From contig NZ_CP033972.1 in the NCBI RefSeq assembly GCF_003855095.1, positions 3,534,001 to 3,598,000 of the forward strand: DNA of 64,000 bases, read 5' to 3'. This document shows positions 1 through 64,000 of the stretch, piece after piece. The translations under genes and the position numbers were made by a program. This DNA is from Gordonia insulae. Lineage in GTDB: Bacteria; Actinomycetota; Actinomycetes; Mycobacteriales; Mycobacteriaceae. Every line of letters starts with the position of its first letter. Within the stretch, counting starts at the first letter, position 1. The notes beneath the pieces were generated by a model. It ran no database searches. It saw nothing but the letters and a program-made list of their open reading frames with translations, and was not told the origin of the DNA.

Positions 1-152
1 AACAGGCCGATGAAGTCCCGGGGGACGTACCGCTGCGCATTGAACTCGTCCCGGCGATCCCGGAGCACGTCGAGCGCGTGATCGAATGCGGCGTCACGTG
101 CGGCGCCGGCTGGTTCCGCCACCACCCGTTCGGTCAGGCTCTCCGTGGTCAT
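1..152 (-). CDS. N-terminal fragment, possible acyl-CoA-dehydrogenase-fold flavin monooxygenase (partial)
   Basis: Only the first 50 codons lie in the window; the gene runs off the left edge. The start ATG is at 150–152 on the reverse strand, and the protein begins MTTESLTERVVAEP. A stretch at residues 32–50 (RRDEFNAQRYVPRDFIGLF) resembles the first helix of acyl-CoA-dehydrogenase-fold flavin hydroxylases (HpaB/HsaA or indole-acetate monooxygenase type), which oxygenate aromatic or amine-derived substrates with reduced flavin. It is divergent from the sensor kinase at 312 and so shares a promoter region of about 160 bp with it. That places it with the amine/alcohol catabolic locus. The family call rests on a short stretch and is tentative. 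Confidence 0.4.
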   Translation of the reverse strand, partial: MTTESLTERVVAEPAGAARDAAFDHALDVLRDRRDEFNAQRYVPRDFIGL

Positions 153-311
153 CGCTGTCTCCGTTCAGATTCGACAATCGCTCTGGGCGCTACACTATGG
201 ACGCGTGCGCATCGCCGGTATCGGGATTTCCTGCGCTGTCGCTAAGCATTTCCCTTACTTGCGCCGCACCACGAGACGATCGATGCTGTCCGGTGAAGGC
301 GAGGTGATGAT

Positions 312-1814
312 GTGTTCCCTGCGCGTCGCGACTTCGAGCAGATGATCCTGAACACCGGCACCGGGATACTCATCCACGAGGCCGGCTCGAAGAACATCCT
401 CTGGGCCAACCCGGCCGCGTGCCGCATGTTCGGCTTCACTCTCGAGGAGCTCAAGCCACTCAAGGCCCATCACATGAGCGCCCAGGAACGCCAGTATCGC
501 CGCGAGGTCGGCGTCGCCTGGCTGCAGTCGGCCGTCGTCTACGGCTCCAGCCGGAAGCAATGGAAATACCGCGCGAAAGACGGCACCGACTTCCTGACCG
601 ACGCCCGCGCGACACTGGTGCGCTGCGAGGACGGTCCGGTCATCATGGTCGAGTTCCGCAACATCTCCGAGGAAGTCGAGTTGCAGGAAGAGCTCAGCTG
701 GGTGTCGGACTCGCTCCAGCGGATCATGACCCACACCTCCGCCGGGCTGGTGGTCCTCGACGACGACAACTGCATCGACGACATCTCCCCGCTGGCCGCG
801 CAGTTGTTCGGCAGTACGCCGGCGGCACTGTCCGGGGTCCACCTCGAGGACCTGGGCCGGTGCGATCCCCGGCTCAACAGCGACCAGGTCGTCGCACGCC
901 TCGACGGCCGGGCGGGTTCGGTGAGCATCCAGCAGGAGATCATCAAGGACGACGGCACCACGGTCTGGCTCGCAGGCGAACTCGAGATCGTGGCCCACGA
1001 CGGCATCCGGTCACGGGTGCTGACGATCCGCGACGTCACCGACCGGGTGGAGTGGGAGCGCCGCAACGCCTACCAGGAAGCCAACCTGCAGTACCTGAGC
1101 CGGTATCACGCGATGGGTGACATGGCGATGATCCTGGCCCATGAGCTGGGCCAGCCGCTCGCCGCGTCAACGAACTACCTCAGCGGACTCAAGGCCCGGC
1201 TGTCCGCGGAGACGGTCGACGCGCGCAGCCTCGAGTACGGGATGGACCAGATCGAGAAGCAACTGCGCCGCGCGGCGGACATCGTGACGTCGGTGAAGCG
1301 CTATGTCCGTCGGATCGAGAGCACCACCACGCTGATGGATCTCAACGAGACCGTCGAGGAGAGTCTGTATTTCGTGCGACTCCGCGCGGCGGAGCGGGGC
1401 ATCCGGGTGTTCGCCGAGATTCCTGATCGCACGCTGTCCATCCAGGGCGAGAACGTCCTCATCGGGCAGGTCATCATCAATCTCTGCGTCAATGCGCTCG
1501 ACGAGATCGCCCAGCCGACAACCGAGGTCAAGGAACTGGCCGTGGAGACCGGCGAGGACGACGGCAGCGCATGCGTCTGGATCCGGGACCAGGGACGCGG
1601 CATGACCGGTGTTCCCGCCGACCGGCTCGCCACCGGCGCCTTCTCCGCGAAGCAGGACGGCTCGGGTATCGGCCTGATCATCTCCGAGCACATCGTCGAA
1701 CGCCACGGCGGCACGATCGAGTACCTGCCGAACGAGCCGTCGGGGACGATCGCGAAGGTGTCGCTGCCCCTTGCCGACGCTCCGGCACCGAGCCGACCTG
1801 CGAAGACCGGGTAA
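312..1814 (+). CDS. PAS-domain sensor histidine kinase, FixL-like
   Basis: Cytoplasmic sensor kinase of 500 residues that should phosphorylate a NarL/FixJ-type response regulator. No transmembrane segment is visible. Two PAS domains occupy about residues 8–120 and 135–250. The phosphoacceptor box ILAHELGQPLAAS places the histidine at residue 277. The ATPase domain shows the N box NLCVNALDEIA, G1 DQGRGMTG and G2 GSGIGLIISEHIVERHGG. The H box is of the FixL/TodS style. The start is GTG at 312 behind GGCGAGG; no in-frame ATG lies upstream. It precedes a GMC dehydrogenase and aldehyde dehydrogenase on the same strand, so it probably senses their substrate or a redox cue. No partner response regulator is obvious nearby; it may lie left of the window. 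The last codons overlap a 14-bp motif that recurs at 5740. Confidence 0.85.
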   Translation: MFPARRDFEQMILNTGTGILIHEAGSKNILWANPAACRMFGFTLEELKPLKAHHMSAQERQYRREVGVAWLQSAVVYGSSRKQWKYRAKDGTDFLTDARATLVRCEDGPVIMVEFRNISEEVELQEELSWVSDSLQRIMTHTSAGLVVLDDDNCIDDISPLAAQLFGSTPAALSGVHLEDLGRCDPRLNSDQVVARLDGRAGSVSIQQEIIKDDGTTVWLAGELEIVAHDGIRSRVLTIRDVTDRVEWERRNAYQEANLQYLSRYHAMGDMAMILAHELGQPLAASTNYLSGLKARLSAETVDARSLEYGMDQIEKQLRRAADIVTSVKRYVRRIESTTTLMDLNETVEESLYFVRLRAAERGIRVFAEIPDRTLSIQGENVLIGQVIINLCVNALDEIAQPTTEVKELAVETGEDDGSACVWIRDQGRGMTGVPADRLATGAFSAKQDGSGIGLIISEHIVERHGGTIEYLPNEPSGTIAKVSLPLADAPAPSRPAKTG

Positions 1815-1821
1815 AGGTTTC
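1808..1821 (+). promoter_or_regulatory. Shared 14-bp motif, copy 1 (putative activator site)
   Basis: The sequence CGGGTAAAGGTTTC lies across the stop codon of the kinase and about 230 bp ahead of the GMC oxidoreductase. An identical 14-mer occurs at 5740–5753, in front of the permease/amine oxidase genes of the same locus and in the same orientation. Two identical AT-containing 14-mers ahead of two functionally linked transcription units suggest a common regulator, plausibly the unseen response regulator of the kinase at 312. That assignment is inference. Confidence 0.45.
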
Positions 1822-2046
1822 TGTACCCCGACGTTGGCAAGACCCAGTGGTGCGGCGTCGGCGCGCTGGATACTTTGGTCTGCAGCGGCTGCGACAACAG
1901 CCGTCGATCGAGACCGACAGCGCCGTCACGTCTCCCACGTCATCCGAAGTCATCAGTGCGGAAACGTGTTTCGTGACAGGCCCGGCGCCGGCGCGCCCGC
2001 GGGTCTCGTCGACGGGTACGCGTCGTCCGCAACCAAGGAGGATCAC
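1815..2046 (+). promoter_or_regulatory. Leader/promoter region of GMC oxidoreductase–ALDH operon
   Basis: A 232-bp region without a convincing gene. It holds the inverted repeat GAAAC-GT-GTTTC at 1961–1972, a candidate operator, and a strong ribosome-binding site (AAGGAG, 2035–2040) that fixes the ATG at 2047. With the motif at 1808–1821 it forms the likely control region of the two-gene alcohol/aldehyde oxidation operon. Confidence 0.4.
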
Positions 2047-3546
2047 ATGCCCAGTCCCGACGTACTCGTGCTCGGCGCCGGTACCGCCGGTTCGGTCATC
2101 ACCCGACGGCTGCTCGACGCAGGTCTCACGGTGAGCCTGGTCGAGGCGGGCGGCGCGGACACCAATCCCGCGATCCACGACATGTCACGCGTCGGTGAGC
2201 TCTGGCTTGGCCCCGAGGACTGGGGCTACTTCTCCGCACCGCAGCCCAACGCGATGAATCGTCGACTGCACATCCCGCGGGGCAAGGTCGTGGGCGGCTC
2301 CAACCAGCTCAACGGCACCATCTGGGTGCACGGGTCGCCCTGGGACTACGACCAGTGGTCCGCCGCCGGCAATACCGGGTGGGACTGGGAATCGGTGTCG
2401 CCGTTGTTCAAACGTATCGAGAGCGCACAGAGCCCGGATGGCATGATCGACACCGTCGAACCCGATCTGTCACCGATCCAACAGGGCATCCTCGACTCCG
2501 CCGTCGCACACGGCCTCCCGCTGAACCCCGACTACAACTCCGGTGCCCAAGAGGGCGTTTCCCGGATGAAGCTCAATCTCCGCGACGGTCAACGCCTTTC
2601 CACCTGGGCCGCCTACATGCGCCCGGTTCTCGACCACCCGCGCCTCACCCTGGAATCGAACGCACTCGTGCATTCCCTCATCGTGTCCGACGGCGCTGTG
2701 CGCGGAGTCCGGATCATCGACGCCGACGGCGGACGGCGAGAGTTGCACGCCGGTCTCGTCGTGCTCAGCAGCGGCGCGATCGGATCACCGACCATCCTGC
2801 TGCGCAGCGGGATCGGCCCCGCCGATGAGCTCCGGCGGCAGGGCATCGACGTTGTCGCCGACGTCCCCGGTGTCGGAAAGAATCTGCAGGACCACTTCCT
2901 GGTCCCGGTGATCTTCGGAACCGACAAGCCGATCGACCCGCCCCGGCCGTTCCAGCCGGTGACCCAGACCCACTGGTTCTGGAAGAGCGACCCGAACCTT
3001 CCGGTGCCGGATACGCAGCCGATCAACTTCAGCGTGCCGTTCTACTACGACGATGGGATGACCGGCCCGGCTTCGGGATTCACGCTGCACGCCGGACTCA
3101 TCCGTCCGCACAGCACCGGCAGCGTCACTCTGCGCGACACCGATCCCGGGTCGGAGCCGGTCATCGACTTCAACCTGTTCGACGACGAGCGCGATCTGTT
3201 GGCGCTCGTCCGGTCGGTACGGCAGTGCCGCGAGGTCGGGCGCACAGGCCCGCTCGCCGACGAGTGGGGCGCCCGCGAGGCCCTGCCCGGCCCCGACGTC
3301 GACGACAGCGACGAGGCACTCGCCGCGTGGGTGCGCCGAGCCGTGAACACCTACCACCACCAGGCCGGTACCTGCCGGATGGGCGCGGATCCCGACGCGG
3401 TGGTGTCGCCGGCGCTACGCGCGGTCGCCGTGGACAACCTGGTGATCGCCGATGCATCGGTGATGCCCTCTGTCACAACAGGTAACACCAACGCGCCGAC
3501 GGCGATGATCGCCGAACGCGCCGCCGAACTGATCACCGCGGGTTGA
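2047..3546 (+). CDS. GMC family FAD-dependent alcohol oxidoreductase (choline-dehydrogenase-like)
   Basis: FAD enzyme of 499 residues that should oxidise a primary alcohol, or amino alcohol such as choline, to the aldehyde. The Rossmann motif GAGTAGS is at residues 8–14. The GMC signature GKVVGGSNQLNGTIWVHG follows the FAD domain. The active-site region carries NTYHHQAGTCRMG and the C-terminal GNTNAPTAMIAERAAE helix. Length and motif order are normal for the family. The frame stays open upstream to 1771, but the RBS AAGGAG and family alignment favour ATG 2047. It is followed after 35 bp by an aldehyde dehydrogenase, so the pair would carry out alcohol → aldehyde → acid. The substrate cannot be fixed from sequence. 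Confidence 0.88.
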   Translation: MPSPDVLVLGAGTAGSVITRRLLDAGLTVSLVEAGGADTNPAIHDMSRVGELWLGPEDWGYFSAPQPNAMNRRLHIPRGKVVGGSNQLNGTIWVHGSPWDYDQWSAAGNTGWDWESVSPLFKRIESAQSPDGMIDTVEPDLSPIQQGILDSAVAHGLPLNPDYNSGAQEGVSRMKLNLRDGQRLSTWAAYMRPVLDHPRLTLESNALVHSLIVSDGAVRGVRIIDADGGRRELHAGLVVLSSGAIGSPTILLRSGIGPADELRRQGIDVVADVPGVGKNLQDHFLVPVIFGTDKPIDPPRPFQPVTQTHWFWKSDPNLPVPDTQPINFSVPFYYDDGMTGPASGFTLHAGLIRPHSTGSVTLRDTDPGSEPVIDFNLFDDERDLLALVRSVRQCREVGRTGPLADEWGAREALPGPDVDDSDEALAAWVRRAVNTYHHQAGTCRMGADPDAVVSPALRAVAVDNLVIADASVMPSVTTGNTNAPTAMIAERAAELITAG

Positions 3547-3581
3547 CCAAGCAACCCACGCAGCACCAAGGAGTAGTACCG

Positions 3582-5036
3582 ATGATCGACATCTCGAACC
3601 TGCATACCGGCCTCTACATCGGCGGCGAATGGCGCGACGGTCGCGACACGTTCACCACCCTCAACCCGGCCACCGGTCAACCCCTGGCCGAACTCGCCGC
3701 GGCCGACGCGGGCGACGTCGACGCCGCGGTGTCGGCGGCCACGGCCGCCTTCCGCGGCGACTGGGGTGCGCTCGCGCCGTCGCGAAAGGGCGCCCTGCTC
3801 AACAAGCTCGCCGATCTCGTCGAGCGTGACGTCGAGCAGCTCGCCGCCCTGGAGTCCCTGGACATGGGTCGTCCGGTCGGCATGAGCGCCGCGATGATGA
3901 TCCCGAATCTCATCGGGACGCTGCGGTACTACGCGGGCTGGGCCGACAAGATCAACGGAGAGCTGATCGCCAACGACGGCTACATGGGCGGGCCCGTGCC
4001 CACCCACGCATACACACGCCGTGAGCCGCTCGGTGTGGTGGCGGCCATCGTGCCGTGGAACGCACCACTGATGATCCTCGGCTGGAAACTCGCCCCCGCG
4101 CTGGCCTGCGGCAACACCGTGATCATCAAGCCCGCCGAGGACGCCTCCCTGTCGATCCTGCGACTCGCCGAACTCGTCACCGAGGCGGGTTTCCCGCCGG
4201 GCACCGTCAACGTCCTCCCGGGCGTGGGCAAGGTCGCCGGCGAGGCGCTGGCACTGCATCCGGGGATCAAGAAGATCTCGTTCACCGGCTCCACCGCCAC
4301 CGGACGCGCGATCCTGCAGAACTCGGCGTCCAACTTCAAGCGCACGGCGCTCGAACTCGGCGGCAAGGCACCGCAGATCATCTTCGACGACGCGAATCTG
4401 GAAGCAGCGATCCAGGGCACCGCGATGGGCCTGTTCTTCAACCAGGGTGAGGTCTGCGCCGCGGGCACCCGCGTGATCGCCCATCGGAAGGTCTACGACG
4501 CCGTCATCGACGGACTGAAGGGCGCCGCACAGGCACAGGTCATCGGCGACCCGTTCGACCCGTCGACCACGATGGGCCCCCTGGTGAACGAGCGCCAGCG
4601 CGATCGCGTGCTCGAGTACATGAAGACGGGCGCGGGCGAAGGTGCCGACGTCGTCACCGGCGGTTCGGCGCCGGAAGGCCCCGGATTCTTCGTGGAGCCG
4701 ACCGTGCTGGCCGGCAACAACGAGATGACCGTTGCGCGTGAGGAGATCTTCGGCCCGGTGGGCGTCGTGATCCCGTTCGACAGCGACGACGAGGCCATCG
4801 CGCTGGCCAATGACAACCAGTACGGACTGTCGGCCACCGTCTGGACCAGTGATGTGACTCGGGCACACACGATTTCGGCGAAGGTCGAGGCCGGCGCGAT
4901 CGGCGTCAACGGATGGTCCCCGCTGGCACCGCAGCTGCCCTGGGGTGGCGTGAAGGCCAGCGGCGTCGGACGAGAGCTGGGCTACGAGGGCATCTTGTCC
5001 TACACCGAGCCCAAGACCGTCACCATCGTCTTGTGA
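3582..5036 (+). CDS. NAD(P)-dependent aldehyde dehydrogenase
   Basis: ALDH-superfamily protein of 484 residues that oxidises an aldehyde to the carboxylate in the cytoplasm. Visible signatures are IVPWNAPLMILGWKLAPALACGN (cofactor domain), the general base in LELGGKAPQIIF, and the catalytic cysteine in NQGEVCAAGTRV. The C-terminal WGGVKASGVGRELG motif is typical of betaine-aldehyde and phenylacetaldehyde dehydrogenase relatives. The start ATG at 3582 follows AAGGAG. It is the second gene of the GMC operon and would take the aldehyde made by the GMC enzyme or by the amine oxidase at 7376. A strong hairpin terminator follows at 5078. Confidence 0.9.
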   Translation: MIDISNLHTGLYIGGEWRDGRDTFTTLNPATGQPLAELAAADAGDVDAAVSAATAAFRGDWGALAPSRKGALLNKLADLVERDVEQLAALESLDMGRPVGMSAAMMIPNLIGTLRYYAGWADKINGELIANDGYMGGPVPTHAYTRREPLGVVAAIVPWNAPLMILGWKLAPALACGNTVIIKPAEDASLSILRLAELVTEAGFPPGTVNVLPGVGKVAGEALALHPGIKKISFTGSTATGRAILQNSASNFKRTALELGGKAPQIIFDDANLEAAIQGTAMGLFFNQGEVCAAGTRVIAHRKVYDAVIDGLKGAAQAQVIGDPFDPSTTMGPLVNERQRDRVLEYMKTGAGEGADVVTGGSAPEGPGFFVEPTVLAGNNEMTVAREEIFGPVGVVIPFDSDDEAIALANDNQYGLSATVWTSDVTRAHTISAKVEAGAIGVNGWSPLAPQLPWGGVKASGVGRELGYEGILSYTEPKTVTIVL

Positions 5037-5077
5037 TCAGTCGGGTCCACTGATCCGGCGAGGTCAACGATCGACTG

Positions 5078-5114
5078 CGGGGTGGGCGATGTGCGGTAGC
5101 CGTCGCCCACCCCG
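5078..5114. terminator. Intrinsic terminator between convergent ALDH and TetR genes
   Basis: A perfect 12-bp inverted repeat (CGGGGTGGGCGA / TCGCCCACCCCG) with a 13-nt loop is followed by TTTGT on the plus strand. It lies between the 3' ends of the ALDH gene (stop at 5036) and the convergent TetR gene (stop at 5127) and can serve both. Confidence 0.75.
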
Positions 5115-5126
5115 TTTGTCGTGTGC

Positions 5127-5714
5127 TCACTCGGCCGGGGTCGCGAGGACGGTGTCCAGCAGCGCCAGCTGAGTGGCCCGCGACGTGCTCGACCGGTCGA
5201 GGACGGCGCTCACCTGCAGCCCGATGATCGCCGTCATCAACACCTCGACGCCCGCGTCGACCTCGCACGACGGGAGTTCACCGTCGTCGATGGCTTCCCG
5301 CCAGTAGGTCGCCATCCGCCGCTTCCAATCGGCGACGGCGAGGTTGTTCACCGCAGCCATCCCGGCGTCGGTCATCGCCCGCTGCCACAGTGACACCGCG
5401 ATCCGCGCCTCCAGCCTGGCCTCGTCGGTGAGCGGCATCAACTCGATACACAGCCTGCGCAGGGCCTGACCACCGGTCCCGTCCCCGACGGATGTGTCGA
5501 TCCGCTGGTTCGTGGCGTCGATGACGTACTCGAACGCCGTCCGCAGGATCTCGTCCTTGCCCGAGAAATAATGACTGAGCGCGCCGTTGGTGTAGCCGGC
5601 CTCGGTCGCGAGGTCGCGCATGTTGATGCCGTCGATGCCGCGATCGGCGATCAGCCGCCATGCCGCGGCCACGATCGTGCGGCGTCGTTCGTCGTGGTCG
5701 ACCAACCGCGGCAT
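5127..5714 (-). CDS. TetR/AcrR family transcriptional regulator
   Basis: One-component repressor of 195 residues. The N-terminal TetR helix-turn-helix runs over about residues 10–58 (RTIVAAAWRLIADRGIDGIN then TNGALSHYFSGKDEIL); the rest is an all-helical ligand domain ending in a short hydrophobic helix. The HTH resembles BetI-type TetR proteins, which fits a choline/amine locus, but that is only suggestive. The frame is open further upstream; I chose ATG 5714 (MPRLVDHDERRR) because the family starts shortly before the HTH and GAGAGGG lies upstream. It is divergent from the permease/amine oxidase genes and probably controls them through the inverted repeat at 5798–5825. Confidence 0.85.
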   Translation of the reverse strand: MPRLVDHDERRRTIVAAAWRLIADRGIDGINMRDLATEAGYTNGALSHYFSGKDEILRTAFEYVIDATNQRIDTSVGDGTGGQALRRLCIELMPLTDEARLEARIAVSLWQRAMTDAGMAAVNNLAVADWKRRMATYWREAIDDGELPSCEVDAGVEVLMTAIIGLQVSAVLDRSSTSRATQLALLDTVLATPAE

Positions 5715-5739
5715 CAGCGATCCGCCCTCTCGACGTCGA

Positions 5740-5753
5740 CGGGTAAAGGTTTC
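5740..5753 (+). promoter_or_regulatory. Shared 14-bp motif, copy 2
   Basis: CGGGTAAAGGTTTC, identical to 1808–1821 and in the same orientation, in the divergent TetR–permease intergenic region about 135 bp before the permease start. It is immediately followed by CCCGATGTCGGG, a short inverted repeat. It is a candidate activator site for the permease/amine oxidase unit. Confidence 0.45.
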
Positions 5754-5797
5754 CCCGATGTCGGGGCCGACTCGACCGCTGTAACCTCCATCACAAC

Positions 5798-5825
5798 GTT
5801 TGATTCTACGCATGTTGAACCAAAC
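5798..5825. promoter_or_regulatory. Candidate TetR operator
   Basis: Inverted repeat GTTTGATTC – 10 nt – GAACCAAAC, with arms complementary at 8 of 9 positions, in the middle of the TetR/permease divergent promoter region. Size and position fit an autoregulatory TetR site that also represses the permease gene. Binding by the regulator at 5127 is inferred from location alone. Confidence 0.5.
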
Positions 5826-5888
5826 CGCCTCAGGTACCCCACCCACGTCGCGCGATCAGCCCGGGCGACGTTCAGACAGAGGACGATC

Positions 5889-7343
5889 ATGTTGGAAAAC
5901 CCCATGGTCACGCCGCCGGTCACCGGCGACCGTGACTCGCGCTCGCTGAAGGGATCGATCGGCGTCGCCGGCATCGTCTTCCTGGTCATCGCCGCCGCCG
6001 CACCACTGACCGCGGTGGCCGGCTCGTTGCCGGTGATGATCGCGATCGGCAACGGCGCCGGTGCACCCATGGCGTACATCGTGGCCGCGCTGGTCCTGCT
6101 GGTGTTCAGCGTCGGTTACGCGGCGATGAGCTCGTCGGTCACCGACACGGGCGCGTTCTACGCCTATGTCACCAAGGGTCTCGGGCGCCCCACCGGTCTG
6201 GGTGCGGCAGGTCTCGCGCTCCTCGCGTACACCACCATCCAGGCGGCGATCTACGGTCTCGCCGCCTCGACTCTGAAGGATGTGGTGATCCGCTTCGGCG
6301 GTCCCGATCTGCCGTGGTGGCTCTGGGCCTTCGTGCTGATGGCGATCGTCGCCGTACTCGGTTACCGCAGTATCGATCTCGGGGCAAAGGTGCTCGGCGT
6401 ACTCCTCATCGCCGAGATCGCGCTGATCGTCGCGTTGTCGGTCGGTGTGCTCGCGAAGGGAGGCGCCCACGGCATCGATTTCGTCTCGTTCACCCCCTCC
6501 GCATTCTTCTCGGGTTCGCCCGGCATCGCGTTGATGTTCGCGATCGGTTCATTCGTCGGGTTCGAGGCCACCGCCATCTACGGCGAGGAGGCGAAGAACC
6601 CCAAGCGGACCGTGCCGATCGCGACCTACGTCGCGGTGATCACGATCGGCGTGCTGTACGCCGTCGCCAGTTGGGCCGTCGTCATCGCGTTCGGCAGCGA
6701 CAATGTGCAGGCCGCCGCGCAGGAGAACACCGCCGACCTCACGTTCATCGCCGCGTCGCAGTTCCTCGGCGGCGTCACCGCCGACATCATGATGGTGATG
6801 CTCGTGACGAGCCTCTTCGCCGCTCTGCTCGCGTTCCACAACGCCATCGCGCGCTACACATTCGCCCTGTCCCGCAACGGTTTCGCGCCGCGTCGACTGA
6901 TGAACGTGCACACGCGGCACGGTTCCCCGCACGAGGGTTCGGCCCTGCAGACGGCCACCGCCTTCGTCCTCGTCGGTGCGTTTGCCATCGCCGGTGCCGA
7001 TCCGGTACTGCAACTGTTCACCTGGATGGCCGGGGTGGCGATCGTCGCGATCCTCGTCCTCATGGTGCTCACCAGCGTCGCGATCATCGCCTACTTCCGG
7101 CGGTCGAAGGTCGACAACCGGCTGTGGCACACCAGGATCGCACCGGTACTCGGCACACTCGGGCTGGTCGGGATCACCGCGCTCGTCGTCGCGAACTTCA
7201 CCACGCTCATCGGCGGCTCCCAGGTTCTGTCCGTCATCTTCCTCATTGCCATCGCCGCCACCTTCATCGGCGGTTGGGTCGCGGGCCGGGTGTTGCTCTC
7301 CCGCCGCGAGAATGCCGACCCCTCGGCTCGGCCGATCCCCTGA
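5889..7343 (+). CDS. APC family amino acid/amine permease
   Basis: Integral membrane transporter of 484 residues with about 12 hydrophobic helices and the amino acid–polyamine–organocation (APC) architecture. Helix 1 carries IGVAGIVFLVIAAAAPLT, and the loop after helix 6 shows FEATAIYGEEAKNPKRTVP, the conserved APC signature. It most likely imports the amine or amino acid degraded by the downstream flavin amine oxidase, which starts 32 bp after its stop. ATG 5889 is preceded by AGAGGA; an alternative start is ATG 5904. The substrate is not determinable from sequence. It is divergent from the TetR gene. Confidence 0.87.
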   Translation: MLENPMVTPPVTGDRDSRSLKGSIGVAGIVFLVIAAAAPLTAVAGSLPVMIAIGNGAGAPMAYIVAALVLLVFSVGYAAMSSSVTDTGAFYAYVTKGLGRPTGLGAAGLALLAYTTIQAAIYGLAASTLKDVVIRFGGPDLPWWLWAFVLMAIVAVLGYRSIDLGAKVLGVLLIAEIALIVALSVGVLAKGGAHGIDFVSFTPSAFFSGSPGIALMFAIGSFVGFEATAIYGEEAKNPKRTVPIATYVAVITIGVLYAVASWAVVIAFGSDNVQAAAQENTADLTFIAASQFLGGVTADIMMVMLVTSLFAALLAFHNAIARYTFALSRNGFAPRRLMNVHTRHGSPHEGSALQTATAFVLVGAFAIAGADPVLQLFTWMAGVAIVAILVLMVLTSVAIIAYFRRSKVDNRLWHTRIAPVLGTLGLVGITALVVANFTTLIGGSQVLSVIFLIAIAATFIGGWVAGRVLLSRRENADPSARPIP

Positions 7344-7375
7344 ACCCCGAAACCCAACTGACAGGAGACACTTCG

Positions 7376-8734
7376 ATGTCTGACACGCAGAACACCCGGA
7401 AGGTCGTCGTCGTCGGTGCCGGCTTCGCGGGGCTCATCGCCGCCCGCGAACTCGAGGCCGCCGGAATCGACGTCCGTATCCACGAGGCCCGCGACCGTAT
7501 CGGCGGTCGCGCCTGGACCGATGAACGCCTCGGTGGTCACGCGCTCGAGATGGGCGCGACGTGGGTCCACTGGATGCAGCCGTTCGTCTGGACCGAGATC
7601 ACCCGATACGGCCAGGAGATCTACCCCAGCCCCGACATCGAGGACGCGTACTGGGTCAGCCAGGGCGTGGTGCACCAGGGTACCGAGCACGATCTCGACG
7701 AAGCGCTGAGCCGGTTGCAGGAGAAGATCTTCGAGGGTTCCCGCGAGTTCTTCCCCTACCCACACGATCCGTTCGCGATCCTCCGCGACGAGTCCACCGA
7801 TCCCGACCTGATCGAGCGATTCAGGCAGGCCGACAAGGGCAGCGTGCTCGACTGTCTGCGCAACGGCGACTTCAGCCAGGAGGAGATCGATCTCGCGGAT
7901 TCGTACTGGTCGGCCGGCTACCAGGGGTCGACCGCCACCGCGTCACCGCTGATGGCCAAGCACTGGGCATCGCTGAGCGATCATCGGAGCTCGTTGATGG
8001 ACGAGCAGACCCTCCGCTTCAAATTGACCAACGGTATGCGCGGCCTCTACTCGTCGATCGCCGCGGACCTGCGTGCCGACATCTCATTGAACTCGCCGGT
8101 CGCGGCCATCGAACACTCGACGGACGGTGTGCGCATCACCCTCGTGGACGGGTCGGTGGAGACCGCCGACGCCGTGATCGTCACGGCACCGATCGGCGCC
8201 CTCGGCAACATCCGGTTCAGCCCCGAACTCCCCGCCACCCAGCAGAGCGTGATCGAGGAGGGCACCAACTCGGTCGGGTTCAAGATCTGGATCAAGGTCG
8301 CCGGTCGCCACTCGATCATCGCCGGCGCGCCCGGAGACCACCCCATCTCGCTGCTGCGCAGCGAGTACTTCCTCGATGACGAGGACGCCACGATCCTCGT
8401 CGGCTTCGGCTCCGATCACACGACGATCACCCTGGACGACGTCGAGTCGGCGCAGCGGGCCGTCCGTGTGTGGCGTGACGATCTGACCGTTCTCGACTGC
8501 GGCGGGCACGACTGGGTGGCCGACACATGGTCGGGCCAGACCTGGGCAACCCTGAAATCGGGTCAGTTCTTCAACGGCTGGAGTCGGTTCCACACCACCG
8601 ACACCCGACTGCGCTTCGCCGGCGCCGACTTCGCCAAGGGGTGGAACGGCGTCGTCGTGGACGGCGCGATCGAATCCGGCATCGTGAACGCCCGCGCGCT
8701 GATCAAGGAGCTGGTGGTCGACCGGCGGCGGTGA
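7376..8734 (+). CDS. Flavin monoamine oxidase family protein (FAD)
   Basis: Amine oxidase of 452 residues that should oxidatively deaminate an amine to an aldehyde, ammonia and H2O2. The N-terminal FAD motif is VVVVGAGFAGLIAARELEAAG, followed by EARDRIGGRAWT and the flavin-contact segment LEMGATWVHW. The C-terminal FAD segment reads FAGADFAKGWNGVVVDGAIESG. The SGGCY cysteine that anchors FAD covalently in mammalian MAO is absent, so the FAD is expected to be non-covalent. GGAG lies 7 nt before ATG 7376. Together with the permease and the ALDH it forms an uptake–deamination–oxidation route. Confidence 0.87.
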   Translation: MSDTQNTRKVVVVGAGFAGLIAARELEAAGIDVRIHEARDRIGGRAWTDERLGGHALEMGATWVHWMQPFVWTEITRYGQEIYPSPDIEDAYWVSQGVVHQGTEHDLDEALSRLQEKIFEGSREFFPYPHDPFAILRDESTDPDLIERFRQADKGSVLDCLRNGDFSQEEIDLADSYWSAGYQGSTATASPLMAKHWASLSDHRSSLMDEQTLRFKLTNGMRGLYSSIAADLRADISLNSPVAAIEHSTDGVRITLVDGSVETADAVIVTAPIGALGNIRFSPELPATQQSVIEEGTNSVGFKIWIKVAGRHSIIAGAPGDHPISLLRSEYFLDDEDATILVGFGSDHTTITLDDVESAQRAVRVWRDDLTVLDCGGHDWVADTWSGQTWATLKSGQFFNGWSRFHTTDTRLRFAGADFAKGWNGVVVDGAIESGIVNARALIKELVVDRRR

Positions 8735-8831
8735 GCGGATGGTGGGCCCGGACCGTGCCTGAGCGACGCGACGGCATTCGTGCAGCTTGGGTACGCTCGG
8801 ACCGACACCGGACGACGAAAGACACACCACC

Positions 8832-9632
8832 ATGAACGCAACGGTCACCCCTGAAGCCGAGAGCGCGATCATCGACATCGCGCAACGCCACGGCCTCTCC
8901 CGCGATGCGGTGCTGGCCATGCTCCTCGCGGTCAACAACGGCGGCGGCACGATGGCGCAATTCTCCATCCCCGAACTGGGCGGCTCCGGGCAGTGGATGC
9001 GCGGCGGTATGACGATGGTCGGCAACATGTTCGACAACGCGCTCAAGGCTCGCGTCGATTCGCTGTGCGCCGAACTGTCCCAGCTGCTGGCGACCACCAC
9101 CATCTTCCCGCCCGCCGAGACCGGCTATCGGTCCGGCTTCACCTCGAACAACTGGTGGCCGGGTGATCTCGGAGTCCCCAGTTCGTCCGGCGGGCAGAAC
9201 GACGCACGCTACGCGGTGTTTCCCGGCACGAGGCGGCTGGCGATCCAGGTCAACGGTGTCACAAGGGTTTTCGACACCGGCGAGCACAACATCGGCGGTG
9301 TGCAACAGCAACAGGGCGGCGCGTACGGCTCGGTGAACTTCACCAGCCAGTTCGGCACCTTCGATGTCTCGAGTCTGCAGGAGCTCGGAACACAGCAGGT
9401 GGCCGAGACACCGGTCGCCGCGCCGGCGCCCCAGGAGACCTACGAGCAGCCGGCACCGCCGCCCGCATACCAGGAACAGGCTCCCCAGTACGCCCCGAGC
9501 ACACCTGGACCGACAGACGATTCCGCCGGCATCATCGCCGCTATCGAATCACTCGCGGGACTGCATCAGCGCGGGATTCTCTCCGACGAGGAGTTCTCGG
9601 CGAAGAAGGCGGAGTTGCTCGGGCGGCTCTGA
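8832..9632 (+). CDS. SHOCT-domain protein of unknown function
   Basis: Protein of 266 residues with no signal peptide or membrane segment. The first ~60 residues are helical (SAIIDIAQRHGLSRDAVLAMLL), and the middle has a compact domain around residues 95–165. A Pro/Gln-rich linker follows at about 195–225. The last ~38 residues are a SHOCT motif (GIIAAIESLAGLHQRGILSD then EEFSAKKAELL), a short oligomerisation helix-turn-helix found at many actinobacterial C-termini. Its function is unknown. It sits between the amine locus and a LacI regulator, with its own upstream region containing TACGCT as a possible -10. Confidence 0.7.
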   Translation: MNATVTPEAESAIIDIAQRHGLSRDAVLAMLLAVNNGGGTMAQFSIPELGGSGQWMRGGMTMVGNMFDNALKARVDSLCAELSQLLATTTIFPPAETGYRSGFTSNNWWPGDLGVPSSSGGQNDARYAVFPGTRRLAIQVNGVTRVFDTGEHNIGGVQQQQGGAYGSVNFTSQFGTFDVSSLQELGTQQVAETPVAAPAPQETYEQPAPPPAYQEQAPQYAPSTPGPTDDSAGIIAAIESLAGLHQRGILSDEEFSAKKAELLGRL

Positions 9633-9645
9633 CGCGTGGCGCCGA

Positions 9646-10683
9646 TCAGCGTCGCGGCACGGCTGTGGTCCCCCGAACCATGAGGGTGGGTTCGAGCACC
9701 TCGTCGATCGGCCCGGACTGCGTCTCCTCGAGTAATCCGATCGCGAGTTCGACTGCTTTGCAGGCGATCCCGTGTGCATCCTGGTGGATGGTGGTGAGGT
9801 CGATGCGTGGGTTGTCGGACAGGAGACTGTCGTCGTAGCCCATCAGTGACACGTCGCCGGGCACGTCGATGCCGGCACGGGTCAGCACGTCGAGGAGGCC
9901 GAGCGCACAACGGTCGTTGCCGGCCAGGATCGCGGTCGGCAGGCGCGGCGCGGCCATGATCACCCGCGCCGCATCGGCACCGGCGATCTCGTTGTGCGCG
10001 CCGGGCACAACGGAGATGTGGGCGCCGAGTCCGTTGGCCGTCATCGCGCTGCGGTAGCCACGCCGACGGTCGCTCGAACCCGGATCGTGGCCGCCGTCGA
10101 CGTGCACGATGTCGCGATGGCCCAGTCCGACGAGGTAGTCCACCGCTTCGCGCATCCCCTTGGCGTCGTTCGTCCGGACGGTGGCCATCGCACCCTCCAT
10201 TGCTTTGCCGGGTAGACGCTGCCCCACCAGTACCGTCGGGACCCGCTGCGCCAGGTCGGCCAGGTACGACGGAGACGAGCTGGGACCGAGGAGGATCACC
10301 GCACCTGACCGGTGAGCCAGCAGCGCATCGATGGACGCGCTCTCCTGCCTGCTCGGCAGGTTCGCCGACAGCAGCACCTCGTAGCCGTACTTCTCCGCAA
10401 CCGGGTGGATGTCGGTGACGAGTTCGGCCTGGAACAGCTGCCGCACGTCCATCAGGACCCCGAGCGTGCGACTGCGTCCCAACGCCAGCGTCCTGGCCGC
10501 CGAGTCGGGCCGATAGCCGAGTTCGTCGGCAACCGCCAGCACCCGCTGCCGCGTCTCATCGCTGGCGCCGGGTTTGCCGTCGAGCACGAAGGACACCAAC
10601 GTCCGCGACACCCCGGCACGCTCGGCGACCTGCGCCATCGTCGGCCGACGACGGGCCTTGCTGTCCGATGAACCAGGTGACAC
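9646..10683 (-). CDS. LacI family transcriptional regulator
   Basis: DNA-binding repressor of 345 residues. The N-terminal LacI helix-turn-helix is RPTMAQVAERAGVSRTLVSF, with hinge helix SARTLALGRSRTLGVL. A periplasmic-binding-protein-like sugar domain follows, with the family segments AILAGNDRCALGLLDVL and PGDVSLMGYDD. Translation most probably starts at GTG 10683, because AGGGGAGG lies 7–8 nt upstream; the frame is open to another GTG at 10716 that would add 11 residues but overlaps the promoter. It is divergent from the sugar porter at 10803, and a near-ideal palindromic operator lies in the gap. Confidence 0.9.
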   Translation of the reverse strand: MSPGSSDSKARRRPTMAQVAERAGVSRTLVSFVLDGKPGASDETRQRVLAVADELGYRPDSAARTLALGRSRTLGVLMDVRQLFQAELVTDIHPVAEKYGYEVLLSANLPSRQESASIDALLAHRSGAVILLGPSSSPSYLADLAQRVPTVLVGQRLPGKAMEGAMATVRTNDAKGMREAVDYLVGLGHRDIVHVDGGHDPGSSDRRRGYRSAMTANGLGAHISVVPGAHNEIAGADAARVIMAAPRLPTAILAGNDRCALGLLDVLTRAGIDVPGDVSLMGYDDSLLSDNPRIDLTTIHQDAHGIACKAVELAIGLLEETQSGPIDEVLEPTLMVRGTTAVPRR

Positions 10684-10709
10684 GGCACACCCTCCCCTGA
10701 AAGTGACGG

Positions 10710-10769
10710 TTGACACAGTTGCGTCTGCCCCACATGATAGACCTCACGCGCGTTACTAACGCGCGTTAG
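10710..10769 (+). promoter_or_regulatory. Sigma70-type promoter with LacI operator
   Basis: TTGACA (10710–10715) and CATGAT (10733–10738) are separated by 17 bp, giving a near-consensus promoter reading toward the sugar porter. Immediately downstream is ACGCGCGTTA (10746–10755) followed by the perfect 14-bp palindrome CTAACGCGCGTTAG (10756–10769). AACG-CG-CGTT with a central CpG is the classical LacI-family operator form. Its placement over the start of transcription implies repression by the LacI protein encoded divergently. Confidence 0.8.
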
Positions 10770-10802
10770 ATCGAGAACTCCCGGCGGAACGAGGACCCCC
10801 GA

Positions 10803-12227
10803 ATGTCCACCACCCAGCAATCCACGGCGTCTCACGGACGCTTCCTGACCAAACTCACCGTGATCGCCACGCTCGGCGGCCTCCTGTTCGGCTACGACAC
10901 CGGCGTCATCTCCGGCGCACTGCTCTACATGAAGGACGACCTGGCCCTGACGTCGTTCACCGAAGCGGTGGTCGTCAGCTCCCTGCTCTTCCCGGGCGCG
11001 GCGTTCGGCGCGCTGTTCGGCGGTCGCATCGCCGACCGCCTCGGACGAAAGCGCACGCTGCTGCTCTGCGGCGCGATCTTCCTGGTCGGCGCTCTCGCGT
11101 GCGCGCTCGCGCCGTCGGTCGCCGCGATGGTCATCGCCCGGATCATCCTCGGATTCGGTGTCGGTGCCGCCGCCGTGACGTGCCCGCTCTACCTGGCCGA
11201 GATGGCGCCCGCTGATCGACGCGGCCGGATGGTCACCATCAACGAATTGATGATCGTCACCGGACAGATGCTCGCCTTCGCCGTCAACGCACTGCTGGAT
11301 CACCTGGTCAGCGACCCGCACGTCTGGCGGATCATGCTCGCCGTGGCCTCGATCCCGGCCGTGACGCTGCTAGTCGGAATGCTCTTCCTGCCCGACTCGC
11401 CACGCTGGTATGCCCTCAAGGGCCGGATGGGTGAGGCGCGTTCGGTTCTCGAGCTCAGTCGCACCTCGTCGGAGGCCGACGCCGAGTTCGCGATCATCGA
11501 CGAGCACACCAAACACATGCTCTCGTCGACGAAGACACCGTTGTCGGTCCTGCGCGACGTCCCGTGGATTCGACGCATCGTCCTCATCGGCTGCGGGTTG
11601 GCCATCGTCCAGCAGGCGACCGGCATCAACACCGTCAACTACTACGCACCGACAATCCTCGAAGACAGCGGCCTCGGCGTCAGCGCCGCCCTGGTGGCCA
11701 CGATCGCGGTCGGTGTCACATCGGTGGTCACCACGATCATCGGCATCATCCTGCTCGGCTACATCGGGCGCCGCACCATGCTGCTCATCGGGTTCGCCGG
11801 TGTGGCCGCGTCGCAGGCGGCACTCGCCCTCGCCTTCCTCCTCCCCGAGACGACCAGCCGCAGCTACATCATCCTCGCGTGCATGGTGCTGTTCGTCGCG
11901 TTCGTGCAGATGTTCATCGGCACCTGCGTCTGGTTGCTGCTGTCCGAGATCTTCCCGTTGAGCGTTCGCGGATTCGCCATGGGCATAGCCGTTTTCGTCC
12001 TCTGGTGCACCAACGCGGCCATCTCGTTCGTCTTCCCGCTGCTGAACTCGGCGCTGGGTTCCACCGGCACCTTCGGTTTGTTCGTCGCCGTCAACATCGT
12101 GTCGTGGCTCTTCGTTTACCGCACGGTGCCCGAGACCAAGGGCACCACCCTCGAAGAGCTCGAGGAGCGTCTCGAGGTGGAGGGCACCGATCGGTTCGCC
12201 GCGATTCCGGCGACTTCAGCGGCCTGA
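10803..12227 (+). CDS. MFS sugar porter (major facilitator, SP family)
   Basis: Twelve-helix proton-coupled sugar/polyol importer of 474 residues. Sugar-porter hallmarks are GGLLFGYDTGVISGALLY in helix 1, RIADRLGRKR in loop 2–3, PDSPRWY before the central loop, QQATGINTVNYYAP in helix 7, and the C-terminal PETKGTTLEELE motif. The overall pattern is close to bacterial inositol/xylose transporters (IolT/XylE type), but the substrate is not assigned. It is controlled by the divergent LacI repressor. ATG 10803 follows GAGGA. Confidence 0.9.
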   Translation: MSTTQQSTASHGRFLTKLTVIATLGGLLFGYDTGVISGALLYMKDDLALTSFTEAVVVSSLLFPGAAFGALFGGRIADRLGRKRTLLLCGAIFLVGALACALAPSVAAMVIARIILGFGVGAAAVTCPLYLAEMAPADRRGRMVTINELMIVTGQMLAFAVNALLDHLVSDPHVWRIMLAVASIPAVTLLVGMLFLPDSPRWYALKGRMGEARSVLELSRTSSEADAEFAIIDEHTKHMLSSTKTPLSVLRDVPWIRRIVLIGCGLAIVQQATGINTVNYYAPTILEDSGLGVSAALVATIAVGVTSVVTTIIGIILLGYIGRRTMLLIGFAGVAASQAALALAFLLPETTSRSYIILACMVLFVAFVQMFIGTCVWLLLSEIFPLSVRGFAMGIAVFVLWCTNAAISFVFPLLNSALGSTGTFGLFVAVNIVSWLFVYRTVPETKGTTLEELEERLEVEGTDRFAAIPATSAA

Positions 12228-12255
12228 GCACGACGCAGGTCGATACAGTGAACCG

Positions 12256-13137
12256 GTGGATGACGAGTTCAGCCTGTTGCGAGACAACGCCGCAGAACTC
12301 GGTCTCGAGATCCCCATCCCGTCGGTCACCCGTGTCGACACGGCGGTCGGCGAGCACGTTGTCAGCGCCCTCGCGTGGGGATCGGCGAATCCGCGGGCGG
12401 TGTTCCTGCACGGTGGCGGCCAGAACGCCCACACGTGGGACAGCGTGCTCCTGGCCTTGGGCGTGCCGGCGCTCGCCATCGATCTCCCCGGCCATGGGCA
12501 CTCCTCCTGGCGCGCGGACGGTGACTACACACCGGCACCGAATGCTCTGGCGATCGCCCCGGTGATCGCGGAGCTGGCACCCGACGTGGAACTGATCGTC
12601 GGGATGTCGCTCGGCGGGCTCACCACCATTCGCCTCGCCGCCACCGACCCGGATCTGATGCCCCGCGCGGTCATCGTCGACGCCACGCCCGAGTCACCGC
12701 AGCGCGCAGCCGAACTCGAACGGCAGGCCCGCGGCACGGTGGCCCTGATGGAAGGACCTCAGGAGTTCGACAGCCTGGAGGAGATCGTCGACCTCACCCA
12801 GGCTGCCGCGCCGACTCGATCGCTGTCCTCGATCCGCCGCGGCGTCGTCCACAACACCCGGCAGCGTTCGGACGGCACCTGGGTGTGGCGCTACGACCGA
12901 ATCCGCAAGGCCCCTCCGGTGCAACCACTCTGGGATGATCTCGCGGTCGCCGAGGTGCCGATGACGCTCGTCCGCGGTGGTCGTTCCCCGTTCACCACCG
13001 ACGATGACATCGAGCGTTTCCGGAGTCGGAGCGCATCCACCGACGTCGTGGTGATCGAGGGCGCCGGCCATTCTGTGCAGAGTGATACACCAATCGAATT
13101 GGCCGGGGTGATCGCAGCAGCGCTGGGCGATCGATGA
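12256..13137 (+). CDS. Alpha/beta hydrolase
   Basis: Alpha/beta-hydrolase-fold enzyme of 293 residues. The oxyanion segment is VFLHGGGQNAHTWD, and the nucleophile elbow GMSLGG carries the serine at about residue 117. A late acid is likely around 250, and the catalytic histidine lies in GAGHSVQSD near the C-terminus. The substrate is unknown (ester, lactone or epoxide). The start is GTG 12256; TACAGT at 12244–12249 lies six bases upstream, so the mRNA is probably leaderless. It follows the sugar porter by 28 bp but seems to have its own promoter. Confidence 0.82.
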   Translation: MDDEFSLLRDNAAELGLEIPIPSVTRVDTAVGEHVVSALAWGSANPRAVFLHGGGQNAHTWDSVLLALGVPALAIDLPGHGHSSWRADGDYTPAPNALAIAPVIAELAPDVELIVGMSLGGLTTIRLAATDPDLMPRAVIVDATPESPQRAAELERQARGTVALMEGPQEFDSLEEIVDLTQAAAPTRSLSSIRRGVVHNTRQRSDGTWVWRYDRIRKAPPVQPLWDDLAVAEVPMTLVRGGRSPFTTDDDIERFRSRSASTDVVVIEGAGHSVQSDTPIELAGVIAAALGDR

Positions 13138-13150
13138 GACGGATTCCGCG

Positions 13151-13618
13151 TCAGGCGAACCGCGCAGCCAGCGCTCGCAGCGTGCCCTCGATCCCCTCAC
13201 CGTTCTTCTTGTCGTAGCCGAGGATCTCGATGATCTTGGGCACCTTGATGGTCGAGTAGTCGAAGGTCTCGGTGACCTCGGTCGCCGTCGGCGAGGTCTC
13301 GTTCAGTTCCCAGCGCCAGCGGTGACCCATCGGGTGCTGCCATTCGACGACTCTGCCGTCCTGGAAATCGGTCACCGTGGAGGTGATCTTGTAGGGCACG
13401 CCGTACTGCTTCATCCCGACGCTGAACCTCGCACCCAGGCTCAGCGCGTCTGGCCCCTTCACCGGTGTGTCGCGCACGGTGCCCGACCCGTCGATCTCGG
13501 GATGCCGATGCGGGTTGGCGATCAGGCTGAAGATCTCTGCGGCGGGAGCGTTCACGACGACCCGCCGAGATACCTTGTGCGCGCCGGACTCGATCCTTGT
13601 GACGGTTGCTTCTGCCAT
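13151..13618 (-). CDS. SRPBCC (START-like) domain protein
   Basis: Soluble protein of 155 residues with the SRPBCC fold that binds hydrophobic ligands. The N-terminal strand reads HKVSRRVVVNAPAAEIFSLI and is followed by a PHRHPEIDGSG loop. The C-terminal long helix is around residues 125–150. Such proteins are often polyketide-cyclase-like or lipid-binding; no catalytic residues can be assigned. The frame is open upstream, but ATG 13618 (MAEATVTRIE) fits the domain boundary. It is convergent with the hydrolase gene (13 bp between stops) and divergent from the small membrane protein at 13698. Confidence 0.75.
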   Translation of the reverse strand: MAEATVTRIESGAHKVSRRVVVNAPAAEIFSLIANPHRHPEIDGSGTVRDTPVKGPDALSLGARFSVGMKQYGVPYKITSTVTDFQDGRVVEWQHPMGHRWRWELNETSPTATEVTETFDYSTIKVPKIIEILGYDKKNGEGIEGTLRALAARFA

Positions 13619-13697
13619 GGAAACCAACGTACGCCGCGTGCGGCGGCCTACGATCTGCACACAGTCGTTCGATGTTCCCCGCGAGAATCGAGGACCC

Positions 13698-13997
13698 ATG
13701 AGCAGAGATCAGTTCAGCGAGCCCGAGACGCTGGCGGACGGCAGCACCGTCATCTACGTCTCCCGCCCCACCAGACAGGGGGAGTCACGACCGATCGGGA
13801 TGTACACGGTGGCCAACGGCGCCACCACGTGGACACCGGCCGTCGATGCCGGCCGCGCCGCATTGATCGGCGCCAGCACCGGTTTCGTGGCAGCACTTCT
13901 GGGCACCATCGCGGTGGTGAGGCGACCACCGTGGCCGGATCTGACCGAACGTGCGATGACGGCGATCCAGGCGGCAAAGGGTCGCGCGACGGACTGA
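13698..13997 (+). CDS. Small hypothetical membrane protein
   Basis: A 99-residue protein with one hydrophobic segment at about residues 53–72 (AALIGASTGFVAALLGTIAV). A polar N-terminal half precedes it, and a basic C-terminal tail includes RRPPWPDL. No family is recognised. ATG 13698 follows CGAGGA. It is divergent from the SRPBCC gene. A short perfect hairpin (CCCGGT-C-ACCGGG, 14018–14030) lies just after its stop and may end the transcript. Confidence 0.5.
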   Translation: MSRDQFSEPETLADGSTVIYVSRPTRQGESRPIGMYTVANGATTWTPAVDAGRAALIGASTGFVAALLGTIAVVRRPPWPDLTERAMTAIQAAKGRATD

Positions 13998-14097
13998 TCG
14001 TCGGCCTGGTCGTCGGACCCGGTCACCGGGCGATCTCCGCCGGCACACCGAAGTCCCACTCCCGCATCAACATACGGGTCAGATGGTGTCGATGAGT

Positions 14098-15414
14098 TCA
14101 CCACCCGCCCGGGATCGGCCGTCCTGACTGTCGTGACCAGAGATCGGGGTCGTCGCGGAGAAGACGATTGCGCCCTTTACGGCGGTACCGCCAGATCTGC
14201 GTCGCGCCGAGTCCCCACAGGAGGAACTGCGCCGACATCGCCCAGGTGAATGCCGCTGCCGGGTAGCCCGCGGCGTCGTCGGGAGTGCGCCAGTCGAGAA
14301 GGATGCCGATCAGCGCCACCGTGGTCAGACTGGCGAGGAATCCGCCCTGATTGATGATCCCGGTCGCGGTGCTCACCCGGAACACCGGATTCGATGTGCG
14401 TCCGAGGTCGAAACCGACCATCGATGCGGGACCGCCCATGCCGCAGACCACCACCAGCACGACGAGCAGCCAGAACGGCGCCGTCCCCGGCCAGGCCAGC
14501 ACCACCGCCCACATCGTCGCGATCGAGGCGATCACCAGCAGCACGAGTGTCGACCGATGCCACGGCCAGCGGGTGATCAGCCACGCGAACGCGGGACCGA
14601 ACGCCATGATCGAGAGCACCATGATCGTGAGCAGGAGACCCGCCGCCTCCGGGCTGAGTCCCTCGCCCTGCACGAAGAACGGATACCCCCACAGCAGACC
14701 GAGCACCGTGGCACTGAACTGCGTGGAGAAGTGCATCCAGAAGCCCAGTCGTGTGCCCGGATGCTCCCACGACGCGGCCAGGCTGTCCTTGATCCCGGAC
14801 ATTCCCAACAACGGACCCGAGGTCGATCGTGATTCGACGGAGTCGCGCACCACCACCAGGGTTGCGACGAGCAGCACGGCGCCGCACAGGCTGGTCGCCA
14901 GGTACGCGTGTGTCCATCCCCACGACGACAGCGCCCAGGTCATCGGGACTGCCGCGGCGACGGCGCCGAGCTGTCCCAGCACTCCGGTCAGCTGGGTCAT
15001 CAGCGGGATGCGGCGGGCCGGGAACCAGGAGTTCACCAGGCGAAGGACGCACACGAACGTCATCGCATCGCCGACTCCGACGAAGAATCGCGACGAGAGC
15101 GCCCATGCATAGGTGTCCGCGAATGCGAAGCTGAGCTGCGCCGACGTCAGGATGAGGGTGCCGGCCAGCAACACCCGTCGTGGGCCGAACCGATCGACCA
15201 TCAACCCGACCGGCACCTGCATGAGTGCATAGATCAGCAACTGCAGCACCACGAACGTCGACAGCTGCGAGGCGGTGATCTCGAAACGCTCCGCCGCCAG
15301 GAGTCCGGCCACCGCGAGCGACGACCGATGCAGGACCGCCACGAAGTACACCGACAGCGCCACGAGCCAGATCAGCATCGCCTGGCCGCGATGTGCTTGC
15401 GCCATCGTCGTCAC
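14098..15414 (-). CDS. MFS transporter
   Basis: Twelve-helix major facilitator protein of 438 residues. Helix 1 starts AMLIWLVALSVYFVAVLHRS. The MFS loop 2–3 motif appears as PVGLMVDRFGPRRVLLAGT, and the central loop between helices 6 and 7 is long. It resembles actinobacterial anion:cation or nitrate-porter-like MFS proteins, but the substrate is not assignable. The start could be ATG 15414 (MTTMAQ) or ATG 15405. The gene stands alone, divergent from the small protein at 15547. Confidence 0.8.
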   Translation of the reverse strand: MTTMAQAHRGQAMLIWLVALSVYFVAVLHRSSLAVAGLLAAERFEITASQLSTFVVLQLLIYALMQVPVGLMVDRFGPRRVLLAGTLILTSAQLSFAFADTYAWALSSRFFVGVGDAMTFVCVLRLVNSWFPARRIPLMTQLTGVLGQLGAVAAAVPMTWALSSWGWTHAYLATSLCGAVLLVATLVVVRDSVESRSTSGPLLGMSGIKDSLAASWEHPGTRLGFWMHFSTQFSATVLGLLWGYPFFVQGEGLSPEAAGLLLTIMVLSIMAFGPAFAWLITRWPWHRSTLVLLVIASIATMWAVVLAWPGTAPFWLLVVLVVVCGMGGPASMVGFDLGRTSNPVFRVSTATGIINQGGFLASLTTVALIGILLDWRTPDDAAGYPAAAFTWAMSAQFLLWGLGATQIWRYRRKGRNRLLRDDPDLWSRQSGRPIPGGW

Positions 15415-15546
15415 GAGCGCGGCCGGTGTCGCGCGGTCCAGGGTCTGTCGATCACCCGACCATTGTCCAGGGCACAGGTGCGCCGTCCGACGTGCCCCCG
15501 CACTTCGTCCGCGTCGGGCAACGAGGTCTGGCAGGGTGGGCGTGAG

Positions 15547-15786
15547 ATGAGCGCATCAGGTCTTGGCGGGCAACTCGACGACATGACGAACGTGGTGATG
15601 CTGATCATCGTCGTCGGTGTCGGTGTCGCCGCATCGGCGTGCGCCGTCGCGGCCGCCTACGTGTATCTGCACCCCGGCCGGGACCGTGACGTCCGAGACC
15701 GACTGGCACGGCGGTGGCTGGTGGCCACCGCCGTCCTCGGATTCACCGTCATCGGCCTGCGGTTCGTCTGGGTGCTACTACTCTGA
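15547..15786 (+). CDS. Small two-helix membrane protein
   Basis: A 79-residue hypothetical with two transmembrane helices, at about residues 15–38 (MTNVVMLIIVVGVGVAASAC) and 58–78 (WLVATAVLGFTVIGLRFVW). A charged loop DRDVRDRLARR separates them. There is no recognised family. ATG 15547 follows GGGTGGGCGTGAG. Its last nine bases overlap the end of the convergent nitronate-monooxygenase gene. Confidence 0.5.
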   Translation: MSASGLGGQLDDMTNVVMLIIVVGVGVAASACAVAAAYVYLHPGRDRDVRDRLARRWLVATAVLGFTVIGLRFVWVLLL

Positions 15787-16914
15787 TCCGACCGTCGCGT
15801 TGGCCAGACTCTCCAGAGTGCTGGTCGCGTCGATGTACTCCTGCACCCAGCGCTCGATGACCGCGGCGGAGCGCTCCACCTTCTGGAACTGCCCGACGAC
15901 CTGGCCGACCGGGTTGAAGGCGACGTCGATGCTCTCGTCGGGATGCTTGTGGGTCGCGGCGACCGCCATGCCGGACACCATGTACTGCAACGGCATTCCC
16001 AGCGGATCCGGATTGTTCGGGTTCTCCCAGGCCTCGGTCCAGTCGTTGCGCAGCATCCGGCACGGCTTTCCGGTGAACGACCGGCTGCGCACGGTGTCGC
16101 GGCTGCCGGCGTTGATGTAGGCGGCCTGCTGGACCGGAGTGTTCTCGGACTCCTCGACCATCAGCCACTGCGACCCGGTCCACGCCCCCTGGGTGCCGAG
16201 CGCGAGGGCGGCGGCGATCTGCTCACCGCTGCCGATGCCACCGGCAGCCAACACCGGACGCGGTGCGACGGCCTTGACGACCTGCGGCCACAACACGATC
16301 GAGCCCACCTCGCCACAGTGGCCGCCACCCTCGCCGCCCTGCGCGATGATGATGTCGACATCGGCGTCGGCATGCTTGAGTGCCTGCTTTGGGGAACCAC
16401 ACAGTGCGGCCACCTTGCGGCCCGCCGCGTGGATCTTCTCGATCATGTCGACCGGCGGGGTGCCGAGCGCGTTGGCGATCAGTTTCACCTTGGGGTGCTG
16501 TAGCGCGATCTCGACCTGCGGCGTCGCCGTCGCCTCGGTCCAGCCGAGCAGCTGCAGCGAGTTGTCGTCCTCCTCGTTCAGCGGAACGCCGTGATCGAGA
16601 AGCAGCTTGCGTCCGAAGTCGAGCGTCTCGGCCGGCACCATGTCCTGGAGCATCTTGGTGAGCTCCTCGGTCGACATGTCGGCGTCCATCCCCTCGTACT
16701 TGTTGGGGATGACGATGTCGACACCGTACGGGTGATCTCCGATGTGCTCATCGATCCAGTTCAGCTCGATCTCGAGCTGTTCAGGAGTGAAGCCGACCGC
16801 ACCGAGCACACCGAATCCACCCGCCTTGCTGACGGCGACCACCACGTCGCGGCAATGGGTGAAGGCGAAGATGGGGAACTCGATACCGAGCTCGTCGCAG
16901 ATCGGGGTGTGCAT
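15778..16914 (-). CDS. Nitronate monooxygenase family FMN enzyme, probable steroid-regulon member
   Basis: TIM-barrel FMN protein of 378 residues in the 2-nitropropane dioxygenase/nitronate monooxygenase family. Visible features are the N-terminal PICDELGIEFPIFAF, the FMN-binding loop IIAQGGEGGGHCGEVG, and the phosphate-binding PVLAAGGIGSGEQIAAALALG. Family members include real nitronate oxidases but also IpdC-like hydroxylases of steroid ring degradation. ATG 16914 has AAGGAG upstream. Two perfect KstR-type sites separate it from the divergent SDR. A steroid- or sterol-related role is therefore more likely than nitronate detoxification; this is inference from the operators. Confidence 0.82.
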   Translation of the reverse strand: MHTPICDELGIEFPIFAFTHCRDVVVAVSKAGGFGVLGAVGFTPEQLEIELNWIDEHIGDHPYGVDIVIPNKYEGMDADMSTEELTKMLQDMVPAETLDFGRKLLLDHGVPLNEEDDNSLQLLGWTEATATPQVEIALQHPKVKLIANALGTPPVDMIEKIHAAGRKVAALCGSPKQALKHADADVDIIIAQGGEGGGHCGEVGSIVLWPQVVKAVAPRPVLAAGGIGSGEQIAAALALGTQGAWTGSQWLMVEESENTPVQQAAYINAGSRDTVRSRSFTGKPCRMLRNDWTEAWENPNNPDPLGMPLQYMVSGMAVAATHKHPDESIDVAFNPVGQVVGQFQKVERSAAVIERWVQEYIDATSTLESLANATVGSE

Positions 16915-16944
16915 GGGACTCCTTCGAGCACGGCAGGACAGGTC

Positions 16945-16981
16945 TAGAACGTGTTCTAACACAAATCTAGAACACGTTCTA
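16945..16981. promoter_or_regulatory. Two KstR-type operators in divergent promoter
   Basis: TAGAACGTGTTCTA (16945–16958) and its exact reverse complement TAGAACACGTTCTA (16968–16981) have centres 23 bp apart. Each matches TnnAACnnGTTnnA, the consensus I recall for KstR, the TetR repressor of cholesterol catabolism in mycolic-acid bacteria. They cover the whole space between the two divergent genes. TACTAT (16980–16985) is a -10 box overlapping the second site by two bases and positioned for a leaderless SDR transcript. Confidence 0.8.
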
Positions 16982-16991
16982 CTATGCCCCC

Positions 16992-17825
16992 ATGGATATG
17001 AAGAACAAATCGGTCCTGATCACCGGCGGCGGCAGTGGCATCGGCGCCGGCGTCGCGGCGGTGTTGGTCGAATGTGGCGCCAGGGTGACCGTGGTCGGGC
17101 GTACCGAGGAGCGCCTCCGTGAGGTCGCCGAGCGCCTCAACGCGCTGTCGGGAGGCGACGGCCCGGTGCTCGCGCATGCCGCCGACGTCACCGACGAGGA
17201 CCAGATCGCGGCCGCGGTGGCCGCCGCAGCCGCGCACGGCGACGGGTTGCACGGCGTCGTCGCGTGCGCGGGTGGCAGCGAGACCATCGGCCCGATCACC
17301 CAGATGGACTCGGACGCATGGAAGCGCACCGTCGACCTCAACGTCAACGGAACCATGTTCACGCTCAAGCACTCTGCGCGCGAACTGGTCCGGGCGGGCG
17401 GTGGTTCCTTTGTCGCGATCTCGTCCATCGCCGCGAGCAACACCCACCGCTGGTTCGGCGCCTATGGCGTGACGAAATCGGCCGTGGACCATCTGGTCGC
17501 GCTCGCTGCGGACGAACTCGGCGCAAGTAGTGTGCGCGTCAACGGAATCCGACCGGGACTGATCCGCACTGATCTGGTGACCGCGATCCTCGACGATGCG
17601 GCGTTGAGCGAGGACTACCGGATCAACACGCCGATTCCGCGTATCGGCGAGGTCGACGACATCGGCCAGTTGGCGGCCTTCCTGCTGAGCGATCTGTCGG
17701 GCTTCATCACCGGGCAGGTGATCAACGTCGACGGCGGTCAGATGCTCCGGCGCGGACCGGATTTCAGCTCGATGCTGGAGCCGCTGTTCGGGAACGACGG
17801 ACTGCGTGGGGTGGTGGGGACCTAG
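16992..17825 (+). CDS. Short-chain dehydrogenase/reductase (SDR), probable steroid-regulon member
   Basis: Classical SDR of 277 residues. The cofactor motif is TGGGSGIGAGVA. The active site shows NVNG, the serine in VAISSIAAS and the Tyr-x-x-x-Lys pair in YGVTKSAVDH. The C-terminal GFITGQVINVDGGQ strand is typical. It oxidises or reduces a hydroxyl/keto group with NAD(P). ATG 16992 directly follows the -10 TACTAT by six bases and there is no Shine-Dalgarno, so it is probably leaderless. It shares the KstR-type operators with the flavoprotein gene. A role in sterol side-chain or ring metabolism is inferred, not shown. Confidence 0.87.
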   Translation: MDMKNKSVLITGGGSGIGAGVAAVLVECGARVTVVGRTEERLREVAERLNALSGGDGPVLAHAADVTDEDQIAAAVAAAAAHGDGLHGVVACAGGSETIGPITQMDSDAWKRTVDLNVNGTMFTLKHSARELVRAGGGSFVAISSIAASNTHRWFGAYGVTKSAVDHLVALAADELGASSVRVNGIRPGLIRTDLVTAILDDAALSEDYRINTPIPRIGEVDDIGQLAAFLLSDLSGFITGQVINVDGGQMLRRGPDFSSMLEPLFGNDGLRGVVGT

Positions 17826-17827
17826 AC

Positions 17828-18235
17828 CTATCGCGCGTTCTCGGGGTACCCGGCGAGCATCAGGCCGGCCACAGCCGAGAGCGCCTCCTCCCACGCCTCG
17901 GTCATCGGAGTGGTCCACTGGCTCCCGGCGCGTTCGGCCATCGTGGCCACGAGGGTTGAGGCCACGAGCCCGAACATCTGCGGCGTGACGCCGTATCCGG
18001 CGTGGCGTGCACCGAGCGAGCCGAGATGCGCCTGCAGCCAAGCCGGATCATCGAGGTGGTCGAGGACCGCCACCAGCGCCTCCTGGAGCATCGAGGCCTG
18101 CGCCCGCATGTCGGCGCTGAACAGATCGCGAACCTCTGGATGATCGTCGAAGAGCCGCTCGTAGAAGGCGGTGGTCAGCCCGGCATCGTCGTCGGCAGAG
18201 AGCGCCAGGCCTTCGAGAAGCAGTTCTCGGTTCAT
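17828..18235 (-). CDS. Single-domain globin (flavohaemoglobin/Vitreoscilla type)
   Basis: Globin of 135 residues, the length of a full 3-on-3 single-domain bacterial haemoglobin. The pattern FYERLFDDHPEVRDLF gives the B10 Tyr and CD1 Phe. MRAQASMLQEAL supplies the E7 Gln. ARHAGYGVTPQMF carries the proximal F8 His. There is no reductase domain. It would bind O2 or NO in the cytoplasm. It is convergent with the SDR gene with two bases between the stops. The nearby steroid-type genes may be coincidence. The start ATG is at 18235; the 159 bp upstream show no gene. Confidence 0.8.
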   Translation of the reverse strand: MNRELLLEGLALSADDDAGLTTAFYERLFDDHPEVRDLFSADMRAQASMLQEALVAVLDHLDDPAWLQAHLGSLGARHAGYGVTPQMFGLVASTLVATMAERAGSQWTTPMTEAWEEALSAVAGLMLAGYPENAR

Positions 18236-18394
18236 CCGCGTACCCCGTCCCTGCCTGTTCAGGCCTCAGAACCACATCCGCATGAGTCAATGAAACTCTC
18301 GATGTAACTCTGTAACAAGTAGCACGGTGTGTCGCCGATCACAAGATCGGGTGGGTGCAAGCGCGACGGAAGACGTCATGCCGCCGTCGAGGGT

Positions 18395-19246
18395 TCAACT
18401 CATGTCAGGTGACCCCAGCGCCGCACGGACTGTACGCACGACACCGTCTTCCTCGTTCGACGGCGCCAGGTGGCGTGCCGCGGCGAGGATACGGGGATGA
18501 GCGTTTGCCATCGCGTACGACCAGTCGGCGGTGTCGAGCATGGCGAGATCGTTGAGATAGTCGCCGAAAACCATTGTCTGCGCGGGTGATATGCCGAGAC
18601 GTTGCTGGACCGCACGGACGGCGACGGCCTTGTCCACGCCGGGCGCCATGACATCGAGCCAGTGCTCACCCGAGACCACGACCTCCATCGCACCGTCGAT
18701 CGCCATGATCTCTGGGGCGGTCACGGTCTCGATCCCGCCGAAGTCGTAGACCGCGACCTTGACGAAGTCGGCGTCCACACGGCTGAGATCGTCGACCACC
18801 TCGTGCGCGTAGTAGTACGGACTGACCTGCTCGAGGAAGGCGTCATCCGAGCGCTCGATGTATGCGCGATCGGGTGCGCACAGGACCACACCGATATCCG
18901 CCGAGCCCTCCGCTGCGAGACCGCGTGCACGCGCGAGCACCGCCTTGACGGCAGCCATGTCGAGGTGCACGACGTTCAGCACCTCTCCGTCACGCGCGAC
19001 CACCGAACCGTTCTCGGCGATGACCACCAAACCGGGAACCGCATGACCCAATTGGTGAATCAACGTCGCCGCCTGACGACCGCTCGCCGGACTGAAGACG
19101 ATCCCCCGACGACCGAGGTCGTCGAGCAATGGCCAGAGCGAGTCCGGGATGCGTTTGGCTGCGTCCAGCAGGGTGCCGTCCATGTCGGTGACAACCAGCC
19201 GGACGTCGTCGGGGACGGGTGGGATCGGGGTGCTCATCGCATCCAT
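18395..19246 (-). CDS. HAD-superfamily phosphatase, Cof type
   Basis: Hydrolase of 283 residues of the Cof/IIB HAD subfamily, usually sugar-phosphate or nucleotide phosphatases. Motif I is VVTDMDGTLLD with nucleophile Asp and acid Asp. Motif II is FSPASGR. Motif III and the cap return are APGVDKAVAV, and motif IV is VFGDYLNDLAML. In motif IV the usual GDGxND glycine is Tyr (GDYLND), a variant seen in the family. The start is ATG 19246 or 19237 (MSTPIPP). It has no operon partner. Confidence 0.85.
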   Translation of the reverse strand: MDAMSTPIPPVPDDVRLVVTDMDGTLLDAAKRIPDSLWPLLDDLGRRGIVFSPASGRQAATLIHQLGHAVPGLVVIAENGSVVARDGEVLNVVHLDMAAVKAVLARARGLAAEGSADIGVVLCAPDRAYIERSDDAFLEQVSPYYYAHEVVDDLSRVDADFVKVAVYDFGGIETVTAPEIMAIDGAMEVVVSGEHWLDVMAPGVDKAVAVRAVQQRLGISPAQTMVFGDYLNDLAMLDTADWSYAMANAHPRILAAARHLAPSNEEDGVVRTVRAALGSPDMS

Positions 19247-19339
19247 CGTTGCAGACGGGTGACGTCGCCATCCCCGCGGCGAACCGTTGGCCGGCGCCGA
19301 GTCAGGCGGCCTCGCACGCGTGATGGTCGCGCGAACATG

Positions 19340-19774
19340 TCAGCTCATGGACTTCACGATCTGGGTGAATCGCTGCAGCAACGTCCTGAGTTGATCCACG
19401 TCGGAGCCAGAGAGCTGTTGCAGCAGTAGTTCGTTGGAGTCCTTCGCACCGTGGTTGATCAAGTCGAGAACGTCTCGCCCGGCAGGCGTGAGCTTGAGAA
19501 GTGGGGACGTCTTGTGGTCGGGGTTGACGACCTGCTCGATCAGACCTTCATCGGCGAGCGAGTTCGTGAGACGGAGGATGTGCTGGCGGCTGACCCCGAG
19601 CCGGCGAGCGATCTGCGGAACGGTCATCGGTCCCGCACCGATCGTCCACAGGGTCTGCCAACGCGCCTGGGTCTGGCCGGCTCGCGCGGCGATCCCTTCG
19701 CCGAGTCGACGACCGGCACCAGCGGCTTCGTAGAGTTCCGAGAACAACTTCTCCGCACTGACCGCATCCGCCAT
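19340..19774 (-). CDS. MarR family transcriptional regulator
   Basis: Winged-helix regulator of 144 residues. It has the MarR order of helices: an N-terminal dimerisation helix, PQIARRLGVSRQHILRLTNS as the recognition HTH, the wing VVNPDHKTSPLLKLTPAGR, and a C-terminal dimerisation helix. The frame is open far upstream, but ATG 19774 (MADAVSAEK) gives the family length. It is divergent from the DUF1398 gene at 19910 and probably represses it and itself through the inverted repeats at 19809–19854. Confidence 0.85.
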   Translation of the reverse strand: MADAVSAEKLFSELYEAAGAGRRLGEGIAARAGQTQARWQTLWTIGAGPMTVPQIARRLGVSRQHILRLTNSLADEGLIEQVVNPDHKTSPLLKLTPAGRDVLDLINHGAKDSNELLLQQLSGSDVDQLRTLLQRFTQIVKSMS

Positions 19775-19808
19775 GTCCGAATGATAGCCGCCTGACTCCT
19801 GAGCACCA

Positions 19809-19854
19809 TACTGACATGCATGTGCAGTATTGACACCTACGTGTCGAAGTGTCA
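19809..19854. promoter_or_regulatory. Inverted repeats, candidate MarR operator
   Basis: Two nested inverted repeats lie between the MarR and DUF1398 genes. At 19809–19829, TACTG and CAGTA flank the core ACATGCATGT. At 19831–19854, TGACAC pairs with GTGTCA, and GACAC-CTAC-GTGTC forms within it. Either is a plausible MarR-dimer site; which one is used cannot be told from sequence. Confidence 0.45.
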
Positions 19855-19909
19855 CCGTTGAGTCACGCCCCCTTTTTTTGCCAGTCAGCTTCACACAAGG
19901 AGTCACCTG

Positions 19910-20368
19910 ATGACATCCATCATCGACACGGTCACGACAGCCACGGCCCGTGGTGCGGCAGTGCGTCCCGTGATCGGCGGATTTCCGTACCTTGCCGAGG
20001 CCATGCGTCAGGCCGGGATCACCATGAACTACTTCGACGTGCCCTCGCAGTCGATGGTCTTCGTCACCGACGACGGGGACGTGCTCCAGCCGGGAAGCCT
20101 GCTCCATTCCGAACCGACCATCATGCCGCCGTTCGACGAAGCGGGACTGATCACCGCGCTGCGGGCGGACCAGCAGGGACGAAGCACCTTCCCGGAATTC
20201 GTTCGAGCCACCTTTTGCGCCGGAGTCGTCCGCTATGAGGTGGATCTGATCGCGCGCACCTGCACCTACGTCGGGGCCCGCGGCGAGCGGTATGTCGAGA
20301 ACTACCCCGCAGTCGAGCTTCCACCCCCCGAGTCGACATCCGCGGGGGTCGAGCGTCTCTACGGATGA
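19910..20368 (+). CDS. DUF1398 family protein (YbcV-like)
   Basis: Protein of 152 residues matching the DUF1398 pattern. It has an N-terminal helical part with IGGFPYLAEAMRQAGI and the C-terminal FPEFVRATFCAGVVRYEVDL, then the strands RTCTYVGARGERYVENYPAV. The biochemical role of the family is unknown; E. coli YbcV is a member. AAGGAG precedes ATG 19910. It is divergently transcribed from a MarR regulator, the usual arrangement for a ligand- or stress-induced gene. Confidence 0.75.
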   Translation: MTSIIDTVTTATARGAAVRPVIGGFPYLAEAMRQAGITMNYFDVPSQSMVFVTDDGDVLQPGSLLHSEPTIMPPFDEAGLITALRADQQGRSTFPEFVRATFCAGVVRYEVDLIARTCTYVGARGERYVENYPAVELPPPESTSAGVERLYG

Positions 20369-20410
20369 CCCCACCACCCCGCTGGTCCGGCCCGACCTGC
20401 GCGCGCGCCG

Positions 20411-21091
20411 CTATCGATCGAAACCCACGAACGTGGCGGCCTCAGCGATCGACTTGCGTTCGGAGACCACGGTATTGGCCGGAAAAGTCTCGTCCGGCCA
20501 GCCCAGCGCGATGCTCTTCATGATCACCTGATCGTCCGGAATGCTCGCATGCTCTCTGACCACGGGCGACTGCATGATGCCCTGGCTGTTGATCACCGCG
20601 CCCAGGCCCCGCGACCAGGCGGCGTTGACCAGCGCAGTCGAGACAGCACCACAGTCGAACGGGGTGTCGTCGCTACCATCCAGAATGCGGTCGTAGGTCA
20701 CGATGACGCATACGGGGGCGTCGAACTGACGAAATCCACGCAGCACCCAGTCCTGCCGCATGTCCACATCGTCACGGGCGATGCCCATCGCGCCGAACAG
20801 CTGCTTGGCGACCCGGACCTGGCGGTCACGATGGGTGCCGGTGAACTTCTCCGCGCCTGTCCGGAACTCTCGCGAATGGGGCACACCGGCGAGGTTGCGC
20901 TCGGTGTTTCCCGCGCGGATGCGATCCAGCGGTTCGCCGGTTATCACGTGGAAGTTCCACGGCTGAGTGTTCATCGACGACGGTGCCCGCATGGCGAGGG
21001 TGAGGATTTCCTCGATCAGCTCTCGGGGGACGGGGTCGGGCGTGAACCCGCGGATGCTCCTACGCCCCAGAATCACTTCGTCGTACTGCAC
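20411..21091 (-). CDS. Nitroreductase family protein (FMN)
   Basis: FMN-dependent nitro/quinone reductase-fold enzyme of 226 residues. The N-terminal FMN-phosphate motif RRSIRGF is followed by the helix with APSSMNTQPWNFHVI. The C-terminal NSQGIMQSPVVREH region and the last segment IALGWPDETFPANTVVSERK are family-typical. It reduces nitroaromatics, quinones or similar acceptors with NAD(P)H. The frame is open upstream, but GTG 21091 preceded by GAGGAGGGG is the likely start (VQYDEVILGRRS), giving a normal family length. Confidence 0.85.
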   Translation of the reverse strand: MQYDEVILGRRSIRGFTPDPVPRELIEEILTLAMRAPSSMNTQPWNFHVITGEPLDRIRAGNTERNLAGVPHSREFRTGAEKFTGTHRDRQVRVAKQLFGAMGIARDDVDMRQDWVLRGFRQFDAPVCVIVTYDRILDGSDDTPFDCGAVSTALVNAAWSRGLGAVINSQGIMQSPVVREHASIPDDQVIMKSIALGWPDETFPANTVVSERKSIAEAATFVGFDR

Positions 21092-21146
21092 CGACCCCTC
21101 CTCGCCGAGAGAACACGGACTACCGTCCACTTCATCGGTGACGAGG

Positions 21147-21638
21147 CTACCGTCGGCCGATTCGGTTGCGGGCAGCCCGTGACCGACCGTCACCTCGCGC
21201 GATCTGTTCGATGCGCGGGAGTGCGAGCGCCAGCACCGGCAGGTATCCGGCCGCCCACATCGGTGCTCCGAAACTGAGCACCGTTCCGCCTCGGACCGGC
21301 CTCACCTCGTGACGCGTCGCGGGTACACCCGCCACCGTCCACGCCCAGACGCGTCCGTCGACGAACTCGGTGATCTCGAACGGCAGGCGGACGCCCACGG
21401 TGGTCGTGACGGTTCCCTGGACGCCGGCGGCCAGTGGGGCGTCGCCGTCGACCTGTGCGACGGAGACCGTGGGTCCCCATTGCGGCCACATCGTGGTGTC
21501 GGTGATGATCGACCAGACCGTGGACGGCGTTGCCGCCATGCGCAATTCGGCCGTGAGCATGCCGTGGTCCCATCCGGGGCGGACGTGTCCCGCCGAGCGC
21601 ACCCATGCCGGCAGATGCGGGATCGTCGGGATTCTCAT
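21147..21638 (-). CDS. SRPBCC family protein, coupled to XRE regulator
   Basis: Protein of 163 residues with an SRPBCC/polyketide-cyclase-like fold. It shows LTAELRMAATPSTVWSIITD, then MWPQWGPTVSVAQ, and a C-terminal helix with an apolar stretch (AAGYLPVLALALPRIEQIA). It probably binds a small hydrophobic ligand. Its ATG (21636–21638) overlaps the TGA of the upstream XRE gene in an ATGA arrangement, so the two are translationally coupled. It may be the effector whose expression the regulator adjusts. The exact function is unknown. Confidence 0.68.
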   Translation of the reverse strand: MRIPTIPHLPAWVRSAGHVRPGWDHGMLTAELRMAATPSTVWSIITDTTMWPQWGPTVSVAQVDGDAPLAAGVQGTVTTTVGVRLPFEITEFVDGRVWAWTVAGVPATRHEVRPVRGGTVLSFGAPMWAAGYLPVLALALPRIEQIARGDGRSRAARNRIGRR

Positions 21639-22480
21639 CTGGCGCTGCGGTCCGTCTCATGCGATGAGGTCTCGGCCAGCGACCCGAGCAGGCCCAGCTT
21701 CTCCGCGTCGGCCGATCCGGGCTCCGCGTGGTAGGCGACGAGCATCAAGCCGCCGGCTCCGCTGATCGCGAGTTTCTCCCGGTCCAGACGGATCTCACCG
21801 ACCGATGGATGGTCGAAGGTCACCGTGGCGCCGGTCCGGGGTGCGACATCGTGACGGGCCCACAACGTGCGGAAGAGTGGGCTGGCGAGCGAGAGTTCAC
21901 CGACGAGTTCGATGTAGCGCGGATCATCGATGTCGGTGCCGACCGACTGGCGGAAGCCGGCGACCAGCGCGCCGGCCGCACGGTCGGCATGGGAGAACAG
22001 GGCTTGTTCGGCGGGGTCGAGGAACACGTCCCGCAGCCGGTTGCGGCCGACGCGCAGCCGCGGAGACAGTGCGGTGGCGAGCGGATTGGCGGCGAGCACG
22101 TCGAGGTAGCGACCCTCGATGAACGACGGGTAGGGCAGCTGCGACACGAAACGTGCCGTGGACGGCGGGACGGTCTCGCGCCGGGCGCGCCGGGGGCTGC
22201 GCCGCTGACGTTCTGAGGCGAGCGAGCGCAGGTAGCCGTCGTCGTCGAGTTGCAGCACCCGCGCGATCGCCTGGAGTACCTGGTCGGACGGGTTCCGGTC
22301 GCGACCCTGCTCGAGGCGCAGGTAGTACTCGGCGCTGATGCCGGCGAGCATCGCGACCTCTTCGCGCCGGAGGCCCGGCACCCGCCTCGAGGTGAGGGAC
22401 GGGATGCCGACCTGATCCGGCGTCACCAGTTCGCGACGAGCACGCAGGTACTCGCCGAGCAGGTTCGGTTCGCCGGTCAC
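21635..22480 (-). CDS. XRE family regulator with MmyB-like ligand domain
   Basis: Transcription factor of 281 residues. The N-terminal XRE helix-turn-helix is SRRVPGLRREEVAMLAGISA then YYLRLEQGRDRNPSDQVLQA. The C-terminal ~170 residues are the MmyB-like ligand-binding domain, with DVLAANPLATALSP and the hallmark VTFDHPSVGEIRLDREKLAI. Such proteins are widespread in actinobacteria and regulate adjacent oxidoreductase or SDR genes. The frame is open much further upstream; GTG 22480 (VTGEPNLLGEYLRARR) fits the domain. It is divergent from the epimerase-type SDR at 22584, its probable target. Confidence 0.85.
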   Translation of the reverse strand: MTGEPNLLGEYLRARRELVTPDQVGIPSLTSRRVPGLRREEVAMLAGISAEYYLRLEQGRDRNPSDQVLQAIARVLQLDDDGYLRSLASERQRRSPRRARRETVPPSTARFVSQLPYPSFIEGRYLDVLAANPLATALSPRLRVGRNRLRDVFLDPAEQALFSHADRAAGALVAGFRQSVGTDIDDPRYIELVGELSLASPLFRTLWARHDVAPRTGATVTFDHPSVGEIRLDREKLAISGAGGLMLVAYHAEPGSADAEKLGLLGSLAETSSHETDRSAR

Positions 22481-22583
22481 ACAGCCACGGTAACCACGGA
22501 TCCGCTCTGTCAGCCTGTCCCTGCCACTACCAGTGTCAGCGGGGACCTGTCCCGACCGCCGCGATCGCGCCAGCCTGGATGTC

Positions 22584-23714
22584 ATGAACAACGGAACTGT
22601 CCTCGTCACCGGCGGCTCGGGTTTCATCGCGGGCCACTGCATCCTCCGACTACTCGACCGGGGCCACACGGTCCGCACGACCGTGCGCAGCCTCCGCAAA
22701 GAGGCCGAGGTACGCAGCATCCTCGACGACGCCGGCATGAACCGCGGCGACGCACTCACCTTCGTCGAGGCCGACCTGACCGACGACTCCGGATGGGTGG
22801 CAGCGATGGATGGCGTCGACGCGGTGCTCCATGTCGCCTCACCCGTGCACATCGGTGCGGTCAAGGACGAGACCGACGTCATCGGGCCCGCGCGTGAGGG
22901 AACGCTGCGGGTGCTGCGCGCGGCGCGCGACGCCGGGGTGCGTCGTGTGGTGCTCACCTCCGCGTTTCACGCGGTCGGGTTCGGCCACGGCCGAGCGCAC
23001 GCACCGTTCACCGAGGAGGATTGGTCTGTCGCCGACGGCCCGGGTGTCGACGCGTACGGTCGGAGCAAGCTCTACGCCGAGCGCGCCGCGTGGGAGTTCA
23101 TCCACACCGAAGGTGGCACAACCGAACTCGTGACGCTGCTGCCCGTCGCGGTCATGGGACCGGTGATGGGCCAGAACATCTCGGGCTCGAATCACTTGAT
23201 CCAGAACCTGCTGAAAGGGCAGATGCCCGGCATCCCCAACGTGTACATCCCTATCGTCGACGTGCGCGACGTCGCCGGCGCGCATGTCGCGGCGATCGAC
23301 GCGCCGGGCGCTGCGGGTCAACGCATCCTCGTCGCGAGCGGCGAACCCGCCGTGGCACTGTCGGATGTGGCTGCAATGCTGCGGGATTCGCTCGGCAATG
23401 CCGCGGCGGAAGTTCCGACTCGACGGATTCCGGACCTTGCCTTGCGCGTTCTGGCTCTGTTCTCTGACGACGCGCGCGGTCCGGCGGCCGAGGTGGGGTT
23501 TCAGAAGATCGTTCGGATCGACAGGGCGCGAGGGATGCTCGGATTCTCGCCACGGAGGTCGGAGGAGGCAGTGGTCGCGGCGGGGAGGAGCATGGTGGAG
23601 AAGGGGCTTGTGCAGACGGGGCGTGGTGAACGTTCCGCGGAACGCTGTGGAGATTGCCCTACCGCGGCTTCTCCAGGAAGGTGTGCTGACGCGTGTCAGT
23701 ATGAGAGACGATGA
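22584..23714 (+). CDS. NAD-dependent epimerase/dihydroflavonol-reductase-like extended SDR
   Basis: Extended SDR of 376 residues. The cofactor motif is VLVTGGSGFIAGHC; the active site is formed by LTSAFHAVGF and the YGRSKLYAERAAW Tyr-Lys pair. It reduces a carbonyl (aldehyde, ketone or flavanone-like) with NADPH. Homology-like sequence ends near MVEKGLV. The last ~33 residues are odd (GERSAERCGDCP...), and their first codons are a palindromic repeat at 23631–23644 that recurs at 24677. The original 3' end may have been replaced. Its TGA overlaps the next ATG (ATGA). It is divergent from the XRE regulator at 22480, which probably controls it. Confidence 0.82.
   Translation: MNNGTVLVTGGSGFIAGHCILRLLDRGHTVRTTVRSLRKEAEVRSILDDAGMNRGDALTFVEADLTDDSGWVAAMDGVDAVLHVASPVHIGAVKDETDVIGPAREGTLRVLRAARDAGVRRVVLTSAFHAVGFGHGRAHAPFTEEDWSVADGPGVDAYGRSKLYAERAAWEFIHTEGGTTELVTLLPVAVMGPVMGQNISGSNHLIQNLLKGQMPGIPNVYIPIVDVRDVAGAHVAAIDAPGAAGQRILVASGEPAVALSDVAAMLRDSLGNAAAEVPTRRIPDLALRVLALFSDDARGPAAEVGFQKIVRIDRARGMLGFSPRRSEEAVVAAGRSMVEKGLVQTGRGERSAERCGDCPTAASPGRCADACQYERR
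23631..23644. repeat. Palindromic repeat, copy A
   Basis: Perfect 14-bp palindrome CGTTCCGCGGAACG inside the 3' end of the SDR gene. With three more bases (GAACGTTCCGCGGAACG, 23628–23644) it matches, in inverted orientation, the copy at 24677–24693. The two copies bracket the orphan gene and the HNH stump. Confidence 0.7.
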
Positions 23715-24328
23715 CCGTGCACGCATACCGTGATCGATCGGCGGCCGACTGGCTCTTCGGTCAGGATCAGGTCTGGGCCGACCTCGCAGTCCTCGCTCCG
23801 ATCGGCTACGCACGCTACGCGCGTCTGCGCTTCATCCCCGATCCCGAATTCCCCGGCCAACGCGAAAGTGACGCGACCATTCCGGACCTCGGAGGCCCTG
23901 CGCCGTCGGAGATCTGGCAGATGGGTGTCGCGGTAGCGCACCTCGCGCGTCACACGACCACTCCGACCGACTGCTTCTACCTGATCTGGGACGGCTGGCC
24001 CGACGTGGCATCGCTGTGCACCGGACTGGGAGCCGCCAAGGTCGACCTCGCAGACGACCGCGGTTCTGTTGTCCGTTCGTACTACTTGCTACGCGGCAAC
24101 GCCGATCTGATCGCATGGGACGAGGACGAGCGCGAGGGACTCGGTTCTCACCTTCCTGTTCCGGCATTCGTGTGGCCGGCCGACCGTGCCTGGTGCATGG
24201 TTCGCGACGTCGATCCGCACTTCGCCAGCATCGGAGGGACTTCGGCGGCAATTGCTGATGTGCTTGCCGATTCCCGCATCGACGTCGTCGAGGACGAAGA
24301 TCCTCGTGAGCCGCCCTGGTATGTGTGA
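23711..24328 (+). CDS. Hypothetical protein of unknown family
   Basis: A 205-residue soluble protein that I do not recognise. It begins MTVHAYRDRSAADWLFGQ, is rich in Trp, Asp and Pro, and has no signal peptide or membrane helix. The C-terminal part (PADRAWCMVRDVDPHFASIG then GTSAAIADVLADSRIDVV) is compact and acidic, ending DPREPPWYV. The composition resembles small immunity-type proteins found beside nuclease toxins, but no family can be named. Its ATG overlaps the SDR stop (ATGA). An HNH nuclease fragment follows 27 bp after its stop. Both lie inside the palindrome-flanked segment. Confidence 0.6.
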   Translation: MTVHAYRDRSAADWLFGQDQVWADLAVLAPIGYARYARLRFIPDPEFPGQRESDATIPDLGGPAPSEIWQMGVAVAHLARHTTTPTDCFYLIWDGWPDVASLCTGLGAAKVDLADDRGSVVRSYYLLRGNADLIAWDEDEREGLGSHLPVPAFVWPADRAWCMVRDVDPHFASIGGTSAAIADVLADSRIDVVEDEDPREPPWYV

Positions 24329-24355
24329 CGGTCGGCCCGCCTCCGAGCGGCAGAC

Positions 24356-24676
24356 GTGGTCGCCGGCCCGCCGCCCCCCGACAACCTGATCCTGTTGTGC
24401 TCTGCTCACCATCGCGCGCTGCATCGAGGGGAATTCGCGATCAAATCGCTTGGCGGCCAACTGTTCAGCTTCCACAGATCCGACGGGTCGACCATCGAGC
24501 AAGCCCCGGCAGGCCACAAACCCGACGGATGGGAAGCCGATACGACGATCGAGGACGACGCAGTGCTGCCGATCAGCCCCGGACGTCACCTCGACGCGGG
24601 CTACGCGACCGAGGTCCTGTACGCCGCGTGGGCGTGGAAAGCACGGCAGTCCAACGACGATCTCGCTGCCGCGTGA
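24356..24676 (+). pseudogene. 3' remnant of HNH endonuclease gene (DUF222/13E12-like C-terminus)
   Basis: The 106-codon frame starts inside what should be the HNH domain: GPPPPDNLILLCSAHHRALH is the C-terminal half of the ββα-metal site, followed by RGEFAIKSLGGQLFSFHRSD. The upstream half, with the first conserved His and the N-terminal DUF222 region of several hundred residues, is absent. An in-frame stop sits at 24326–24328, exactly the stop of the preceding gene. The nuclease is therefore dead. Its own stop (24674–24676) abuts palindrome copy B. Full relatives are abundant, often repetitive actinobacterial genes. Confidence 0.7.
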
Positions 24677-24690
24677 CGTTCCGCGGAACG
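24677..24690. repeat. Palindromic repeat, copy B
   Basis: CGTTCCGCGGAACG, extended here to the 16-bp palindrome ACGTTCCGCGGAACGT. It lies directly after the HNH stump stop and 16 bp before the dnaB stop. Because the element is self-complementary it could also act as a bidirectional terminator for dnaB and the HNH remnant. Confidence 0.7.
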
Positions 24691-24705
24691 TTCGTGGTGA
24701 TGCGC

Positions 24706-26955
24706 CTAGCCCCGCGCCATATCCACGAACTTGCTCAGGTGCAGTTGGTGCGCAACGGTGATCGTCGCCGTCGGACCGTTACGGTGCTTGCCCAGAATGA
24801 TGTCGGCTTCGCCGGCTCGCGGGTCGTCGCGCTCGAAAGCGTCTGGTCGGTGAAGGAGGATGACCATGTCCGCGTCCTGTTCTAGTGATCCCGACTCACG
24901 CAGATCCGACACCTGCGGCTTCTTGTCGGTCCGCTGCTCCGGACCACGGTTCAACTGACTGATCGCAACCACCGGAACCTCGAGTTCCTTTGCGAGCAAC
25001 TTCAATTGGCGGGAGAACTCGGAGACCTCCTGCTGACGTGACTCGACCTTCTTACCGGAGGTCATCAGCTGCATGTAGTCCACCACGACGAGTCTCAGGT
25101 CGTGGCGCTGCTTGAGACGCCGTGCCTTGGCCCGGATCTCCATCATGGTCAGGTTGGGTGAGTCGTCGATGAACAGCGGCGCCTCGGAGATCTCACCCAT
25201 GCGGCGGGCCAGCCGGGTCCAGTCGTCGTCGCTCATCGTGCCGCCACGCATGTCGCCGAGCTTGACCTTCGCTTCCGCCGACAGCAGGCGCATGACGATC
25301 TCGGTCTTGCTCATCTCCAGCGAGAACATGGCACTGGTCTGCTGATTGTGGATCGAGCACGACCGCAGGAAGTCCATGGCGAGCGTCGAGTTGTGGGTGG
25401 GCACCATCGCCTCACCGGCGAGGTACATGTGGTCGTCGTTGTCGACCTGCACGCACCGCACGGGCACGTTGTCGACCGGGCGCACCGCGATCAGCCGACG
25501 CACTCCCGCTCGACGACGAAGTTCCTTGTGCCGCACCGCCTTGTGATGGACGGTGAAGACATCGTCATCGGCGTCGACACGCAGCCAGCCGGTGGCCGAG
25601 CGCTTGTAGTTGTAGCCGAGTCCGGCCACCAGGTCGGCGACGACGGCGGTCATGTGCCGCGTGGCGGCCGGCACGGTGATCCAGCCGTCGTCGTCGACCG
25701 TGGCACGCGCGTCGAGCAACCCCGCGAGCAGTGCTCGACGCTGCGCGATGGACCCCCGCAGATAGTCGAAGGGGATGCGCCCACCCAGATCGGCCATCAA
25801 CGTCATCACGTCGACCGGCCCCTCGGCGTCGATCCGCATGGCGATCTCCGGGTCGTCGAACGCCATCCCGGCGAGCGCGGCGACGGTGTACGGCCCGTAG
25901 GCGAACCGCTTGCGCGGCAGATCCAGCGGCTCGGTGTTACGCACCACCGCACACCCGACGTGAGCGCGCAGACCGTCGGTGGTGACGGTCTGACGCTTCC
26001 CGTCGATGTCGGCCACCCATTGATGCTGTTCGTCCGCGACGAGAATGGTGCCGTCGTTGAATTCGACCTCGTAGCACGGCCGTTCGGTCATCACCTCGGT
26101 GGCGGCGACCACCCGCGTCGGGCGACCCCGGGCGTCGAGCAACTGATCGCCGACGGCGACCTTGCCCATCGTGGTCCAGCCGGTCGGGGTCGGCAGCGGG
26201 GTGTCGAGCGCAAGCGCCTTGCCGACACCCGGCCGCGCCGCCACGATGATCATCTGTCCGGGATGCAGGCCATTGGTGATCTTGTCCAGATCGACGAAGC
26301 CGGTCGGCACACCCAGCGAGATACCACCACGCGAGGCGATGGAGTCGATCTCGTCCATCGTCGGCTGCAGCAGTTCTTCGAGCGGCACGTAGTCCTCGGC
26401 GGTGCGGCGTTCGGTCACCTCGTAGACCTCGGCCTGCGCCCGGTCCACGACCTCGGCGACGTCCTGACCGTCGGCGCCCGCGTACCCGAACTGCACGATG
26501 CGTGTTCCGGCGGTCACCAGGCGACGCAGGATCGCCTTCTCCGCGACGATCTCAGCGTAGTAGCCCGCGTTGGCCGCGGTCGGCACCGTCGAGATCAGCG
26601 TGTGCAGATACGGTGCGCCACCCACCCGACGGAGCTCACCGGCCCGCTCGAGCTCGTTGGCGACCGTCACCGCATCGGCGGGCTCGCCCTTGCCGTACAG
26701 CTCCAGGATGGCGTCGTAGACCGCCTGATGTGCCGGCCGGTAGAAGTCGGCCGGGCGGAGTTTCTCCACCACGTCGGCGATCGCGTCCTTGGACAGCAAC
26801 ATGCCGCCCAGGACCGACTGCTCAGCAGCCATGTCCTGCGGCGGCTGCCGCCCGAAGTCCTCGGCGGGGACCCCATCGTCCCCGCGCCCTGCTCGCCCGC
26901 CGGGCACCGACTCCAGGTGGCCTGGGTCATGCCCGCGGTCATCGACAACTGCCAC
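24706..26955 (-). CDS. dnaB: Replicative DNA helicase DnaB, intein-containing
   Basis: Hexameric 5'→3' replication-fork helicase. The 749-residue precursor has an N-terminal domain (GRQPPQDMAAEQSVLGGML, about residues 37–150), a linker, and a RecA-like ATPase domain with Walker A ARPGVGK ending at residue 246. A 276-residue intein (247–522) then splits the P-loop, which resumes with STLAMDFLR. Walker B is RLVVVDYMQLM, and the C-terminal EQDADMVILLHRPD follows. Without the intein the protein is 473 residues, normal for DnaB. The start GTG 26955 (VAVVDDRGH) matches the mycobacterial MAVVDD start and has GAGAGG upstream. Position after rplI matches mycobacteria. Function requires protein splicing. 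Confidence 0.95.
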   Translation of the reverse strand: MAVVDDRGHDPGHLESVPGGRAGRGDDGVPAEDFGRQPPQDMAAEQSVLGGMLLSKDAIADVVEKLRPADFYRPAHQAVYDAILELYGKGEPADAVTVANELERAGELRRVGGAPYLHTLISTVPTAANAGYYAEIVAEKAILRRLVTAGTRIVQFGYAGADGQDVAEVVDRAQAEVYEVTERRTAEDYVPLEELLQPTMDEIDSIASRGGISLGVPTGFVDLDKITNGLHPGQMIIVAARPGVGKALALDTPLPTPTGWTTMGKVAVGDQLLDARGRPTRVVAATEVMTERPCYEVEFNDGTILVADEQHQWVADIDGKRQTVTTDGLRAHVGCAVVRNTEPLDLPRKRFAYGPYTVAALAGMAFDDPEIAMRIDAEGPVDVMTLMADLGGRIPFDYLRGSIAQRRALLAGLLDARATVDDDGWITVPAATRHMTAVVADLVAGLGYNYKRSATGWLRVDADDDVFTVHHKAVRHKELRRRAGVRRLIAVRPVDNVPVRCVQVDNDDHMYLAGEAMVPTHNSTLAMDFLRSCSIHNQQTSAMFSLEMSKTEIVMRLLSAEAKVKLGDMRGGTMSDDDWTRLARRMGEISEAPLFIDDSPNLTMMEIRAKARRLKQRHDLRLVVVDYMQLMTSGKKVESRQQEVSEFSRQLKLLAKELEVPVVAISQLNRGPEQRTDKKPQVSDLRESGSLEQDADMVILLHRPDAFERDDPRAGEADIILGKHRNGPTATITVAHQLHLSKFVDMARG
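25390..26217 (-). other. Class 3 intein inserted in the DnaB P-loop, with relic LAGLIDADG
   Basis: 276 residues between GVGK and STLAM of DnaB. The first residue is Ala (ALALDTPLPTPTGW) instead of the usual Cys/Ser. Block B has DEQHQWVAD with Trp67. Block F is VPVRCVQVDNDDHMYL with Cys255, and block G is VPTHN with Thr274 and terminal Asn276; the +1 extein residue is Ser. This W-C-T triplet with Ala1 defines class 3 inteins, where the block F Cys starts splicing. A single degenerate endonuclease motif LLAGLLDARATVDDDG (about 163–178) remains; the second motif is not visible, so homing activity is probably lost. Confidence 0.9.
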
Positions 26956-27509
26956 GCGTGTCAAACCTCTCGCAGTACTTGCACCACTCGACCTCGAGTG
27001 GGTCCGACTCTGTGTGGCGTCGGCTGCTGGCGCCGCCGACGTCGGTCGTGCTTCCGTGATAGCCACGTGCACCGACAAATCCGCCGGCGAGCTCGCGCAG
27101 TCATCTCAAGAAGCACTGTCGGAGCACATTAGGGGTCGTGTCCATCCCGCCCAAACCGGACTGTGCACAACTCTGTCAGCAAACTGTGGACGGTCTGTGG
27201 ACGCTGCGGGAAGCGTTGTGCACCCCCTGTGTACAAACTGGGGAATTGCTCTGTGAGCAAAAATCTCTTTGCAGGTCAGCGCCTTGAAAAGTTTCCACAG
27301 GCGGACGGAAAAACTGGTTCGGCGTGTCACGGTGAGAGCGCCGTTCGGCGTGTTGCGGTCAAGGGTTCAACAACGTGCGACCAACAACTGGGTAAACATT
27401 TGATGTGACCCAGGTAACAGCTGATCACAACGGTGCCCAAATGTGATTGTGGGGCGGGCGTCCAGAAATGTGCGTCGTTCGGCGCCCGTCGGCGTGTCCC
27501 TGTGATCCA
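26956..27509. promoter_or_regulatory. Gene-free 554-bp region upstream of dnaB with DnaA-box-like cluster
   Basis: There is no convincing gene here; short frames on both strands have no recognisable protein. Six sequences close to the actinobacterial DnaA box (TTGTCCACA) occur within 138 bp: TGTGCACAA (27162–27170), TGTGGACGG (27185–27193), TGTGGACGC (27196–27204), TTGTGCACC (27216–27224), TGTGTACAA (27228–27236) and GTTTCCACA (27291–27299). A TGTGA-N6-TAACA sequence at 27404–27419 resembles a CRP site. The stretch is less GC-rich than its surroundings. It probably contains promoters for dnaB and the divergent secreted protein. Confidence 0.5.
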
Positions 27510-28163
27510 ATGTCCGTCGTGGGGACACAGGTGCTTGGACGTTCGCGTGCCGATCGACGATGGCGTCGGCTCGCCGTCGCTCTGACGGTGGTCGGGCTGG
27601 CCCTCACCGCGCCCCTGGGCGCCGCCTCGGCGGCTCCCCCTCCCGGGCCGACGATGCCCGTCGAGTTCGATCTGACGCGCTATCAACCGGTCGGCGGCGC
27701 ACAGTTCCGCCCGGTGGCCTACTCCGACGACGGACGTGCCTTCCTCCGCATCGGCGGCTGGTTGTGTCAGATCGGCCCGGACTACCGCTACGTCGGCTGC
27801 CAGGGACGCCCCGCGACGGCACCCCGGGACGTGCGTGGCGCGGCGATCTCCGGCGACCAGCAGGGTCCGTGGCGGATCCCCGACTGGTCGAACTACCGCT
27901 TCGGCGCACCGTCGGGTTTCCGTGCGCCGACCCTGCCGGTCGGGAAGCGGGTCACCATCGCCGGCGTGACCTGTACCGCGCCTCGACCCGCGACGGCCGC
28001 CTGCCGCACCGGCTCGCGGGCGCTGATCTTCACCCCCGGCTGGCACAAGTTCTTCTTCCCGAGCGGCGACACCGCGCACAGTCCCAATCCGGCGCCGCGC
28101 GAGCTACCGCCTCGCCTGCAGTACTGGAATCAGCTGCCCGCCACACCCGCTCCGCCGCGTTGA
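27510..28163 (+). CDS. Secreted hypothetical protein (Sec signal peptide)
   Basis: A 217-residue exported protein. The signal peptide has the basic stretch RSRADRRWRR and a hydrophobic core LAVALTVVGLALTAPLG; likely cleavage is in GAASAA|PPPG at about residue 40. The mature part (~175 residues) has four or more Cys, arranged as GWLCQIGPDYRYVGCQGRP and GVTCTAPRPATAACRTGS, suggesting two disulfides. The C-terminal tail is Pro-rich. Similar small secreted proteins are common in mycolic-acid bacteria; the function is unknown. ATG 27510 is chosen over earlier in-frame codons because it directly precedes the signal peptide. It is divergent from dnaB. Confidence 0.7.
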   Translation: MSVVGTQVLGRSRADRRWRRLAVALTVVGLALTAPLGAASAAPPPGPTMPVEFDLTRYQPVGGAQFRPVAYSDDGRAFLRIGGWLCQIGPDYRYVGCQGRPATAPRDVRGAAISGDQQGPWRIPDWSNYRFGAPSGFRAPTLPVGKRVTIAGVTCTAPRPATAACRTGSRALIFTPGWHKFFFPSGDTAHSPNPAPRELPPRLQYWNQLPATPAPPR

Positions 28164-28190
28164 TTCTGAACTCGTTGCACCACAACGAGT

Positions 28191-28454
28191 TCAGAGGATC
28201 GACCGCATCTGGGTGGCAAAGTCCAACACCCAGGCGCGGGTGGGTCGAACGGTAGAGCGGCGCGGCACTTCGGCCGGCGCCTGTGCGGCGGCACGCCGAG
28301 CCGACCTCTCCTGACGCCGAAGTTCCCTGCGCGCCGCACGATCCCGGGCGGCAATGAACTGTCGGGCCTCATGTCCGTCGTAGTCCAGCGAGGGTTGGAG
28401 GAAGAAGGTGAGGACGTAGATCGCAGCGCCGACGATGACGAGGGCGATGAGCAT
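28191..28454 (-). CDS. Small membrane-anchored basic protein, hypothetical
   Basis: An 87-residue protein with one N-terminal transmembrane helix (MLIALVIVGAAIYVLTFF). A strongly charged cytoplasmic helix follows, rich in Arg and Ala (about residues 28–58, RQFIAARDRAARRELRRQER). The C-terminus TRAWVLDFATQMRSIL is amphipathic. The shape resembles small actinobacterial membrane-associated coiled-coil proteins; no function is known. ATG 28454 has CAGGAGA upstream. It is convergent with the secreted-protein gene and lies upstream of the rplI terminator. Confidence 0.55.
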   Translation of the reverse strand: MLIALVIVGAAIYVLTFFLQPSLDYDGHEARQFIAARDRAARRELRRQERSARRAAAQAPAEVPRRSTVRPTRAWVLDFATQMRSIL

Positions 28455-28652
28455 GGCAGACGTCTCCTGGTGTGAACGTTTGTGTCAGTTCACGAGTCCG
28501 GTGGACGTTGCGCTCCGTTGCGGCCGATCCGGCCCCCCCGGAATGAACTCGCAGAAGTGAAACTACGGAGCCCTCGGGAGTAGCGGATGCGTAGAGCACT
28601 ACGCGAAATACTCGGCCGTGTGCGCGCACCGCGTGGCGGCACTACGCAGACG

Positions 28653-28689
28653 ACGAAGGCCGGGCGGATCAGATCCGCCCGGCCTTCGT
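28653..28689 (-). terminator. Strong hairpin terminator of the rpsF–ssb–rpsR–rplI operon
   Basis: A perfect 18-bp inverted repeat with a single-base loop (arms ACGAAGGCCGGGCGGATC and GATCCGCCCGGCCTTCGT) lies 20 bp after the rplI stop. No U-tract follows, as is common in high-GC actinobacteria, but the stability and position mark it as the operon's transcription end. Confidence 0.8.
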
Positions 28690-28708
28690 GGCCGATGTGT
28701 CGGCTGTG

Positions 28709-29161
28709 TCAGCCGGCGACGACAGCCAGTTCGACGTTGGCCTGCACCTCGGGGTGCAGGTTCACGACGACCGGGTAGCTGCCGGTGGCCTTGATGTGCC
28801 CCTTCGGCAGTTCGACGCTGCGCTTGTCGACGACCGGGCCACCGGCCGACTTGATCGCACCGGCGACGTCGGCGGCGGTCACCGAGCCGAACAGCTTGCC
28901 CGAGTCGTGGGTCTTGACGCCCAACGAGACAGCAGTGAGGGCCTCGAGGGCCTGCTTCAGCTCGTTGGCGTGCTCCAGACCGCGGACCTCGCGGGCCTCC
29001 TGCGACCGGCGGATGCCCTCGACCTGCTTCTCCGCGCCGCGGGTGGCCTTGATGGCCAGGCCGCGGGGCAGCAGGTAGTTGCGGCCGTAGCCGTCCTTGA
29101 CCTCTACGGTGTCGCCTGCTTCGCCGAGGTTCTCCACGGCGGCGGTGAGGATGAGTTTCAT
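28709..29161 (-). CDS. rplI: 50S ribosomal protein bL9
   Basis: Large-subunit protein of 150 residues that binds 23S rRNA near the L1 stalk. The N-terminal domain shows [20 protein letters not shown] then [20 protein letters not shown], the bL9 signature. The long connecting helix spans about residues 45–80, and the C-terminal domain contains [13 protein letters not shown]. It is the last gene of the rpsF operon, 17 bp after rpsR, and is followed by a strong terminator. Confidence 0.97.
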
Positions 29162-29178
29162 ATCAGCTCTCCTCCCGC

Positions 29179-29436
29179 TCAGCGTCCGGTCGAGGTGAAG
29201 GGCAGCAAGGCCACCTCACGCGAGTTCTTCACGGCCACCGCGACGTCGCGCTGGTGCTGGACGCAGTTGCCCGTGACGCGGCGCGAACGGATCTTGCCGC
29301 GGTCGGACAGGAAGCGCCGCAGCAGTGCGGTGTCCTTGTAGTCGATGACAGCCTTCTTGTCTTTGCAGAAGCTGCACGCCTTGGTCTTGGTGACCTTCTC
29401 GACGCGCGGCTTCCGCGTGCTCTTAGCTTTAGCCAT
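29179..29436 (-). CDS. rpsR: 30S ribosomal protein bS18
   Basis: Small-subunit protein of 85 residues that pairs with bS6 on the platform. The core motif is [20 protein letters not shown] followed by TGNCVQHQR. An N-terminal CSFC zinc-type motif marks it as the zinc-binding (C+) form rather than the Zn-independent paralog. It lies 18 bp after ssb in the conserved rpsF–ssb–rpsR–rplI order. Confidence 0.97.
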
Positions 29437-29454
29437 TGGTACTCCAGTGTGTTT

Positions 29455-29973
29455 CTAGAAAGGTGGTTCGTCGTCGCCCCCGCCGAACGATCCACTCGCG
29501 GGCGCACTGCCCCACGGATCGTCGGCGACCTGCTGGTTTCCGCCTCCGCCGCTGCGGCTTCCGCCGCCACCGCCCGAGGAGAAACCGCCGCCGCCACCGC
29601 TGCCACCGCGCGATGCGCGGTTGACCTTGGCGGTGGCGTACCGCAGTGAGGGACCGATCTCATCGACCTCGAGTTCCACCACCGTGCGACGTTCGCCTTC
29701 TTTGGTCTCGTAAGACCGCTGCTTCAGGCGTCCTTGCACGACGACCCGGGTTCCCTTGGACAAACTCTCGGTCACGTTCTCGGCCGCGTCACGCCAGATG
29801 TTGCAGCGGAGGAACAGCGCTTCGCCGTCCTTCCACTCGTTCGTCTGACGATCAAAGGTGCGCGGTGTCGAGGCCACCGTGAAGTTGGCCACCGCGGCGC
29901 CCGACGGCGTGAACCGGAGTTCCGGATCAGCGGTCAGGTTTCCGATGACGGTGATGACCGTGTCGTTCGCCAT
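29455..29973 (-). CDS. ssb: Single-stranded DNA-binding protein
   Basis: Tetrameric ssDNA-binding protein of 172 residues used in replication, repair and recombination. The OB fold occupies residues 1–110 ([40 protein letters not shown]). A Gly/Ser-rich disordered linker follows, and the C-terminal acidic tip DDEPPF recruits partner proteins. The frame is open upstream, but ATG 29973 follows AGGGGAGACAC and matches the family start [12 protein letters not shown]. It is the second gene of the ribosomal operon. Confidence 0.97.
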
Positions 29974-30098
29974 GTGTCTCCCCTTGGGTCGTGGTTGGGC
30001 ACTCGTTGATCGACGTGCACCGGTTCGTTGGGTCAAACGCTGGGTTCAACCCTAGAGCCCGGCACCGACTGCATAGGCGTCGATCAAGGAACTGTGGA

Positions 30099-30380
30099 TT
30101 ACTTCCGCAGGACCTTGGTGCGCAGAACAGACTCGTTGAGCTTCAGCTGACGGTCGAGTTCGGTGACCGTCTTGGGCTCGGCGTTGAGATCGACGACGGC
30201 GTAGATGCCTTCGTTGTGCTTGAGGATTTCGTAAGCGAGACGGCGCTTGCCCCAGATGTCAACACCATCAACAGTGCCGCCATCCTTGCGGACAACGTTG
30301 AGGAAGGTATCGAGAGAGGGTGCGACGGTGCGCTCGTCCAGATTCGGATCGAGAATGACCATCAATTCGTAGTGACGCAT
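30099..30380 (-). CDS. rpsF: 30S ribosomal protein bS6
   Basis: Small-subunit platform protein of 93 residues. The N-terminal [16 protein letters not shown] and the strand [20 protein letters not shown] are diagnostic. The start ATG 30380 has a perfect anti-16S sequence AGGAGGTGAT nine bases upstream. It is the first gene of the operon with ssb, rpsR and rplI; a 125-bp gap separates it from ssb. A leader hairpin lies upstream at 30412–30430. Confidence 0.97.
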
Positions 30381-30411
30381 AAGACCACATCACCTCCTAT
30401 GGGCTAGGTCG

Positions 30412-30430
30412 GCCACGGACTGTCCGTGGC
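30412..30430 (-). promoter_or_regulatory. Leader hairpin upstream of rpsF
   Basis: Inverted repeat GCCACGGAC-T/A-GTCCGTGGC (9-bp stem) in the 5' leader of the rpsF transcript, about 30 nt before the start codon and just before the Shine-Dalgarno. Many bacterial rpsF leaders carry an S6:S18-binding autoregulatory hairpin; whether this one has the required bulge and CCG contacts was not established. Confidence 0.4.
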
Positions 30431-30575
30431 AGGAGGGTCGCCTGCGTCGGCAACCGCTCCAAGATACACGACGAAGGTCTGACCAGCGAAATCGTCGTCG
30501 GGTGGGGCTGGCCTTTGACCACTCCCACCCGCTCGGATTGGAGAGATCGGGTGTCCAGCACCTACCCTCTAGGCC

Positions 30576-32024
30576 ATGTCCGACGCCCCTGTAGCACGCC
30601 CGGCAGGGTCGTCCCGCCTCACGAGCAGCCTGGCCGGCCGCGGCCGGATGGCACTGATCCTGCTGGTCTCACTGTTGTCGTCGTGCCTGGCGATGCTGTG
30701 GAGCTACCAGGCCAAGATCGTCTGCGGCGGCCCCCCGTTCCTCGCCGAGGGGCGCAGCGCGCACTGGCCGGTCGGCGACCCGAACGCGGCGATCCCCTGC
30801 TACTCGGACCTGATGTATCTGTGGATCGGCCGCGACATCAACAACCATGTCTTCCCCTACATCAGCGGCGGCATCACCCCGGACGGCAAATTGTTCGGCG
30901 GGGTCGTCGAGTACCCGGTGCTCTCGGGCATGTTCATGTGGCTCGGCGCGATCGGCGCGCACACCGACACTGAGTTCTTCCAGCACTCGGTGTGGCTGCT
31001 CGTCCCGTTCGGACTCGCGATCACCGTGATGCTGGCGTTCATGACCCGCTGGTGGGTGCTGCTGTGGGCGGCCACACCCCCGCTGGTGCTCTACGCCTTC
31101 CACAACTGGGAACTGCCGGTGGTGGCCACTGCGGTCGGCGCGGTCGCGGTGATGGCGTGGGGTTCGACGATCGGCCCGCGGACCGGCGAACGACGACTGT
31201 CGCTGCGGACCGCGGCCATCCTCGCGGCGATCCTGTTCGCGATCGGGTTCTGCCTGAAGCTCTATCCCGGCTTCTTCGTCCTGCCGTTGGCGATCTATGT
31301 CCTCACCCGGGGCGCGGGTACCGACGACGTCCCGGCGGCGCGGCGCACGCTCGACTGGGTCGGTGCCGCATGGGTGGCCGCCGCGGCGACGCTGACCGTG
31401 ATCGCGATCCAGTTGCCGTTCATGGTGCTCGGGTTCGACGGCTGGAAGGCGGCGCTCTCGTTCCAGGGCAAACGCAAGTCCGACGTCGACACCAACTCCA
31501 TCTGGTACTGGGGACTACGTCACTTCACCGGCGGACAGAACGACACCTACAACACACTCGTGGGCCTGCTGTCACCGCTGCTGATCGTCGCGGCATTCGC
31601 GACGTCGGTCTACCTGGGTTGGCGCGTCTACCGGCGCGCGGGCGCCTACCCGTGGATCGGTGTCTCGGCGTCGATGCTGGCCGGATTCATGCTCTTCCAC
31701 AAGGTGCACTCGCCGCAGTACACGCTGTGGATTCTGCCGTTCTTCGTCTTGCTGCAGGTCCGCTGGCCGGTCATCGCGGCGTACCTGGCAGCCGACCTCG
31801 CTCTGGATCTGACGATCTTCCGGCTGTTCGGCATCTACACGTCGGGTTCGCCGATGCAGTGGTGGGTGATCACCGGCGTCAACGTCGGGGTGTGGGTGCA
31901 TGCGGTGTTGTTGGCGTATCTGATCGTCGCCTTCGTCCGCGCACCGTTGCGGGAACCGTTGGCGTCCTTCGGCCGTCGACCGCGCCCGGCGACCGAACCC
32001 GACCTGGTACCCGCGCCCGCGTGA
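30576..32024 (+). CDS. GT-C type (GT87-like) polyprenyl-phosphate-mannose glycosyltransferase, paralog 1
   Basis: Integral membrane protein of 482 residues with about 10–12 helices and the GT-C fold used by mycobacterial α-mannosyltransferases. The first extracytoplasmic loop has PCYSDLMYLWIGRDINNHVF, whose Asp residues are in the usual GT-C catalytic position, then FGGVVEYPVLSGMFMW. KLYPGFFVLPLA and LFHKVHSPQYTLWILPFFV are GT87-family signatures. It probably glycosylates a lipid or cell-envelope glycan from a polyprenyl donor. TACCCT seven bases before ATG 30576 suggests a leaderless mRNA. It is divergent from rpsF and overlaps the GNAT gene (GTGA). A paralog lies at 34495. Confidence 0.82.
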   Translation: MSDAPVARPAGSSRLTSSLAGRGRMALILLVSLLSSCLAMLWSYQAKIVCGGPPFLAEGRSAHWPVGDPNAAIPCYSDLMYLWIGRDINNHVFPYISGGITPDGKLFGGVVEYPVLSGMFMWLGAIGAHTDTEFFQHSVWLLVPFGLAITVMLAFMTRWWVLLWAATPPLVLYAFHNWELPVVATAVGAVAVMAWGSTIGPRTGERRLSLRTAAILAAILFAIGFCLKLYPGFFVLPLAIYVLTRGAGTDDVPAARRTLDWVGAAWVAAAATLTVIAIQLPFMVLGFDGWKAALSFQGKRKSDVDTNSIWYWGLRHFTGGQNDTYNTLVGLLSPLLIVAAFATSVYLGWRVYRRAGAYPWIGVSASMLAGFMLFHKVHSPQYTLWILPFFVLLQVRWPVIAAYLAADLALDLTIFRLFGIYTSGSPMQWWVITGVNVGVWVHAVLLAYLIVAFVRAPLREPLASFGRRPRPATEPDLVPAPA

Positions 32025-32602
32025 GCGCCTGGCTGGGCACCGCGACTCTCGCGCTCGGCCGAGTGACGTTGCGGCCGTTCACCGTCGACGACGCCGAGGC
32101 GCTCTCGGAGGTCGTCGGCGATCCCGAGCGGTTCCGCTGGGTGCCCGGCGTACCGACCGACGTGTCGTCGAGCCGGACGTGGATCGAAGCCGCGCTCGCC
32201 GATCCCTCGAGGCGCATCGCCTACGCCGTCGTCGACAACACCGACGGCCGGCTGGTCGGCACCACCAGCTACTACGACATCGATCCCGGAAACCTCACCG
32301 CGGCAATCGGTTACACCTTCTACACCGAATCCGTACAGGGCACCGCGATCAATCCGACGGCGAAGTACCTGCTGATGCGTCACGCGTTCGAGGACTGCGG
32401 GGCGGTCCGGCTGGTGTGGCACACGCACGAGAGCAACGCGCAATCGCGGGCCGCCATCGCCAAGCTCGGGGCAACCTTCGAAGGTCTCCTCCGCAAGCAT
32501 CGCCGCTTCGGGGAGGGCTGGCGGACGACGGCCCTGTACGCGATGACCGACGACGACTGGCCCGGCGCGCGGGACCGGCTGCTCGCGCGGATCGGGCGGT
32601 AG
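32021..32602 (+). CDS. GNAT acetyltransferase, RimJ/RimL-like
   Basis: Acetyl-CoA-dependent N-acetyltransferase of 193 residues. It starts TLRPFTVDDAEALSEVVGDP, has the core AYAVVDNTDGRLVGTTSYYD, and an acetyl-CoA segment around residues 95–125. The C-terminal motif is NAQSRAAIAKLGATFEGLL. It probably acetylates a protein N-terminus or a small molecule. The usual Q/RxxGxG/A is not clearly kept: the matching region reads SVQGTAINPTAK, as in many RimJ/RimL-type members. The start GTG (32021) overlaps the glycosyltransferase stop, indicating coupling. Confidence 0.82.
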   Translation: MSAWLGTATLALGRVTLRPFTVDDAEALSEVVGDPERFRWVPGVPTDVSSSRTWIEAALADPSRRIAYAVVDNTDGRLVGTTSYYDIDPGNLTAAIGYTFYTESVQGTAINPTAKYLLMRHAFEDCGAVRLVWHTHESNAQSRAAIAKLGATFEGLLRKHRRFGEGWRTTALYAMTDDDWPGARDRLLARIGR

Positions 32603-32634
32603 ACCCGCGGGCCGGTGACGGGCAGGCCCGCAAG

Positions 32635-32719
32635 AGCGCCCCAGAAATGCACCCTCGAGGGAGCGGCCGTGAGCACTATGTCGATGGTGGCTCTGCGGAG
32701 GGCACATTTCTGGGGCGCT
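32635..32719. repeat. Long imperfect palindrome between convergent genes (MITE-like or terminator)
   Basis: Arms AGCGCCCCAGAAATG (32635–32649) and CATTTCTGGGGCGCT (32705–32719) are perfectly complementary over 15 bp. Pairing continues inward for six more bases with two mismatches. The 55-nt centre contains no gene. TTTT follows the right arm, so it can terminate the GNAT transcript. The length, near-symmetry and lack of coding content also fit a small non-autonomous repeat. Confidence 0.6.
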
Positions 32720-32738
32720 TTTCAGGACTCCTCCCGCG

Positions 32739-33146
32739 CTACGGCTTCTCCGTGTGATCGGGGTGACCGTGCGTGCGTCGACGTTCCTTCATCCGCGCCT
32801 CGTACAGGTGCCGGACCCCGTCGGCGACGTCGTCGCGGATCTGCTTCTCGGTGTCGCGCAGCGGACCCCAGTACGTGTCGTCGAATTCCTCCACGACCTG
32901 GAAGGTCCAGCGCCCGTCGATCACGTTGCGGCCGACGATCTCGGTCTCGAGGAGGTCGGCGGCCTCGGTCCGACCGTCCGCGCGCAGGGCCTCGACGGCC
33001 TCGCCCAGAACGCCGTCCGCGTGGCCGATGAGCTGATGGAAGCTGTAGAGGTGTCCACGCGCACGCTCGACGTACTCCAGTGCCTCCGACAGCTTGCCCA
33101 CGGCCTCGGCGGTCGCGTCGGAGATGTGCTCTGCTCGGTCGGACAT
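32739..33146 (-). CDS. Conserved hypothetical protein
   Basis: Soluble, largely helical protein of 135 residues without signal peptide or membrane segments. Two long helices (about 8–60, AVGKLSEALEYVERARGHLY and GHADGVLGEAVEALRADG) are followed by EIVGRNVIDGRWTFQVVEEF and a C-terminal helix with RHLYEARMKERRR. I recognise it as a type conserved in Corynebacteriales but know no function. It is convergent with the GNAT gene, 40 bp downstream of the AcuI-like gene on the same strand. Confidence 0.6.
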   Translation of the reverse strand: MSDRAEHISDATAEAVGKLSEALEYVERARGHLYSFHQLIGHADGVLGEAVEALRADGRTEAADLLETEIVGRNVIDGRWTFQVVEEFDDTYWGPLRDTEKQIRDDVADGVRHLYEARMKERRRTHGHPDHTEKP

Positions 33147-33186
33147 GTCGTGTCAGTACCCGGGAGCGGTCACGGCCAATCCCCGA

Positions 33187-34185
33187 TCAGAACTCGCCGG
33201 CGACGATGACACGGGTGCGTCCGGTGATTCCGCCGCCGAGGATCTTCTTGATCGACTTCGGCAGTTCGGTGACGGCGACGTCGGTGGTGACGTCGGCGAG
33301 ATGCCGGGGCTTGAGGTCGGCGCCGAGCCGACCCCACAGGGCGCGACGTCGACCGATGGGCAACTGAACCGAATCGATGCCGGCCAGGGTGACGCCGCGC
33401 AGGATGAACGGGTGGACCGTCGTCGGCAGGTCAGCACTGCCGGCCAGTCCCGATGCCGCGACCACCCCGCCGTACTCGAGTGTGCTGATGGCGTAGGCGA
33501 GGGTGGTGCCGCCGACACAGTCGACGACCGCCGCCCAGCGCGACTTGCCGAGCGCGCGGACCTTCTCGCCTTCTTCCGGTACCCGGCCGATGACCTCCGA
33601 CGCACCGAGCGATCGCAGCAGTTCGGCGGCGTCGGACTTGCCGGTCGACGCGATGACCTCGTAGCCGGCCGCTGCCAACAGATCCACGCTCACGCTGCCG
33701 ACGCCACCGGTCGCCCCGGTCACCAGCACCGGACCGTCGGACGGCGTGATCCCATGGGAGGTGAGAGCGTCGACGCTCATCGCCGCGGTGAAGCCGGCCG
33801 TACCGATCGCCGCGGCCTCGGCCGCCGACAATCCGTCGAGCTTGACCACCATGTCCGCGGGCAGTCGAGCGGTATCCGCGTAGCCACCGTGCCGGCCGGT
33901 GCCGATGTCGTAGCCGTGGGCGACCACGACATCGCCGACCGCGAACTCCGGCGAAGTGCTCGAGCGTACGGTGCCGGCGAGGTCGATGCCCGGGATGAGC
34001 GGATACGACCGCGCCACCCCGCCTTTCGGCGTGACCACCAGTGCGTCCTTGAAATTGACGCCCGAGTACTCGACCGCGATCTCGACGTCACCGTCGGGTA
34101 GGAAACTCTCGTCCACGGCCTCGTGCACGAGGTCGATGTTGCCTTCGTCGTCCTGATGCGCCACCAGCGCTTGCACGTCGCCCAT
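33187..34185 (-). CDS. YhdH/AcuI family NADPH oxidoreductase (acrylyl-CoA reductase-like)
   Basis: Medium-chain dehydrogenase/reductase of 332 residues without the catalytic zinc. The N-terminal GroES-like part contains YSGVNFKDALVVTPKGGVAR then PLIPGIDLAGTV. The cofactor domain has VLVTGATGGVGSVSVDLLAA, and DCVGGTTLAYAISTLEYGG follows. YhdH/AcuI enzymes reduce acryloyl-CoA or quinone-like substrates. ATG 34185 begins MGDVQALVAH, normal for the family. It ends the run of minus-strand genes after the HNH gene (10 bp gap). Confidence 0.85.
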   Translation of the reverse strand: MGDVQALVAHQDDEGNIDLVHEAVDESFLPDGDVEIAVEYSGVNFKDALVVTPKGGVARSYPLIPGIDLAGTVRSSTSPEFAVGDVVVAHGYDIGTGRHGGYADTARLPADMVVKLDGLSAAEAAAIGTAGFTAAMSVDALTSHGITPSDGPVLVTGATGGVGSVSVDLLAAAGYEVIASTGKSDAAELLRSLGASEVIGRVPEEGEKVRALGKSRWAAVVDCVGGTTLAYAISTLEYGGVVAASGLAGSADLPTTVHPFILRGVTLAGIDSVQLPIGRRRALWGRLGADLKPRHLADVTTDVAVTELPKSIKKILGGGITGRTRVIVAGEF

Positions 34186-34195
34186 GTCTCGAACC

Positions 34196-34573
34196 CTACT
34201 GAAGAACCTCGGCAGATGGGTCCGGACCCGGCTCCGCGGTCAGCAGGGCCGACACCGCGATCACGCGGCGCAGAAAGGCCTCCTCGTCGAGCTTCTTGCG
34301 TCGCATCCAGCCGGTCACCTCGGAATTGCACTTGCTGGCATTACACGAGCGGCAGGCGGGCACGACGTTGAGCCGCGTGTAGCGGCCGCCCACCGACAAC
34401 GGCTGGATGCAGTCCTTCTGCAGCGGGGTGTCGGAGCGGGCACAGTAGGCGCAGCCGCCCCACGCGTCCTTGATCTCCTGCCACTGCGCGACGCTCAAGT
34501 CGTTGCCGGCGTTGCGCATCCGACGTTGTCGTCGCCGTCCCGCCCGGGCCCGCCTCGAGTTGGTGCTCGCCAT
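34196..34573 (-). CDS. Small HNH endonuclease family protein
   Basis: A 125-residue protein with a complete HNH/zinc core. GGCAYCARSDTPLQKDCIQPLS supplies CxxC and the first metal region, and VVPACRSCNASKCNSEV supplies the second CxxC and Asn. The first conserved residue before IQPLS is Asp-Cys rather than Asp-His, so catalysis is uncertain. The N-terminus is very basic (RRARAGRRRQRRMRNAG). ATG 34573 overlaps the upstream glycosyltransferase gene by 79 bp; ATG 34519 would reduce this to 25 bp. Such small HNH genes may act in DNA processing; the role is unknown. Confidence 0.75.
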   Translation of the reverse strand: MASTNSRRARAGRRRQRRMRNAGNDLSVAQWQEIKDAWGGCAYCARSDTPLQKDCIQPLSVGGRYTRLNVVPACRSCNASKCNSEVTGWMRRKKLDEEAFLRRVIAVSALLTAEPGPDPSAEVLQ

Positions 34574-36243
34574 GGCGAGAATCGTAAGCGGACGCGCTGC
34601 GGATCCTCGACAGGGCCGGTCCCCGGCGGAGTGTCACGAGCGCGGTCGGATGCCCGCCGACCGGGTATCGCGATCCGGTCGGGTGCGCCGTCGAGGACGC
34701 CGCCCGCGGGGTCGTCGAGGAGTTCACCGGGCTCATCGGGTCGTCGGCGGTACAGGTCGTCCTCGGGATGCCAGATCTGCCACACCACCACGACGCAGAG
34801 CACGATCACCATCAGTGCCCGGAGAACGATCGCGACGGTGAACCACTGCTCGGGCAGCCAGCGACGGTCGGCGTCGAGATAGAGCGCCATCCGCGGCACC
34901 CAGACCAGGGCGTCGACGAACATCCACGCGAACAGCAGTCGGGTGTGCGGGATGGCCAGGACGGCCAACGGCACCAGCCACAGCGAGTACTGCGGACTCC
35001 ACACCTTGTTGACGAGCAGGAAGCCCGCGACCATCAGGAACGCCATCTGCGCCACCCGCGGCCGCTGCGGTGCGCGCAGGCCGATGAACGCGATGCCCAC
35101 GATCACCGCGATCAGCAGACCCAACGACAACGCGTTGAGGACGTCGATGTTCCAGGTGAACCCGGCGGCGTCGCTGATGATCCGGTACACGCTGTCGCGT
35201 TCGGCGGCCCGGCCCTGGTTGTAGCGGAAGAACTCCCACCACCCGTTGGGGTAGGCGATCAGGATCGGGAGATTGACCGCCACCCACACCAGTGCCGCCG
35301 CCGAGGCCGCCTGCGCGAACTCACGCACCTTGCCGGCGCGCAGGCACAAGATCAGCAACACCACCAGCAGCAGCGCCGGATAGAGTTTCGCTGCGGTGCC
35401 CAACCCGATGAAAACCCCGGCGAGCCATGGCTTTCGACGGGCCCAATACAGCAGGGCCAAGGCCACCATGGCCATCGCGATGGCGTCGAAGTTGGTGAAG
35501 ATGTGCACGATGACCAACGGCGACAGCGCCGCCATCCACGTCGCCCAGACCCGGGTGCGGGCGGTGCGCGAGGTGGCCCAGATGGTCACGAGCCAGAAGA
35601 GTGCGAGACCGAGGGCCGCGAGATCGAAGAACAGCACGACCTCCAGAGCACCCGGCACACCCCACTTCTGATGCGCCGAATCCCATTGCTGCGCAACCCA
35701 GGCGACGCCGTACATGTACATCCCGGTGACCACCGGGTACTCCATGTAGCGCTTGACCTGCCGGCCGTCAGCACCTTCTTCGAACCAGTAGGTGCGATAC
35801 GGGAAGGCGCCCTCGTCGAGTTTCTCGGCGCCGAAGAGACCGATCACATCGGAGTAGCAGAGGTTGGTGTACTGGCGCTGGTTGTCCCAGTCGAGCCGCA
35901 GGGCGGTGCCGGCGGCCGAGTTGCCGTCGGCGGGCGCCTGCTGGAGACAGCCCGCCTTGCCGAACCAGCCGAGTGCCAACGCGCACAGGGCGAGCGCGAA
36001 CAGGATTCGGAGCGGTGTCCACGTCCGGCTCCGGCCGATCGCGGCATGTCGCCCGACCGGCCCACCCACCACGGTTGACGCGTCACGAACCACGGCGTCG
36101 GTGTGGGACGGCAGTACACGGTCGACGTCGATTCGTCGATCGGTGGCGAGAACGCCTGGCGCATCCCACGATTCATCCTCGTCGGGATTCCTGCCCGTCA
36201 TGTCGTCACCCCGGGCACCGGGGTACGCATCGTCCTCTGCCAC
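34495..36243 (-). CDS. GT-C type (GT87-like) membrane glycosyltransferase, paralog 2 (Rv0051-like)
   Basis: Membrane protein of 582 residues, positional equivalent of M. tuberculosis Rv0051 beside ponA1. A hydrophilic N-terminal tail of ~75 residues precedes about 11 helices. The first outer loop has NLCYSDVIGLFGAEKLDEGAF with the catalytic-type Asp, then RYMEYPVVTGMYMYG. GTAAKLYPALLLVVL and LLVNKVWSPQYSLWLVPLAVL mirror paralog 1 at 30576. It probably transfers a sugar from a polyprenyl-phosphate donor outside the membrane. The start is GTG 36243 or ATG 36201 (MTGRNPDED). It lies ten bases after the ponA stop, so is co-transcribed with this peptidoglycan synthase. Confidence 0.85.
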   Translation of the reverse strand: MAEDDAYPGARGDDMTGRNPDEDESWDAPGVLATDRRIDVDRVLPSHTDAVVRDASTVVGGPVGRHAAIGRSRTWTPLRILFALALCALALGWFGKAGCLQQAPADGNSAAGTALRLDWDNQRQYTNLCYSDVIGLFGAEKLDEGAFPYRTYWFEEGADGRQVKRYMEYPVVTGMYMYGVAWVAQQWDSAHQKWGVPGALEVVLFFDLAALGLALFWLVTIWATSRTARTRVWATWMAALSPLVIVHIFTNFDAIAMAMVALALLYWARRKPWLAGVFIGLGTAAKLYPALLLVVLLILCLRAGKVREFAQAASAAALVWVAVNLPILIAYPNGWWEFFRYNQGRAAERDSVYRIISDAAGFTWNIDVLNALSLGLLIAVIVGIAFIGLRAPQRPRVAQMAFLMVAGFLLVNKVWSPQYSLWLVPLAVLAIPHTRLLFAWMFVDALVWVPRMALYLDADRRWLPEQWFTVAIVLRALMVIVLCVVVVWQIWHPEDDLYRRRPDEPGELLDDPAGGVLDGAPDRIAIPGRRASDRARDTPPGTGPVEDPQRVRLRFSPWRAPTRGGPGRDGDDNVGCATPATT

Positions 36244-36253
36244 GGTCGCCGGA

Positions 36254-38554
36254 CTAGTTCAGCGCCGGGGGCTCCGGAACATCTCCGCCACCGCCGGTGT
36301 CGCCGCCACCGGTGTCACCACCGGTACCACCGCCCGCGCCGGAGTCACCACCGCCCTGGCCACCACCTTGACCGCCGCCGCCTTGACCGCCGTCACCCGG
36401 TGCCGCGTTGCCCGGCAGCGGGATGGTCACGCCGGGAGCGAGCGTGATGTTGCCGTCACCGTTGCCACCGCCCGGGAAGCGCTGCGTGGGGCCGTCGCCG
36501 TTGCGCGGCGACCGTGTGCGGGGCGAGTTGTCGTAGGTCACCGGCGGTGGCTCGTAAGGCACACCGGCCTGGCCACCGACCGACTGCGGTTCGGGGAACT
36601 GCTGGATCGGCTTGCCCTCGAGGGCGCCGTCCATCGTGGCCTTCCAGATCTGCGCGGGTAATCCACTGCCGTAGATCGAGGAGCCGCTGTAGTTGGTCAG
36701 CGCGGTCCCGCGATCGGTACCGACCCAGACGGCGGTGGACAACTGCGGCGTGTAGCCGACCATCCAGGCGTCCTTGTTCTGGCCGGTGTCGCCGAGCTGC
36801 GCGGTGCCGGTCTTGGCTGCCGACGGGCGCGAACCCAGCGTCGGATCGGAGAGCGAGTTGCCGTTAGAGTAGCCGGCGATCGGCTCGAGCGCGGCCGTGA
36901 CATTGTCGGCGACCTTCGCCGGGATGCGGCGTTCGCCCTGCTCGGGCTGCCGGTCGAACAACACGTCACCGGAGGACGTCTCGACCTTCTGCACGAAGAA
37001 CGGGGCCCGGTAGACGCCGGATGCGGCCAAGGTCGCGTATGCGGAGGCCATGTCGAGCACGCGCGACGGGTACTGGCCGAGAACGACACCGCCCTCGATG
37101 CCACCGTTCTTTTCCTGCAGTGTCTGCTGGATGTCGCCGAAGCTCTCCGCGACACCGGCCTTGTGCGCCGCGTCGGCGACAGCCTTGGCCTGCCCGTTGA
37201 GATCCATCATCAGCCGGTAGTACACCGTGTTCAGCGACATCTTCATCGCCGTCGCGAGGTTGCACGAGCCGCAGCTCTCGCCGTCGGAGTTCTCCACGGT
37301 CAGACCGCCGGGGCCGTCGTAGGGCGCCGAGCTGTAGACCTTCGACAGCGGGATGTCCTGTTCGAGCGCGGCGACCAGCGCGAAGACCTTGAACGACGAA
37401 CCGGTCTGCAAGCCGGCCTGCGCGTAGTCCCAGCCGTTGGCGTCGTTGCCACCGAAGTAGCCCTTGACGCCGCCGGTCCGCGGGTCGACGGAGACGATCG
37501 AGGTACGCAGCTTGTCCGGTTCACCCTGGAGCTTGTCGTTGGCCGCATCGATGACGGACTTCTGCACCTGCGGATCGATCGAGGTGGTGATCTTGAGGCC
37601 TTCGGTGCGGACCTGCTGCTCGGAGATGTTGAGCGCCCCGAGCTCGGCGAGCACCTGCCGCTTGATGAGTCCGTTCGGGCCGGGCGTCTCGTCGGACTGG
37701 GTGGCGCGGGCCGCGGGCACCTTCGGGTACTTGATCGCCGCACGCTCGGTGGGCGACAGGGCCCGTGTCGCGACCATGCCGTCGAGCACGTAGTTCCAGC
37801 GGGCCTCGGCGGCCTCCGGATTGATCTCCGGGTCGTAGTAGGAAGGCGACCGGATCGCCGCGGCCAGCACTGCGGCCTCGGCGGTGTCGATCTTGCTGAT
37901 GTCCTTGCGGAAGTAGGCCTGCGACGCTGCCGACACACCGTAGGCGCCACGCCCGAAGTAGATGGTGTTGAGGTAGGCGGCCATGATGTCGTCCTTGGAC
38001 CATTCGTTCGACATCTTGGTCGCGAGCGCCAGCTCCTTGAACTTGCGCTCATAGCTGTGCTCGTCGCCGACCAGCGCGTTCTTCACGTACTGCTGGGTGA
38101 TGGTCGACCCACCGCCGGCCTCACCACCGTTGCCGGTGACCTGGCCGATCGCCGCCCGGGACAGACCACGGACCGAGAAACCGGAGTTGCTCGCGAACTC
38201 GCGGTCCTCGGCCGCGATCACCGCATCCTGCATGGCCTTGGGGATCTCGGTGATCTTGACGTCGGTGCGGTTGCCCTCGGGCGGTACGACCCGCGCGAGG
38301 GGTTTGCCGTTGGAGTACGTGATCGTCGCGACCTGGTTCTGCTTGATGTCGCCGGGAGCGGGAACCGAGGCACCGACGTAGGTCAGCATGAAGGCGAGGA
38401 TGCCGATGAGAGCGATCGCCGGCACGATGCCGCCGATGATGCCGAGGCCCCAGGCGAGCCACTTCTGCCGGCGGCGCGTGGGCTCATCGGCCGGTGACCC
38501 TGTCTTCCGGGCACCACCGCGCGGGGTCGGCGATGTACCGCGTGTGCTGCTCAT
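36254..38554 (-). CDS. ponA: Class A penicillin-binding protein (bifunctional transglycosylase/transpeptidase)
   Basis: Peptidoglycan synthase of 766 residues anchored by one N-terminal helix (about 34–58, LAWGLGIIGGIVPAIALIGI). The GT51 domain shows AAEDREFASNSGFSVRGL with the catalytic Glu, and GGSTITQQYVKN. The transpeptidase domain has the SxxK serine in TGSSFKVFALVA, the SLN motif in MKMSLNTVYYR and KTGTAQ. The C-terminal ~90 residues are Pro/Gly-rich (repeats of GGGDTGGG type) and extracytoplasmic. It is orthologous by position to mycobacterial ponA1. Followed by the GT-C gene in an operon. Confidence 0.95.
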   Translation of the reverse strand: MSSTRGTSPTPRGGARKTGSPADEPTRRRQKWLAWGLGIIGGIVPAIALIGILAFMLTYVGASVPAPGDIKQNQVATITYSNGKPLARVVPPEGNRTDVKITEIPKAMQDAVIAAEDREFASNSGFSVRGLSRAAIGQVTGNGGEAGGGSTITQQYVKNALVGDEHSYERKFKELALATKMSNEWSKDDIMAAYLNTIYFGRGAYGVSAASQAYFRKDISKIDTAEAAVLAAAIRSPSYYDPEINPEAAEARWNYVLDGMVATRALSPTERAAIKYPKVPAARATQSDETPGPNGLIKRQVLAELGALNISEQQVRTEGLKITTSIDPQVQKSVIDAANDKLQGEPDKLRTSIVSVDPRTGGVKGYFGGNDANGWDYAQAGLQTGSSFKVFALVAALEQDIPLSKVYSSAPYDGPGGLTVENSDGESCGSCNLATAMKMSLNTVYYRLMMDLNGQAKAVADAAHKAGVAESFGDIQQTLQEKNGGIEGGVVLGQYPSRVLDMASAYATLAASGVYRAPFFVQKVETSSGDVLFDRQPEQGERRIPAKVADNVTAALEPIAGYSNGNSLSDPTLGSRPSAAKTGTAQLGDTGQNKDAWMVGYTPQLSTAVWVGTDRGTALTNYSGSSIYGSGLPAQIWKATMDGALEGKPIQQFPEPQSVGGQAGVPYEPPPVTYDNSPRTRSPRNGDGPTQRFPGGGNGDGNITLAPGVTIPLPGNAAPGDGGQGGGGQGGGQGGGDSGAGGGTGGDTGGGDTGGGGDVPEPPALN

Positions 38555-38692
38555 CGACCCACCATCCGATCTCCGCGCCCGACCAGTTCAGCGCTACTCA
38601 CAAATCCATCTCCGTCATTCGGCTTGCACACCACTGTGACCCACGCGGGGGTACCCGGGCAAAAGTTGTCCGGTCGCGCAGGCTCGTGGAAG

Positions 38693-39082
38693 TTACTTCG
38701 CCACCCGTCGCGAACGCGACGAACGTGGCGGCAAACCTGCAACGTACGACTGGACGAGATGGTTCCAGCTACATGTGCGGCACACCTCGACCACATGCAC
38801 CGAGAACTCCTCGGCCGACGTCGCCAACCGGGCGATCTCCTCGTTGGTCCGGGCCGAACCGGACACCTGGCCGAGCTTCTCTCCGAAGACCCAGGACACC
38901 AGCGTGACCTGCTCTTTCCGGCAGATCGGGCACAGCGTGGACGACTGCCGTCCGTGGAACTTGGCCGCACGCAACAGATACGGACTCGCGTCGCAGACGT
39001 CGGCCATGGCGGTCCGTCCGGAATGGACATCGGACAGCCGCGACCTCCTCTGCAGGGCGTAGTCGACGATCTGGCGTTGCAC
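38693..39082 (-). CDS. DUF5318 family protein (Rv0049-like)
   Basis: A 129-residue protein with two CxxC pairs, TLCPICRKEQVTLVSWVFGE and VCRTCSWNHLVQSYV, suggesting a zinc ribbon. The N-terminus QRQIVDYALQRRSRLSDVHS precedes the domain. It sits between padR and ponA as Rv0049 does in M. tuberculosis. The function is unknown; the neighbourhood suggests a cell-wall or housekeeping role. GTG 39082 is chosen because it directly precedes QRQIVDYALQ; earlier codons in frame look non-conserved. Confidence 0.75.
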   Translation of the reverse strand: MQRQIVDYALQRRSRLSDVHSGRTAMADVCDASPYLLRAAKFHGRQSSTLCPICRKEQVTLVSWVFGEKLGQVSGSARTNEEIARLATSAEEFSVHVVEVCRTCSWNHLVQSYVAGLPPRSSRSRRVAK

Positions 39083-39193
39083 GAGTTCAAGGGTACGTGG
39101 TCGACCTGACGCCTGTCGGTGTGACGGCCACCCCACGGCGACGTGTCTGAGTCGATTCCCACCGGTCGATGCACCCGCTGTAGACGCGAGTTA

Positions 39194-39214
39194 TATCGCT
39201 GCGATACATTGACA
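39194..39214 (+). promoter_or_regulatory. Candidate PadR operator/promoter
   Basis: Inverted repeat TATCG-CTG-CGATA (39194–39206) overlaps a good -10 (TACATT, 39205–39210) and a TTGACA hexamer (39209–39214), about 45–65 bp before padR. It is the only AT-rich palindrome in the divergent DUF5318/padR region and the natural place for PadR autoregulation of the padR–ino1 operon. Confidence 0.5.
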
Positions 39215-39257
39215 ATCACATCAGCGCGACCTGTCGACCGGGAAGGGGTGAGCACCG

Positions 39258-39998
39258 ATGTTGGAGCTCGCAATTCTCGGACTGCTCCTGGAGTCCCCGA
39301 TGCACGGCTATGAGCTGCGCAAACGGCTCACCGGCCTGCTCGGGGCGTTCCGTGCGTTCTCGTACGGGTCGCTCTATCCGACACTGCGCCGCATGCAGGC
39401 CGACGGAATCATCGACGAGGCGACCGCACCGGCCGCGGCCAAGGTCCGACGAGGCCGCCGCGTGTACCAGCTCACCGAGAAGGGCCGCGAGCGCTTCAGC
39501 GAGTTGGTCGCCGACACCGGTCCGCAGAACTACACCGACGACGGGTTCGGCGTGCACCTCGCGTTCTTCAGTCGGACACCGGCGGTCGCGAGAATGCGAA
39601 TCCTCGAGGGCCGTCGCCGACAGGTCGAGGAGCGACGCGAAGGGCTGCGCGAGATCGTCGGCCGGTCCAACAAGGCCGTCGACCGGTACACCCGCCAGTT
39701 GCATCAGCTCAGCCTCGAGTCGAGCGAGCGCGAGGTGCGCTGGCTCAACGAGCTGATCGCCGCCGAGGCGTCGGAGAACGACGAGACGCTCGCCGACGAC
39801 AACCGGCCCGCTCGCTCCGCTCCCGGCGCCGACGACAACAGGCCGAATCCGATGACGGACACCGCCGACAGAGACTTCCGTGTTGCGGGCTCAGAGCTGA
39901 GCCGTGACGGGGGACAAATGGAAACCGATCAAGAGAAAACACCGGTGGCGCAGCGATCTGCGACGCCCCGAGTAGAAGGAGAACCCGACCATGGGTGA
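39258..39998 (+). CDS. PadR family transcriptional regulator (Rv0047c-like)
   Basis: Winged-helix regulator of 246 residues. The PadR signature is [20 protein letters not shown], with recognition region [20 protein letters not shown]. The C-terminal Vir_C-type dimerisation helices span about 100–175. The final ~70 residues are a disordered tail with a doubled ADDNRP motif, longer than in mycobacteria. Its end overlaps the ino1 start by eight bases, so it is coupled to, and probably regulates, inositol synthesis. ATG 39258 follows GAAGGGGTGA. Confidence 0.88.
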
Positions 39999-41082
39999 GC
40001 CAAATAAGGTGCGCGTGGCCATTGTGGGCGTAGGAAACTGCGCTTCATCCCTGGTCCAGGGCGTGCAGTACTACAAGGACGCCGACGAGACCGCCAACGT
40101 GCCGGGCCTGATGCACGTGAAGTTCGGCCAGTACCACGTGCGCGACGTCGAGTTCGTCGCCGCGTTCGACGTCGACGCCAAGAAGGTCGGCTTCGACCTC
40201 TCCGACGCGATCTTCGCGAGCGAGAACAACACCATCAAGATCGCCGACGTGCCGCCGACCGGCGTCACCGTCCAGCGCGGTCAGACCCTCGACGGCCTCG
40301 GCAAGTACTACCGCGAGACCATCACCGAGGCCGAGGGCAGCGGCGTCGACGTCGTGCAGGCGCTCAAGGACGCCGAGGTCGACGTGCTCGTCTCCTACCT
40401 GCCGGTGGGTTCGGACCAGGCGGACAAGTTCTACGCGCAGTGCGCCATCGACGCGAATGTCGCTTTCGTCAACGCCCTGCCGGTGTTCATCGCCTCGGAT
40501 CCGGAGTGGGCGCAGAAGTTCGTCGATGCCGGTGTCCCGATCGTCGGCGACGACATCAAGAGCCAGGTGGGCGCCACGATCACCCACCGCGTGATGGCCA
40601 AGCTGTTCGAGGATCGCGGCGTCACGCTGGACCGCACCTACCAGCTGAACGTCGGCGGCAACATGGACTTCAAGAACATGCTCGAGCGTGAGCGCCTGGA
40701 GTCCAAGAAGGTCTCCAAGACCCAGGCCGTGACCTCGAACCTGACCGGCTCGCTGGCCGGCAAGGTCGAGGACAAGAACGTCCACATCGGACCGTCGGAC
40801 CACGTCGCGTGGCTCGACGACCGCAAGTGGGCCTACGTGCGCCTCGAGGGACGCGCCTTCGGCGACGTGCCGCTGAACCTGGAGTACAAGCTCGAGGTGT
40901 GGGACTCCCCCAACTCGGCCGGCATCATCATCGACGCCGTGCGTGCCGCCAAGATCGCCAAGGACCGCGGCATCGGCGGCCCGATCCTGCCGGCCTCGGC
41001 CTACCTGATGAAGAGCCCACCGAAGCAGCTTGCCGACGACGTCGCGCGTCAAGAGCTGGAAGCGTTCATCATCGGCGCGTGA
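39991..41082 (+). CDS. ino1: Inositol-3-phosphate synthase
   Basis: NAD-dependent enzyme of 363 residues that isomerises glucose-6-phosphate to 1L-myo-inositol-3-phosphate. The product feeds phosphatidylinositol, lipoarabinomannan-type glycolipids and mycothiol. The Rossmann motif is [20 protein letters not shown]. The catalytic Lys/Asp region is [20 protein letters not shown], followed by [13 protein letters not shown] and the C-terminal [20 protein letters not shown]. Length is typical of the actinobacterial form. It is second in the padR–ino1 operon, with a terminator following at 41116. Confidence 0.96.
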
Positions 41083-41115
41083 CCCACGGAGTCGTTGCGC
41101 GACTGAGTGACTGAG

Positions 41116-41174
41116 ATCGTCCCCGTCAGGGCGGTCCGGGGGATATCCCCTCGGATGACCCTGACGGGGACGAT
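41116..41174. terminator. Bidirectional hairpin terminator after ino1
   Basis: A perfect 16-bp inverted repeat (ATCGTCCCCGTCAGGG / CCCTGACGGGGACGAT) encloses 27 nt that themselves contain the palindrome GGGGATATCCCC. It lies between the ends of ino1 and the convergent regulator gene at 41198 and can terminate both. Confidence 0.75.
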
Positions 41175-41197
41175 TGTCGTCGTGAGGCCGCACCACC

Positions 41198-41932
41198 TCA
41201 GAAGTGGATCGTGCCCAGCACGTCGGAATGCCCGTTCCGACGGCACCAACTGACGATGTAGCGGGCATGGACGCCACACCAGCGGTAAACCACCGACTGC
41301 GTCATCGGCAGCCTGTCGTCGTGCTCGCCCCGACTCTCGATGATGGGCCCGAGGTAGTGGCTGGTCACCTTGTTGGCGGTGTTCGGTGAGACCTTGGCCG
41401 CCGCCGCGAGCGTTGCGGTGTCGGCCGCGTTGCCCGACGCGATCGCCCCGGCGAGGCGGCCCGCGGTGTGTCCGCGACGTCCGACGAACAGCTCGTAGAG
41501 CGGCGGTCGGCGGCTGGGCGTGGTCGCGGGCAGCCGTTGGCCGAGCGCGACCGTCCGGATCGCGTTCATCAGGGGCATCAGCCCGTCCGACTTGGCGATC
41601 ACCCCGGACACCTCCGGGCGCAGGCGCGCCTCCTCGAGATGGTCGCGTTCCATACTGTGCCCCTGGGTGGCCAGCAGAACGGGCGCGAGTCGGTCGGCAT
41701 TGTTCAGCGCATCGATGGCGTCGAGACCGTCGAAGCTCCATTCCATCTCGGGCCGGTTCCAGATGAGGTCGGCGACCACGACGTCGAAGCGCACCCGGCC
41801 GGCGACGCCGCGGACGAATTCGTCCTGATCGGCGGCCACCACCACGGTCACGTCGTCGAAGCCGGACTCCAGCGGGCCCGCCACGACCCGACCGAGCGGC
41901 GATGCCACGAGGATGCGTAATCCACTGCTCAC
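41198..41932 (-). CDS. Atypical response-regulator-like protein
   Basis: A 244-residue protein with a receiver-like N-terminal domain (LRILVASPLGRVVAGPL; VRFDVVVADLIWN with an Asp in the phosphorylation-strand position; GVIAKSDGLMPLMNAIRTVA). The C-terminal region is helical: ADTATLAAAAKVSPNTANKV could be a helix-turn-helix, and the tail has RWCGVHARYIVSWCRRNGHS with two Cys. It lacks a standard LuxR HTH. The start GTG 41932 (VSSGLRILVASP) fits the domain. It is divergent from a second atypical LuxR-like gene at 42109 across 176 bp. Target and signal are unknown. Confidence 0.6.
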   Translation of the reverse strand: MSSGLRILVASPLGRVVAGPLESGFDDVTVVVAADQDEFVRGVAGRVRFDVVVADLIWNRPEMEWSFDGLDAIDALNNADRLAPVLLATQGHSMERDHLEEARLRPEVSGVIAKSDGLMPLMNAIRTVALGQRLPATTPSRRPPLYELFVGRRGHTAGRLAGAIASGNAADTATLAAAAKVSPNTANKVTSHYLGPIIESRGEHDDRLPMTQSVVYRWCGVHARYIVSWCRRNGHSDVLGTIHF

Positions 41933-42108
41933 ATGCGTGATCTTGCCTGCTTCCGGAAGATCATGCGCGATTCGACGCGACGTTCGTTCGTTTGAGTGAT
42001 TCTGCACCCCAAACTCGTGCGGACTGGTCGCAAGAAGTGCTGACTCTGTCGGTGCCGTAACCGAAGCTATGTTCACATCTTCACACTTCGAGCACCTCAG
42101 GACGCATC

Positions 42109-42717
42109 ATGACCGTCGACATCGACCGCGAACTCCGAGTTCCACTTCACTCTCTGCCGACTCCCGCCACCGTCGCGATCATCGCTGAGCGCGACCTCCT
42201 CGACGCCGCGCTCGTGGCACTCGTCGAGCGGCTCGGGTTTCACACGGTGCTGGTCGACCTCGACCTCGAGACCGGTCCGGTGCGTCCGATGGTCGCTGTC
42301 GTACGTTCCGACGCGAATCTCGCGCGGCTGCGCTCCCGTGCGGAGATGCAGCAATGCGTCATCGCGGCGATCGGCATCGACATCCGCGATGCCCCGGGCG
42401 TGGCCATCGCCGACTCACCGCTGGCGGCGCGCCGGCTGCAGCAGGTGCTGGAGGAGACCGCGCGACGGAGACCGACGCTCCGCAATCGGGTGAACATCAC
42501 CGCGCGCGAGCTGGAGATCCTCAGCACCTATGCGCTCGGTGCCACACTTCGCGAGACGTCGCAGACACATTTCGTCGCCGAGAGCACGGTGCGCGCGCAC
42601 TACCGGCGGGTATCCCAGAGGTATGCCGACGCGGGGCGGCCGGTGAGCAACAAGTCGCAACTCCTCCTGCAGTTCATGGCGGATGGATGGGTGCAGCGCC
42701 GTCCGATGGCGGTCTGA
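42109..42717 (+). CDS. LuxR-type HTH regulator with degenerate receiver
   Basis: A 202-residue protein. The N-terminal ~115 residues resemble a receiver fold (TVAIIAERDLLDAALVALVE) but no convincing phospho-acceptor Asp is placed (VRPMVAVVRSD). The C-terminal helix-turn-helix is LuxR-like: NITARELEILSTYALGATLR then FVAESTVRAHYRRVSQRYAD. It is probably a phosphorylation-independent transcription factor. ATG 42109 follows TCAGGA. It is divergent from the gene at 41198, with which it may form a two-gene regulatory module. Confidence 0.7.
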   Translation: MTVDIDRELRVPLHSLPTPATVAIIAERDLLDAALVALVERLGFHTVLVDLDLETGPVRPMVAVVRSDANLARLRSRAEMQQCVIAAIGIDIRDAPGVAIADSPLAARRLQQVLEETARRRPTLRNRVNITARELEILSTYALGATLRETSQTHFVAESTVRAHYRRVSQRYADAGRPVSNKSQLLLQFMADGWVQRRPMAV

Positions 42718-42748
42718 GACGTGGACAGGCCGTCGTAGCCTGGAAGGC

Positions 42749-43687
42749 ATGCGCACACAACGCTGGGTGGCCACCGGATTCGGCGGACTCGACGACTTCG
42801 CCTTCATCGACGACGAACTCGGACCGCCCGGACCGGGCGAGGTCACCATCGGAGTTCGGGCCGCAGGCGTGAATCCGGCGGACCTCAAGCACACGCGACG
42901 CGTCACCGACCCCTCGCAGTTGCCGCTGCCGATCGGGTACGAGGTGGCCGGTGAGATCCTCGCGCTGGGGCCCGACACCGAGATCGCCTCGGGCGGTGGA
43001 GCTGTGGGTGATGCCGTCATGGCATTCCGGGTCGCGGGCGGCTATGCGACGGCGCTGACGGTGCCTGCGGAGAAGGTGTTCGCCAAGCCCGCGGCCCTCG
43101 ACGATCCGGCGGCCGCGAATCTGCTGCTGGCCGGGTGCACGGCCGCCGACATGGTGCGCGCGGCGCACCTGGAGCGCGACGAGACCGTCCTGCTGCACGC
43201 CGCCTCGGGAGCCGTCGGCGTGGCCCTGATGCAGCTCGCCAGGTTGCGAGGCATCCGGGTGATCGGCACGGCCGGGCCGTCGAGCTTCGACCGGGTGCGC
43301 GAATTCGGCGGAATACCAGTCGAATACGGGCCCGAGCTGGTCGACCGGGTGCGGGCCGCGGTGCCCGGCGAGGTCGCTGCCGCGCTGGACTGCGCGGGAA
43401 CCGACGAGGCCATCGACGCCTCGCTCGAGCTGGTCGCCGACCGTTCGCGGATCGTCACCATCGTCTCGCCCCAGCGCGCCGCCGCCGACGGTTTCGTCGC
43501 GCTCGGCGGGGCACAGCCGGAGAGTCTCGCGTTCCGTGACGCCGTGCGCTCCAATCTCATCCGCCTTGCCGCCGCGGGAGATCTCGTTGTCCCCATGGCC
43601 CGCACATATCCGCTCGCCGAGGCCCGTGCGGCAGTCGCCTACGTCAGCTCCGGTCACCCGGGCGGCAAGGTCGCGTTGATTCCCTGA
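42749..43687 (+). CDS. Quinone oxidoreductase/MDR family dehydrogenase
   Basis: Zinc-free medium-chain reductase of 312 residues. GVRAAGVNPADLKHTRRV and PIGYEVAGEILALGPDTE form the GroES-like domain. VLLHAASGAVGVALMQLAR is the NADPH-binding motif, and the C-terminal ARTYPLAEARAAVAYVSSGH plus GGKVALIP are standard. It reduces quinones or enones with NADPH. TAGCCT (42736–42741) lies seven bases before ATG 42749, suggesting a leaderless transcript. Confidence 0.87.
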   Translation: MRTQRWVATGFGGLDDFAFIDDELGPPGPGEVTIGVRAAGVNPADLKHTRRVTDPSQLPLPIGYEVAGEILALGPDTEIASGGGAVGDAVMAFRVAGGYATALTVPAEKVFAKPAALDDPAAANLLLAGCTAADMVRAAHLERDETVLLHAASGAVGVALMQLARLRGIRVIGTAGPSSFDRVREFGGIPVEYGPELVDRVRAAVPGEVAAALDCAGTDEAIDASLELVADRSRIVTIVSPQRAAADGFVALGGAQPESLAFRDAVRSNLIRLAAAGDLVVPMARTYPLAEARAAVAYVSSGHPGGKVALIP

Positions 43688-43698
43688 GTGTCAGGGCT

Positions 43699-45705
43699 TC
43701 AGCTGATCTCGCCGCTGTCCTGCAGCACGGTTTCCTTGGCCTCCTGGACGTCGGATTCCGCGTCTGCGGCCAGCCGCGGGATGAGGCCGCCGGCGAGCAC
43801 GTCAGCCACCTGGCGCTGCGACAATCGATGCCGGACGCCGAATGTGGTTCCCTTGGTGACATTCTCGATCGTCAACTCATCCTTGGATTCCAGAGACGCG
43901 CGGAGATCGGTGACCTTGAGCACGTCGTCCTGCTCGATGGTGTCGTGGTCGGCGGGATCATCGAACTCGACGGCGAGCACACCGAAGTTGGCCAGGTTCT
44001 GCCAGTGGATGCGGGCGAACGACTTGGCGATGACCATCCTCAGGCCGAGATGGCGCGGCGCGATCGCGGCATGCTCCCGCGACGACCCCTGTCCATAGTT
44101 CTCACCTCCCACGATGATGTGACCGCCCTCCGCCGCGGCCGCGCGCTCCGGGTAGGTCTCGTCGACCTGGGTGAAGCTGAACTGCGCCAGTTTCGGGATG
44201 TTCGACCGGAACGGCAGCGCCCGTGCACCGGCCGGGGAGATCTCGTCGGTGGAGATGTTGTCGCCGACGGTCAGCAGCACCGGCGCCTCGATGACGTCGG
44301 GGAGTTCGTCGAGTTCCGGGAGACTGGAGATGTTGGGGCCCTTCACCGGTTCGACCTTCGCCGCGGCCTCCGCAACGATCGGCTCCACCAGCATCGCCGT
44401 GTTGATCGAATGCTCCTGCGGGAAGTCCAGATGCGGGTAGGTCATCCCCACGTCGGCGGCCCAGTCGCGGGGGTCGGTGATGTGGCCGGTCAGCGCCGAC
44501 GCAGCCGCGGTCTCCGGCGAGCACAACCACACCGAGTCCTCGCGCGTCCCAGAGCGCCCGGGGAAGTTGCGCGGCATGGTGCGCAGTGAGTTCCGGCCTG
44601 TCGCAGGCGCCTGCCCCATGCCGATACAGCCCATACATCCCGCCTGGTGGATCCGTGCCCCACCGATCACGAGTTGGGTGGTCGAGCCCATCTTCGTGAG
44701 GTCGGCGAGGATCTCCCGCGACGTCGGATTCACGTCGAAACTCACCTCGGGCGCCGTCTGACGCCCGTCGATCATGGCAGCGGCGATGGCGAAATCGCGG
44801 AGCCCCGGATTGGCGCTGGAACCGATGACCACCTGGGAGATCTCCTCGCCCGCGACCTCACGCACCGGTACGACATTGCCGGGCGACGACGGCTTGGCGA
44901 TCAGCGGCTCGATCTCGGACAGGTCGATCGTGTCGGAGATGTCGTACTCGGCGCCGTCGTCGGCGAGCAGCTCGGTCCAGTCGTCCTCGCGTCCCTCGGC
45001 GCGGAGGAAGTCGCGCACCTCGTCGTCGCTCGGGAAGACCGATGTGGTGGCACCGAGTTCGGCGCCCATGTTGGCGATGACGTGGCGGTCCATCGCGGTC
45101 AACGACGCCAGCCCCGGTCCGTGGTATTCGATGATCCGGTTGACCCCGCCCTTCACGTCGTGGCGGCGCAGCATCTCCAGGATCACGTCCTTGGCCGAAC
45201 ACCATTCGGGCAGTTCGCCTTCCAACCGAACTCCCCAGATCTCCGGCATGCGGATGTTGAGCGGATGTCCGGCGATCGCGAGCGCGACCTCGAGCCCGCC
45301 CACCCCGATCGCCAACATCCCAAGCGATCCCGCGGCCGGCGTGTGCGAGTCCGAACCGACCATCGTCTTTCCGGGCGCGCCGAACCGCTGCATGTGGGTG
45401 GGGTGCGAGACACCGTTGCCCGGCTTGGAGAACCAGAGGCCGAACCGCAGGCACGCGGTGCGCAGGTACTCGTGATCCTCGGCATTCTTCTCATCGGTCT
45501 GCAGCAGGTTGTGATCGACGTACTGCACGCTCACCTCGGTGCGGGCCCGGTCGAGGTCGAGCGCCTCGAGTTCCTGCATGACCAGGGTTCCGGTGGCGTC
45601 CTGGGTGAGCGTCTGATCGATCCTGATCGCGATCTCCTCGCCGGCGGTCATCTCGCCGTGCTCGAGATGGGAGCCGATGAGTTTGCGGGCAACGTTGTCG
45701 GGCAT
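43699..45705 (-). CDS. Aconitate hydratase, Aquifex-type (putative)
   Basis: [4Fe-4S] hydro-lyase of 668 residues that would interconvert citrate and isocitrate. It matches the shorter 'putative aconitase, Aquifex type' group rather than the ~900-residue AcnA. Signatures are VGSDSHTPAAGSLGMLAIGV and VIGSSANPGLRDFAIAA, with the cluster cysteines in QAGCMGCIGMGQAPATG and one upstream. The C-terminal swivel domain has NYGQGSSREHAAIAPRHLGL. ATG 45705 follows GAGGAG; the frame is open upstream without family sequence. It may be a second aconitase or act on a related substrate; AcnA is not in this window. Confidence 0.88.
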   Translation of the reverse strand: MPDNVARKLIGSHLEHGEMTAGEEIAIRIDQTLTQDATGTLVMQELEALDLDRARTEVSVQYVDHNLLQTDEKNAEDHEYLRTACLRFGLWFSKPGNGVSHPTHMQRFGAPGKTMVGSDSHTPAAGSLGMLAIGVGGLEVALAIAGHPLNIRMPEIWGVRLEGELPEWCSAKDVILEMLRRHDVKGGVNRIIEYHGPGLASLTAMDRHVIANMGAELGATTSVFPSDDEVRDFLRAEGREDDWTELLADDGAEYDISDTIDLSEIEPLIAKPSSPGNVVPVREVAGEEISQVVIGSSANPGLRDFAIAAAMIDGRQTAPEVSFDVNPTSREILADLTKMGSTTQLVIGGARIHQAGCMGCIGMGQAPATGRNSLRTMPRNFPGRSGTREDSVWLCSPETAAASALTGHITDPRDWAADVGMTYPHLDFPQEHSINTAMLVEPIVAEAAAKVEPVKGPNISSLPELDELPDVIEAPVLLTVGDNISTDEISPAGARALPFRSNIPKLAQFSFTQVDETYPERAAAAEGGHIIVGGENYGQGSSREHAAIAPRHLGLRMVIAKSFARIHWQNLANFGVLAVEFDDPADHDTIEQDDVLKVTDLRASLESKDELTIENVTKGTTFGVRHRLSQRQVADVLAGGLIPRLAADAESDVQEAKETVLQDSGEIS

Positions 45706-45961
45706 CACGCACTCCTCGCCGCAGATCGTCTGCAGCGGCGACGTCTCCCGACAGCTCGGGTCCGAGCAGATGGGCTGTCGTCGAACCGTCGGTGGGGCCC
45801 GCCTCGGGCCCGGCCTCTGCGACGCGATCTGACGTTGCGCTCGGACTGACTCCATGGTTCCAGTCCGAGCGCGCGCCCGCCACGAGATCGGAGTGATCAG
45901 GCGCCGGATCGGTGACGTTGGGCCCACGACAGACGCGCCTTGACGGGTGCATGCTGAGGAT

Positions 45962-46597
45962 ATGAAACCCGCAACTGCCCTCACGGTCGGGGCGTTGGCT
46001 GCAGGCGCCGCGGCGGTGGGCTATCGCCGTTTCCTCCGGCAGCCGATCCTCACCTGGGGCGCCACCGATGACGAGGTGGTCGCGACCCTGCCCGGTGACG
46101 ACCTGCTGCCCGACGCGGACGGCACCTCCACCCGCGCCATCACGATCCACGCTCGGCCGGCGCACGTCTACCCGTGGCTCGCGCAGATGGGGCCGGCCCC
46201 GCGCGGCGGCGCCTACACCTACGACTGGATCGAGAACCTCCTCGGTCTGCACATGCACAGCACCGATCACGTGCTCGAGGAGTTCCAGCATCCGACGATC
46301 GGCGAGGTCATCGCGCTCGGACCGAACCGGATGCGGATCGCCGTCGCGGACGCGGGACACGCATTCGCGACGCGTTCGGAGGACGGCAACTGGGTGTGGT
46401 CGTTCACGCTCATCGACCTCGGCGACGACACGACGCGACTCATCAGCCGCAACCGTTTCCGTCTCCCCCGGTTGCGCGACCGGATCGGGATGCTGCCGAT
46501 GGAGCCGGGGTCGCTGATCATGGAGCGCAGGATGCTGCGGGGCGTCCGGGAGCGCGCCGAGACGTTGGCGCGTCGCGAGGAGGTCATCTCCACCTGA
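45962..46597 (+). CDS. SRPBCC-like protein with N-terminal membrane anchor
   Basis: A 211-residue protein. The N-terminal hydrophobic segment (ATALTVGALAAGAAAVGYRR) is a likely signal anchor. The rest is START/SRPBCC-like: STRAITIHARPAHVYPWLAQ, then GGAYTYDWIENLLGLHMHST and VWSFTLIDLGDDTTRLISRN. The function is unknown; homologues are common in actinobacteria. ATG 45962 lies seven bases after CATGCT, consistent with a leaderless start; GTG 45947 in frame is an alternative. It is divergent from the aconitase gene. Confidence 0.65.
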   Translation: MKPATALTVGALAAGAAAVGYRRFLRQPILTWGATDDEVVATLPGDDLLPDADGTSTRAITIHARPAHVYPWLAQMGPAPRGGAYTYDWIENLLGLHMHSTDHVLEEFQHPTIGEVIALGPNRMRIAVADAGHAFATRSEDGNWVWSFTLIDLGDDTTRLISRNRFRLPRLRDRIGMLPMEPGSLIMERRMLRGVRERAETLARREEVIST

Positions 46598-46625
46598 ACC
46601 CCGACGCGCCCGCCATAATCAGCGA

Positions 46626-47576
46626 ATGAACTCCTACGTGCTGGTCGTCGTGGGACTGGCCGCGCTGATCGTCGGTGCGGAAGGGCTGGTGCGTGGCGGT
46701 TCGGCGATCGCCGCTCGACTGGGGATCTCACCGATGCTGGTCGGCGTGACGGTGGTGTCGATCGGCACCAGCCTCCCGGAGCTCGCGGTCGGGATCGACG
46801 CTGCCGTACACGACGCCGGCCCGTTGGCGGTCGGCAACATCGCCGGCACCAACATCGTCAACCTCCTTCTCATCCTCGGCCTTTCCGCCGCTATGGTGCC
46901 GCTGGCATTGCGCCCGCAGACCGTTCGCCTCGATCTTCCCGTGATGGTCGCGTCTGCTCTGCTCGTGTGGGCACTGGCGGCCAATGGAACTCTCTCGCGA
47001 CTCGACGGCACGATCCTGCTGCTCCTGGCCATCGCGTACACGATCACCGTCATCCGCGCCGAGCTGACGGGCTCCGACGAACTGCCGGTCGACGCGATCA
47101 CCGCCACGGCCCCGACACCGGACCGGATCGGCTGGCGGACACTGCAGCTCGTGGCCGGGATGGCAGTGGTCATCATCGGAGCCGAGTGGCTGGTCAGCGG
47201 CGCGGTGGAGGTGGCCGGGGACCTCGGGGTCAGTGAGGCCGTCATCGGTTTGACGGTGGTGGCGATCGGGACGTCGGCGCCGGAGCTGGTCACCACCGTC
47301 ATGTCGACCATCCGCGGCGAGCGCGACCTGGCGATCGGCAACCTCATCGGGTCGAGCATCTACAACCTGACCTTCATCCTGGGCGCGACGTCGCTGTTCC
47401 GGCCACTCGAGGTCACCAGCGAACTGATCCGCATCGACCTCCCCCTGATGGCGGCTGTCGCGCTGATCTGCGTGCCGGTCTTCCTGACCGGGCGACGGAT
47501 CACGCGGGTCGAAGGGATCGCGTTCGTCGTCGGGTATGTGGTGTATCTGGTGCTGGTGATCGCGTTGCGTACGTGA
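46626..47576 (+). CDS. Calcium/cation antiporter (CaCA family, YrbG-like)
   Basis: Membrane antiporter of 316 residues with ten helices in two inverted halves. Both α-repeats are intact: VSIGTSLPELAVGIDAAVHD followed by GNIAGTNIVNL, and VAIGTSAPELVTTVMSTIRG followed by GNLIGSSIYNL. It exchanges Ca2+ for Na+ or H+. CATAAT (46614–46619) is a good -10 and sits six bases before ATG 46626, so the mRNA is probably leaderless. It is followed by short GC-rich repeats. Confidence 0.92.
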   Translation: MNSYVLVVVGLAALIVGAEGLVRGGSAIAARLGISPMLVGVTVVSIGTSLPELAVGIDAAVHDAGPLAVGNIAGTNIVNLLLILGLSAAMVPLALRPQTVRLDLPVMVASALLVWALAANGTLSRLDGTILLLLAIAYTITVIRAELTGSDELPVDAITATAPTPDRIGWRTLQLVAGMAVVIIGAEWLVSGAVEVAGDLGVSEAVIGLTVVAIGTSAPELVTTVMSTIRGERDLAIGNLIGSSIYNLTFILGATSLFRPLEVTSELIRIDLPLMAAVALICVPVFLTGRRITRVEGIAFVVGYVVYLVLVIALRT

Positions 47577-47622
47577 GGGTTCGGTGGTCTCGATACGCCG
47601 GGCTCGCTACGCTCGCTCGGCT

Positions 47623-47717
47623 ACTCGACCAACGGACGGGGGGCGCCACTCGACCAACGGGCAAGGGGGCGCCACTCGACCAGCCGGACGGCTACTCGCC
47701 CAGCGGACGGGGGCGCC
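47623..47717. repeat. Short imperfect tandem repeats
   Basis: Four imperfect units of about 20–26 bp on the theme ACTCGACCAACGGACGGGGG-CGCC start near 47623, 47648, 47674 and 47694. They are preceded by the widespread actinobacterial sequence CTCGATACGCCGGGCTCGCT (from about 47590). The block fills the gap between two convergent genes and has no coding content. It may serve as a terminator or be a decayed intergenic repeat. Confidence 0.6.
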
Positions 47718-47719
47718 GA

Positions 47720-48784
47720 TCACCCCTCGACGCGGTTGCCCTTCTCGTCCCAGTGCGCGGCGACCTTCTTGCTCGGCTGGACGCGTGGCGGCTCGCCCGG
47801 CATCTTCGGATAGCTGGGCGGATACGGCATGTCGCCGAGGCCGTTCCCGTCGTCGCGCTGCACCATCTCGAGTAGCGGCTCCAGACCGCGGCGGTGGTCG
47901 GCGATGTCGGCCATCGGATCACCGCGCCGCGCAACGAGTTCCGGAACCGTTGCGATGGTGCAGTCGTCGGGATTCACATCCGCGAGTTCGTCCCAGGTGA
48001 CCGGCGTCGACACGCGGGCGTTGGGACTGCGGCGCGCCGAGTACGGCGAGGCCATGGTGCGGTCGCGGGCATTCTGGTTGTAGTCGATGAAGATCCGCTC
48101 TCCGCGTTCCTCTTTCCACCACGCCGGGGTGACCGCGTCGGGGGCGCGACGTTCCATCTCGCGGGCAATGGCGATCACCGCGCGGCGACCCGCGATGAAG
48201 TCCCATCGCGGTTCGATCGGCACGTACACGTGGATGCCCCGCCCGCCGGAGGTCTTCGGGAAACCCTTGTAGCCCAACTCATCCAGCAATGGCGCCAAGA
48301 CCTCGATGGCGACCCGGCGGACGTCCTCGAAGTCGGTTCCGGGCTGCGGGTCGAGGTCGATGCGTAACTGATCGGGATGATCGTTGTCCGGGTCGACCGT
48401 GGGCCAACTGTGAAAAGTGAAGGTACCCAGGTTCGCACCCCACACGATGTCGGCGGGGATCGTCGGCTTGATCGCGTCTCCCGTCCTCCCCGAGGGGAAC
48501 ACGATGCGGGTAGATTCGACGTGGTCGGGCCGCTTCTTGGCGATGTGCTTCTGGTAGATCTCCTCTCCCTCGACGCCGTCCGGGAAGCGCTGGAGAAAGG
48601 TCGGCCGGTCACGGACCGCGGTCATGATCGCGCCCTGCAGCGCGATCTCCCGGTAGTAACCGACGAGATCCCGCTTGCGCCCGCCGTTTTCGCCGAGTTC
48701 GGGGAAGTAGATCTTGTCGGGATTACTGAGCCGGACGGCGACTCCGTCGACGTCCAGTTCCTCGGCGGGTGAGCGGGATGCCAT
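47720..48784 (-). CDS. LigD-type primase/polymerase domain protein (PolD)
   Basis: Stand-alone archaeo-eukaryotic primase-like polymerase of 354 residues, equivalent to the POL domain of LigD. The nucleotidyl-transfer acids are in LRIDLDPQPGTDFEDV. TSGGRGIHVYVPIEPRWDF and IFIDYNQNARDRTMASPYSA are further PolDom signatures. Such enzymes fill short gaps with rNTPs or dNTPs in end joining and excision repair. ATG 48784 is separated by one base from the ligase stop, so the two form an operon like mycobacterial ligC–polD. The C-terminus ends near PSKKVAAHWDEKG. Confidence 0.9.
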   Translation of the reverse strand: MASRSPAEELDVDGVAVRLSNPDKIYFPELGENGGRKRDLVGYYREIALQGAIMTAVRDRPTFLQRFPDGVEGEEIYQKHIAKKRPDHVESTRIVFPSGRTGDAIKPTIPADIVWGANLGTFTFHSWPTVDPDNDHPDQLRIDLDPQPGTDFEDVRRVAIEVLAPLLDELGYKGFPKTSGGRGIHVYVPIEPRWDFIAGRRAVIAIAREMERRAPDAVTPAWWKEERGERIFIDYNQNARDRTMASPYSARRSPNARVSTPVTWDELADVNPDDCTIATVPELVARRGDPMADIADHRRGLEPLLEMVQRDDGNGLGDMPYPPSYPKMPGEPPRVQPSKKVAAHWDEKGNRVEG

Positions 48785-48785
48785 G

Positions 48786-49871
48786 TCAGGAGTCCCCTTC
48801 CAACACGTCGTGCAGGTCGTAGGTGAGGGGCACCTCGAGTTGGTCGTAGGTGCAGCTCTCCGGTTCACGATCGGGGCGCCACCGCACGAACTTCACGGTG
48901 TGCCGGAAGCGATGGTTCTCCATCTGGTCGTAGGCGACCTCGACGACGAGTTCCGGCCGTATCGGGATCCACTCACCCGACTTCTCCGATCGCCACCGCG
49001 TCGGTTCGCCCGGGCTGAGTTTGTCCGGGTCGGTGCGCATCGGCTCGAACATCTCCTGCAACTCGATCCGCTTTGCGTCGGAGAACGCCCCCGCGCCGCC
49101 GACCATCCGGAGCTCACCGTCGGCATAGAGCCCGAGCAACATGGAACCGAGCCCGGTGCCGCTCTTGTGCACCCGATAGCCGAACACCACGCAGTCGGCG
49201 GTCCGCTTGTGTTTGACCTTCACCATCTCCCGTTTGCCCTCGACATAGCGGCCGTCGAGCTTCTTGCCCACCACACCGTCGAGACCCGCGCCCTCGAACG
49301 CGGTGAACCAGTCGGTGGCGATCGCCGGATCACCCGTCACCCGGCTGACCTTCAGACGTCGTTCGGCTCGACCGTCCGGGTCGATCGCCCTCAGCAACGC
49401 CTCACGACGTACCGGGAACGGTTCGTCGAGGACACTCGCCCCGCCCAGTGCGAGTGCGTCGAAGCCGATGAAGATCGCCGGCGTCTTCTCGGCGAGCATG
49501 GTGACCCGGGATTCGGCGGGATGGATCCGCTGCGCGAGCGAGTCCCAGTCCAGCCGGTGGGTGTCGCCGATCAGCGCAGGGACGCCGATCTCACCGTCGA
49601 CGACCGCCTTGTCCGGCAGCTCGTCCTTGGCCGCGGCGACCAGCTCCGGGAAGTAGCGCGCCAGGTCCTTTCCACCGCGCGATCCGATGGCCACCTCGTC
49701 GCCATCGCGAAAGATCAACGCACGAAAGCCATCCCACTTGGGCTCGTACGACCACACCGGAGCGCCGTCGGGCTGGTCGGGGACGGCCGTGACAGCTTTG
49801 GCGAGCATCGGCGCGATGGGCGGCATTACCGGGAGATCCACGGGTCCATCGTCCGATACTTGTAGTGTCAT
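48786..49871 (-). CDS. ATP-dependent DNA ligase, LigC type
   Basis: DNA ligase of 361 residues. The adenylation motif is EPKWDGFRALIF with Lys as nucleophile, followed by RGGKDLARYFPE, DGEIGV, VGKKLDGRYVEGKR and VKVKHKRTADCVVFG (motifs III–V). The OB domain ends in FRHTVKFVRWRPDREPESCT. It is a short two-domain ligase without primase or nuclease domains, as in mycobacterial LigC. It works with the polymerase at 47720. The start is ATG 49871 (MTLQVSDD) or GTG 49841. It is divergent from gluQ with only five bases between start codons. Confidence 0.9.
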   Translation of the reverse strand: MTLQVSDDGPVDLPVMPPIAPMLAKAVTAVPDQPDGAPVWSYEPKWDGFRALIFRDGDEVAIGSRGGKDLARYFPELVAAAKDELPDKAVVDGEIGVPALIGDTHRLDWDSLAQRIHPAESRVTMLAEKTPAIFIGFDALALGGASVLDEPFPVRREALLRAIDPDGRAERRLKVSRVTGDPAIATDWFTAFEGAGLDGVVGKKLDGRYVEGKREMVKVKHKRTADCVVFGYRVHKSGTGLGSMLLGLYADGELRMVGGAGAFSDAKRIELQEMFEPMRTDPDKLSPGEPTRWRSEKSGEWIPIRPELVVEVAYDQMENHRFRHTVKFVRWRPDREPESCTYDQLEVPLTYDLHDVLEGDS

Positions 49872-49876
49872 CCGCA

Positions 49877-50800
49877 ATGGATCCGGGACACACCGCGCCG
49901 CCATCGGGCCGGTTCGCGCCATCGCCGTCGGGCGATCTGCATATCGGGAATCTGCGTACGGCGGTGCTGGCCTGGCTGTTCGCTGCCACGACCGAGCGCG
50001 CCTTTCTGATCCGCATGGAAGATCTGGACCGCACCGCGGCCGGCTCCGACGTACGGCAGATGGCCGATCTGTCTGCGCTCGGGCTGACGTGGTCGCCGGA
50101 CGTGGTCTACCAATCCGAGAGGTTGGCGTCGTATCAGGCGGTGATCGATGCCCTGCACGGCGGCGGCCGCACCTTCGAGTGCTTCTGCACACGGCGGGAG
50201 ATCCAGGAGGCGCCGTCGGCGCCCCATGCCCCGGAAGGGGCCTACCCGGGCACCTGCCGAGACCTCACCGATGCGCAACGAGATGCACGTCGGGCCGCCG
50301 GCCGACCACCGGCGATACGCCTGCGCAGCGACACGGACGACTTCACCGTCTCGGATCTCCTGCATGGCCGGTACACCGGGATGGTGGACGACTTCGTCAT
50401 CCAACGCAACGACGGCACCCCCGCCTACAACCTCGCCGTCGTCGTCGACGATGCCGCCCAGGGGATCGATCAGGTGGTGCGCGGCGCCGACCTCTTGTCG
50501 TCCGCGCCCCGGCAGGCTTACCTCGCGACACTCCTCGGACACCGCCCGCCTGTATATGCACACGTGCCGATGGTGCTGAACGACAAGCGGATTCGACTGA
50601 GCAAACGCGACGGCGCGGTGACCCTCGACGATCTCGCCGAACGCGGAGTGACCGCGACACAGGTGCTCTCGCACATCGCCCAGTCGTTGTGGCTCGCCGA
50701 ATCCGGCGAGGTGGTCGACCTCCCAATGCTGGCCGAGCGCTTCCGACCCGATGCACTGCCCCGCGAGCCGTGGATTCTGACGGCCGCGGAGTGGGAGTGA
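49877..50800 (+). CDS. gluQ: Glutamyl-Q tRNA(Asp) synthetase
   Basis: Truncated GluRS paralog of 307 residues that attaches glutamate to the queuosine base at position 34 of tRNA(Asp). It has FAPSPSGDLHIGNLRTA (HIGH-like HIGN), IRLSKRD (KMSKS-like) and the zinc site FECFCTRRE plus AYPGTCRD (C-x-C ... Y-x-x-x-C). It lacks the GluRS anticodon-binding domain, which defines this family. TAGTGT at 49863–49868 lies 8 bases before ATG 49877 with no Shine-Dalgarno, so the mRNA is probably leaderless. It implies that Q-tRNA is made here; a tgt gene lies 3.7 kb downstream. Confidence 0.93.
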   Translation: MDPGHTAPPSGRFAPSPSGDLHIGNLRTAVLAWLFAATTERAFLIRMEDLDRTAAGSDVRQMADLSALGLTWSPDVVYQSERLASYQAVIDALHGGGRTFECFCTRREIQEAPSAPHAPEGAYPGTCRDLTDAQRDARRAAGRPPAIRLRSDTDDFTVSDLLHGRYTGMVDDFVIQRNDGTPAYNLAVVVDDAAQGIDQVVRGADLLSSAPRQAYLATLLGHRPPVYAHVPMVLNDKRIRLSKRDGAVTLDDLAERGVTATQVLSHIAQSLWLAESGEVVDLPMLAERFRPDALPREPWILTAAEWE

Positions 50801-50969
50801 TCCTGCCGATTGGCTGCACGGGCTTCGGCGAGGCCCGAAGTTGTCGGATCGCTTCGTAGAATGGGAGGTTTCCCCTTAGCCGAGATTTGTCGAAATATGT
50901 TGCCGCGCACCCGACCACCGGCCGAGACCGCGCACGACCCTGGACAACACCACAGTGTGGGCCACGGGA

Positions 50970-51989
50970 TCACCCAGATGTGGTCGCCATCAGCCGCTCG
51001 AGCACGTCGTCGAGGGTCAGCAGCCCGATCACCCGACCGTCGTCGACGACGGTCGCGATGTGCTGACGGGTCTCCCGCATCGTGCCCAGTGCCTCGTACA
51101 CGGGCACCGTCGATGCCAATGACAGAACCGGACGCATGAGCTCGGCGGCTGTCGTGTCCGGGGAAGCGGCCAGACTGTCGCGTACATGCACCACGCCGTC
51201 GATCAACGCGGGACCCGCTGTGTCGTTGCTGCGCACCAGGAGTCGTCGGTGCCCGCTGTCGCGGGATGCCGCGCGGATCTGCGCGGGCGATGCGTCGCGC
51301 GCCACACCGGTGACCTCCCCGTGGCCGGTCACGTCGGCGACGGTCAGCGATTCGAGTTCGAGGGCGCTGGTCAGGTGCGCGTGGTAGCGCTCGTCCAGTG
51401 TGCCGACAGTTGCCGAATGCTCGACGAGATGTCGCAGCGCCTCCGAGTCCTGGCCCGCGCCGACCTGATCCACCGGCTCGACGCCGACCCGCATCAGACA
51501 CCAGTTGGCCAGCCGGTTCAGTCGGACGATGACCGGGCGGGTCACCCACATGAACGCCCGCATCGGGATCGCGAGCAGTGTGGCCGAGCGTTCCGGGTGC
51601 GCGATGGCCCACGACTTCGGGGCCATCTCACCGACGACGAGGTGCAGGAACGTGACGATCACCAACGCCAGGATGAAACCGGCGATGTCAGCGGACCACA
51701 GTGGCAAACCCCAACTCTCGAACGCCGGGGTCAACCAGTGATGCACCGCAGGCTTGGTGATGGCACCGAGGGCCAGCGTGCAGACGGTGATGCCGAGTTG
51801 CGAACCCGCCAGCAGCACCGACAACTCCGATGCACTACGCAGGGCCGCCCGGGCCGAGCGGCTGTCGGGAGCGGCATCCTCCAAGCGATGCCGTCGGGCG
51901 GCGATCAACGCGAACTCGACGGCGACGAAGAACGCACTGGACGCGATCAACACGAACGTCGCCGCGGCGACGATCCACGGGTTGCTCAT
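50970..51989 (-). CDS. CNNM/CorC-family transporter (DUF21–CBS), short
   Basis: A 339-residue membrane protein. The DUF21/CNNM domain has three to four helices (IVAAATFVLIASSAFFVAVE; DIAGFILALVIVTFLHLVVG with VVGEMAPKSWAIAHPERSA). A paired CBS region (about 205–335) follows and ends QHIATVVDDGRVIGLLTLDD. It lacks the C-terminal CorC/HlyC domain. Members mediate Mg2+ or Co2+ efflux or transport regulation. Its ATG overlaps the stop of the longer paralog upstream (ATGA), so the two probably form a heteromeric pair. The mycobacterial pair Rv1841c–Rv1842c has the same organisation. Confidence 0.85.
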   Translation of the reverse strand: MSNPWIVAAATFVLIASSAFFVAVEFALIAARRHRLEDAAPDSRSARAALRSASELSVLLAGSQLGITVCTLALGAITKPAVHHWLTPAFESWGLPLWSADIAGFILALVIVTFLHLVVGEMAPKSWAIAHPERSATLLAIPMRAFMWVTRPVIVRLNRLANWCLMRVGVEPVDQVGAGQDSEALRHLVEHSATVGTLDERYHAHLTSALELESLTVADVTGHGEVTGVARDASPAQIRAASRDSGHRRLLVRSNDTAGPALIDGVVHVRDSLAASPDTTAAELMRPVLSLASTVPVYEALGTMRETRQHIATVVDDGRVIGLLTLDDVLERLMATTSG

Positions 51990-53368
51990 CGGGTGCCTCC
52001 GTTGTCGGCCGCCTGCAGGTCCTCGACGGTGAGCAGGACCGACGACGGCACATGTCGCTCCACCTCGAGAACCTCGATGGTCATCGTGCGCGGGGCCGAT
52101 TCCTCATCGACCGGCAGTCCCGGGTCTGAAGCCAGTTCCACCGACACCGTGTCACCGACGTCGGGCAGGTCACCGAATTCGCTGATGACCAGGCCCGCGA
52201 CCGTCTCGTGGTCACCGTCGGGCAGCTCGTGACCGATCTCGCGGGAGACTTCGTCGAGGTGTGCGTCGCCGCGGATGCGCCACCCGTCGTCGGTGCGCTC
52301 GATGAACTCGGGCATCTCGAGATCGTGCTCGTCGTCGATCTCGCCGACGAGTTCCTCGGCGATGTCCTCGACCGTCACCACACCGTCGAAACCGCCGTAT
52401 TCGTCGATCACCACGGCCATCTCGTCGGACGCGTCATGGATGCGGGTCAGCACCTCCGGCAGCGGGAGCGAGGTCGGGACGATCACCGCGGGACGACAGA
52501 GGGTCGAGGCGGTGGCGGCGGGATCCGCGCTCGGGCGGGCCTCCCAGTCGAGCAGGTCGTGCAGGCGGATCACGCCGATCACCTCGGCGTCGTCGTCGAT
52601 CACCGGATAACGGGTGTGTCCGGTGCTCATTCTGGTGAGCACGGCCGACGCCGTCTCCTCGGCGCGGATGCTGTCCACGCGGGTGCGCGGGATCATCGCG
52701 TGTCCGGCTGTGCGCGTGGGAAAGTCGAGGACCCGGTCGAGCAGCGTGGACAGGTCGGCGGGAAGCTCCCCGGCCTCACGCGATTCCGCGACGATGTGCT
52801 CGAGGTCGCGGGGCGTGGCCGAGTGCTCGACGTCATGCACCGGCTCGATGCGCAGCAGCTTCAGCAGCAGGTTCGACGACTTGTCGAACAGCGCGATCAG
52901 CCAGCCGAACACTGCGAGATAGGCAGTGGTGGACGCCGCGAGCCGACGCGCGACCGGTTCGGGCCGGGCGATGGCGAGGTTCTTCGGGAACAGCTCGCCG
53001 AGCACCATCTGGACGACGGTGGAGAACAGGATGGCGAACACGGTGCCGATCGCGACACCGACGGCGACCGGGATGCCGACGTCGCCGAGCAGGTCACCGA
53101 CGCCGCTGCCGATGAGCGGTTCGGCGACGTAACCGACCAGCAGACCGGTGACGGTGATGCCGAGTTGGGCGCCGGACAACATGAACGAGGTGCGGCGGGT
53201 GACCGTGAGTGCGCGGGCGGCCGCGGCGTCACCGGCTTCGGCACGGGCTTTGAGCCGGGAGCGGTCGACCGCCATGTAGGCGAACTCCTGAGCGACGAAG
53301 TAGCCGGTCAGGGCGGTGATGAGGATGACGACGAGGACGCCGGCGGCGATGCCGAGGAGGGTCAGCAC
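51986..53368 (-). CDS. CNNM/CorC-family transporter (DUF21–CBS–CorC_HlyC)
   Basis: A 460-residue membrane protein. The DUF21 domain (GVLVVILITALTGYFVAQEF; STVVQMVLGELFPKNLAIAR) is followed by a CBS pair with HAMIPRTRVDSI and RYPVIDDDAEVIGVIRLHDL. EMAVVIDEYGGFDGVVTVED precedes the C-terminal CorC/HlyC domain (DGWRIRGDAHLDEVSREIGH). It is probably a Mg2+/divalent-cation transporter or its regulator. It is the first gene of the pair with 50970. Its 270-bp upstream region carries two strong nested hairpins (53485–53579). Confidence 0.87.
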   Translation of the reverse strand: MLTLLGIAAGVLVVILITALTGYFVAQEFAYMAVDRSRLKARAEAGDAAAARALTVTRRTSFMLSGAQLGITVTGLLVGYVAEPLIGSGVGDLLGDVGIPVAVGVAIGTVFAILFSTVVQMVLGELFPKNLAIARPEPVARRLAASTTAYLAVFGWLIALFDKSSNLLLKLLRIEPVHDVEHSATPRDLEHIVAESREAGELPADLSTLLDRVLDFPTRTAGHAMIPRTRVDSIRAEETASAVLTRMSTGHTRYPVIDDDAEVIGVIRLHDLLDWEARPSADPAATASTLCRPAVIVPTSLPLPEVLTRIHDASDEMAVVIDEYGGFDGVVTVEDIAEELVGEIDDEHDLEMPEFIERTDDGWRIRGDAHLDEVSREIGHELPDGDHETVAGLVISEFGDLPDVGDTVSVELASDPGLPVDEESAPRTMTIEVLEVERHVPSSVLLTVEDLQAADNGGTR

Positions 53369-53484
53369 GACGACCTCCGGGCGGCCGCGACCGGGTGGTC
53401 GTCAGGCAGGGTCGAGCAGGGGTGGCCGGATCGTCGTCGGCGTTTTCGGCGCTTTGCGCGTCGCATTGTCTCTCTCGGTTCGGG

Positions 53485-53579
53485 CTCGGCGGGACCCTTT
53501 CAGGGTGCCGAGTCGGATGGATCTACGCAAACCGAACGATCGGGGACTCGGTCGGGTTCCCGAGTTCGAGTGCCCGATC
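53485..53579. promoter_or_regulatory. Two strong adjacent hairpins in CNNM/LLM divergent region
   Basis: Hairpin 1 pairs CTCGGC (53485–53490) and ACCCT (53494–53498) with AGGGT-GCCGAG (53502–53512). Hairpin 2 pairs GATCGGG (53538–53544) and ACTCGG (53546–53551) with CCGAGT (53560–53565) and CCCGATC (53573–53579). They would lie in the 5' leader of the minus-strand CNNM operon if its promoter is upstream of 53580. They could be a cis-acting RNA or an antiterminator. I do not recognise a known riboswitch. Confidence 0.4.
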
Positions 53580-53637
53580 AGCCCGACCGCACCAGTTGTA
53601 CGAGTTCGTGACGCGACGTGGTGAATGATCTACAGGC

Positions 53638-54507
53638 ATGACGGACCTGCGCATCGGCCTGCACGCACTGGGGATCGGCACGGGGGCGAACCGCGACGTC
53701 ATCGACGCCGTCGCCCGCCGGGCCGAGCGCCGGGGCTTCGCAACCCTGTGGTCCGGCGAGCATGTCGTGATGGTCGACGAACAGGCCTCGCGATATCCCT
53801 ATGCGGCCGACGGGAAGATCGCGGTCCCGGCCGATGCGGACTGGCTCGATCCGACCGTCACGTTGTCCTTCGCCGCCGCAGCCACCTCGACAATCCGACT
53901 CGCGACCGGTGTGTGCCTTCTACCCGAGCACAATCCGGTGATCATGGCCAAGCAACTCGCGTCACTGGACCACCTCAGCGGTGGCCGGCTCACCGCCGGC
54001 GTCGGGATCGGCTGGTCGCGTGAGGAATTCGACGCACTCGGCATTCCGTTCGAGCGCCGCGGCGCCAGGACCGCACGGTATGCCGAGGCGATGCGCACCC
54101 TCTGGCGAGACGATCCGGCGACCTACTCGTCCGAGTTCGTCTCGTTCGACGCCATCCGCGTGCGGCCCGCGCCGAGCCGAGGGAGTATCCCGATCGTCGT
54201 CGGCGGCAACAGCGACAACGCTCTACGTCGCGTCGCCGACTGGGGCGACGGCTGGTACGGCTTCAACCTCGACGACGTCGATGCCGTGGCGGAACGCATG
54301 CACCGGATCACCGAGATGTGCGCCTCCGCCGGCCGATCCGCCGATGAGCTCGCCGTAGCGGTCGCGTTGCGTTCGCCGTCGGTCGCCGACATCGAACCAC
54401 TCGCCGCGCTCGGCGTGACCGAACTCGTGATCGTGGATGCGCCGCCGGCCGACGCGGGCGAGGCAGTCGAGTGGGTGGATGGCCTTGCTGCCGAATGGAT
54501 TCGCTGA
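53638..54507 (+). CDS. LLM-class (luciferase-like) F420-dependent oxidoreductase
   Basis: TIM-barrel luciferase-like protein of 289 residues of the actinobacterial F420-type group. It has GFATLWSGEHVVMVD, LDPTVTLSFAAAATSTIRLA, then PVIMAKQLASLDHLSGGRLT and GVGIGWSREEFDALG, the family signature, and PIVVGGNSDNALRRVADWGD near the end. It is likely to use reduced F420 or FMN; the substrate is unknown. AATGAT eight bases before ATG 53638 suggests a leaderless mRNA. It is convergent with tgt, with one base between the stops. Confidence 0.87.
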   Translation: MTDLRIGLHALGIGTGANRDVIDAVARRAERRGFATLWSGEHVVMVDEQASRYPYAADGKIAVPADADWLDPTVTLSFAAAATSTIRLATGVCLLPEHNPVIMAKQLASLDHLSGGRLTAGVGIGWSREEFDALGIPFERRGARTARYAEAMRTLWRDDPATYSSEFVSFDAIRVRPAPSRGSIPIVVGGNSDNALRRVADWGDGWYGFNLDDVDAVAERMHRITEMCASAGRSADELAVAVALRSPSVADIEPLAALGVTELVIVDAPPADAGEAVEWVDGLAAEWIR

Positions 54508-54508
54508 C

Positions 54509-55783
54509 TCAGGAACCGGAGCTGCGCGAACCCGCGTAGTACCTGCCCAGGAAGTCGTCGCGGTACTCGATGTAGTTCCCGGCCTCGATGGCGCGGCGTG
54601 CACCGTCGACCATCTGCACGACGAACGAGACGTTGTGCAGGGTCGCGAGAGTTGCCGCCAGCCCTTCCTTGGCCTTGAACAGGTGATGCAGGTATGCGCG
54701 GGAGTACTGCGAGCTGTAGTTCTCGATCTCGGGATCGAGTGGCCGGAAGTCCTTGCGGTAGCGCGCATTCGTCACGTTGTACCGACCGTCGAGCGAGTAG
54801 ATGGCGCCGTTCCGGGCGACTCGGGTCGGGGAGACGCAGTCGAAGGTGTCGGCGCCGTTCTCGATGGCGGTGAAGATGTCGTCGGGCTCGCTGATGCCGA
54901 GGAGGTGTTTCGCGGAGTCCTCGGGCAACTCGTCGTTGACCCAGCCGACGATGGTGCCGAGGTCGTCCTTGGTGAGCGCGCCACCGATGCCGTACCCGCC
55001 GAAGCCTTTACCGCCGTCGGCCTGATCCCGGCGACTCAGCTCGCCGAGGTCGCGGGCCGCCTTACGCCGCAGATCCTCGTACTGGGCCCCCTGGATGACA
55101 CCCCACAACGATTGCGGCGGCCGGTGGATGCGCTCGCGCGACAGCCGATTGTGTTCGGCGAGACAGCGGATCGCCCACAGTCGGGTGCGCTCCAGTGAGT
55201 TCTCCTGATAGGTACGGGTGTTCATCAGCGTGGTGAGTTCGTCGAACGCGAAGATGATGTCGGCGCCGAGTTGGTGCTGGATCCGCATCGACACCTCCGG
55301 CGTGAACCGGTGCGTCGACCCGTCCAGATGCGATTTGAAGGTGACACCGTCGTCGTCGACGGCGGACAGCCGCTCCTTGCCCGGCGCGACGGCGTCGTCG
55401 TTCTGCTCCCCGACGACATCCATCGAGATGACCTTCTTGAATCCGACGCCGAGCGACATGACCTGGAAGCCACCACTGTCGGTGTAGGTCGGCCCGGGCC
55501 AGTTCATGAACGCGCCGAGACCGCCCGCCTCATCGATGATCTCCGGGCCCGGCTGCAGGTAGAGGTGATAGGCGTTGGCGAGGACCGCCTGCGCGCCGAG
55601 CGCTGCGACCGATTCGGGCAGCACCGTCTTGACCGTCGCCTTGGTGCCGACCGGGACGAAGGCCGGGGTGTGGATACGGCCGTGCGGGGTGTCGATGACA
55701 CCGGTCCGTCCCCTCGTGCCGGGCAGCGACGTCCCGACGGTGAACGAATGGTCGGGGCCGATGGCGGGGTCGTCGGAACTCAC
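54509..55783 (-). CDS. tgt: Queuine tRNA-ribosyltransferase lacking the zinc site
   Basis: Exchanges guanine-34 of GUN-anticodon tRNAs for queuine or a precursor. The 424-residue protein keeps YTDSGGFQVMSLG with Asp102, FAFDELTT, SLWGVIQGAQYEDLRR and TFDCVSPTRVARNG with the nucleophile Asp315. The zinc motif, normally PECDCYTC-(x)-NYSRAY, reads PEIENYSSQYSRAY at 351–364, so all three Cys are gone and one residue is deleted; the His ligand in TLHN is kept. The substrate loop is GIGGALTKDD instead of GGLAVGE. Start GTG 55783; the frame is open upstream. gluQ is nearby, but no queuosine synthesis genes are seen, so salvage is likely. Confidence 0.88.
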   Translation of the reverse strand: MSSDDPAIGPDHSFTVGTSLPGTRGRTGVIDTPHGRIHTPAFVPVGTKATVKTVLPESVAALGAQAVLANAYHLYLQPGPEIIDEAGGLGAFMNWPGPTYTDSGGFQVMSLGVGFKKVISMDVVGEQNDDAVAPGKERLSAVDDDGVTFKSHLDGSTHRFTPEVSMRIQHQLGADIIFAFDELTTLMNTRTYQENSLERTRLWAIRCLAEHNRLSRERIHRPPQSLWGVIQGAQYEDLRRKAARDLGELSRRDQADGGKGFGGYGIGGALTKDDLGTIVGWVNDELPEDSAKHLLGISEPDDIFTAIENGADTFDCVSPTRVARNGAIYSLDGRYNVTNARYRKDFRPLDPEIENYSSQYSRAYLHHLFKAKEGLAATLATLHNVSFVVQMVDGARRAIEAGNYIEYRDDFLGRYYAGSRSSGS

Positions 55784-55854
55784 GGGTGCATCCTTGCAGG
55801 TGGGGGCCTCACCGCCCAAACCTGGACGGCGATCGGACCCGGTACGGTGATCCC

Positions 55855-56286
55855 ATGTCGCGTAGCTTGCATCGAATCGTGCTCGTTCTCGCCGCCGGGG
55901 TGCTGGGCCTCGCGCTCGCCGCCTGCGGCAGTGAACAGGAATCCTCGACCCCGTCACAGGGGGCGGCGACCACCGTGTCGGAGAACCCGAGCGCATCCGT
56001 CGTCGGCGGGCCGAAACCGGCCTCGCCGACCACGTCGGTGGCCGACGACCATGCCGGGCACACCGAGTGCGGCACCACCAAGGGACCCGACGGCGCGCTG
56101 CGCATCATCGTCCTCGAGGGTGCACTGGACTGTGCCACCGCCGAGCAGGTCGCCACCCACTACGGGCCGAAGATCGCGACCGGACAGCCGCAGCAGGTGT
56201 CCGGTTGGGATTGCGGACCGTCGGAAACCGCGGGCATCCTCGCGGCATGCAGCAAAGACGACCAGGAGTTCGGGCTGGCGCCGTAG
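55855..56286 (+). CDS. Small lipoprotein, hypothetical
   Basis: A 143-residue secreted lipoprotein. The signal peptide IVLVLAAGVLGLALAAC ends in a lipobox (LAAC, Cys24). A Ser/Thr/Pro-rich linker of ~45 residues follows, then a small domain with Cys residues in HTECGTTKG, ALDCATAEQ, GWDCGPSE and LAACSKDD, suggesting disulfides. It is membrane-anchored outside the cell; the function is unknown. TACGGT (55843–55848) six bases before ATG 55855 suggests a leaderless mRNA. It is divergent from tgt. Confidence 0.8.
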   Translation: MSRSLHRIVLVLAAGVLGLALAACGSEQESSTPSQGAATTVSENPSASVVGGPKPASPTTSVADDHAGHTECGTTKGPDGALRIIVLEGALDCATAEQVATHYGPKIATGQPQQVSGWDCGPSETAGILAACSKDDQEFGLAP

Positions 56287-56378
56287 GGTCGGTCCCGTCG
56301 GAGGGGTCCCCGGAGAAGCGCCCACGAATTGCGCCCGGTGCAGGCGGCCCGGCCACGCATTGTCGACGGCGGCGTTTC

Positions 56379-56454
56379 ACGGGGCGCATCCCCGGGGCGG
56401 TTTTCCGGGGTGGCCTCCGACGGGGCGCATCCCCGGGGCGGTTTTCCGGGGTGG
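56379..56454 (+). repeat. Perfect 35-bp direct repeat (two copies)
   Basis: The 35-bp sequence starting ACGGGGCGCATCCCCGGGGC occurs at 56379–56413 and again, without a mismatch, at 56420–56454 (period 41). Each copy contains the hairpin CCCCGG / CCGGGG around GCGGTTTT. The pair lies between the lipoprotein gene and the MerR gene. A duplicated terminator or regulatory element is possible. Confidence 0.75.
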
Positions 56455-56495
56455 GCCCTCCCACCCTTGACCCTGACGCGACGTGAGGCCCGAGA

Positions 56496-57272
56496 GTGTC
56501 CGGTGTGAGCGAAGGAGAGCACACGGTCGGCGCCGTCGCCCGACTCGTCGGGGTCAGCGTGCGGACGTTGCATCACTACGACCGAATCGGTCTGGTGGTG
56601 CCGTCGGGCCGCACCGCAGCCGGCTATCGCGTCTACGACGACGCCGACATCGAACGGTTGCATCGGGTTCTGACCTACCGTGAACTGGGCTTTCCGCTGG
56701 AGCAGATAGCGACCCTGCTCGACGATCCGCACGTGGATGCGCTGGCGCATCTGCACGATCAGCACGCATTGCTGACCGACCGGATCGATCGCTTGCACCG
56801 GATGGTCGCAGCTGTGGAGGAGATGATGGGCGCGAAGAAGAAGGGCATCCAGCTCAGCGCGGAGGAACAGGCCGAGATCTTCGGGCGGGACTGGCCCGGC
56901 GACGAGTACGCGGCCGAGGCCGAGGAGCGTTGGGGCGACACCGAGGCGTGGCGGCAGAGCCAGGAACGCACCGCACGGTTCACCAAGGACCAGTGGCGTG
57001 CGGTGAAGGACGAGACCGACGCGCTCGAGGCCCGACTGGCCGACGCACTGCGCGCGGGTGTGGCACCCGGATCCGCCGACGCCAACGCCCTCGCAGAGGA
57101 GCATCGGGCGTCGATCAACCGGTTCTACGACTGCAGCTACGAGATGCAGGTCAACCTGGCCGAGATGTACGTGGCCGACCCCCGATTCACCGAGCACTAC
57201 GAGCGGATTGCCGACGGTCTCACCCGGTTCGTCCACGACATCATCGTGGCGAATGCGCAGGCGCGGGGCTGA
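56496..57272 (+). CDS. MerR family regulator, TipA-like with TipAS ligand domain
   Basis: Transcription factor of 258 residues. The N-terminal MerR winged helix is VGAVARLVGVSVRTLHHYDR followed by GYRVYDDADIERLHRVLTYR. The long coiled-coil dimerisation helix spans about 75–110, and the C-terminal ~120 residues are the TipAS domain. In TipA proteins this domain traps thiopeptide-like antibiotics and activates resistance genes. The cysteine used for covalent trapping in TipAS may correspond to YDCSYEMQ near residue 208. The start is GTG 56496 or GTG 56505. It is convergent with murF (3 bp apart). The targets are unknown. Confidence 0.85.
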   Translation: MSGVSEGEHTVGAVARLVGVSVRTLHHYDRIGLVVPSGRTAAGYRVYDDADIERLHRVLTYRELGFPLEQIATLLDDPHVDALAHLHDQHALLTDRIDRLHRMVAAVEEMMGAKKKGIQLSAEEQAEIFGRDWPGDEYAAEAEERWGDTEAWRQSQERTARFTKDQWRAVKDETDALEARLADALRAGVAPGSADANALAEEHRASINRFYDCSYEMQVNLAEMYVADPRFTEHYERIADGLTRFVHDIIVANAQARG

Positions 57273-57275
57273 CTG

Positions 57276-58595
57276 TCAGCGGTCGAGCGCGGCGGCGACC
57301 CGTTCCAGGGCGGCGACGCGACTGCCCTTGACCAGCACCGCGTCGCCCGCCTGGAGGTCGGCGAGCACGGCGACAGCGGCGTCGACGTCGGCGACGTGGC
57401 GGACCGCGTCACCGTAATCGGGCTCGGCGACCGCGATCACGTCGATGCCGAGGTCGCGGGCCCGCAGCGCGATCGCCGCGTGCTGCTCGGCCGAGTCCGC
57501 ACCGAGTTCGGCCATGGTCCCGAGCACCGCGACCCGACGTCGGGCATCGAGCGCGGCGAGCGACTGCAGCGCCGCGGCCATCGACGTCGGGTTGGCGTTG
57601 TAGGCGTCGTTGAGGACGGTGACGCCGGACGGCGTGGTCACCAACTCCATCCGGAGTCCGGAGAGCGCGGCCCCCAGCAGACCGCCGGCCATCTCGTCGA
57701 CCGGCACACCCAGCCAACCGGCGGCGGCCACCGCGGCGAGCGCGTTCGGCACCTGATGCTCGCCGCGGGCACCGAGTCGGATGTCCGTCTCGCCCCAGGG
57801 GCTGTGCAGGCGGAACGATGCGCGCAACTGGTCGTCGATGACGATGTCGGACGCGTGGATGTCGGCGGACGGGGTGAGGCCGAAGGTCAGCACGCCGGCG
57901 TCGGTGCGATCGGCCATGGCCGCGACCAGCGCGTGGTCGGCGTTGAGCACCGCGAGACCGTCGACGGGCAGCGCCTCGACGAGTTCACCCTTCGCCCGGG
58001 CCACCGATTCGATGTCCCCGAACAGTTCGAGGTGCACCCCCTCGACGCGGGTGATGATGCCGACGGTGGGGCGGGCGATGCCGCAGAGCAAGTCGATGTG
58101 CCCGATCCCGCGTGCACCCATCTCGACCACGACGGCCTCGGTGTCGTCGGGGGCGTTGGCCAGGGTCAAGGGCAGACCGAGTTCGTTGTTGAACGACTTC
58201 TCGCTCGCCGTGGTGCGGTAGGTGGTCGCGAGCACGCCGGCGAGTAGATCCTTGGTCGACGTCTTGCCGACCGAGCCGGTCACGCCGACCACCCGGTCCG
58301 GCAGACGATCCCGCGCGGCACCGCCGAGGTCGGCGAGGGCGGCCGCGGTATCGGTCACCGTGATGGCCGGAAGCGTCACGTCGGGGATGCTGCCCTCCGA
58401 CGACAAGTAGGCGGCCGCACCACCCGCGGCAGCCGCACCAACGAACTCGTGGCCGTCACGGGCGGCGACGATCGGCACGAACAACTGTCCGGCCGTCGCG
58501 CTGCGCGAATCGATGCCCGCACCGTCGATCGGTACGTCGTCGCCGACCAATCGGCCGCCGACGGCCGCTGCCACCTCACTCGCCCTGAACTGCAC
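57276..58595 (-). CDS. murF: MurF-type UDP-MurNAc-tripeptide–D-Ala-D-Ala ligase, short paralog
   Basis: Mur-ligase-family protein of 439 residues, which adds D-Ala-D-Ala to the UDP-MurNAc tripeptide. The N-terminal domain has GIDSRSATAGQLFVPIVAAR. The ATP site is GVTGSVGKTSTKDLLAGVL, followed by SFNNELGLPLTLAN, the VVEMGARGIGHIDLL segment and LNDAYNANPTSMAAALQSLA. It is clearly MurF, but shorter than the ~510-residue dcw-cluster MurF of mycobacteria, and no other dcw genes are here. TAGCGT six bases before GTG 58595 suggests a leaderless start. It is divergent from ddl, its metabolic predecessor. Confidence 0.87.
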   Translation of the reverse strand: MQFRASEVAAAVGGRLVGDDVPIDGAGIDSRSATAGQLFVPIVAARDGHEFVGAAAAGGAAAYLSSEGSIPDVTLPAITVTDTAAALADLGGAARDRLPDRVVGVTGSVGKTSTKDLLAGVLATTYRTTASEKSFNNELGLPLTLANAPDDTEAVVVEMGARGIGHIDLLCGIARPTVGIITRVEGVHLELFGDIESVARAKGELVEALPVDGLAVLNADHALVAAMADRTDAGVLTFGLTPSADIHASDIVIDDQLRASFRLHSPWGETDIRLGARGEHQVPNALAAVAAAGWLGVPVDEMAGGLLGAALSGLRMELVTTPSGVTVLNDAYNANPTSMAAALQSLAALDARRRVAVLGTMAELGADSAEQHAAIALRARDLGIDVIAVAEPDYGDAVRHVADVDAAVAVLADLQAGDAVLVKGSRVAALERVAAALDR

Positions 58596-58660
58596 ACCGC
58601 AACGCTACAAGCCTGCTGCGCGTAGAGCCCCCGACCCCCGGTGGCCGTATCGTGTCAGCC

Positions 58661-59740
58661 ATGGTTTCACCCCTGCTGCGTCTGGTCGTCCTCTACGGCG
58701 GTGTGTCCGCGGAACACGACGTCTCGTGTGTCACGGCCGCGCACGTGCTGGCCGCGGCAGACCGCAGCAAGTACGACCTCGTGCCGATCGGCATCACCAA
58801 GTCCGGATCGTGGCTGCGCAACGACAAGGCGATCGCCGCGCTGGCCGAGGGCAGCGATCTGCCCGAGAGACTGGAACCGGCGGGCACCGAGGTCGAACCG
58901 CTCGCCGCCATCCGCGGCGCTGCCGACGATCAGGCGATCACCGTGGTGCTCCCGTTGCTGCACGGGCCGCACGGTGAGGACGGCACCATCCAGGGAATGC
59001 TCGAGCTGTTCAAGGTGCCCTATGTCGGTGCCGGGGTGCTGTCATCGGCGCTCTGCATGGACAAGGCGATGGCCAAGATCGTCGCCGAGCAGGCGGGCAT
59101 CCCGCAGTGCCGGTGGATGGAATTCCGTGACGGCATCGACGATGCGGACACGATCGTCGCGCGCGCCGTCGAGATCCTGGGGCTGCCGGTGTTCGTCAAG
59201 CCCGCCAACCTGGGATCGTCGGTCGGCATCACCAAGGCGCACGACGCCTCCGAGTTGGACAAGGCCATCGACCTGGCCCTGCGCTACGACGACGTGGTCA
59301 TCATCGAGGAGCATGTGACCGCTCGCGAGGTCGAGGTCGCGGTGCTGGGCAACACCGCCCCCGAGGCGTCGGTGCCCGGCGAGATCCTGCCCGGCAGCGA
59401 GTTCTACGACTACGAGGACAAGTACGTGACCGGCGCCGCGACCCTGGTCATCCCGGCCGAGCTCCCCGACGACGCCGCGCGGGAGGTCCGCGAGCTCGCG
59501 GCGAAGTCGTTCACCGCACTCCGCTGCGCGGGTATGGCCCGGGTCGACTTCTTCTACGAGGCCGGCGGTCGCGGCTGGCTGTTGAACGAGGTCAACACGA
59601 TTCCCGGCTTCACGCCGGGCTCGATGTACCCGAAGCTGTGGGAGGCATCCGGGGTGAGCTACCCCGATCTGATCGACCAGCTGGTCACCCTCGCACTGGA
59701 AAACCATCGGCGACGGGTCGGGTTCTCGACCGAGCACTGA
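58661..59740 (+). CDS. ddl: D-alanine–D-alanine ligase
   Basis: ATP-grasp enzyme of 359 residues that makes D-Ala-D-Ala for peptidoglycan. LVVLYGGVSAEHDVSCVTAA is the N-terminal signature; LHGPHGEDGTIQGMLELF follows, then VFVKPANLGSSVGITKA, the ω-loop SEFYDYEDKYVTGAA and LNEVNTIPGFTPGSMYPKLW. The FYDYEDKY loop with Tyr marks a true D-Ala-D-Ala ligase and not a VanA-type D-Ala-D-Lac ligase. TATCGT (58648–58653) seven bases before ATG 58661 suggests a leaderless mRNA; GTG 58652 would add three residues. It is divergent from murF. Confidence 0.93.
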   Translation: MVSPLLRLVVLYGGVSAEHDVSCVTAAHVLAAADRSKYDLVPIGITKSGSWLRNDKAIAALAEGSDLPERLEPAGTEVEPLAAIRGAADDQAITVVLPLLHGPHGEDGTIQGMLELFKVPYVGAGVLSSALCMDKAMAKIVAEQAGIPQCRWMEFRDGIDDADTIVARAVEILGLPVFVKPANLGSSVGITKAHDASELDKAIDLALRYDDVVIIEEHVTAREVEVAVLGNTAPEASVPGEILPGSEFYDYEDKYVTGAATLVIPAELPDDAAREVRELAAKSFTALRCAGMARVDFFYEAGGRGWLLNEVNTIPGFTPGSMYPKLWEASGVSYPDLIDQLVTLALENHRRRVGFSTEH

Positions 59741-59764
59741 CGGGCGAGCGGTAATGTGCTCGAC

Positions 59765-60178
59765 GTGACCGACCCCCAGACGCAGCCAGTCTCGGCGCTG
59801 CGCGTGTTGGTCTATTCAGACCATTCCGACACCCGTGCAGCCGTCATCGGCGCTCTCGGTCGACGGCCCGACGCCGACCTCCCGGAACTGAGCTTCATCG
59901 AGGTGGCCACCGCACCGATGGTGTTCGCGCAGCTCGACGCCGGCGTCATCGACGTGGTGATCCTCGACGGCGAGGCCACACCCGCCGGTGGCATGGGCCT
60001 GGCGAAGCAGATGAAGGACGAGATCGACCCCTGCCCGCCGATCCTGGTGCTCCTGGGACGCGCGGACGACCGCTGGCTGGCCGATTGGTCACGCGCCGAC
60101 GCGACCGCGACGCTGCCTGTGGACCCCATCGCGCTGTCGACGACCGTCGTCGATCTGCTGCGGAGCACGGAACTCTAG
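59765..60178 (+). CDS. Receiver-domain-only protein upstream of nuo (Rv3143-like)
   Basis: A 137-residue stand-alone receiver domain (LRVLVYSDHSDTRAAVIGAL; DVVILDGEATPAGGMGLAKQ with the putative phospho-Asp; CPPILVLLGRADDRWLADWS). It has no DNA-binding output domain. M. tuberculosis Rv3143 occupies the same position before nuoA, and the sequence style is the same. It may act by protein–protein contact; a link to respiration is inferred from the conserved neighbourhood. TAATGT (59752–59757) lies seven bases before GTG 59765, so I prefer this leaderless start to GTG 59756. Confidence 0.8.
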   Translation: MTDPQTQPVSALRVLVYSDHSDTRAAVIGALGRRPDADLPELSFIEVATAPMVFAQLDAGVIDVVILDGEATPAGGMGLAKQMKDEIDPCPPILVLLGRADDRWLADWSRADATATLPVDPIALSTTVVDLLRSTEL

Positions 60179-60272
60179 ACACTCCTACAAAAGCTCGACA
60201 ACGGCGGCCCTCCCGCTTGTAGGCTTGTGTTGTAGCTCACATTAGGCGCAACCGTGGGGAGGCCGTCACCCT

Positions 60273-60680
60273 ATGAATGCATATGTCCCGATCATGGTCC
60301 TCGGGGCAATTGCTGTGGGGTTTGCGGTCTTTTCGGTCGGCATCGCCATGTTCGTCGGCCCGAAACGGTACAACCGCGCCAAATTGGAAGCCTACGAGTG
60401 CGGCATCGAGCCGATGACCGAGACGCACTCCCTGTCGGCCGGTGGCGGCGTCGCCACGGCGATGCGCACCGAACGCCTGATCCAGCGCATTCCGGTGAAG
60501 TACTACCTCACCGCGATGCTTTTCATCATCTTCGACATCGAGATCGTCTTCCTCTATCCGTGGGCAGTCGCGTTCGACGCCCTCGGGTGGTTCGGTCTCG
60601 CCGCCATGGCCCTGTTCATCGTAAACGTGTCGGTGGCCTACGCCTATGAGTGGCGACGCGGAGGACTCAGCTGGGAATGA
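60273..60680 (+). CDS. nuoA: NADH-quinone oxidoreductase subunit A
   Basis: Membrane subunit of proton-pumping complex I, 135 residues and three helices (MNAYVPIMVLGAIAVGFAVF; YYLTAMLFIIFDIEIVFLYP; GLAAMALFIVNVSVAYAYEW). The conserved loop YECGIEP with the quinone-site Cys is present. ATG 60273 follows GGGGAGG. It is the first gene of the nuo operon, about 95 bp after the receiver gene, where the operon promoter is expected. Confidence 0.96.
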   Translation: MNAYVPIMVLGAIAVGFAVFSVGIAMFVGPKRYNRAKLEAYECGIEPMTETHSLSAGGGVATAMRTERLIQRIPVKYYLTAMLFIIFDIEIVFLYPWAVAFDALGWFGLAAMALFIVNVSVAYAYEWRRGGLSWE

Positions 60681-60749
60681 CCACCTCCGCCGACGTGCGC
60701 CCGAGTGGCGCGCGCCGGAGGAGACCGTAGACGCAAGGAGGTTCGCGAG

Positions 60750-61304
60750 ATGGGACTCGAGGAGAAACTGCCCAGCGGATTCCTGCTGAGCACTGTCGAG
60801 GACCTGGCCGGGTTCATGCGCAAGGGCTCGCTGTGGCCGGCCACCTTCGGCCTCGCCTGCTGCGCCATCGAGATGATGGCGACGACGTCGGGTCGCTACG
60901 ACCTCGCCCGCTTCGGCATGGAGGCGTTCCGGGCCTCCCCGCGACAGGCCGACCTGATGATCGTGGCGGGCCGCGTCAGCCAGAAGATGGCGCCGGTGCT
61001 GCGGCAGATCTACGACCAGATGGTAGAGCCCAAATGGGTACTGGCCATGGGGGTTTGCGCGTCGTCGGGCGGGATGTTCAACAACTACGCGATCGTGCAG
61101 GGCGTCGACCATGTGGTACCGGTCGACATCTATCTGCCCGGTTGTCCGCCGCGGCCGGAGATGCTGCTCAACGCGATCCTGAAACTGCACGAGCAGATTG
61201 CGCAGATGCCGCTCGGTGTCAACCGCGAGCAGGCCATCTGGGCGGCCGAACAGGCCGCGCTGCAAGCGAAGCCGACCATCGAACTGAAGGGGCTGCTGCG
61301 ATGA
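60750..61304 (+). CDS. nuoB: NADH-quinone oxidoreductase subunit B
   Basis: Peripheral-arm subunit of 184 residues that carries the terminal [4Fe-4S] cluster N2. The cluster ligands are in [20 protein letters not shown] (tandem Cys), [13 protein letters not shown] and [14 protein letters not shown] 60750 is preceded by the strong Shine-Dalgarno AAGGAGG (60735–60741); the open frame upstream is not family-like. Its stop overlaps the nuoC start (ATGA). Confidence 0.96.
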
Positions 61305-62083
61305 CGGCGCCGGAGGAGAAACCGGCGAGCCGATCAACCACCCCCGGCCAGGACGACCCCGCACCGGAGACCGTCGGCACAGCCGGTGAACTGACCAGAG
61401 ACGAGCAGACCGGGCCCGAGCAGATCGGGGTGCGCAAGGGCCTGTTCGGGGTGCACGGCAGCGGCGACACCTCCGGGTATGGCGGCCTCGTGCAGGCGGT
61501 GACCCTGCCGGGGAGTTCCGAGCGACCCTTCGGCGGCTACTTCGACGACATCGCGGACGAACTCGCGGTCGGTCTGGGCGAACTGCCACCGCCGGGATCG
61601 AGCTACGACGACGCCATCGAGAAGGTGGTGATCTTCCGCGGCGAGATGACGTTGCACGTCCGCCGCGAATACCTGCGCGCGGTCGCATTGACCCTGCGCA
61701 ACCGCGACACCCTCCGGTTCGAACTCTGCTTGGGCGTCAACGGCGTTCACTATCCCGACGACCACGGGCGGGAGCTCCATGCGGTCTGGCCGCTGACCTC
61801 GATCACCCACAATCGACGTCTCCGCCTGGAGGTGTCGGTCGCCGACTCGGACCCGCACATCCCGACGCTGACCGACATCTACCCCACCGACGACTGGCAC
61901 GAACGCGAGACCTACGACTTCTTCGGCATCGTGTTCGACGGGCACCGGTCGCTCACCCGGATCGAGATGCCCGACGACTGGCAGGGCCACCCGCAACGCA
62001 AGGATTATCCGCTCGGCGGAGTTCCGGTGGAGTACAAGGGAACCCGTATCGCACCACCCGACCAGCGGAGGTCGTACAGCTGA
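61301..62083 (+). CDS. nuoC: NADH-quinone oxidoreductase subunit C
   Basis: Peripheral-arm subunit of 260 residues, 30-kDa type, that contacts NuoB and NuoD. An N-terminal disordered extension of ~45 residues (many Glu, Pro, Thr) is typical of actinobacteria. The core has [35 protein letters not shown] and the signature [17 protein letters not shown] plus [23 protein letters not shown] 61301 overlaps the nuoB stop, and its TGA shares a base with the nuoD ATG. Confidence 0.95.
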
Positions 62084-63462
62084 TGACCACCACCGACAAC
62101 GGTTCCCCCACCCACCGTCCGCCCAGCGATGCCGGACCCGGCGCCGACAAAGACGTACGTCCCACCCAGACCTACACGGTCTCCGGTCAGGACTGGGACG
62201 AGATCGTCACCGCCGTCCGGGAACGCGCGGCCGCCCAACCCGGCGACGAACGCATCGTGGTCAACATGGGACCGCAGCATCCGTCCACCCACGGGGTCTT
62301 GCGACTGATCCTGGAGATCGAGGGCGAGACGGTCACCGAGGCACGCTGCACGATCGGCTACCTGCACACCGGGATCGAGAAGAATCTCGAGTACCGCAAC
62401 TGGACCCAGGGCGTCACCTTCGTCACGCGGATGGACTACCTGTCACCGTTCTTCAACGAGACGGCGTACTGCCTCGGGGTGGAACGCCTTCTCGACATCA
62501 CCGACGACATCCCCGAACGTGCGAGCGTCATCCGCGTGATGTTGATGGAGCTCAACCGCATCACCTCACATCTGGTCGCGCTGGCCACCGGCGGCATGGA
62601 ACTCGGCGCCGTCACCGCGATGTTCCTCGGCTTCCGGGAACGCGAGATGATCCTCGACCTCTTCGAGCTCATCACCGGACTGCGGATGAATCACGCCTAC
62701 ATCCGACCGGGCGGGGTCGCGCAAGATCTTCCCGCGGACGCGCTGGACCGGGTGTCCGAGGTACTCGACGTCCTGCCGTCGCGGCTCGACCAACTCGGGG
62801 ATCTCCTGAACGACAACTACATCTGGAAGGCACGCACCCAGGGTGTCGGCTATCTCGACCTCACCGGATGCATGGCGCTGGGCATCACCGGGCCGGTCCT
62901 GCGCTCCACCGGACTGCCCCACGACCTCCGGAAGTCGCAGCCGTACTGCGGCTACGAGAACTACGAGTTCGACGTCATCACCGACACCACCTGCGACTCC
63001 TACGGCCGCTACCTGATCCGGGTCAAGGAGATGCGCGAATCGATCCGCATCGTCCGCCAATGCCTCGAGCGCATCCGGCCGGGACCGGTCATGGTGGAGG
63101 ACCGCAAACTGGCGTGGCCCGCCGACCTCGCACTCGGACCCGATGGCCTCGGCAACTCACCCGAGCACATCGCGAAGATCATGGGCACCTCCATGGAGGC
63201 GCTCATCCACCACTTCAAGCTGGTGACCGAGGGGATGCGGGTGCCGGCCGGCCAATGCTATGTGGCCGTCGAGTCACCGCGCGGCGAACTGGGCGTGCAC
63301 ATGGTCAGCGACGGCGGGACCCGCCCGTACCGGGTGCACTATCGCGACCCGTCGTTCACGAATCTTCAAGCGGTGGCGGCGATGTGTGAGGGCGGCATGG
63401 TCGCCGACGTCATCACCGCCGTCGCCAGCATCGACCCGGTGATGGGAGGGGTTGACCGATGA
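62083..63462 (+). CDS. nuoD: NADH-quinone oxidoreductase subunit D
   Basis: The 49-kDa-type subunit of 459 residues that forms the quinone-binding cavity with NuoB. After a ~45-residue hydrophilic N-terminus, it shows [20 protein letters not shown], then [37 protein letters not shown] and the C-terminal [20 protein letters not shown]. The His and Tyr quinone ligands (in HPSTHG and the D-x-x-x-Y regions) are present. It is coupled to nuoC (TGATG) and nuoE (ATGA). Confidence 0.96.
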
Positions 63463-64000
63463 CCGACCCGGTGTTCGTGGATCTGACCGCACCACCCGCG
63501 GAAGGTGTGCCGATCGTCGCGCCCGCGCCCCACCCGACCATCCGTTTCGACGGCCCGCCGGCATACCCCGACGATGTCGCCGAACGGTTGGCCACCGACG
63601 CCGTCGGCATCATCGCCCGTTATCCGCAGCGCCGGTCCGCGTTGCTGCCACTGCTGCACCTGGTGCAGTCCGAGGACGGCCAGATCACCCGCGCCGGTGT
63701 CACATTCTGCGCAACACAGCTGGATCTGACCACCGCCGAGGTCGCGGCGGTCGCCACCTTCTACTCGATGTACCGGCGATCACCCACCGGTGAGTACCTC
63801 GTCGGGGTCTGCACCAACACCCTGTGCGCCATCATGGGCGGAGACGAGATCCTCGCCGCCCTGACCGAGCACCTGGGCATCTCCCCCGGCGAGACGACCC
63901 CCGACGGTCGGATCACCCTCGAACACGTCGAATGCAATGCCGCCTGCGACTTCGCCCCGGTGGTGATGGTGAACTGGGAGTTCTTCGACAACCAGACACC
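63459..64000 (+). CDS. nuoE: NADH-quinone oxidoreductase subunit E (partial)
   Basis: The 24-kDa-type subunit, a thioredoxin-like [2Fe-2S] protein of the NADH dehydrogenase module. The window contains the first ~180 residues. [20 protein letters not shown] is the N-terminal helical domain. [20 protein letters not shown] leads to the cluster ligands in CTNTLC and [14 protein letters not shown] 63459 overlaps the nuoD stop. The gene continues past the right edge, presumably followed by nuoF. Confidence 0.95.

Follow-up and report, generated by a model that had tools for sequence, protein, structure and literature searches.

Class 3 inteins are recognized by the triplet of Trp at B:12, Cys at F:4, and Thr at G:5, combined with a non-nucleophilic residue at position 1 (PMC5222942, PMC7664689). 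The closest described relatives of the Gordonia intein analyzed here are Mycobacterium smegmatis DnaBi1 (PDB 6bs8, 6own) and Mycobacterium chimaera DnaB1 (6rix, 6riy), which share with it the triplet, Ala1, Cys48, and the block F cysteine; the solved mycobacterial DnaB inteins are 60-62% identical to it over the aligned splicing domain. Its P-loop insertion site is shared by the DnaB inteins of M. smegmatis and M. leprae. However, the inteins of M. smegmatis, M. leprae, and M. chimaera are mini-inteins of 139-145 aa lacking an endonuclease, whereas the Gordonia intein retains a dead domain of 164 residues. According to PMC5222942, splicing takes place without an endonuclease domain both in the 139-aa DnaB intein of M. 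smegmatis and in the 145-aa one of M. leprae.

A degenerate endonuclease is also present in the archaeal VMA intein of Pyrococcus horikoshii (PDB 7qst), whose splicing is independent of this domain; the passages of PMC8966425 devoted to that intein report no genus-wide selection test. The same paper outlines the homing-cycle model, in which endonuclease domains degenerate and are then lost after fixation, and notes that removal of the endonuclease impairs some inteins and leaves others unaffected (PMC8966425). The cause of such dependence of splicing on the endonuclease is said to be unknown (PMC8229266).

The window, i.e., the whole stretch of 64,000 nt analyzed here, contains dnaB on the minus strand. 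Its longest ORF (27078→24706) encodes 790 aa, and the database start lies 41 codons downstream, yielding the 26955→24706 reading. The most similar database proteins with a genus in their name come from Gordonia. Pfam recognizes the N- and C-terminal domains of DnaB, the latter split into two stretches, and in a profile search of the genome the match to the C-terminal domain is broken at profile position 33. The first-pass annotation had placed an intein in this gap. Both the intein and its coordinates are correct, and the strand is minus (26217→25390). The features, in window coordinates, are as follows; the site name follows PMC6195587.

24706..26955, minus strand: dnaB, replicative helicase precursor, 749 aa (database start of the 749-aa record; Pfam)
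25390..26217, minus strand: predicted class 3 intein of 276 aa at DnaB site b, P-loop GVGK^STLA (sequence; matches to solved inteins)
26002..26217, minus strand: N-terminal part of the splicing (HINT) domain, residues 1-72 (PDB matches, predicted structure)
26074..26076, minus strand: Cys48, position of the M. smegmatis DnaBi1 disulfide partner (alignments; PMC6195587)
26017..26019, minus strand: Trp67, block B, class 3 triplet (alignment of relatives)
25510..26001, minus strand: LAGLIDADG-type endonuclease domain, probably catalytically dead, residues 73-236 (structure prediction, profile)
25855..25893, minus strand: block C remnant, residues 109-121, the LGDG Asp falling in an alignment gap (alignment)
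25702..25728, minus strand: block E remnant LAGLLDARA, residues 164-172 (alignment)
25390..25509, minus strand: C-terminal part of the splicing domain, residues 237-276 (alignment with solved inteins)
25453..25455, minus strand: Cys255, block F nucleophile position, equivalent of M. smegmatis Cys118 (alignment)
25390..25398, minus strand: Thr274-His275-Asn276, end of block G (sequence; relatives)
25387..25389, minus strand: Ser+1 of the C-extein, identical with the P-loop serine (sequence)

The class 3 signature is complete, comprising Ala1, Trp67, Cys255, Thr274, Asn276, and Ser+1. The best solved relatives are 6rix from M. chimaera (E 8.7e-41) and 6bs8 from M. smegmatis (E 1.8e-39), matching residues 1-70 and 1-78 of the intein, respectively. 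Trp67, Cys255, and Thr274 align with the triplet of both, Cys255 falls on M. smegmatis Cys118, and Cys48 falls on Cys48; the HINT fold and the THN^S end, with its terminal His-Asn and Ser+1, agree with this class. Thus, the initial assignment from the W-C-T triplet and Ala1 is borne out, as are the positions that it had given to Trp67 and Cys255. PI-SceI and PI-PfuI, which are endonuclease-active inteins of class 1, are only 16-18% identical to the Gordonia intein.

The same features are seen in relatives. From 124 loci taken, 120 were parsed, yielding 115 distinct DnaB-b inteins; this set omits L001-L003 (two are the dnaB of the window itself, one is a RadA-like locus), and the four unparsed loci are, by inference, L044-L047, which lack the DnaB P-loop flank. 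All 115 inteins have Ala1, although the search pattern would also have allowed other residues at this position. Cys48, His65, Trp67, and the terminal THN are equally universal (115/115), the pattern itself having required HN after a small residue set. The GK^S P-loop site is found in all 76 parsed of 80 named loci, nearly all of them actinobacterial by title.

Given these residues, the intein almost certainly splices as class 3. By the mechanism of this class (PMC7664689, PMC5222942), Cys255 would attack the Lys/Ala1 junction to form a branched intermediate, Ser+1 would take over the N-extein, and cyclization of Asn276 would leave DnaB joined. The precursor is expected to have no helicase activity before splicing, its P-loop serine being the Ser+1 residue. 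The profile search found a single dnaB in the 5.96-Mb genome (two dnaB halves and one weak match of 28.5 bits, the ORF behind which presumably resembles RadA), and therefore helicase activity should depend on splicing, as initially proposed. The intein class and the DnaB site are already known. What is unusual here is the apparently selected dead endonuclease.

The first-pass annotation had described a former homing intein whose only endonuclease trace is the LAGLLDARA motif. Loss of the endonuclease agrees with our data; the single trace does not, because residues 73-236 are modeled as a whole folded LAGLIDADG-type domain with both motifs recognizable. The fold is suggested by structure prediction and profile, the Pfam Hom_end model scoring only 12.4 bits (cut-off 21.1). 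The acid expected in each motif is gone: both are absent from 50/50 sequences of the Gordonia/Williamsia clade. Arg171 occupies the block E place of the catalytic Asp, which is Arg in 50/50 clade sequences and Asp in 19/19 of the 404-417-aa forms. Judging by these substitutions, the endonuclease is dead with near certainty, and since both catalytic acids are lost, homing would be over in the Gordonia/Williamsia lineage. The Arg is also found in 19 named clade loci, including G. rhizosphera, G. sputi, W. maris, and W. sterculiae, whereas W. soli and Williamsia sp. 1138 fall outside the clade pattern, with a 278-aa form and Ala at the block E position.

The 404-417-aa DnaB-b inteins from the same order (L103-L105, L108, L110-L124) share the site and the splicing domain with Gordonia and have LAGLIDADG between blocks B and F, but, in contrast to Gordonia, keep both catalytic Asp (19/19). 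The three inspected in full (L104, L108, and L116, of 404 and 417 aa) have, unlike Gordonia, an insert rich in Cys (CVVCG...CGQSC...C..C) that separates block C from block E; the zinc-ribbon scores that Pfam gave to L108 and L105 stay below threshold. The Rhodococcus DnaB-b inteins (L068-L083) resemble those of Gordonia in size (269-274 aa) and have also lost both acids, the block E Asp being replaced by Gly in 16/16 as opposed to Arg in the Gordonia clade. Relatives form a size series, from the intact 404-417-aa forms (LGAWLGDG-type block C, LLDTDG block E) through shorter forms with damaged motifs to mini-inteins of 141-143 aa. In the survey of the order and family, both acids are kept in 24/24 forms of 334-417 aa; among the other forms of 254-325 aa, 4 of 38 keep both, 9 keep one, and 25 keep none, and none of the three mini-inteins keeps both.

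The rule that all long relatives keep both acids had to be narrowed, as it holds for the survey (24/24) but, among named loci whose inteins reach at least 334 aa, 5 of 17 lack the block E acid; a long domain persisting after this loss is thus not unique to the clade. Block E acid loss in still long inteins (331-378 aa) is seen in L203 (Streptomyces sp. CT34), L172, L207, L209, L212, and L214, the 331-aa intein of L203 having Arg at block E, as in Gordonia, yet lying outside the clade. The named Mycobacterium intein L156, which has retained the block E Asp, shares the 276-aa length by chance.

The intein is fixed in the lineage, as had been suggested: 59/59 Gordonia genomes, the source included, match residues 1-276 without stops, and 8/8 genomes of a second genus (g39) contain it, all at 276 aa. 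By the listed coordinates, the length is 276 aa in 55 Gordonia genomes and 277 aa in 4. A wider sample of the family comprised 221 genomes, of which 128 match with E up to 0.001; some of these matches are weak and could be other inteins. The clade forms one group in the trees of both the splicing domain and the extein (support 0.898 and 0.862), and within it the intein and host-gene distances correlate (r 0.655; none of 1000 permutations as high). Descent inside the clade is mainly vertical, although the moderate correlation leaves room for single transfers. The sister of the clade is a Rhodococcus group in the intein tree (0.836) and genus g31 in the extein tree (0.951); this disagreement points to earlier horizontal movement of the intein outside the clade. 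A recent foreign origin was considered and dropped, as base composition gives no clear sign of it: GC is 0.688 in the intein, 0.678 in the N-extein, and 0.618 in the C-extein stretch, and third-position GC is 0.873 in the intein and 0.87 in the N-extein.

Selection on the domain was estimated as omega from codon models (GY+F3X4) on fixed trees for the Gordonia/Williamsia clade (n=50), the Rhodococcus clade (n=16), and the 404-417-aa forms (n=19). In this order, omega is 0.019, 0.011, and 0.026 for the extein, 0.055, 0.049, and 0.038 for the splicing part, and 0.040, 0.098, and 0.070 for the middle part (0.039, 0.095, and 0.059 on 154 core columns). The middle-to-splicing ratios are 0.78 (0.52-1.19), 2.06 (1.24-3.31), and 2.15 (1.23-4.4), the intervals coming from 40 column bootstraps per set. 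Poisson protein distances on 164 shared columns, with 200 bootstraps per set, yield ratios of 1.02 (0.73-1.47), 2.19 (1.51-3.32), and 1.33 (1.00-1.84); the intervals of the clade and the 404-417-aa forms overlap widely, and those of the clade and Rhodococcus are barely separate. Relative to the extein, the middle part on the shared columns evolves 2.53, 8.46, and 2.31 times as fast. The contrast is weaker in LG+G4 tree lengths, with middle-to-splicing ratios of 1.39, 1.82, and 1.53. The clade ratio is lowered partly because the splicing part of the clade evolves faster (omega 0.055 against 0.049 and 0.038); at matched dS of 0.6-1.2 its dN is 0.17, compared with about 0.10 in the others.

Residue conservation was compared as the mean frequency of the commonest residue. 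In 73 clade proteins it is 0.836 for the N-terminal splicing part, 0.846 for the middle, and 0.848 for the C-terminal splicing part, compared with 0.858, 0.612, and 0.823 in 33 other proteins, which are a more mixed set. Taken fairly, these figures put the constraint on the dead domain of the clade at about that of its splicing domain and of the domain in acid-keeping relatives. In Rhodococcus, the dead domain drifts faster, at about twice the rate of its splicing part. The stronger statement, which would place the dead domain under tighter constraint than the splicing domain (omega 0.040 vs. 0.055), was rejected, since the ratio interval includes 1 and the protein tree lengths contradict it.

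An antisense gene was also tried as the source of constraint. In 34 of 50 clade members, a plus-strand frame runs through the entire intein without a stop; in the window, a 594-aa open frame lies antisense to dnaB (25348-27132, plus strand). The synonymous distance of the middle part is unreduced in the two lower dS bins and falls below that of the splicing part in the highest one (1.344 vs. 1.806; 23 pairs). Given the unreduced lower bins, this candidate was dropped and the frame was put down to a high-G+C artefact.

It is very probable that selection keeps the dead domain. The first-pass annotation had explained fixation by the need to splice an essential helicase; this accounts for the intein staying, but not for the dead domain staying, because the DnaB inteins of M. 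smegmatis and M. leprae are able to splice without it. The simplest account is that the intein needs the domain in order to splice or fold, since the length is locked and evolution remained slow after catalytic death. A nested LAGLIDADG endonuclease would have lost both acids, along with the inserts seen in the longest relatives, ending homing, and the splicing domain would have come to rely on the dead domain for folding or splicing (HINT-HEN mutual dependence). DnaB-b inteins of 139-145 aa exist without the domain, so the site as such does not impose this dependence. As the specific reason for retention, we give splicing dependence an even chance; the reading as a whole, a DnaB-b class 3 intein whose dead endonuclease is kept by selection with splicing dependence as the likeliest reason, is probably correct. 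A whole genus carrying a predicted folded dead domain at about splicing-domain constraint then offers a natural, testable case for HINT-HEN dependence, with the Rhodococcus clade as a decaying control. Among the matches listed in open-licence PubMed Central for degenerate endonucleases and mutual dependence, no genus-wide selectively kept dead domain appears in the titles and the starts of abstracts; for Gordonia, DnaB, and intein together, Gordonia occurs only as a figure-legend abbreviation in the intein paper matched there.

Ordinary decay within the homing cycle would make the domain a neutral leftover awaiting deletion. Loss of both acids, the range of lengths in relatives from 417 down to 141 aa, other long inteins without the block E acid (5/17), and the LG+G4 tree lengths, which place the clade middle above the splicing part (1.39), all agree with it, and so does the Rhodococcus clade, where the rate of the middle is about double that of the splicing part. 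However, length varies by at most 1 aa in the 59 + 8 genomes, 61 middle positions are invariant in 50 sequences, the middle evolves at about the rate of the splicing domain by both the codon model and protein distance, and the lost Asp is Arg in 50/50 with no mixture. Plain decay hence fits Rhodococcus better than Gordonia, for which we consider it improbable.

Slightly less probable still is a host-useful role of the dead domain, domesticated in the Gordonia/Williamsia lineage as a regulatory part of DnaB maturation: either a signal-responsive splicing gate or a role after excision, with the 30-kDa intein acting as a free protein. If true, what was once a selfish element would now serve, under host selection, as a switch for the replicative helicase. 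WhiA regulators provide a comparison, since their domain resembling homing endonucleases has a non-nuclease role. Constraint of the kind seen in functional domains, fixation without loss in Gordonia genomes, and invariant middle residues that differ from the consensus of longer forms (Arg171, Leu115, Gly146, and Trp211) would suit such a role. Charge argues in the other direction, as the middle part has a net charge of about 0 in the clade vs. +12.6 in the 404-417-aa forms, the basic extras being gone. On the shared columns the charges are equal (-0.34 and -0.47), and net charge was therefore discarded as undiagnostic of residual DNA binding. That the endonuclease is still active through unusual catalytic residues or a partner protein is extremely improbable, for although the predicted fold appears intact and the intein is universal in the Gordonia genomes examined, both acids are absent in 50/50 and the clade is one group in both trees with moderately correlated distances (r 0.655, single transfers being possible).

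A separate question is redox control of splicing, an idea of the first-pass annotation that can be tied to a particular residue, Cys48. In M. smegmatis, H2O2 causes formation of a Cys48-Cys118 disulfide that reversibly inhibits splicing, and Cys118, Val119, and Tyr128 bind zinc (PMC6195587, PMC7360933). The equivalents in Gordonia by sequence are Cys48, Cys255, Val256, and Tyr265, residue 265 being Phe in a few clade members; thus, both cysteines of the DnaBi1-type switch are present. Cys48 is found in 106/106 inteins parsed from an earlier set of 122 proteins, in 115/115 distinct inteins, and in 76/76 parsed from 80 named loci, the three sets overlapping. Kelley and colleagues describe Cys48 as non-conserved (PMC6195587), a label that its presence in every DnaB-b intein parsed calls into question, and this conservation widens the possible reach of the switch beyond mycobacteria. 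It may, however, be structural rather than regulatory, because every C48 mutant tried in M. smegmatis abolishes splicing (PMC6195587); for this reason, Cys48 as a proof of regulation was abandoned. The residue is not universal in the class, since the position is Cys in only 5 of 8 phage class 3-like inteins (8 of 40 listed, with 352 records matching). By analogy with M. smegmatis, the Cys48-Cys255 pair could permit a reversible oxidative block, for and against which we see the chances as balanced. The redox idea itself is already known.

Several minor observations concern the surroundings of dnaB. In the whole 64,000-nt window, ARAGORN found no tRNA or tmRNA and Rfam yielded no match at the gathering score. 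Adjoining the 3' end of dnaB is a 106-aa ORF (24356-24676, plus strand) that matches the last 23 positions of the HNH endonuclease family PF13391 (22.5 bits, cut-off 21) and may be a truncated gene.

Relatives contain other intein-like stretches. Five Gordonia dnaB loci (L005, L006, L017, L025, and L039) have open frames of 1,053-1,244 codons, and the database proteins P0008 and P0009 carry the labels PF14890, which we take to be an intein-splicing model, and PF14528. This suggests that some Gordonia may carry a second intein at another DnaB site, absent from the source genome. In two Gordonia genomes (G003 and G025; loci L045 and L046), an intein-like insert ending in LLTHN^T interrupts a gene with the GTGKTYLAMAKAV P-loop, presumably PhoH-like. 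Finally, a 509-codon ORF at L044 (G057:C24:62000-65500) holds a second intein stretch, class 3-like and ending in VPTHN^SSLG; this ORF is distinct from the dnaB copy of that genome, which is on the same contig.
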